Below are positions 1 through 21,462 of a stretch of 21,462 nt of DNA, in pieces. Location: positions 1 through 21,462 of IMG/VR virus record IMGVR_UViG_3300020595_000225; one strand, written 5' to 3'. Position numbers and translations under genes: made by a program. This DNA comes from a virus. Under the pieces are notes generated by a model. That model did no database searches. It was not told the DNA's origin and saw nothing but the letters and a program-made list of their open reading frames with translations. Numbering within the stretch: position 1 is the stretch's first letter; every line of letters starts with the position of its first letter.

Positions 1-764
1 AGTCGGATGTTGCTGTTGGTCAAAACTACTATGATCAGTTTATTCCTAAGTTCAAGAACAACGAAGTACGTAACATGCTTGGTTCCTTTGCAACTCGTGA
101 AGGTATCCACCAGCGTGCTTATGCTCTCTTGAATGAAACCCTTGGCTTGCCTGATTCTGAATACCATGCATTCCTTGAGTACTCAGAGATGGCTGATAAG
201 ATTGACTTCATGATGGAGTCTGATGTATCAACCATGCGAGGTCTTGGTTTGGCATTGGCTAAGTCTGTAATGAACGAAGGTGTGGCCTTGTTTGCTTCCT
301 TTGTTATGCTGTTGAACTTCCAGCGGTATGGTAAGATGAAGGGTATGGGCAAGGTTGTTGAATGGTCAATTCGTGACGAGTCCATGCACGTTGAAGGTAT
401 TGCTAAACTGTTCAAGGCATTCTGTAAAGAGCATCCACGTATTGTTGATGATGAATTCAAGAAAGACTTGTATGCATTGTCGCGTCATGCAGTTAAGCTT
501 GAAGACAAGTTTATTGATCTTGCTTACGAGATGGGTGAGATTGAAGGTCTTAATGCTGATGAAGTTAAGCAGTACATTCGTTACATTACTGACCGTCGTT
601 TGCTCCAACTCGGTATGAAGCCAAACTTCAAAGTTAAGGATAACCCGCTTCCTTGGCTTGATTGGGTACTGAACGGTGCTGATCATACTAACTTCTTTGA
701 GGCGCGAGTTACTGAATATGAAGTAGCTGGTCTCGAAGGTGACTGGTCAGACGCATACAATTAA
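1..764 (+). CDS. nrdB: Ribonucleotide reductase class Ia, small (beta) subunit, 3' part
   Basis: The frame is open to the left edge, so the N-terminus lies outside the window; the frame-3 reading begins at base 3. The protein carries the diiron-tyrosyl cofactor that NrdA uses to make deoxyribonucleotides in the cytoplasm. Visible signatures are REGIHQRAY, which gives the Glu and His iron ligands and the radical Tyr in the E-x2-H-x3-Y spacing of E. coli E115/H118/Y122. NEGVALF and RDESMHVEG supply the second-half iron ligands. The C-terminus ends in an acidic, aromatic tail (GDWSDAYN), consistent with the flexible tail that contacts the large subunit. A GIY-YIG nuclease gene follows directly, a common neighbour of phage nrd genes. 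All cofactor residues visible in this part are intact. Confidence 0.96.
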   Translation, partial: SDVAVGQNYYDQFIPKFKNNEVRNMLGSFATREGIHQRAYALLNETLGLPDSEYHAFLEYSEMADKIDFMMESDVSTMRGLGLALAKSVMNEGVALFASFVMLLNFQRYGKMKGMGKVVEWSIRDESMHVEGIAKLFKAFCKEHPRIVDDEFKKDLYALSRHAVKLEDKFIDLAYEMGEIEGLNADEVKQYIRYITDRRLLQLGMKPNFKVKDNPLPWLDWVLNGADHTNFFEARVTEYEVAGLEGDWSDAYN

Positions 765-768
765 ACAA

Positions 769-776
769 TATAAATA
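769..776 (+). promoter_or_regulatory. T4-type late promoter TATAAATA
   Basis: This is an exact match to the T4 late-promoter octamer recognised by gp55-type sigma factors. It lies five bases after the nrdB stop. The expected transcript start is near 782-783, inside the loop of the overlapping terminator at 773-809. Late transcripts would therefore lack the terminator's 5' arm and could read into the GIY-YIG gene. Confidence 0.7.
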
Positions 777-809
777 GTCCTAAGCATAATTGTTTGGGAC
801 TATTTTTTT
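773..809 (+). terminator. Rho-independent terminator after nrdB
   Basis: The 8-bp stem AATAGTCC (773-780) pairs with GGACTATT (797-804), followed by a T tract to 809. The ATG of the next gene begins at 810, straight after the T tract. The 5' arm overlaps the late promoter octamer. Confidence 0.8.
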
Positions 810-1238
810 ATGTCGTGGTTATATAAAGATGAGCCTTTCGATCCTGAGTCGGCTCCAGAAGACTGTGCTGGGTTTGTATATCGTATTACAAACCAGGACA
901 ACGGTATGAAGTATATCGGTAAAAAGATCTTCTGGTCAAAGCGTAAGGTTAAGGTTAAAGGTAAGACACGGCGTAAGACCGTGATTAAAGAATCTGACTG
1001 GCGTAAGTATTACGGTTCCAGTGCAAATCTTAAAGAAGAAATCCAACGAATTGGAACAGATAACTATAAGCGTGAAATCTTGCATATGTGTAAGACACGT
1101 GGCGAAATGTCATATTGGGAAGCTAAGCTCCAATTCGAATATGACGTACTACTGAGAGATGACTATTATAATGCTTTGATTATGTGTAGAATCAATGCAT
1201 CGCATTTGAAATTCAATGATGAAGAGGATGAAGATTAA
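810..1238 (+). CDS. GIY-YIG family nuclease
   Basis: 142 aa. The GIY-YIG core is at the N-terminus: GFVY at residues 21-24 and KYIGK at 34-38. A lysine/arginine-rich stretch (41-60) is followed by DWRKYYGSS (63-71), and a candidate metal-binding Glu lies in YWEAK (about 104). GIY-YIG enzymes cut DNA with one metal ion. In T4-like phages free-standing members are often mobile Seg-type homing endonucleases, and some are repair-type nucleases. No DNA-binding NUMOD modules are seen, so a compact phage nuclease is as likely as a true homing enzyme. The start lies directly after the terminator T tract, with GGGA at 796-799 as a weak ribosome site. It overlaps the next gene by one base (TAATG). Confidence 0.8.
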   Translation: MSWLYKDEPFDPESAPEDCAGFVYRITNQDNGMKYIGKKIFWSKRKVKVKGKTRRKTVIKESDWRKYYGSSANLKEEIQRIGTDNYKREILHMCKTRGEMSYWEAKLQFEYDVLLRDDYYNALIMCRINASHLKFNDEEDED

Positions 1239-1666
1239 TGCTACTGTTCGTACACGAGATTCTTGACCAGGTTGTCAAGCTGAAGAAGGTAGAGGAAAAG
1301 GTTGCCTTTCTTCATAAACATAATTCACAGGTTCTTCGTGACTTCTTGAAGATCACGTATGATCCGTCGGTTACTTGGTTGGTACCTGACTCAGCGCCTC
1401 CATACACCCCGTGTGAGCCCCACAACCACCCTTCAGATTTGCGTAGGCGTATTAACGACCTGACTCTCTGTATCGCTCCACGGGGTTCACAGGTGGCTCC
1501 AATGAAGCGTGAGCAAGTGTTCATCGGTGTGCTTGAAGCTGTCCATCCGTCAGATGCTAAGATTGTCGCTGAGCATGCTTTACCACACAAACCAATTAAA
1601 GGTTTGACAGCAAAGGTTGTTGCCGAAGCTTTCCCTAAGCTAGGTATTCCAGTACCATCGAAATAA
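1238..1666 (+). CDS. DUF6433-like conserved phage protein
   Basis: 142 aa. The pattern resembles the DUF6433 family known from marine T4-like phages: an N-terminal helix (residues 1-40) with LHKHNSQVLRDFLKITYDP, then a proline-rich stretch (VPDSAPPYTPCEP), then a helical C-terminal half with AEHALPHKPIKGL. The function of this family is not known. The start overlaps the stop of the GIY-YIG gene (TAATG), indicating translational coupling. No signal peptide or membrane segment is seen. The family name is from memory of the pattern; the gene itself is secure because it is long, in phase with the operon and has a coupled start. Confidence 0.75.
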   Translation: MLLFVHEILDQVVKLKKVEEKVAFLHKHNSQVLRDFLKITYDPSVTWLVPDSAPPYTPCEPHNHPSDLRRRINDLTLCIAPRGSQVAPMKREQVFIGVLEAVHPSDAKIVAEHALPHKPIKGLTAKVVAEAFPKLGIPVPSK

Positions 1667-1687
1667 TATTTCAAAAAACAGCCGTGC

Positions 1688-1695
1688 TATAAATA
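1688..1695 (+). promoter_or_regulatory. T4-type late promoter TATAAATA
   Basis: Exact late-promoter octamer 21 bases after the DUF6433 stop. The predicted start is near 1701-1702. A strong terminator lies only about 55 bases downstream (1754-1801), so the main product would be an RNA of about 100 nt. Confidence 0.65.
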
Positions 1696-1700
1696 CATAC

Positions 1701-1801
1701 ATGTCATGAACTCAATGGAGGTATCCGTTGCTTTATATCAGTTAGACATTGCAGGTCAGATAAGGTATCATCTTAGGGTGATGCTTTGCTGACCTTTTTT
1801 T
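1701..1801 (+). ncRNA. Candidate short late transcript ending in a terminator hairpin
   Basis: The interval runs from the expected late start to the T tract of the terminator. It holds no convincing gene: a 28-codon reading frame from about 1706 runs into the terminator stem and has no clear ribosome site. The 3' half is strongly structured. This is inferred from promoter-terminator spacing only; a leader read through into the small gene at 1831 is the alternative. Confidence 0.35.
1754..1801 (+). terminator. Strong rho-independent terminator
   Basis: GGTCAG (1754-1759) pairs with CTGACC (1789-1794). An inner stem has AAGG (1762-1765) with CTTT (1784-1787) and CATC with GATG. Seven T residues follow (1795-1801). 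Confidence 0.85.
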
Positions 1802-1830
1802 ATATTTCAATATAATAAGGAACCATTAAA

Positions 1831-2001
1831 ATGATGTTCTCCCAACTCGAACGACTGAAGCGTGATTTACAAGAACAGGAATTTTATAAGCGTCGACTAA
1901 TTAAACAAGGCCGAACAAACGCGGCAAGCAAGATCGCAGAAAAGCAAGAGTTTCTAAAAAAGCATATTGAAGAGTTCGAGGAGAATGTCTGCTATGAGTA
2001 A
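1831..2001 (+). CDS. Small charged, probably coiled-coil protein
   Basis: 56 aa, beginning MMFSQLERLKRDLQEQEF and ending EEFEENVCYE. It is almost entirely Glu/Lys/Arg/Gln with leucine and phenylalanine spaced as in an amphipathic helix, so a single long helix or coiled coil is expected. AAGGA at 1817-1821 lies about nine bases before the ATG, a good ribosome site. It sits alone between two terminators (1754-1801 and 2054-2089), so it is probably expressed by read-through or from the late promoter at 1688. The function is unknown. A second ATG at codon 2 is also possible. Confidence 0.6.
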   Translation: MMFSQLERLKRDLQEQEFYKRRLIKQGRTNAASKIAEKQEFLKKHIEEFEENVCYE

Positions 2002-2027
2002 ATGGCAGTGTACAAAATAAGAAATAC

Positions 2028-2109
2028 GTGGTATTAATATTAAGTTCCACCGGAAAGGGGGAGAATAGAAATATTCTTCCTCTTTTTTTATATGTGATAT
2101 TAATACCAC
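2028..2109. repeat. 13-bp perfect inverted repeat enclosing a terminator
   Basis: GTGGTATTAATAT (2028-2040) is the exact reverse complement of ATATTAATACCAC (2097-2109). The enclosed 56 bases contain the terminator hairpin at 2054-2089. As RNA the whole unit could fold as a long outer stem with the terminator inside. Confidence 0.8.
2054..2089 (+). terminator. Rho-independent terminator with GAAA tetraloop
   Basis: An 11-bp stem, GGGGGAGAATA (2057-2067) with TATTCTTCCTC (2072-2082) including two G-T pairs, is closed by GAAA. A run of seven T follows (2083-2089), and three A's at 2054-2056 can pair with the first T's. Confidence 0.88.
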
Positions 2110-2136
2110 TTACTCATTAAAAGTGCATTTATGGGG

Positions 2137-2165
2137 TTTACATTCATACCCACATACACTATATT
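2137..2165 (+). promoter_or_regulatory. Sigma70-like early promoter
   Basis: TTTACA (2137-2142), a 17-base spacer and TATATT (2160-2165), preceded by GGG. The leader carries GAACGAACGAGG (2178-2189), whose GAGG end is the ribosome site for the gene at 2195. The same box, spacing and leader recur near 15545-15570. Confidence 0.8.
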
Positions 2166-2194
2166 ATATATACTAATGAACGAACGAGGTTAAC

Positions 2195-2401
2195 ATGATT
2201 GCTCAAATTACTCATAAGATGATCGTAACCAACCTGAACACCAATGAGTCTGTGATCACGCGCTTTGACTTCAGCGATTATAAGATGCAGTCTCCTGCCA
2301 AATGGGATGAGTACGCACTTGCTATTATGCAGCTTACTGCAGACTCAATTGCGAACAAGCAGACTAAAGTCGAAATCGTAACTGTATCTGAGGAGGCATA
2401 A
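2195..2401 (+). CDS. Small hypothetical early protein
   Basis: 68 aa, not recognised. The N-terminal half (MIAQITHKMIVTNL, then ESVITRFDF) looks like a beta hairpin, and the C-terminal half (WDEYALAIMQLTADSIA) is helical, with a closing strand KVEIVTV. It has no signal peptide, membrane segment or cysteine. It is the first gene behind the early promoter at 2137, with GAGG about six bases before the ATG, so it is expected to be made soon after infection. Early small proteins of this kind often take over host functions, but nothing here shows which. The last codons carry the strong ribosome site of the next gene. Confidence 0.65.
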   Translation: MIAQITHKMIVTNLNTNESVITRFDFSDYKMQSPAKWDEYALAIMQLTADSIANKQTKVEIVTVSEEA

Positions 2402-2403
2402 GT

Positions 2404-2607
2404 ATGTTTACACGTAACGCGAATAATCAGCTGATTGTTGATAAATCCGCTACTAAAGAAGAAATCAAAAAAGAACGCCAACAACTCGAAGATGCATTAT
2501 ACGCTGAAACATACAAAGAGCGTATGGATCAGAAGTCTGTTGACTATTGGAATGAATGTATACGTGCACTTAGTGCACGTCTCATTATACTTGAACACTT
2601 AATCTAA
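2404..2607 (+). CDS. Small helical hypothetical protein
   Basis: 67 aa, not recognised. After a short N-terminus (MFTRNANNQLIVDKSA) the chain is one charged helix rich in Lys, Glu and Gln (TKEEIKKERQQLEDAL), followed by a second helix with RALSARLIILEHLI. A helical hairpin or coiled coil is likely. It begins three bases after the previous stop, and its ribosome site GAGGAGG lies inside the end of that gene, so both belong to one early operon from the promoter at 2137. It lacks motifs that would name a function. Confidence 0.65.
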   Translation: MFTRNANNQLIVDKSATKEEIKKERQQLEDALYAETYKERMDQKSVDYWNECIRALSARLIILEHLI

Positions 2608-2617
2608 GGATAATAAA

Positions 2618-2905
2618 ATGAACGTAGGCGAAATTGTAACTGTAATCACCAACTCAGGTGAATACATTGGTAAGCTAGCATATCAGGGTGACGGTCTTGT
2701 TAAGCTCGATAAACCTGTAATGGTTATGCCACATGAAGGCGGTTTAGGCTTTGCTTCATCTTTGGCAATGACCGGTGAAGAAAACCCCAAAGAAGTAACT
2801 TTGCATAATGTGACCCTGGTTGTTAAGACCAATGATAATGTTGCTAGCGGTTATAAGCAGCATACTGGTTCCCTTATTACACCATCAGCTGGATTGGTTA
2901 TCTAA
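2618..2905 (+). CDS. Sm/LSm-like beta-barrel protein (putative)
   Basis: 95 aa. The N-terminal half alternates short beta strands with glycine turns: VGEIVTVITNSGEYIGKLAYQGDGLVKLDKPVMV. This is the layout of Sm/Hfq-like folds, in which a strand-rich core binds RNA. Its segment GFASSLAMTGEENPKEVTLHNV resembles small proteins of marine T4-like phages that I associate with an Sm-like fold. The C-terminal 30 residues look flexible. An RNA-binding role is inference from fold pattern only. The ribosome site AAGGA (2607-2611) is good. The stop is immediately followed by the ATG of the next gene, so the genes are coupled. Confidence 0.6.
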   Translation: MNVGEIVTVITNSGEYIGKLAYQGDGLVKLDKPVMVMPHEGGLGFASSLAMTGEENPKEVTLHNVTLVVKTNDNVASGYKQHTGSLITPSAGLVI

Positions 2906-3334
2906 ATGAAAAAGCTAATCGCCGCCACGCTGCTGAGTGTTGGTCTCCTCTTTCCTTCAGTAGCTAATGCTGAAGTATCTAATAAAGATCGGTTTGAAGC
3001 ACGTCTGTTTAAAGAGATGGGTTATGTTACCTTTACTCTTGCAGGTGTAACCGCTAAGTGCGGCGAGATGGTTCAACCTAACATTAGTAATTGGATGAAC
3101 TTTGTGCATGATTGGCACACATCCCATTATGACGAAGATGCATCCAGAGAAGACACACGAAACTGGATTATTTCAAAGACTGCCATTGATTACACGTACG
3201 GTGTTGCATTGATTAATAATCAGGGCTGCGACGGTTTCAATGATTGGGTAATTGACAACGAAGATGTTACCACCTTTACTGGTTCACTCCTGAACCTTTA
3301 TCAGCCACACGATGGCTATCAATACGGAGCTTAA
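2906..3334 (+). CDS. Secreted/periplasmic hypothetical protein
   Basis: 142 aa with a clear signal peptide: MKKLIAATLLSVGLLF, then a probable cleavage after ANA at about residue 22. The mature part has two cysteines (in TAKCGEM and NQGCDGF), suitable for one disulfide in the periplasm, and many aromatic residues (NWMNFVHDWHTSHYDE). The fold is not recognised. It lies between a putative Sm-like protein and a HAD phosphatase with zero spacing on both sides, so it is translated as part of that operon. A phage protein sent to the periplasm could modify the envelope, inhibit a host factor or block superinfection; the sequence does not decide between these. Confidence 0.7.
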   Translation: MKKLIAATLLSVGLLFPSVANAEVSNKDRFEARLFKEMGYVTFTLAGVTAKCGEMVQPNISNWMNFVHDWHTSHYDEDASREDTRNWIISKTAIDYTYGVALINNQGCDGFNDWVIDNEDVTTFTGSLLNLYQPHDGYQYGA

Positions 3335-3949
3335 ATGAAATATAATATGATTCCCGACCTGAACAAGAAAGTTATTCTAACTGATTGTGATGGTGTACTA
3401 CTTGACTGGAAGTATGGCTTCTATCAGTATATGGCTCAACGAGGTCATACTGTCCAGAATGATAATGTTTATTCAATGGCTGAAGTCTTTGGTATCACTA
3501 AAGAAGAAGCCGATCGTCATGTAAACATTTTTAATAATAGCATGTACATTGCACACCTAACACCGTTTCGTGATGCAGTGGCTTCTATTAAATACCTGTA
3601 TGAAAACCATGGTTACGTCTTGCATGTTATTACGGCTTTGTCTACCGAGCCAGAAGCATACAAGCTGCGGCTTCAGAACTTACATGAAATCTTTGGCGAA
3701 AACGTAATTGATCGATTGGTATGTACTGATCCTGAATACCCTGATAAGACTACGTACTTGGCAGAGTATAAAGATACTAATTGTATTTGGGTCGAGGACT
3801 CACCCAAGAATGCAATCTGTGGTGCCTTAGCTGGTTTGAATACATATTCAATTAATCATTCACACAATGCTGGTTTTGTATACGACGAAAACCTTGCAAT
3901 TGAATGTGTGGATAACTGGCAAGGAATTATCGAGCATGAAGGTTTGTAA
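3335..3949 (+). CDS. HAD-superfamily phosphatase, 5'(3')-deoxyribonucleotidase-like
   Basis: 204 aa. HAD motif I is LTDCDGVLLDW, with nucleophile D17 and acid D19. Motif II is the Thr in HVITALS, and motif IV is the acidic pair in WVEDSPKNA (about residues 146-154). A helical cap lies between motifs I and II (residues 25-85). HAD enzymes of this size in phages are usually nucleotide or sugar phosphatases; a deoxynucleotidase role fits the neighbouring nucleotide metabolism (nrdB, guaC) but is inference. It starts directly after the previous stop and overlaps the next gene by 14 bases. Confidence 0.75.
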   Translation: MKYNMIPDLNKKVILTDCDGVLLDWKYGFYQYMAQRGHTVQNDNVYSMAEVFGITKEEADRHVNIFNNSMYIAHLTPFRDAVASIKYLYENHGYVLHVITALSTEPEAYKLRLQNLHEIFGENVIDRLVCTDPEYPDKTTYLAEYKDTNCIWVEDSPKNAICGALAGLNTYSINHSHNAGFVYDENLAIECVDNWQGIIEHEGL

Positions 3950-4121
3950 AGGCGAATGTAAAATCGATCCTCAGCGGGATCAATGTTTAACTTGTATGCG
4001 TACAGTAGATGAAATTACTGAGGCACGCAAGATGGACATATGTGATGGTGTGTCAATGGATACACCTATTACTACCAGTCAATATGAAAAAACTAAACGA
4101 CTGAAACGTAAACAAAAGTAA
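3936..4121 (+). CDS. DUF1289-like small Cys-rich protein
   Basis: 61 aa, starting MKVCKGECKIDPQRDQC. The cysteine pattern C-x3-C-x8-C-x2-C followed by RTVDEI matches DUF1289, a short bacterial family with CxxxC and CxxC pairs that probably binds zinc or iron. The C-terminus is a very basic tail (KTKRLKRKQK). I chose the ATG at 3936, inside the end of the HAD gene, because an upstream in-frame start would add an unrelated hydrophobic extension and GGAATT (3923-3928) supplies a weak ribosome site. The function of DUF1289 is unknown. This gene closes the early operon. Confidence 0.65.
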   Translation: MKVCKGECKIDPQRDQCLTCMRTVDEITEARKMDICDGVSMDTPITTSQYEKTKRLKRKQK

Positions 4122-4213
4122 CATTGCTTCAATATGACAGCCATAAAGAAGTCATACGTTACAAAATAATTGCGGCATTTTAACTATTGTATCAAAACTG
4201 GTGTTACCATATG

Positions 4214-4221
4214 TATAAATA
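4214..4221 (+). promoter_or_regulatory. T4-type late promoter TATAAATA
   Basis: Exact late octamer in the 194-base spacer before the holin-like gene. The predicted transcript start (4227-4228) coincides with the first base of a 9-bp hairpin arm. No other promoter is evident in the spacer. Confidence 0.75.
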
Positions 4222-4227
4222 AGGGTA

Positions 4228-4266
4228 GCATGTTAATCAGTTATGGGGATGACGAATTTAACATGC
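4228..4266 (+). promoter_or_regulatory. 5' leader hairpin of the late transcript
   Basis: GCATGTTAA (4228-4236) pairs perfectly with TTAACATGC (4258-4266), leaving a 21-base loop. Outer AAGG and CCTT could pair as well if present in the RNA. It lies exactly at the predicted 5' end, a position where hairpins protect mRNA from decay. Confidence 0.6.
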
Positions 4267-4315
4267 TTTATCCTTTAGCTAAATATAAGTACAATCAATT
4301 AAGGAGACTAATAAT

Positions 4316-4540
4316 ATGATCGATCCACGTACTTGGTTTGATAAACTTTTTCCGGCGTTTATGACCGGTTGGAAAACTTATTTGGCGCTGGTTCTCTGGC
4401 TTGCATGGACAATGTTCATTGCGCCGATGGTTCAGTTGGAAGGCGCTACAGACGTCGTTGAGTTTATTCTCGTTGCCTTTGGTGGCGCGTCTGTTGCTTC
4501 GAAGATTAAACGTTGGGAAGAAGCTACTACTGCCTCTTAA
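4316..4540 (+). CDS. Holin-like small membrane protein
   Basis: 74 aa. A short N-terminus (MIDPRTWFDKLFPAF) is followed by one clear membrane helix (YLALVLWLAWTMFIAPMV, about 22-39) and a second, weaker hydrophobic segment (VVEFILVAFGGASVASKI, about 47-64), ending in a charged tail KRWEEATTAS. Two helices with the FGGASVASKIK motif resemble class II-type phage holins, which time host lysis by permeabilising the inner membrane. It is the sole gene between a late promoter and a terminator, as expected for a lysis or virion gene. The ribosome site AAGGAG (4301-4306) is strong. Another small membrane protein is the alternative. Confidence 0.5.
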   Translation: MIDPRTWFDKLFPAFMTGWKTYLALVLWLAWTMFIAPMVQLEGATDVVEFILVAFGGASVASKIKRWEEATTAS

Positions 4541-4568
4541 ACCACTTTAGATTATGTTTAATTAGTTG

Positions 4569-4606
4569 AAGGGGTCGGGGCGTAAAGCTCTGGCCCCTTT
4601 TCTTTA
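4569..4606 (+). terminator. Rho-independent terminator
   Basis: A 13-bp stem, AAGGGGTCGGGGC (4569-4581) with GCTCTGGCCCCTT (4587-4599) including three G-T pairs, has a 5-base loop and is followed by a T-rich tail to 4606. Confidence 0.88.
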
Positions 4607-4619
4607 TGGAGATAATAAA

Positions 4620-4790
4620 ATGAAAGAATGTTGTAAAGGACATAAGCCTGAACACCGCGAAAACATCTGGATGGATATCCATCAATACCGTTGCCCTGAA
4701 TGTTTTAACGAAGGGCCATGGAAAGAAAGCATGGCAGACGCGCAAAAAGAATGGAACAAAATGCTAAATAAGGGTTTACAAAAGGTTTAA
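4620..4790 (+). CDS. Lar-like zinc-ribbon protein
   Basis: 56 aa. The pattern is KECCKGHKP at the N-terminus, then YRCPECFNEGPWKESMADAQKEWNKM. The CxxC, the G-P after it and the closing A-x2-W-N match the restriction-alleviation (Lar) zinc-ribbon family, although the first metal pair is CC-x3-H rather than CxxC. Lar-type proteins modulate type I restriction enzymes; many phage family members are untested. I start at the ATG at 4620 (ribosome site GGAG at 4608-4611) rather than a TTG inside the terminator stem. The tail of this gene carries the early promoter of the next gene. Confidence 0.6.
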   Translation: MKECCKGHKPEHRENIWMDIHQYRCPECFNEGPWKESMADAQKEWNKMLNKGLQKV

Positions 4791-4803
4791 CTCGGCGTAT
4801 ATT
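4775..4803 (+). promoter_or_regulatory. Early promoter predicted to give a leaderless mRNA
   Basis: TTTACA (4775-4780), a 17-base spacer and TATATT (4798-4803), preceded by GGG as in the other early promoters. Standard spacing puts +1 at 4810, the A of the next ATG. Confidence 0.75.
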
Positions 4804-4809
4804 AAGAGC

Positions 4810-5349
4810 ATGAACATATTCGTATTAGATACCAATCCAGTTCTCGCAGCGCAGGCTCAGTGTGATAAGCATATCGTAAAAATGCCACTTGAGTCTGCGC
4901 AGATGCTTTCAACAGTACACCGTCTTCTTGATGGTACTGAAACCAAAAAGCTATCAAAGTCAGGTAAGCGTATGGTTAAACATTGGAAGTTAGATTCCGA
5001 TATTGACGACCTGGTTTACGCACCTGCACATCCCAAGCATCCTTGTACAATCTGGTCTACACTCACGTCGGCTAATTACGATTGGCACTATGAACACTTC
5101 ATTGCTTTGTGTGATGAGTTCAAGATGCGTTATGGCAAAGAACATTTGTCATACACCAAGCTAGCTAAGTTCCTTAAGAATAAACCTAAGAACCTTCCTA
5201 AAGGTAAACTGACTACCTTTCCTCAGGCAATGTTTGAAGATGTTAAGCATCCTGATACAGTTACAGCTTACAAAAATTACTACACTAAATACAAGCGTGA
5301 ATTTGCTACGTGGAATCGTGGTCGACAACAACCAACTTGGTGGATATAA
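4810..5349 (+). CDS. Conserved phage protein of the CDKH family, function unknown
   Basis: 179 aa. I recognise the family by MNIFVLDTNPVLAAQAQCDKHIVKM, followed by ESAQMLSTVHRLLDG, HPKHPCTIWSTLTSANYDWHYEHF and the closing HPDTVTAYKNYY. These proteins occur widely in tailed phages and some bacteria, without an established function. The invariant Cys-Asp-Lys-His and the H-P-x-x-P-C stretch suggest an enzyme active site or metal site, but this is inference. The start agrees with the family's N-terminus. The early promoter immediately upstream predicts an mRNA starting at the ATG itself; only a weak AAGAG precedes it. It overlaps the next gene by one base. Confidence 0.7.
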   Translation: MNIFVLDTNPVLAAQAQCDKHIVKMPLESAQMLSTVHRLLDGTETKKLSKSGKRMVKHWKLDSDIDDLVYAPAHPKHPCTIWSTLTSANYDWHYEHFIALCDEFKMRYGKEHLSYTKLAKFLKNKPKNLPKGKLTTFPQAMFEDVKHPDTVTAYKNYYTKYKREFATWNRGRQQPTWWI

Positions 5350-5582
5350 TGCCTCAATATACTATTCGTAATACTAAGACTGAAGAGACAGAGAACGTGA
5401 TTATGTCGTTTGATGCACTCAAGTCTCATCTTGAAGACAACCCTGATTGGGTACAAGTTATCACTGCACCAAAGATTGTAGCTGGTGTTGGTGGTGTATT
5501 GTCTAAGAACTCTGATGGCTTTCGCGATATGATGAAGACCATTAAAAGCAAATCCGGTAAGGGGAACACTATTAATGTCTAG
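5349..5582 (+). CDS. FmdB-like small protein lacking the zinc cysteines
   Basis: 77 aa, starting MPQYTIRNTKTEETENVIMS, coupled to the previous stop (TAATG). The opening strand pair, the helix LKSHLEDNPDWVQV and the ending APKIVAGVGG resemble FmdB-type regulators. The CxxC zinc knuckle of FmdB is absent, as in related short proteins next to phoH in T4-like marine phages. The basic tail (KTIKSKSGKGNTINV) may bind nucleic acid. It overlaps phoH by eight bases, so it is translationally linked to it. A regulatory or accessory role for PhoH is possible but not shown. Confidence 0.6.
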   Translation: MPQYTIRNTKTEETENVIMSFDALKSHLEDNPDWVQVITAPKIVAGVGGVLSKNSDGFRDMMKTIKSKSGKGNTINV

Positions 5583-6258
5583 TCGCGGCTATAAGTTAGA
5601 CGACCTGCAAGACCTTGAAGCACTTACACCTTCGCAAGAAAAAGTAATTAAGCTTTATGAAGATGGCAATCATGTTGCTCTAACTGGTTCACCTGGAACT
5701 GGTAAGACATACCTTGCTCTTTCTTTGGCGCTTGAAGACGTACTTGATCGCGACACACCATATGATCGTGTTGTTGTTATTCGTTCTGTTGTACCAACTC
5801 GTGAGATGGGTTTCTTGCCTGGTACTGAAGAAGAAAAGATGGATGCATACACTAAACCTTATCAGGGTATTTGCTCTGAGCTGTTTGGTAAAGCTGATGC
5901 ATGGAACAACCTATCTAAGACTGGTACAATTGTATTTGAGTCTACTTCATTCCTTCGTGGTACCACTTACAACAATTCGATTGTATTGGTTGACGAAACA
6001 CAGAACCTAAACTTTCACGAATTGGACTCTGTTATAACACGAGTTGGTCGTGATTCTAGACTAGTATTATGTGGTGACTATCACCAGTCTGACTTTAAGA
6101 AAGACAATGAGCGTGATGGCATTTTGGAATTCTTGGCAATTATCGAAGAGTTGAATAACTTTGAGGTTGTCGAGTTTGGTTGGGCGGACATTGTTCGTTC
6201 TGGTTTGGTACGTGATTATATCATGACTAAAGAACGCCTGAATATTGGAAGGAAATAA
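5575..6258 (+). CDS. phoH: PhoH-like ATPase
   Basis: 227 aa. Walker A is GSPGTGKT (residues 38-45) and Walker B is SIVLVDETQNL (135-145, with D140/E141). A sensor-like motif LCGDYHQSD lies at 165-173. Length and order fit the PhoH domain, a P-loop ATPase related to superfamily 1 helicases. PhoH is frequent in marine phages; its exact job is uncertain, with links to RNA metabolism and phosphate stress in hosts. All ATPase residues are intact. It is inside a tight operon, overlapping the gene before it and separated by one base from the GTG start of the next. Confidence 0.93.
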   Translation: MSSRGYKLDDLQDLEALTPSQEKVIKLYEDGNHVALTGSPGTGKTYLALSLALEDVLDRDTPYDRVVVIRSVVPTREMGFLPGTEEEKMDAYTKPYQGICSELFGKADAWNNLSKTGTIVFESTSFLRGTTYNNSIVLVDETQNLNFHELDSVITRVGRDSRLVLCGDYHQSDFKKDNERDGILEFLAIIEELNNFEVVEFGWADIVRSGLVRDYIMTKERLNIGRK

Positions 6259-6259
6259 A

Positions 6260-6430
6260 GTGGCAAAGTACGGTCGTTATGACCCACGTAATAAGCGTCG
6301 TGGAGCTAATCAACAGAAGCATTCAATTGATAACTTACGACGCGCAGTTAAGACACCTACAGATAATGCACGTCGCGAAACAAAAGTAAACGCACGTGAC
6401 ATTGAAATTTATGATGAGGACGATACATGA
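6260..6430 (+). CDS. Small basic protein with acidic tail
   Basis: 56 aa from a GTG start at 6260, with the strong ribosome site GGAAGGA (6247-6253). The first 45 residues are rich in Arg, Lys, Asn and Gln (KYGRYDPRNKRRGANQQKH), while the end is acidic (IEIYDEDDT). Such proteins often bind nucleic acid, but no motif identifies it. An alternative TTG start at 6245 lies inside phoH and before the ribosome site, so GTG is preferred. It ends in the ATGA overlap that begins the cupin gene. Confidence 0.65.
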   Translation: MAKYGRYDPRNKRRGANQQKHSIDNLRRAVKTPTDNARRETKVNARDIEIYDEDDT

Positions 6431-6771
6431 TTTCGGGAAAGATATGGGGAAACACTGAACTGATTGAAGCAAACGGTTCACTCGAGTTTCACCGAATTGA
6501 AACGAAAGCTGGTGGGGTTTGCTCCAAGCACCTACACGAGTTTAAATGGAACGGCTTTTTTGTTGAGTCAGGTAGTATGATTATTCGCGTTTGGCAAAAT
6601 GATTATGACCTGGTTGATGAAACGGTTCTACATGCCGGCGATTGGACTAAAGTTAAACCTGGTGTGTATCATCAGTTTGAGTGTCTTGAAGATTGCGTTG
6701 CCTTTGAAGTGTATTGGGCAGAATTTAATCATCACGATATCAAGCGTGAGACTGTTGGCTATAACAAATAA
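6427..6771 (+). CDS. Single-domain cupin protein
   Basis: 114 aa, about the size of one cupin barrel. Motif 1 shows GGVCSKHLHEF with H35 and H37 and a later E47 (FFVESGSM); motif 2 shows PGVYHQFE with H82. These four would bind one metal ion. The resemblance is to small mannose-6-phosphate isomerase-like cupins, which may be enzymes or sugar- or metal-binding proteins. The substrate is not evident. ATGA overlap couples it to the basic protein upstream. A terminator at 6780 ends the operon. A link to the sugar-modifying genes further on is conceivable but unsupported. Confidence 0.75.
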   Translation: MISGKIWGNTELIEANGSLEFHRIETKAGGVCSKHLHEFKWNGFFVESGSMIIRVWQNDYDLVDETVLHAGDWTKVKPGVYHQFECLEDCVAFEVYWAEFNHHDIKRETVGYNK

Positions 6772-6779
6772 ACATGTCT

Positions 6780-6806
6780 AAAGGGGGTTTACAAGCCCCC
6801 TTTTTT
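6780..6806 (+). terminator. Rho-independent terminator whose loop holds a -35 box
   Basis: AAAGGGGG (6780-6787) pairs with CCCCCTTT (6796-6803), with T's to 6806. The 8-base loop TTTACAAG contains the -35 hexamer of the early promoter at 6788. Confidence 0.9.
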
Positions 6807-6816
6807 GTGTTAATAT
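6788..6816 (+). promoter_or_regulatory. Early promoter overlapping the terminator
   Basis: TTTACA (6788-6793), a 17-base spacer and TAATAT (6811-6816). The expected +1 is near 6823, 31 bases before the nuclease ATG at 6854. The -35 box is the terminator loop and the T tract lies in the spacer. Confidence 0.7.
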
Positions 6817-6853
6817 ATATTTACGAATGACAACTGAAATACACTGAGATATA

Positions 6854-7558
6854 ATGTTTACACATATTAATGAGTCTATCAAAGACTTACTCGGCTACGA
6901 TGATATCGAAGCTGTCACTGGTGACGATGGTCGCCTCTACCGTACTGCGGGCGGTAACTATCCCTCCATTACTACTGTACTTAAGCAACTCTCCGAAGAT
7001 AGCATTGCTAAATGGCGTGCACGTGTCGGTGAGGAAGAAGCCAATAAGATTTCTTATAAGGCAACTCAGCGTGGCGAAGACGTACACGCTATCATTGAGA
7101 AGTACATAAATAACGATGCTGATTACATGATGAAGGAACCGGGTCTTCCTTACATGCCTCACATTGTTGAGTCACTTGATATTCTCAAGCCAACCCTCGA
7201 CAATCGTATTGGTAAGGTATACGCCCAAGAGGTTCCACTGTATTCTGATCATCTCAGAGTAGCCGGTCGTGTTGACTGTGTTGCTGAGTTTGATGGTAAG
7301 CTTTCCATCATCGACTTCAAAACTTCAAAGAAGTGGAAGAAGCGCGAATGGATTGAAGCTTACTTTATTCAGGAAACTGCTTACGCAATCATGTGGGAAG
7401 AACGTACTGGTATGCCAATCAACCAGATTGTTACACTGATTGCTGTTGACTTTGAAACTGAACCACAAATCGTTATCGAAAACCGTGACCACTGGTCGCC
7501 TCGTCTTCTTGACTTGATCGATAGCCATTATGCCAAAACTCCTAACACATTATTCTAA
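6854..7558 (+). CDS. PD-(D/E)XK family exonuclease
   Basis: 234 aa. The nuclease core shows GRVDCVAEFDG (138-148), then a strand LSIIDFKTSKKWK (150-162) with the catalytic Asp154-x-Lys156. An N-terminal H-x3-E (VHAIIE, about 77-82) is typical of RecB/Cas4-like enzymes. A later helix has the Q-x3-Y (QETAYAIMW) of this superfamily. Enzymes of this type in T4-like marine phages degrade or process DNA ends in replication or recombination. The set of residues looks complete. It is the first gene behind the early promoter at 6788. The weak GAG before the ATG suggests modest initiation. The ClpP-like gene follows after 10 bases. Confidence 0.85.
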   Translation: MFTHINESIKDLLGYDDIEAVTGDDGRLYRTAGGNYPSITTVLKQLSEDSIAKWRARVGEEEANKISYKATQRGEDVHAIIEKYINNDADYMMKEPGLPYMPHIVESLDILKPTLDNRIGKVYAQEVPLYSDHLRVAGRVDCVAEFDGKLSIIDFKTSKKWKKREWIEAYFIQETAYAIMWEERTGMPINQIVTLIAVDFETEPQIVIENRDHWSPRLLDLIDSHYAKTPNTLF

Positions 7559-7568
7559 AGGATATACA

Positions 7569-8309
7569 ATGAAACCTGAAAATAACATGGACCCAATGGC
7601 ACCTTTCTTCGGATCAATGAGCATGGACCCAACCGTTCATGCACACAAGCCAATCATTCACTCTCACGATCTTTATCTTGTTGGTGAGATTGGTGATGCA
7701 AAGAACTTCATTTCTTGGTTTGAACTTATCCGTAATGCACGTGCTAATGATTTGATCACCATTCATATTAACTCGCCTGGTGGTAACCTTTACACAACGC
7801 TGCAGTTGCTTCGTGTAATTAAAGAGTCACGTGCTTCCATTACCACTTCGATCGAAGGTGCATGCATGTCTGCTGCAACCATGATCTTCCTTGCTGGTGA
7901 TAGCTTCCAGGTTTCTGATCACTCCGCCTTCATGGTACACGACTACTCGTCTGTTGCTTATGGTAAAGGTTCAGAGCAGAAATCACAGGTTAACTTTGAG
8001 AACACATGGGCCAAAGAGATTGGCATGTCTGTTTATGAAGACTTCCTGACTGAAGATGAAATTGAAAAGGTATTCTCTGGCATTGATATTTGGATGGGTT
8101 CTGATGAAGTTGTTGCCCGTCTTAAGACTAAGGTCGAGAAAATGAAAGAAGATGTTGAAGAAGTCGAGATTCCTGACTTTGAGAACATGAAGAAAATCGA
8201 CCTGATCAATTGGGCAAAAGAAAACTTTGGTGATGAAGTGACAATCACTAACAAAATGACACGTACTGATATTCTTAAGGTGTTGCTCGAGGCTCTCGAA
8301 GACGATTAG
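7569..8309 (+). CDS. ClpP-like serine protease with C-terminal helical domain
   Basis: 246 aa from the ATG at 7569, chosen for its AAGGA site (7557-7561); an in-frame ATG at 7530 lies inside the nuclease gene. The ClpP/crotonase-like fold shows HINSPGGNLYTT (66-77), the nucleophile in GACMSAATM (S101) and the His in FMVHDYSS (H124); FSGIDIWMG (D173) fits the acid. The triad therefore looks intact. Residues 195-246 add an acidic linker and a helix pair (KKIDLINWAKENFG, TRTDILKVLLEAL) like HeH/SAP motifs of phage proteins, probably a partner-binding domain. No ATPase partner is visible. It could use host ClpX/ClpA, act alone, or cleave phage structural precursors. Confidence 0.85.
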   Translation: MKPENNMDPMAPFFGSMSMDPTVHAHKPIIHSHDLYLVGEIGDAKNFISWFELIRNARANDLITIHINSPGGNLYTTLQLLRVIKESRASITTSIEGACMSAATMIFLAGDSFQVSDHSAFMVHDYSSVAYGKGSEQKSQVNFENTWAKEIGMSVYEDFLTEDEIEKVFSGIDIWMGSDEVVARLKTKVEKMKEDVEEVEIPDFENMKKIDLINWAKENFGDEVTITNKMTRTDILKVLLEALEDD

Positions 8310-8313
8310 GAAT

Positions 8314-8386
8314 GATCTAGTGGCGTGTACTAAAGGTTCGTTACATCTGAGTACCACCAGTTACTGTTGAGTATGCGCCACTTATC
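8314..8386 (+). other. Structured intergenic RNA element
   Basis: AGTGGCGTGTACT (8319-8331) pairs over its full 13 bases, with two G-T pairs, to AGTATGCGCCACT (8370-8382). An outer GAT/ATC adds three pairs (8314-8316 with 8384-8386). The 38-base interior has short self-complementary parts (GGT/ACC, CAG/CTG). No T tract follows, so it is not a standard terminator. It fills almost the whole spacer between the protease stop and the next ATG at 8398. Confidence 0.65.
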
Positions 8387-8397
8387 TGGTTATAGAT

Positions 8398-8631
8398 ATG
8401 ATTAAATGGATTGAGTATCTGAATCATCGTACAGACTATGATGAGTTGATTAAACAAATGATAGGCATACCGCCTATTCATGAGCAAGGCACATCAGAAG
8501 CTATGCAATGGTTTCTTAAACGAGGTGCACGCGGTAATCGCTTTAGACGTGATTATCAAAAACTCGTCGAAGCTTGTATTATGGGCTTAGTTATAATTGA
8601 AGAAATAAGGGAATTAAACGATGCGGATTGA
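8398..8631 (+). CDS. Small hypothetical protein
   Basis: 77 aa, not recognised. It begins [20 protein letters not shown] and has a basic middle stretch ([15 protein letters not shown]) followed by a hydrophobic helix ([15 protein letters not shown]). It is mostly helical, with no signal peptide; the hydrophobic stretch is too short and too flanked by charge to be a sure membrane segment. The start lies 12 bases after a stable hairpin (8314-8386) and has no clear ribosome site, so its translation may depend on that structure or on coupling. It overlaps guaC by 11 bases. Confidence 0.6.
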
Positions 8632-9688
8632 AGACGATATTAAGCTTGATTATTCGGATGTGCTTATTCGACCTAAACGGTCTGAGGCGCGTTCTCGTAA
8701 AGAAGTAAAACTCGAACGAACATTTCGGTTTAAGCATTCGAGCATTGAGTTAGATTGTCTTCCTATCATCGGCGCTAACATGGATGGTGTTGGTACCGTT
8801 AAGATGGCTGAGAAGCTGCAACAAGTTTATAAAGCGCTTACCTTCCTTACTAAGTCTGAACATGATAAGAATGAACGTTACCCTTTGAACTTTGGTATTC
8901 CAATTGGGTTTAACGATGATATCACATCTACATTTAAAACTATTAATGACCGTCTTCTTATCAACCTTGACGTAGCTAATGGTTACACTAAGGTATTCTC
9001 TGATCACGTGCGCAATGTGCGACGTGCTTACCCCCATGCAATTATCTCGGCTGGTAATGTTGTTACCGCTGAACAAACTCAGGAGTTGATTCTAAATGGT
9101 GCCGACATTGTTAAAGTTGGTATTGGTCCTGGTAGCGTCTGTACTACTCGTGTTAAAACCGGCGTTGGATATCCACAGCTCTCGGCCGTTATCGAATGTG
9201 CTGATGCTGCTCACGGCCTTGGTGGTCACGTTATTGCTGACGGTGGTTGCGCTTCACCCGGGGATGTAGCTAAAGCTTTTGCTGCTGGTGCAGACTTTGT
9301 TATGTTGGGTGGTATGCTTGCCGGTCACGATGAAGGTGGCGGTGAACGTATTATTACACACGAACCTACCGGTGAATGGTTCTTCCGTAAAGAAAATGAA
9401 TCCTGGCACCCAGCTATTAAGCAAAAAGAATGGCGTATGTTCTATGGTATGTCTAGTCAGGTAGCTAATGATAAACATAATGGAGGCTTGCAGAAGTACC
9501 GTGCAGCAGAAGGAAAGATGGTTACTGTACCTTATCGGGGTACCGTTGTTAATACAATGGATGATATCCTTGGTGGTCTCCGTTCTACTTGTACTTACGT
9601 GGGTGCCACTAAGCTGAAAGACCTATCTAAGTGTACAACATTTGTACGTGTAAATAATCAGTATAATGCAGTATTTGGTAAAAGCTAA
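8621..9688 (+). CDS. guaC: GMP reductase
   Basis: 355 aa. The protein matches bacterial GuaC closely: [54 protein letters not shown] with catalytic Cys174 and Thr176, [16 protein letters not shown] and [10 protein letters not shown]. The tail [18 protein letters not shown] is also typical. The reaction is GMP plus NADPH to IMP plus ammonia, which steers guanine nucleotides towards adenine nucleotides. IMP dehydrogenase is less likely because no CBS domains are present and the catalytic block reads as GuaC. Compared with the E. coli enzyme as I recall it, there is an extra stretch of about 15-20 residues near 247-272 (containing [12 protein letters not shown]) and a shorter region near 90-110. 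It overlaps genes on both sides. Confidence 0.92.
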
Positions 9689-10458
9689 TGACTAAAATGA
9701 TTTGGCAGGTAGCCGTAGGACCTAAGTCTAAACTCTACGAACATTGCATTCAGTCTGTTGCTGACTATGCAAAACGGATTGGCGCTGAGCATATCGTTCA
9801 GCGTGATCCTATTCTGATGATCAAGCCAAACCCTTTCACTTCTAACCGGAGTGAAGGGGCTTCTCGTTTGGGTTACTTGCCTATCTATGAGAAAGAAAAT
9901 GCGTTTGATCATATGGGTAAGTTTGATCAGATTGCAATCATTGACTCTGACGTATATGTGCGTGAAAATGCACGTGATGTGTTTGAAACACTTTCGCCTG
10001 AGACTGGTCTTGCTGCGTCTATTGAAGGCGACATGCCTATCACAGCTCAGTATGCAAACAAGATCAAGAACTACTCGCGCATGCAGTATCAGACTTTGTT
10101 TGCTGAAAGCATGATGGATAAGAACGGTTACCGCTTTGCTAACATGGGTGTAATGGTCATGAACAGCAAAGTGCTTAAGCCTTTCCTCAAAGGTCAATCA
10201 GCTAAAGAGTTTATTAGCCGTCATGAGTTCCAGGACTTTGTAGATGGTAAGGGTGCATGGAAGTGGTCAACTGATCAAACTCTTTTGAACAACTGGGTAT
10301 ACAAGCATCAGATTCCTTTCCAGAATCTTGACTGGCGGTTTAACGGTTTGTTCGGCGCTAACACCAAGATTAATGAGTGTGACTTTGTTCACTTCTTCCT
10401 TAAAGATCATTTGCCTAACAAAGGTGAAGATGTAGCCAGCCTGATGAAGCAAATCTGA
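9688..10458 (+). CDS. Glycosyltransferase, GT-A fold (GT8-like)
   Basis: 256 aa. The DxD metal and sugar-nucleotide site is IAIIDSDVYV (D86, D88). FANMGVMVMNSK (about 148-160) and STDQTLLNNW (about 193-202) are the acceptor-side and D-Q motifs common in GT8-like enzymes. No membrane segment is present, so it acts in the cytoplasm on nucleotide-sugar donors. The substrate cannot be read from the sequence. Its ATG overlaps the guaC stop (TAATG), and it opens the run of eight sugar-modifying genes to 14939. GT8 is the closest family I can name from motifs; another GT-A family is possible. Confidence 0.8.
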   Translation: MTKMIWQVAVGPKSKLYEHCIQSVADYAKRIGAEHIVQRDPILMIKPNPFTSNRSEGASRLGYLPIYEKENAFDHMGKFDQIAIIDSDVYVRENARDVFETLSPETGLAASIEGDMPITAQYANKIKNYSRMQYQTLFAESMMDKNGYRFANMGVMVMNSKVLKPFLKGQSAKEFISRHEFQDFVDGKGAWKWSTDQTLLNNWVYKHQIPFQNLDWRFNGLFGANTKINECDFVHFFLKDHLPNKGEDVASLMKQI

Positions 10459-11126
10459 TGAAAGCATTCTTGATTTACATTGAAGGACACGAAGGTTCTG
10501 AGAAGCAAGCTAAGTCTGCTGCTGAGTCTGCTTCTCGTAATGGCTTTGACGTGGCGATGACACCTGGTGTAACGCCAGCAACCCTGCATCAATACGAAAA
10601 GTATCCTGAGGTTGTCAATGGTCGTGTCACCAACTTTAAGCGTGAGAACACTAAGACTTACTTCACTAAAATGTCATGCTTCTTCAATCACATTGAAACA
10701 TGGAAGAAGTGTGTTGAACTGAATGAACCAGTTGCATTCATCGAGCATGATTCGTATTGCGTGCGTGAGTGGAACAACCCACACTGGGATGAAGTTCTGA
10801 TCATGAACATGGAATCTGCTTTCAAACAATCAGTGTTTAACCATGTTCGTAACAAACCCGCGCCGTCTTTAGGTATTAATGTATATGACCAGTCACCATT
10901 AAACTACCGGTTTGACAACGACTTCAAAGACAGTCTGATGATTCCAGGTACTGGCGCATATGCTGTCACACCCAAAGGCGCAAAGCGTATGTTAAATGCC
11001 TTGCATAAGTACGGGTGGGAACAATCAGATTTCTTTATTAATACATTCAATGTTAAGATTGATTATATTATGCCAGAATTCTTTACATTCAAACATTCTA
11101 ATTTAAACACAAGTCATGGATTTTAG
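10458..11126 (+). CDS. Glycosyltransferase, GT25-like (paralogue 1)
   Basis: 222 aa. The family pattern is seen in SCFFNHIETWKKCVELNEPVAF followed by IEHDSY (E96, H97, D98) and later GTGAYAVTPKGAKRML (about 154-170). GT25 enzymes transfer galactose or similar sugars in lipopolysaccharide or protein glycosylation and usually carry E-D-D at the catalytic site; here the middle residue is His. Two further genes (12270, 12986) share this change. The start ATG is tight against the previous stop (TGATG), so the genes are coupled. No membrane segment is present. Confidence 0.75.
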   Translation: MKAFLIYIEGHEGSEKQAKSAAESASRNGFDVAMTPGVTPATLHQYEKYPEVVNGRVTNFKRENTKTYFTKMSCFFNHIETWKKCVELNEPVAFIEHDSYCVREWNNPHWDEVLIMNMESAFKQSVFNHVRNKPAPSLGINVYDQSPLNYRFDNDFKDSLMIPGTGAYAVTPKGAKRMLNALHKYGWEQSDFFINTFNVKIDYIMPEFFTFKHSNLNTSHGF

Positions 11127-11138
11127 GAGTTAAGTACA

Positions 11139-11720
11139 ATGATGAAAGGTATCAATAAGCCGGTACATGAAACGGTTAAACGTATACCAAAAAGCTCGGT
11201 AGGAGTTGAACTAGGTGTATGGAAAGGTGATAGCTCAAAGCTGTTTGCCAAGCGTGCTTCTGAACTTCATTTGGTTGATGCATGGTCTGTTGAACCATAT
11301 GACAACCTGGAAAACCGTGATGCGTATTATGAGCGCTATGCTGATATCACCGGCGGTACTACACCAGCAGACTTTATGAAATACTATGATAGAATTCATA
11401 AAGATGTTGTGAATCGTTTTGTAGATAGCGAACATGTCAAGATTCATAGAATGGATACTGATGCGTTCTTTGAAACCTTTGATCGCAACGTTGACTGGTT
11501 CTATGTAGATGCCGCCCATGACGAATTGGGCGTATACAAAGACATGGTTAATGCGTATAATCATCTAGTTAAGTTTGGCGGAGGTCTTATTTTCGGTGAT
11601 GACTATGGCAATAAACCAGGTGTGGTTGCTGGCGTAGATAAGTTTATGGCTGAGCACCCTGAGCTTAAGCTTAATAACTTTTATATGAACCAGTTTGAAA
11701 TCAAAGTAGATGTCAGCTAA
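11139..11720 (+). CDS. Class I SAM-dependent methyltransferase
   Basis: 193 aa. The SAM-binding motif I is VGVELGVWKGDSSKLF (residues 21-36), motif II is the acidic end of LHLVDAWS, and the motif IV region is WFYVDAAHDELG (120-131). GGGLIFGDDYG (147-157) resembles the metal-binding loop of cephalosporin-hydroxylase/MdmC-type O-methyltransferases (Methyltransf_24). Such enzymes methylate hydroxyls of small molecules or sugars. Its position between glycosyltransferase and sulfotransferase genes suggests methylation of a glycan. It has a good ribosome site (AGGAG, 11125-11129) and overlaps the sulfotransferase gene by 11 bases. Confidence 0.82.
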   Translation: MMKGINKPVHETVKRIPKSSVGVELGVWKGDSSKLFAKRASELHLVDAWSVEPYDNLENRDAYYERYADITGGTTPADFMKYYDRIHKDVVNRFVDSEHVKIHRMDTDAFFETFDRNVDWFYVDAAHDELGVYKDMVNAYNHLVKFGGGLIFGDDYGNKPGVVAGVDKFMAEHPELKLNNFYMNQFEIKVDVS

Positions 11721-12273
11721 GAATATTGATCATAATCGTAAGGTTATTTTTCTTCATCCTAACAAGTGTGGAGGCAAATCGGTCGAGTTCATTCTATTTA
11801 ATCGTGAGAATGTAGCAGGTAGTGCTGATCACCGTTTTCCTAGTGAGTTTATTCGTGACTTTGGTTCAGCATGTTGGAATGAGTATTTTAAGTTTGGCTT
11901 TGCTCGTAACCCATGGGATCGAGTGTTCAGCATCTATAACTACCGTATAAAAAACCTTAAGCAAATTGACTTTGGTTTCTCTGACTTTATTTTGCACAAA
12001 GCTTCACCATACAGTATCGACTATGACCAGCAGATTAAATGGTTTTACTGGTCTAATAAACCGATTGACTTTATTGGTAAAGTAGAAACGTATCAACAAG
12101 ATTGGGATAGTATTCGAGACAGATTAGATTGTGATATTGACTTACCACATCTTAATAAATCAGAGCGAACACACTATTCAAACTACTATAATGCCGAAAC
12201 TAAAGATGCAGTGTATAAAATTTTTAATGATGATATCAAAACTTTTGGCTATGAATTTGAGGATATAAAATGA
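11710..12273 (+). CDS. Sulfotransferase family protein (PAPS-dependent, putative)
   Basis: 187 aa. The 5'-phosphosulfate loop is IFLHPNKCGGKSVEF (13-27), corresponding to the usual F-x-H-x-P-K-x-x-G-x-S. The 3'-phosphate site is FARNPWDRVFSIYNYR (64-79). Further family marks are FIGKVETYQQDWDSI (121-135) and LPHLNKSER (145-153). This is the layout of Sulfotransfer_2 carbohydrate sulfotransferases, which move sulfate from PAPS to sugar hydroxyls. The P-loop reads PNKCGGKS rather than the more common P-K-T-A-G-T-S, but the Lys and Ser are present. No Golgi-type membrane anchor is found, as expected in bacteria. It overlaps its neighbours on both sides (11 and 4 bases). Confidence 0.8.
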   Translation: MSAKNIDHNRKVIFLHPNKCGGKSVEFILFNRENVAGSADHRFPSEFIRDFGSACWNEYFKFGFARNPWDRVFSIYNYRIKNLKQIDFGFSDFILHKASPYSIDYDQQIKWFYWSNKPIDFIGKVETYQQDWDSIRDRLDCDIDLPHLNKSERTHYSNYYNAETKDAVYKIFNDDIKTFGYEFEDIK

Positions 12274-12983
12274 ATGGTTACGTGATTACGATTTTGAAAG
12301 GTCCGCACAAAGAATACTCAATGAAGTGTGCTGACCGTTTGTTTGATGCTGCCACTGAACAAGGTGTGGATAAGACTATTGTTCTTAGACCGCATAAGGC
12401 AACTACACCTGATATGCTTGGCCCAGGTGACTTTGATAAGTGGCACTATCCTGATCAAGGCGTAACACGTAAGCATGAATCTGGTATGGAGTTCACTGGA
12501 TACAACGGTAAACTCGATACACGTATCGCTTGCTTTAAATCACACATGCTTCTTTGGCAGAAAACAGTTGCTCGCAATGAAGCTATTATGATACTCGAGC
12601 ATGATGCTGTATTTGTTCGTGACTTCAAGATGAATATCTTATTGAGCAAACTAGAGAATGGTGATGTTCTGATGCTCAATGATCCACGTGGCGCAACACG
12701 ACGCGGTAACCAGTATCATGAAAACATTGTCTCACATAACTTTGGCATTCATCCAGTCGATGGTGTGAACACACCTGATGAGAAATGTCCCGACGGTTTG
12801 GCTGGTAACTCTGCATATATAATTACACCAGCTGCTGCACAAAAAGCACTGCGATTAGTTGACCAGTATGGTTACATGCCAAACGATGCATTGCTGTGTA
12901 AGCAATGGTTCGGGAAGAACCTGAAATCAATCTATCCGTACATTACACGAGTACAACAAACCACTAGCACGACGAGTAACTAA
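12270..12983 (+). CDS. Glycosyltransferase, GT25-like (paralogue 2)
   Basis: 237 aa. GT25 signs are the opening MNGYVITIL, then RIACFKSHMLLWQKTVARNE with MILEHDAVF (E110, H111, D112), and NSAYIITPAAAQKALRL near residues 180-197. The central part (113-178) has a longer loop than paralogue 1, with LMLNDPRGATRRGN. As in the other two copies, the catalytic triplet reads E-H-D. It starts inside the sulfotransferase stop region (ATGA-type overlap) and is followed after two bases by paralogue 3. Substrate unknown. Confidence 0.78.
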   Translation: MNGYVITILKGPHKEYSMKCADRLFDAATEQGVDKTIVLRPHKATTPDMLGPGDFDKWHYPDQGVTRKHESGMEFTGYNGKLDTRIACFKSHMLLWQKTVARNEAIMILEHDAVFVRDFKMNILLSKLENGDVLMLNDPRGATRRGNQYHENIVSHNFGIHPVDGVNTPDEKCPDGLAGNSAYIITPAAAQKALRLVDQYGYMPNDALLCKQWFGKNLKSIYPYITRVQQTTSTTSN

Positions 12984-12985
12984 TA

Positions 12986-13636
12986 ATGCAAGCTTACGTA
13001 ATTACATTAATGAAAGTGCCTGAGTCAGTTAAGATGGCTGAGCGCTGTATTGAGACTGCCTCTAATCATGGCATTACTGTTTCTATGTTTGAAGCGGTAA
13101 CACCCGAGGAAGGTTTGTCACTAGCGCGTAAACACGATATTAACCTCAAAGCATTTGATGAGAAGTATTCACGCTACGATAACTGTGTTGCTGCATTCAT
13201 GTCTCACTTCTTACTGTGGCAAGAAGCAATCAATCAGAAGCAAGACGTTTTGATCTTTGAACATGATGCGGTTGTTACTGCACCTTTCCCATTCATTCCT
13301 GCTCATAACGGTTTGGTCACTCTTGGCATGCCTTCATATGGTACATACAACAATGCACCTCAAATGGGTCTGCAACGTATGTTCTCTAAGCGTTACCTGC
13401 CTGGTGCTCATGCTTATGTTGTTTCACCCGACGGTGCACGTACGATTACACATCAAGCAACCGTGAAAGCTGGTCCAACAGATGTATACCTGAACATGGA
13501 TACATTCCCTTGGATTCAAGAATACTACCCCTGGATCGCTGAGGCACGTGATACGTTCTCAACAATTCAAAACGATAATGGTATTCAAGCCAAGCACGGC
13601 TACAAGAAACATGGCGAGGCGTATAAGCTGATATGA
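12986..13636 (+). CDS. Glycosyltransferase, GT25-like (paralogue 3)
   Basis: 216 aa. It starts MQAYVITLMKVPESVKMAER. The central motif is CVAAFMSHFLLWQEAINQKQ followed by FEHDAV (E92, H93, D94), and the late motif is GAHAYVVSPDGARTI (about 140-154). It is closest by eye to paralogue 2, its immediate neighbour, which suggests tandem duplication. The C-terminal part includes DVYLNMDTFPWIQEYYPWI, an aromatic region that could bind the acceptor. It is cytoplasmic, with no signal. It overlaps the next glycosyltransferase gene by four bases (ATGA). Confidence 0.78.
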   Translation: MQAYVITLMKVPESVKMAERCIETASNHGITVSMFEAVTPEEGLSLARKHDINLKAFDEKYSRYDNCVAAFMSHFLLWQEAINQKQDVLIFEHDAVVTAPFPFIPAHNGLVTLGMPSYGTYNNAPQMGLQRMFSKRYLPGAHAYVVSPDGARTITHQATVKAGPTDVYLNMDTFPWIQEYYPWIAEARDTFSTIQNDNGIQAKHGYKKHGEAYKLI

Positions 13637-14319
13637 TTACTGTTGCATGTGTATGCTGGGGTGACAAGTTCCCAGAAGAATACGTATATAACCTGAAGAG
13701 CATGGTTGAACGGAATACAACGTTTGAGCATAACTTTGTTGTATTCTCTGATCGTGAATGGGACGGTATCGATACACGCATCCTGAAACCTGGTTATGAC
13801 GGTTGGTGGAACAAGCTACAGATGTTTGATACATCGCATAAGCTTGGTACTGATCGTATTGTTTACCTAGACCTTGATACAGTTATTACTGGTAACCTAG
13901 ACTGGCTCATGAGCTACAGCGGTCGGTTTATGGGTATTGAAGATGTTGGTGCAGTCAATGCACATCAGCCATATCTCAAAGGTAAACTACAGTCGGCTAT
14001 AATGGCATGGGACTATTACCTTGGTCATTCTATCTGGACTGACTTTCTTGCCAATAAACCGATGAACCAGTTTCGAGGTGATGGTGAATACCTTGAAGCT
14101 GCAATCAATCCAATGAACCGCGATCTATTGCAGAACGTGTATCCTAACAAATTGAAGTCGTATAAGTACGACGTATATAATGAAGGTCTAAAGCGTAATA
14201 CATCAATCGTATGCTTCCATGGACGGCCTTCAATTATTCAAGCAATGAACGAGACTATTGAAACCCCGATGGGTACATACGAGCCCCAGAGCTGGATTGA
14301 GGGGTACTGGAGAGGATAA
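13633..14319 (+). CDS. Glycosyltransferase, GT-A fold with DxD
   Basis: 228 aa. The opening MITVACVCWGDKFPEEYVYN is followed by GYDGWWNKLQMF (54-65) and the metal site IVYLDLDTVITGNLDWL (76-92; D80, D82). The W-x-K-L-x-M-F element before the DxD is common in phage and bacterial GT8-like or GT32-like enzymes. The C-terminal half contains FRGDGEYLEAA and a late IVCFHGRP, whose His may complete metal binding. Sugar donor and acceptor cannot be told. It starts in an ATGA overlap with paralogue 3 and ends in a one-base overlap with the next gene. Confidence 0.78.
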   Translation: MITVACVCWGDKFPEEYVYNLKSMVERNTTFEHNFVVFSDREWDGIDTRILKPGYDGWWNKLQMFDTSHKLGTDRIVYLDLDTVITGNLDWLMSYSGRFMGIEDVGAVNAHQPYLKGKLQSAIMAWDYYLGHSIWTDFLANKPMNQFRGDGEYLEAAINPMNRDLLQNVYPNKLKSYKYDVYNEGLKRNTSIVCFHGRPSIIQAMNETIETPMGTYEPQSWIEGYWRG

Positions 14320-14939
14320 TGGCTGAGACTGTACACGTAATTGGTAATGGAGATTCTGCTCATACATATGAACCAGCAAAAGGTTTGAAGGTTGTTTGTA
14401 ACCTACCACCAATGGCTGTCAATAATGTATGGGCGTCTGTCATTGTCGACTTTAAGATGATGGCTGCATTGACTGAGGGATCGGTTGATATTCCTTACAC
14501 CTGGGTCTGTGGCTTCCGACCTAAGATGTGGATGGAAAAGAATCCATCGTTCCATATGAAGCAATCACATAAGATTCGTGAGTTCTATACCGAGCTGCCT
14601 AAATACGCTTTGCTGGGTGGCAAGGACAAAGGTATGGGTTATACAAACATGAACTGTGGGCACGTGGCAACTCATTACTCAGCCAATCGTATGGAAGCCA
14701 AGAACATTCATCTGTATGGCTTTGATTCTATCTTTGAGTTTACATGCAAGTCGTCAACTGACTTTGTATTGAACTCTGATCGTGGCGATGTGAATACCAA
14801 CCGACTGACCGGCAATTGGCGTAATGTATGGGACGGTATGTTCAAAGAGTTTCATGATCGCAAGTTCTTCTTGCATTACCACAAATCCGGTGATGCAAAG
14901 ATGGCACTACCAAAGAACGTCGAAATTGTTCGACACTAA
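14319..14939 (+). CDS. Rossmann-like protein, possibly GT42/DUF115-related
   Basis: 206 aa. The N-terminus has VHVIGNGDSAHTYEPAKG (5-22), resembling the G-N-G-P-S nucleotide loop of GT42 sialyltransferases and of DUF115/MptE-like proteins. A later strand-turn with NIHLYGFDSIFEF (129-141) resembles the motif after which those families bind donor or acceptor. The assignment is by pattern only. Its position as the last gene of the glycan cluster, coupled to the previous stop, supports a role in making or attaching the sugar. It is followed by a small possible membrane ORF and a strong terminator, so the cluster transcript should end near 15125. Confidence 0.5.
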   Translation: MAETVHVIGNGDSAHTYEPAKGLKVVCNLPPMAVNNVWASVIVDFKMMAALTEGSVDIPYTWVCGFRPKMWMEKNPSFHMKQSHKIREFYTELPKYALLGGKDKGMGYTNMNCGHVATHYSANRMEAKNIHLYGFDSIFEFTCKSSTDFVLNSDRGDVNTNRLTGNWRNVWDGMFKEFHDRKFFLHYHKSGDAKMALPKNVEIVRH

Positions 14940-14956
14940 TAGGAGATAAGGCATTC

Positions 14957-15064
14957 ATCAAACGTCTAGGCCAATACATTTGGGTAATCACACACATGGT
15001 TGCATGTTTCTTTATCATTGCCCATAACGGCACAAAGCTTGGTTGGTTCAATCTGGCTATGTGA
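14957..15064 (+). CDS. Possible small membrane protein without a standard start codon
   Basis: A 35-residue open frame reads KRLGQYIWVITHMVACFFII and then HNGTKLGWFNLAM, a basic end plus one membrane helix. A strong AGGAG lies at 14941-14945, yet no ATG, GTG or TTG follows in frame until an internal ATG at 14996. ATC at 14957 is at roughly usable spacing. It may use a rare start, or have lost its start by mutation. The stop overlaps the first copy of the repeated spacer motif. Confidence 0.3.
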   Translation: MKRLGQYIWVITHMVACFFIIAHNGTKLGWFNLAM

Positions 15065-15077
15065 CAAAAATAACACA
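15061..15077 (+). repeat. Spacer direct repeat, copy A
   Basis: GTGACAAAAATAACACA, matching copy B at 15479-15495 in 16 of 17 positions. It is followed by a terminator, an early -10 element and a GAACGAAAGAG leader, the same order as after copy B. Confidence 0.7.
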
Positions 15078-15125
15078 ACCCCTAAAAAGATTCAACAAAA
15101 GTCTTTTTAGGGGTTTCTTTTTTTC
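15077..15125 (+). terminator. Strong rho-independent terminator of the glycan cluster
   Basis: A 14-bp perfect stem, AACCCCTAAAAAGA (15077-15090) with TCTTTTTAGGGGTT (15102-15115), has an 11-base loop and a T-rich tail to 15125. Confidence 0.92.
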
Positions 15126-15135
15126 TGAAAGTGCC

Positions 15136-15146
15136 TATATTATAAT
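15136..15146 (+). promoter_or_regulatory. Early promoter -10 region
   Basis: TATATTATAAT offers two overlapping -10 boxes, followed by GAACGAAAGAG (15158-15168) before the ATG at 15176. The -35 region is only GTTTCT at 17-base spacing, so promoter strength is uncertain. Confidence 0.5.
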
Positions 15147-15175
15147 TATAACAACGACGAACGAAAGAGAACATC

Positions 15176-15478
15176 ATGTTCGAACAAGCTGTAGCCAACC
15201 TCGAGATTACCCCTGAGCAGCACAAGATCATGCGCAAGCTCAACCGGAAGATCGACACCGTTCACCGCATCAAGTTCACTGGTGTGTTCTACCTCAAGCG
15301 TACCTATGGGGAAGATCATGAAGACTTTCTTACCGCTCGGGGTCGTAACCTGATCGACGGCATTGACGACCTGATCAACGAGCTTCAAGCCATGGATGAT
15401 GATAGTCTGGTTTGGTACTGGTACTGCAACAAGTACAACAACGGTACCACCTTCGATGCTGGTGACGTATCGGCATAA
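15176..15478 (+). CDS. Hypothetical protein in a repeat-flanked cassette
   Basis: 100 aa, not recognised. It is helical and charged, with ITPEQHKIMRKLNRKIDTVH, RTYGEDHEDFLTARGR and a late aromatic stretch LVWYWYCNKYNNG. No signal or membrane segment is found. The codons end in C or G noticeably more often than in neighbouring genes; the first two full lines are about 53% G+C by count, whereas typical lines nearby are nearer 40-45%. The gene has its own terminator-insulated promoter and leader and is bounded by the two copies of the 17-base spacer repeat. These signs suggest a recently acquired moron-type gene. Confidence 0.65.
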   Translation: MFEQAVANLEITPEQHKIMRKLNRKIDTVHRIKFTGVFYLKRTYGEDHEDFLTARGRNLIDGIDDLINELQAMDDDSLVWYWYCNKYNNGTTFDAGDVSA

Positions 15479-15495
15479 GTGACAAAAATATCACA
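15479..15495 (+). repeat. Spacer direct repeat, copy B
   Basis: GTGACAAAAATATCACA, immediately after the stop of the cassette gene, with one mismatch to copy A (15061-15077). A weak hairpin (AGCTC 15495-15499 with GGGCT 15516-15520) and an early promoter follow. Confidence 0.7.
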
Positions 15496-15521
15496 GCTCT
15501 GAATAAATGTGTTCGGGGCTA

Positions 15522-15550
15522 TTTACAAACTCTCTTTTCTACACTATATT
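15522..15550 (+). promoter_or_regulatory. Sigma70-like early promoter
   Basis: TTTACA (15522-15527), a 17-base spacer and TATATT (15545-15550). The stretch TACACTATATTATATA is identical to that of the promoter at 2137, and the leader again reads GAACGAAAGAG (15561-15571). Confidence 0.8.
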
Positions 15551-15578
15551 ATATACATACGAACGAAAGAGACTGATC

Positions 15579-15833
15579 ATGAAAATTTACATTCTTAGTT
15601 TCTGGGATTATGAAACCGCTGAGACGGAGACTATAGGGTACTATCAAACGAAAGAGTTAGCAAAGTTGGATGCGCTTGAGTTGTTTATCCGACTCAAGCG
15701 AAGCACCAAGGACGCATATGCCGAGCTGCAATATGAAAATTGGAGCTTTAAGAAATTTTGGGACAGCTATTACTTGCACCTTGATTCTGCCACCGTAGAA
15801 ATGGATAAGAAATGTCAATCCGTACTCAACTAA
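15579..15833 (+). CDS. Hypothetical early protein
   Basis: 84 aa from the ATG at 15579. It begins MKIYILSFWDYETAETETIG, suggesting a beta strand pair, then has a helix (KELAKLDALELFIRLKRS) and ends with ENWSFKKFWDSYYLHLDSATVEM. It has no known motif and no membrane segment. The upstream in-frame TTG at 15507 lies before the promoter, so the ATG behind the GAACGAAAGAGAC leader is chosen. Its last 22 bases overlap the next, membrane-protein gene in another frame. An early, host-directed role is likely only by position. Confidence 0.65.
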   Translation: MKIYILSFWDYETAETETIGYYQTKELAKLDALELFIRLKRSTKDAYAELQYENWSFKKFWDSYYLHLDSATVEMDKKCQSVLN

Positions 15834-15967
15834 TTATCATTGCTCTACTGAGCATCTTTATTGTCACCCCTATGATGGGTTGGCTATTAGGTTATCCAGG
15901 TATTATCGTTAACGCGATTATCACCATTTCACTGTTTGCTAAATATGGGAATACTGAAGATGAGTAA
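15812..15967 (+). CDS. Small two-helix membrane protein
   Basis: 51 aa. MSIRTQ leads into a hydrophobic helix (LIIIALLSIFIVTPMMGWLL) and, after GYPG, a second one (IIVNAIITISLFAKY); the end is acidic (GNTEDE). The arrangement fits an inner-membrane hairpin. Size and layout would suit a holin, an antiholin or a superinfection-immunity protein, and nothing decides between them. It begins inside the previous gene and its stop overlaps the start of the next gene by eight bases, a strong sign that it is a real, coupled gene. Confidence 0.6.
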   Translation: MSIRTQLIIIALLSIFIVTPMMGWLLGYPGIIVNAIITISLFAKYGNTEDE

Positions 15968-16175
15968 TCAAAGATCGGGTAAGACCTATCGCGCTGCGTC
16001 CAACGACAACAGCGGCATGGGCACCATGTTATTCTTCAAATATGCAGCCGAGCTTCTTAATGAAGAAGGCTATGCTGATGAAGCATTTTACTTCGAACAA
16101 GTGGTTGACCACATGCGTGATGGCGGTGGTTTGCCTGTTGATAAACGTGCAGTAGAAAAAGTATTAGGCTTGTAG
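15960..16175 (+). CDS. Small hypothetical protein
   Basis: 71 aa from the ATG at 15960. It begins [19 protein letters not shown], then has two helices ([33 protein letters not shown]) and ends [14 protein letters not shown]. Not recognised; probably soluble. The last 12 bases overlap the 3' end of the antisense homing endonuclease gene, so that insertion lies immediately downstream or trimmed this gene's end. An in-frame ATG 15 bases upstream is an alternative start. Confidence 0.6.
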
Positions 16176-16811
16176 AAAATAATAATCATTGAAGCGTGGT
16201 TTATTGCTCACAATACGACGTTTGATTGCTGTAGGATGAACACCCAATGCTTTTGATGCATCGTGCATAGTATCATATGTGATACCATTGCACACACAAG
16301 CCCGCGCTGTTGGACTGTTTTTACCTGTATTGGCTTGAGCCATCTTACGTCTAGTTTTGTATGATGGATTCCAACCTTCTTGGACTTTAGACAGTTTGAG
16401 CTTTGTTTCGTCTGTGTGTTTAAAGCCTGTATTGCTTTTACGACGCTTGTCAATGGTTTCTTGTGATTGTTTTATACCACTAGCTTTCTTAGCAAGAAGG
16501 TCTTTTGTTTCATCATTATGTTTAAAACCTGAAACACCTTCACCACCATCAGTACGGTTCAATAAGATACCAGTACCAATATCTTTACGACCCCACCAAC
16601 GAATAAGACGACGCTCGAGGGCTAATGCACCTAACTCACTCAGTCCAGTTTCAAGAATAATGATTCTGGCTTTATCACGAGGGACAGACAAATGTTTATG
16701 ACATTCATAAGCGCGATTCTTTTGGCCCTTACCAATATAGTATGGCTCGCCTGCTCTGCCCGAACAGGTCGTGCTGTCTTTTGCTCTAATATAAGCGTAT
16801 ATATAATACAT
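16164..16811 (-). CDS. GIY-YIG homing endonuclease with NUMOD modules
   Basis: 215 aa on the minus strand. The catalytic domain shows YIYAYI (3-8), [13 protein letters not shown] (24-36) with a conserved Arg, a candidate metal-binding Glu in [11 protein letters not shown] (66 region) and [10 protein letters not shown] with Asn85. Residues 95-150 hold repeats of the [14 protein letters not shown] type (NUMOD3, DNA-binding), and 170-200 ([20 protein letters not shown]) forms a NUMOD1/helix-turn-helix end. This is the layout of free-standing phage homing endonucleases such as T4 Seg proteins and I-TevI relatives. All modules are present, so it is probably active. It lies opposite to all its neighbours and has its own late promoter at 16875-16882. 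Confidence 0.88.
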
Positions 16812-16874
16812 AGCTGGTCTTGCTCCGTGTTGACTAGAGTAAGTGGGTATTGGTAGTACCGCGACTTACACATC

Positions 16875-16882
16875 TATTTATA
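16875..16882 (-). promoter_or_regulatory. T4-type late promoter on the minus strand
   Basis: TATTTATA on the plus strand reads TATAAATA on the minus strand, an exact late octamer. Its start would be near 16868, giving a leader of about 57 bases before the homing endonuclease ATG at 16811. Confidence 0.75.
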
Positions 16883-16900
16883 CGCGAAGGTAAGATAGAT

Positions 16901-17047
16901 ATGCGAAAAAAGCAGTTTATTTCTGAAGAAATGTACGATAAAGTTTCTAAATATTGTTTGAAGGCGGGAAGAGATGTACCGTTCAAAAGCGATAAAGAAG
17001 CTATTGATAAAATCTTAGAACACATGAAAATGCTAGGAGAACTATAA
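16901..17047 (+). CDS. Small hypothetical protein
   Basis: 48 aa from the ATG at 16901. It reads MRKKQFISEEMYDKVSKYCL, then GRDVPFKSDKEAIDKI and ends LEHMKMLGEL. It is charged and helical, without known motifs; a short helix-turn-helix cannot be excluded. AAGG at 16888-16891 is a plausible ribosome site. Longer in-frame starts would run through the minus-strand late promoter and are not supported by a ribosome site. The next gene begins one base after its stop. Confidence 0.5.
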   Translation: MRKKQFISEEMYDKVSKYCLKAGRDVPFKSDKEAIDKILEHMKMLGEL

Positions 17048-17048
17048 T

Positions 17049-17330
17049 ATGACACCGACTAATATTCACATTCTGTTTGATGCTCTTACCAAAGACGTCA
17101 TGACTGTTAAGTTTACTAAAGCTGATGGCACTGAAGCCGTTCAGTCTTTCACCCTCAACCCTGAACTCATGCCCGAAGGTACGTTAGTCGAGAATGCCTC
17201 TCGCGAACCACAGACGGTTGAGACTGCAGTTGAAAAAGACGTCATTCGTGCTTGGTCTTTCACCAAAGATGATTGGCGTTCTTTCAAGCCTTCCCGCGTA
17301 AGTACCACTTCACTAGGAGACACCAAATAA
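17049..17330 (+). CDS. SH3 beta-barrel (DUF2693/WYL-like) phage protein
   Basis: 93 aa. The pattern of a strand with a charged turn (VMTVKFTKADGTEAVQSFTL), a variable middle, and a closing VIRAWSFTKDDWRSFKPSRV is characteristic of the DUF2693-type SH3 barrel proteins common in phages: a short barrel with a final W-R-S-F. Their function is unknown; related WYL-like folds bind ligands or nucleic acids. It starts one base after the preceding stop and overlaps the next ATG by one base (TAATG). The small gene at 16901, this gene and the outer-membrane protein gene therefore form a coupled unit. Confidence 0.7.
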   Translation: MTPTNIHILFDALTKDVMTVKFTKADGTEAVQSFTLNPELMPEGTLVENASREPQTVETAVEKDVIRAWSFTKDDWRSFKPSRVSTTSLGDTK

Positions 17331-17926
17331 TGAAAACTATTATGACAACTGTTGCAATCGTTGCAGCATTCGCACTATCATCCACCGCTTCTGCTCAAAG
17401 CTTTAGCTCACCCGAAATCACACTATCAGTTGGTGGCAAAGGTGGTCTGACGGCTGCTGGTCAAGCGGGTGTTGCCTTTGGTGAACTTGAAGGTTATGCC
17501 TATGGTGAAACCATGCTCGGTAACCTGAACCAGCCACTTAACTTTGAAGTTGGTGTTGGCGCTGGTTATGATCTAGGCACCAAGACTGCATTCAATCGTG
17601 AAGCTGCTGTTAGCATGGATGTATATGGTGGTGTAGCACATATCTCTATTCCTGACTCTGGCATTACATATGGTGTAGTCGGTGCTGAAGCTGAAGCACA
17701 TCCAGGTATTCTTGGTGGCGAATTCATCTATGGTTCTGCCGAAGGTGCCATTGGCTTTGGTATTGATACATCTCTTTCTGTATCTGTACGTGCTGGTGTT
17801 GGTTATGAATATGATGTAACCGAAGACTTCTCTGTATTTGGCACGTTTGGTTGCATGGGTTCTGTTTCGCCTGTGATCAGTCTTGGTTGTGGTGAGCTGC
17901 AGCTAGGCGCTACTTACAGCTTCTAA
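17330..17926 (+). CDS. Outer-membrane beta-barrel protein
   Basis: 198 aa. A signal peptide (MKTIMTTVAIVAAFALSSTASA) ends at an A-S-A cleavage site before QSFSS. The mature part is a run of short alternating strands with glycine turns, such as NFEVGVGAGYDLG, SVSVRAGVGYEYD and the closing ELQLGATYSF. The last residue is Phe after alternating hydrophobics, the signal read by the BAM machinery. Two cysteines (FGCMGS, LGCGEL) lie close together near the end. About 176 mature residues fit an 8-10 strand barrel like Ail/Lom or OmpW/OmpX. I chose the ATG at 17330, coupled to the previous stop with AGGAG at 17316-17320; the TTG upstream would destroy the signal peptide. Confidence 0.8.
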   Translation: MKTIMTTVAIVAAFALSSTASAQSFSSPEITLSVGGKGGLTAAGQAGVAFGELEGYAYGETMLGNLNQPLNFEVGVGAGYDLGTKTAFNREAAVSMDVYGGVAHISIPDSGITYGVVGAEAEAHPGILGGEFIYGSAEGAIGFGIDTSLSVSVRAGVGYEYDVTEDFSVFGTFGCMGSVSPVISLGCGELQLGATYSF

Positions 17927-17958
17927 CAGCCATACGATATTGTATGTTTACGTAAGCA

Positions 17959-18022
17959 CCGGTATGTGATAAATATAAAGACCATTAACAAAATATGTTG
18001 GTCTTCATGGTTCACATACCGG
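17959..18022 (+). other. Long nested hairpin over the start of a small membrane gene
   Basis: An 11-bp perfect outer stem, CCGGTATGTGA (17959-17969) with TCACATACCGG (18012-18022), encloses a 7-bp perfect inner stem, AAGACCA (17978-17984) with TGGTCTT (17999-18005). Both possible ATGs of the following gene (17995 and 18007) are inside. No T tract follows. Confidence 0.75.
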
Positions 18023-18132
18023 AAAGCTTTTACGAACAAAAGCCTAAAAAAGATTGGTTTCCTGTTATCATGGTGACAACCTTGGGTGTAATCGCCGTAG
18101 GTTGTCTTCTTTGCGCTATCTGTATAAGGTAA
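17995..18132 (+). CDS. Small single-pass membrane protein
   Basis: 45 aa from 17995, or 41 aa from the ATG at 18007. After HIPESFYEQKPKKDWFP comes one hydrophobic helix (VIMVTTLGVIAVGCLLCAIC) and a short IR end, giving an N-out or N-in single-span protein. No ribosome site is visible before either ATG, and both lie in the hairpin at 17959-18022, so translation may be controlled by RNA folding. The function is unknown. It is followed after seven bases by another small membrane protein. Confidence 0.5.
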   Translation: MLVFMVHIPESFYEQKPKKDWFPVIMVTTLGVIAVGCLLCAICIR

Positions 18133-18139
18133 AATTATT

Positions 18140-18289
18140 ATGTGTTTGTTTGAACATGACTCAGTTAACGGCGAGAACATTTACGTGTATTGTCATATCC
18201 ACAACTGGTTGGATATCATTGTACCTGTGATGGCTATCACGGTTGGCGTACTTGTCATTCGCACAGTTTGGCGTCGTTTGCGTCGCTAG
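18140..18289 (+). CDS. Small single-pass membrane protein with basic tail
   Basis: 49 aa. It reads MCLFEHDSVNGENIYVYCHI, then a hydrophobic stretch (WLDIIVPVMAITVGVLVI) and a strongly basic end (RTVWRRLRR). The positive tail predicts the C-terminus in the cytoplasm. No strong ribosome site is visible; coupling to the preceding gene is likely. The stop is immediately followed by a late promoter-like CATAAATA. Function not known; it may be part of a lysis or envelope module with the neighbours. Confidence 0.5.
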   Translation: MCLFEHDSVNGENIYVYCHIHNWLDIIVPVMAITVGVLVIRTVWRRLRR

Positions 18290-18297
18290 CATAAATA
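18290..18297 (+). promoter_or_regulatory. Late promoter variant CATAAATA
   Basis: One mismatch to TATAAATA in the first base. It lies 42 bases before the ATG at 18332, giving a predicted start near 18303-18304 and a leader of about 28 bases. Confidence 0.6.
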
Positions 18298-18331
18298 GAT
18301 GTAGAACACTTTACATCATAGGACAGATACA

Positions 18332-19309
18332 ATGGCTGTACAATTTACATCGCTGAATGACCGACCGTTTAGCGTTTATGAATCTTCTTCTGTCGCACCT
18401 GCATCCGTACGTTTCTATAACATCGGTGCAATCGGTGCGAGTCGCGCGGGTCACGAAATGCGCTTTGGTGCAATTGATACCAATGCGCTCCCAGGCTCGA
18501 ACGGTAAGCCGCTCCCTACACCTGCATTCTCTACGGTGTACGGTGGAGCAGCTTACTTTGGTCATTACATTGTACGTCGTGCGTACTTTGAAAATGGCGA
18601 TGATATGTCCTGGTCTGTAACCATTCGTGATATTTTTAACAAGTATCAAACCGGGTCTTCTAATCAATACATGAATACGGTATCTCAAGATACGGGTATT
18701 GATGTTGATTGGCCAATCGACTTTCTTGGTGCTAAAGACCCTGAAGGTCCTTTAGAGCTTTATCATGTGATGGTTGCTATGGGTCGTTGGGAAGCAAACG
18801 CTCGTAAAGAAACATCTAAGCACTATGAAGCATTTAATCGTGCATACACACATACTCAAGCACTAGTTGATGAGATGTGGCACGGTATGCGACACGGTGT
18901 ATGGGAAGCAGTTCGCGATGGTGGTTATACCATTGAGTGGCAAGACCAGGTTGAGTTCTTGTTTGACGCTGAAGATGGTGCACCAATTGATACACCTATT
19001 AAAGCAAACCCTGTACCTGTTACTAAAGAAGAAGTTCTGACCAAAGGCGACGAGATTGTTGAGCGCCTGGTTGATGGTGATGCTGCTTTGACTGGTAAGC
19101 TATCTGGTTTCCGTTCAATGATCTTTGGTGGTTTGGGTGTTGTAACCAACTGGATTAACACTTCTCTCGTTACTACTGGTGTTATCTCTGAAACAATGGC
19201 AGTGTGGCTCACGGGGCTCGTATGGGTCATGGTAGCAGCGTTTGGCTTCTTTATGGTAATGAAGTTCATGAAGTTCTTCATGGCATACCTGAACCGAAAG
19301 GTGGCGTAA
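18332..19309 (+). CDS. Membrane-anchored protein of unknown function, late gene
   Basis: 325 aa, not recognised. The first 240 residues look soluble, with an N-terminal strand-rich part (SVRFYNIGAIGASRAG) and a helical middle (HYEAFNRAYTHTQALVDEMW). Residues 240-275 could be amphipathic. The end has one clear and perhaps two membrane helices (MAVWLTGLVWVMVAAFGFFM), closing with KFFMAYLNRKVA. A ribosome site AGGA lies 10-13 bases before the ATG and a late promoter variant upstream. It is joined to the spanin-like pair with zero spacing, so a role in lysis, or a virion protein that inserts in membrane, are both open. Confidence 0.65.
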   Translation: MAVQFTSLNDRPFSVYESSSVAPASVRFYNIGAIGASRAGHEMRFGAIDTNALPGSNGKPLPTPAFSTVYGGAAYFGHYIVRRAYFENGDDMSWSVTIRDIFNKYQTGSSNQYMNTVSQDTGIDVDWPIDFLGAKDPEGPLELYHVMVAMGRWEANARKETSKHYEAFNRAYTHTQALVDEMWHGMRHGVWEAVRDGGYTIEWQDQVEFLFDAEDGAPIDTPIKANPVPVTKEEVLTKGDEIVERLVDGDAALTGKLSGFRSMIFGGLGVVTNWINTSLVTTGVISETMAVWLTGLVWVMVAAFGFFMVMKFMKFFMAYLNRKVA

Positions 19310-19555
19310 ATGAAAAAGATTACTGATATGATTGGCGGCTTTATCACAGTTGCTGGTTTGGCGTTTGTCGTTGTGTTCTCAATGATGTTTGCTCAGGGTC
19401 AGCGTAATGCTGGTCGTCGCGACATTCAGAAGAAAGAGCAAAAAGAAATTGATAAGCGCGAAGGTAAAGTTGAACGCGCAACGCGTGATATTGATAAAAT
19501 GAGCGAAGCTGAAATCCGTCGTCGTTCTGGCCAGAAAGGCTGGTTCCGTGATTAA
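19310..19555 (+). CDS. Spanin, inner-membrane subunit-like (Rz-like)
   Basis: 81 aa. A single N-terminal membrane helix (GGFITVAGLAFVVVFSMMFA) is followed by a long, highly charged coiled coil (RDIQKKEQKEIDKREGKVER, DIDKMSEAEIRRR) reaching to the C-terminus. This is the shape of i-spanins, which span the periplasm and fuse the two membranes at lysis. The next gene overlaps its end by eight bases and encodes a lipoprotein, as expected of an o-spanin. No long sequence match is claimed; the call rests on topology plus the partner gene. Confidence 0.65.
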   Translation: MKKITDMIGGFITVAGLAFVVVFSMMFAQGQRNAGRRDIQKKEQKEIDKREGKVERATRDIDKMSEAEIRRRSGQKGWFRD

Positions 19556-19763
19556 AGCTATTGCACTTACATTTGTAGCCATTGCACTCGTTGGGTGTGG
19601 TGGTTATAAAGACGCCGGTATTGAAGCCACTTGTCAACAGTGGGATTACCTATCATATAGTCGTAGTGATACCATTGGTACAATCAATCAAGCGTTTGAA
19701 TTGAACACACGACGTGATGCATTCTGTTATGGTATTGACCCTAATACATTAACACTCAAATAA
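19548..19763 (+). CDS. Spanin, outer-membrane lipoprotein subunit-like (Rz1-like)
   Basis: 71 aa from a GTG start. The signal (MIKAIALTFVAIALVGCGG) contains a lipobox A-L-V-G-C, with Cys17 as the lipidated residue. The mature part has C-Q-Q-W-D-Y-L-S-Y-S-R-S-D-T, followed by TINQAFELNTRRDAFCYG. The serine-arginine-x-Asp-Thr, the T-I-x-Q and the Asn followed by a late Cys recur in small Rz1-like phage lipoproteins as I know them. It overlaps the i-spanin gene in another frame, the classic arrangement. Its function would be to connect to the inner subunit across the periplasm and disrupt the outer membrane. Confidence 0.65.
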   Translation: MIKAIALTFVAIALVGCGGYKDAGIEATCQQWDYLSYSRSDTIGTINQAFELNTRRDAFCYGIDPNTLTLK

Positions 19764-19773
19764 GGAATAAACA

Positions 19774-20130
19774 ATGTCAAGAGCTGATCGTATTGCTAGC
19801 AACTTGCGTCTGCCGACGTCAACTGTTTACACATCTGCTGACTCAAACCCTACAATTGTAGACCAGGGTAGCTATTACCTTGACCCGACCGCAACGATTA
19901 CCGCCATTACTATTGGTGCACCTCTTGCTGGTACGATCATGACAATCTACAATGAGTCTGGTTCGAGTGTCACTTTGAACACTGGTTCGAGCATTACATC
20001 TCTGCGTTTGTCTGCAGATAATAATGACACCGATAATGACACTATGACGCTTGAAGATAATACCTTGACAACTATCTTCGTTATCACTAGCACCATGGCT
20101 GTTGTATCTGGCACAGGAACATTAGTCTAA
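19774..20130 (+). CDS. Beta-rich probable virion protein
   Basis: 118 aa. The N-terminal helix-forming part (MSRADRIASNLRLP) is short. The rest alternates Ser/Thr-rich strands (ATITAITIGAPLAGTIMTIY, SVTLNTGSSITSLRL) with Asp/Asn turns, as in capsid decoration or fibre-tip proteins. The composition (high Thr, Ser, few Lys) suits an exposed virion surface. Good ribosome site AAGGA (19762-19766). Its stop overlaps the next ATG (TAATG), so the two beta-rich proteins are likely made together and may form a complex. Function is inference. Confidence 0.55.
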   Translation: MSRADRIASNLRLPTSTVYTSADSNPTIVDQGSYYLDPTATITAITIGAPLAGTIMTIYNESGSSVTLNTGSSITSLRLSADNNDTDNDTMTLEDNTLTTIFVITSTMAVVSGTGTLV

Positions 20131-20825
20131 TGCATCCATTGCTTTTGCATATGCCTAGTTCTCTTGGTGGCAAGATTGAACTTTCTTTCATACAAGAGTA
20201 CACAAACCTCGTTGATGGGGACTCTGCCTCGGTAAACATTAGCAGTGACGTAAGCTCTGGTGACCTGTTGCTTTGTATGGAGCACGCAGACAATACGAAT
20301 AACAACAGCCCACCCGTACCGGGGTCACCACCGACAGGGTTCACGAGTGTTGGGGCGTCTCAGGCGAACGCTGTTTGGCAAAGACTGTCCTACAAAATTG
20401 CTGACGGTACGGAGACCACACTCACGGCGGGATTAACTGGTGGTAATAATAGCTCTATTAATGTGTTGATATTCCGTTCATCCCGTGGTTCAGTGTCCTC
20501 TGTCACCCCTTCGACGTACAACACTGAAAACAGTGCCGATAACTTCCCATCATCACCTCAATCGGTGACAGCGAGTAGTTCTACAGGAGATGCAACTGTG
20601 GTATTTGCTGCAGCAGGTAACGGGATCAACAGCGATGTAGATTTTACCGCAGGTTCAAACCTCACTACCCAATACAAGAACTTCGACGCTGGGATTAGTA
20701 ATTGGACCTCAATTTCTGGATATGCGCTGTACAACGGCGCTGCATCAGACCATTCTATTGATTGGAGCTATTCGTCTGATACCAGACCCACAGCTATTTC
20801 TGGCTACTTGGAAGTATATTTTTAA
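20130..20825 (+). CDS. Beta-sandwich probable fibre or surface protein
   Basis: 231 aa. After MHPLLLHMPSSLGGKIELSF, the sequence is Ser/Thr/Asn/Gly-rich with repeated strands: DSASVNISSDVSSGDLLLCM, ETTLTAGLTGGN, NVLIFRSSRG, and the closing GYLEVYF. The layout resembles jelly-roll domains seen in phage tail fibre or surface proteins, where they bind glycans or receptors. Codons end in C or G more often than in the neighbours on its left, which may indicate recent exchange. It could form a receptor-binding or decoration module with the preceding protein. A secreted enzyme is less likely because no signal peptide is present. Confidence 0.55.
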   Translation: MHPLLLHMPSSLGGKIELSFIQEYTNLVDGDSASVNISSDVSSGDLLLCMEHADNTNNNSPPVPGSPPTGFTSVGASQANAVWQRLSYKIADGTETTLTAGLTGGNNSSINVLIFRSSRGSVSSVTPSTYNTENSADNFPSSPQSVTASSSTGDATVVFAAAGNGINSDVDFTAGSNLTTQYKNFDAGISNWTSISGYALYNGAASDHSIDWSYSSDTRPTAISGYLEVYF

Positions 20826-20826
20826 T

Positions 20827-21009
20827 ATGATTGTTTGGTATAAACGTTATGAAGAGTGGCGCGACACAATGAAGCGCCACTTTGAATCCCCACAAGCACG
20901 AGAAAAAAGACTCAGGCTTGAATACTTGTATAGACGAAAGTCGCGACTAAGTTCAGAACTGTACTCGGTTGAGCAAGAAATTATTATGATGAAAAAGGAA
21001 CTAGGTTAA
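20827..21009 (+). CDS. Small coiled-coil protein
   Basis: 60 aa starting MIVWYKRYEEWRDTMKRHFE. It is highly charged with regularly spaced Leu and Tyr (REKRLRLEYLYRRKSRLSSE, YSVEQEIIMMKKELG) and is probably one long helix or coiled coil. No ribosome site is strong, and the gene begins one base after the previous stop. The function is unknown; it may be an assembly chaperone or accessory to the neighbouring virion-type proteins, by position only. Confidence 0.55.
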   Translation: MIVWYKRYEEWRDTMKRHFESPQAREKRLRLEYLYRRKSRLSSELYSVEQEIIMMKKELG

Positions 21010-21011
21010 TA

Positions 21012-21242
21012 ATGAAACACTTTACTGTTTATGAATTTATGGATATCATCGATGATGCTGATATCATTTATGGTTATGTACAAGCCAACGCATCTGTTCG
21101 GTTGCGTGCACGTGTACGTAAGAAAGTAATGTTGCAACAACTTAGTGATATGATCCAAAGCCCACAGTTTGATAATAAGCTTCGGTTCTTTGCTAACGTT
21201 GAGACTGACCGCAAAGGTCGTAAGATCGTACAGCTTGCCTGA
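21012..21242 (+). CDS. Small hypothetical protein
   Basis: 76 aa starting MKHFTVYEFMDIIDDADIIY. It is acidic at the N-terminus and basic in the middle (SVRLRARVRKKVMLQQLSDM), ending with strands NKLRFFANVETDRKGRKIV. Possibly a small nucleic-acid-binding protein, but not recognised. It starts two bases after the previous stop; the ribosome site AAGGA (20996-21000) lies inside that gene. It is the last protein gene before the tRNA pair. Confidence 0.6.
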   Translation: MKHFTVYEFMDIIDDADIIYGYVQANASVRLRARVRKKVMLQQLSDMIQSPQFDNKLRFFANVETDRKGRKIVQLA

Positions 21243-21258
21243 TACGCGATCTTAGCAT

Positions 21259-21287
21259 TGTACATTCCCACAAATATGCTGTATATA
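21259..21287 (+). promoter_or_regulatory. Promoter candidate for the tRNA genes
   Basis: TGTACA (21259-21264), a 17-base spacer and TATATA (21282-21287), in an AT-rich stretch that ends 18 bases before tRNA-Trp. It resembles the early promoters, with a poorer -35 box. Confidence 0.45.
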
Positions 21288-21305
21288 TAATAGTATATTA
21301 AATGT

Positions 21306-21382
21306 TGGAGAGTAGCTCAGTTGGTAGTAGCATCGGTCTCCAAAACCGACGGTCGCCGGTTCGAACCCGGCCTCTCCAGCCA
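21306..21382 (+). tRNA. tRNA-Trp (anticodon CCA)
   Basis: Acceptor TGGAGAG pairs with CTCTCCA, with discriminator G and an encoded CCA end. The anticodon arm is TCGGT-CTCCAAA-ACCGA, giving CCA for UGG codons. The T arm is GCCGG-TTCGAAC-CCGGC. The D arm (GCTC with TAGC) has one unpaired position and an extra base, but the cloverleaf is otherwise sound. Phage tRNAs supply codons that are used more by the phage than by its host. Confidence 0.93.
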
Positions 21383-21386
21383 ATTT

Positions 21387-21461
21387 GCCCTTGTAGCTGA
21401 GGTGGTTTAGCACTGGTTTTGTAATCCAGAGACGGGAGTTCGAATCTCTCCGGGGGCACCA
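21387..21461 (+). tRNA. tRNA-Thr (anticodon UGU)
   Basis: Acceptor GCCCTTG pairs with CGGGGGC (two G-T pairs), with discriminator A and an encoded CCA end. The anticodon arm CTGGT-TTTGTAA-TCCAG reads UGU, for ACA codons, with one T-T mismatch at the loop end of the stem. The T arm is GGGAG-TTCGAAT-CTCTC. It lies four bases after tRNA-Trp, so both are probably one transcript that runs past the window. Confidence 0.9.
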
Positions 21462-21462
21462 T

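Follow-up and report, generated by a model that had tools for sequence, protein, structure and literature searches.

Is the small gene enclosed by two copies of a short repeat in a phage genome a module that is gained, lost or swapped as one piece, or does the exchangeable unit lie elsewhere? This question was raised by an earlier note on a DNA stretch of 21,462 bp, hereafter the window, which is a complete IMG/VR record. At 15061-15077 and 15479-15495, the window carries the 17-base repeat GTGACAAAAATA(A/T)CACA and, as that note had described, each copy is followed on its 3' side by a real hairpin, a TATATT hexamer, a GAACGAAAGAG leader and a small gene, all at the positions claimed. The elements considered here are the following:

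2094-2194, + strand: third cassette, with GTGATATTAATACCAC, a weak hairpin, TTTACA-17-TATATT and GAACGAACGAG, then a gene at 2195
15061-15175: cassette 1 as a unit
15061-15077, + strand: box 1, dyad GTGACAAAAATAACAC, consensus GTNACA-N4-TGTNAC; TGA at 15062-15064; -10 located 75 bp downstream
15077-15125, + strand: predicted intrinsic-terminator hairpin 1 with T-tract; hairpin identical in contig G005
15136-15141, + strand: -10 of promoter 1, TATATT, with a poor -35, TTTCTT
15159-15169, + strand: leader of gene 1, GAACGAAAGAG
15176-15478, + strand: gene 1, 100 aa, C-ending codons 0.75
15479-15578: cassette 2 as a unit
15479-15495, + strand: box 2, GTGACAAAAATATCACA, beginning immediately past the TAA of gene 1; -10 located 66 bp downstream
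15495-15520, + strand: hairpin 2, 11 pairs, without immediate T-tract
15522-15550, + strand: promoter 2, TTTACA-17-TATATT
15561-15571, + strand: leader of gene 2, GAACGAAAGAG
15579-15833, + strand: gene 2, 84 aa, weak DUF7336 match below cut-off

With up to three mismatches allowed, the window contains no matches other than the two 17-mers, and both fit the two-letter consensus exactly. Shuffled sequences averaged 0.32 matches, with 5 of 100 shuffles reaching two; the repeat is above chance, and more so when box, promoter and leader are combined. It extends to 38 nt at lower identity (74%); promoter and leader are likewise repeated between cassettes 1 and 2, over 23 nt (78%) and 14 nt (100%), respectively. 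Folding energies were -20.3 kcal/mol for hairpin 1 (15077-15115; z -5.4), which is directly followed by the T-tract, and -13.3 kcal/mol for hairpin 2 (z -4.4). A third, more diverged copy, the cassette at 2094-2194, had escaped the first reading. Comparison of the locus and cassette DNA with 50,697 phage records gave no match, and Rfam searches returned nothing above threshold (best RF01810, 26.4 bits vs a gathering threshold of 54).

A search of 2.9 million viral contigs for the promoter combined with the leader revealed five stretches; in two of them, the motif occurs twice, about 345 bp apart. The composite unit read in these stretches comprises a stop codon / box GTGACATAAACGTAACAC, a hairpin, TTTACA..TATATTATA, AACGACGAACGAAAGAGA and a small gene. 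What recurs is an intergenic cassette of about 110 bp, made of box, hairpin, promoter and leader, and not the gene between the repeats: the module idea is retained as a recurring unit with interchanged genes, and its proposed boundaries are abandoned. Interchange at this regulatory module is illustrated by cassette 1, whose counterpart lies between unrelated genes in the T4-type contig G005 (32 kb). G005 17971-17848 is 89% identical to window 15060-15186, with hairpin and loop the same letter for letter, while the flanks align at 38% (gene after) and 51% (120 nt before), values from forced global alignments that are about what unrelated DNA gives. The central 29-mer of this shared hairpin was found nowhere else in the viral collection. 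Tandem cassettes with different genes provide a further example in G004, a contig nearly identical to G005 (99.8%), where three copies are 88-92% identical over about 110 bp and their genes are unrelated (42-49%, again by forced global alignment); the hairpin arms vary by paired changes (CCCTTAAAA/TTTTAAGGG vs CCTACAAAA/TTTTGTAGG). Likewise, a 45-bp promoter-leader segment is common to G002 and G004 (95.6%), and the genes behind it differ. Overall, cassette copies number three in the 21-kb window fragment, three in G004 and five in G005. The cassettes of two further stretches (L050 and L054) had only weak partial matches in unrelated phages when compared with phage records. Promoter-leader matches without a cassette (L042, L044, L045 and L046) were judged to be chance.

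The gene adjoining cassette 2 gives another instance of interchange: gene 2 is a recently exchanged ORF. From its start codon on (15578-15803), it is 98.7% identical over 226 bp to contig G001 (stretch L017), and G002 (stretch L018) matches 15580-15806 at 93.8%, again beginning at the start codon; the remaining matches between the window and G001 range from 65 to 77%. In G001 and G002, the counterpart of gene 2 lies inside an operon-like gene row. The edge of the exchange is the ATG, 3' of repeat, hairpin, promoter and leader, and the cassette was left behind. Because gene 2 was exchanged without promoter and leader, gene movement is not confined to the segment bounded by the 17-mers: genes move at this locus, yet not between the two 17-mers only. 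Contigs G001, G002 and G003 further exchange genes at stop-start junctions of the type GATGAATAATG, which are devoid of promoters. Rows of small genes with this recurring junction were found in L018 (3227-4800), L024 (100-930, - strand) and L017 (3226-3460), and blocks up to 98% identical are reshuffled at such rows among contigs of one metagenome, representing a second, promoter-less mode of gene shuffling.

No case was seen in which gene 1 had been precisely inserted or removed between the 17-mers, as the earlier note had envisaged. Searches for relatives of gene 1 found none, and since no related phages with and without the gene were found, an insertion or removal in this particular place is unsupported. 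Gene 1 is, as reported, richer in C/G codon ends than its neighbours (GC3 0.66 vs 0.29-0.52 for the other window genes listed), with C/(C+T) at two-fold sites of 0.75 vs 0.42 (24:8 vs 599:833; p = 2e-4). However, this bias is unspecific as a sign of foreign origin: four cassette genes of G004 and G005, when pooled, are C-rich as well (58 C:28 T vs 929:1096; p = 1e-4), and a recent acquisition deduced from foreign codon usage was dropped on these grounds. As C-ending codons recur in other cassette genes, they suggest expression level rather than foreign origin, and would fit translational selection on strongly expressed early genes.

The 17-mer itself has a defined architecture, a 16-bp dyad GTNACA-N4-TGTNAC that occurs in about a dozen further phage contigs and is revealed by the box variants GTAACATATATGTTAC (G001) and GTAACAAAAATGTTAC (G009). 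Scanning the viral collection with GTGACATAAAYGTAACAC, allowing C at one position, identified 15 stretches, and those that were read have a promoter-like site 3' of the box. In nearly all copies, the stop codon of the upstream frame falls in or beside the box, most commonly as the TGA of GTGACA (box positions 2-4). Among cassette families, the distance from the box start to the -10 is 65/66, 75/76 or 85-88 bp, with none at 68-73 or 78-84. The promoter scorer behind these distances took no account of helical phase; for 3 of the 12 families (F9, F11 and F12), the -10 was positioned by eye, and weak single promoter matches at distances beyond 60-95 were excluded. For the 12 families, circular statistics gave R = 0.93 and a best period of 10.5 bp (simulated p = 2e-5), or p = 3e-4 with seven families after five were dropped, a strength to be read down accordingly as the families share some ancestry and perhaps only four or five length changes are independent. 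The cleanest case opposes L050 (65 bp) to L051 (75 bp), which have the same promoter and differ by a hairpin length shift of about one helical turn. As a control, a strong promoter was found 55-100 bp downstream of only 262 of 4000 random positions. Taken by the earlier note as a recombination repeat, the 17-mer probably serves primarily as a protein-binding dyad in helical phase with the promoter, and not merely as a repeat for recombination. A CRP-type site was rejected, the spacing from GTGA to TCAC being 8 and not 6, and so was an RNA hairpin formed by the box, with a fold of only -0.6 kcal/mol.

The phages concerned belong to the T4 type. G005 encodes homologues of UvsX, a UvsW-like DNA helicase, gp41, gp44, gp46, gp47 and thymidylate synthase, and stretches L050, L054 and L055 have T4-type genes similar to those of G005; these contigs are assigned by their replication/recombination set. 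The window fragment, which carries some T4-type genes only, is assigned by PhoH followed by an exonuclease, in the same order as in cyanophage S-PM2; it also encodes an RNR small subunit. The closest UvsX in a deposited phage genome, that of the Kyanoviridae phage C48C1, is 64.7% identical. Other genes of the window include an IMP dehydrogenase / GMP reductase gene (8621-9688), also present in G001 with 73% DNA identity, and a cluster at 9688-14939 with glycosyltransferase- and sulfotransferase-like genes of a surface modification type. Just 3' of the cassette genes, on the opposite strand (16164-16811, -), is a homing-endonuclease-like gene (NUMOD3/I-TevI-like), with a weak match to the I-TevI DNA-binding domain.

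T4-type phages such as RB49 reportedly carry promoter early stem-loops (PeSLs), said to have been described by Arbiol in 2010 and Comeau in 2014. Based on the RB49 sequence and on two publications, a cyanophage paper (PMC4503421) and a review of haloarchaeal viruses (PMC3950731), both of which describe PeSLs as mediating gene shuffling, the window cassettes share several features with these elements. A terminator or stem-loop is joined to a predicted early sigma70-type promoter and a leader, cassette 2 being without T-tract and cassette 1 having a poor -35; several copies lie between small non-core genes of a hyperplastic region in the same kind of phage; and the same cassette is found beside different genes in related phages. 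RB49 leaders resemble CGAAACGAAACAC, as do those of the window. In RB49, however, the stem often separates -35 from -10 or sits right at the promoter, whereas in window-type cassettes the hairpin is mostly upstream of the -35 or overlaps it, and the box starts 65-88 bp upstream of the -10. The dyad also sets the window cassettes apart from the RB49 architecture: GTNACA-N4-TGTNAC was in 0 of the 22 RB49 intergenic regions examined and, with up to one mismatch, nowhere in that genome. With the central four positions A/T and up to one mismatch, no match was detected in RB49, C48C1, ACP17 or YB07, and S-PM2 has one palindromic site with one mismatch, equal to the control level. Against these five reference phages, the helix-phased dyad box appears new. 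More distant parallels are found in the haloarchaeal virus HGTV-1, in which a conserved PeSL-like motif of promoter and inverted repeat precedes many genes and was proposed to serve gene shuffling (PMC3950731), but which is an unrelated virus with an archaeal TATA-box-like promoter. Integron gene cassettes also are exchangeable units of small genes bounded by hairpin-bearing repeats; here, however, the hairpins are terminator-like, every gene is served by a separate promoter, and the window proteins searched (PHROGs/Pfam) included no integrase.

Taken together, these comparisons make it likely that 15061-15175 and 15479-15578 are PeSL-type mobile regulatory cassettes of an uncultured T4-type phage. 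The classical early promoters of T4 are described as strong promoters for host sigma70. In the cassettes, the hairpin would terminate the transcript of the upstream gene, and TTTACA-17-TATATT, beside or overlapping its 3' side, would launch an early transcript of the host-sigma70 type, with the cassette supplying the leader up to the ATG. The dyad at the 5' edge, commonly overlapping or adjoining the stop codon of the upstream gene, would most likely serve as a binding site on the side of the helix that RNA polymerase also occupies. The cassettes being alike and numerous, recombination can pair copies out of register; homologous recombination of the UvsX/gp46/gp47 type, for which genes were seen in sister contigs, may thereby swap the small genes lying between copies, or insert or remove such genes. 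The distribution of the cassettes agrees with a role as crossover sites, but the edge of the gene 2 exchange is at the ATG. If this interpretation is correct, PeSL-type shuffling extends from cultured T4-type phages to uncultured ones recovered only from metagenomes, and provides directly comparable cassettes in which the same unit precedes different genes.

Whether the cassettes promote exchange at all can be disputed. The repeats could be parallel copies of a regulatory consensus under selection for expression, with genes shuffled by ordinary illegitimate recombination and selection filtering the products at gene boundaries. The position of the gene 2 edge outside the cassette and the promoter-less swaps at GATGAATAATG junctions both argue for this alternative, which we nevertheless regard as rather unlikely: letters of loop and flank with no evident function are kept between copies associated with unrelated genes, as in cassette 1 and G005 or among the G004 copies (88-92%), and their conservation beside unrelated genes suggests that the cassette was recently copied or recombined. 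Far less probable is co-conversion driven by a homing endonuclease. An endonuclease gene does lie 330 bp downstream of gene 2 and an apparent HNH-type ORF is near the G003 cassettes, but this process is expected to leave conversion tracts around a cut site, not edges of cassette or ORF size.

The nature of the dyad is likewise open to other readings, two of which seem to us about equally improbable. An operator of a host regulator (CRP/FNR- or GntR-like) that the phage has taken over, and through which early genes answer to the state of the host, would account for a dyad in helical phase upstream of sigma70-like promoters, and a looser form of the dyad could serve the host; yet 257 Gb of bacterial and archaeal genomes yielded just three exact copies of the box GTGACATAAATGTAACAC, as against about a dozen viral contigs when C was allowed at one position. 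The 17-mer could also be a mere context for termination or translation stop (stop codons, A-tract 5' of the hairpin) that requires no DNA-binding protein, as the stop codons in or beside nearly all copies may suggest, but the box is kept without any hairpin in L048 and L055, its variants in G001 and G009 form a dyad, and the box keeps helical phase with the promoter. We give somewhat less than even chances to the most far-reaching reading, a group of uncultured aquatic T4-type phages with an early-gene regulon, in which a protein, phage- or virion-borne or of the host, binds GTNACA-N4-TGTNAC in register with RNA polymerase. If so, the operator moves with promoter-terminator cassettes, and any gene caught between two of them would immediately come under the regulon. 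The conserved helix-phased box offers a way to test whether early promoters are under activator-type control.

Several other variable elements were observed in these contigs. Between two 99.4% identical phages, a stretch of about 414 bp with a cytidylyltransferase-like ORF (L038 of G003, 14263-14677) is locally replaced by a short terminator-like hairpin (L041 of G005, 3357-3390). An 18-bp tandem repeat (GGTAATGCTCGGGTCTCT-like) is present in a gene that encodes a repetitive and perhaps beta-helical protein and varies between contigs (L017, 3460-4029; L024, 198-560; L018, 4160-4600). Finally, the - strand of L026 (G007) carries another type of cassette in at least three copies (reverse-complement positions 8921, 9791 and 11668), in which a dyad GTAACAGAAATGTTAC is followed by a palindrome TTTAGACGT-N3-ACGTCTAAA and a TTGACA-like promoter.
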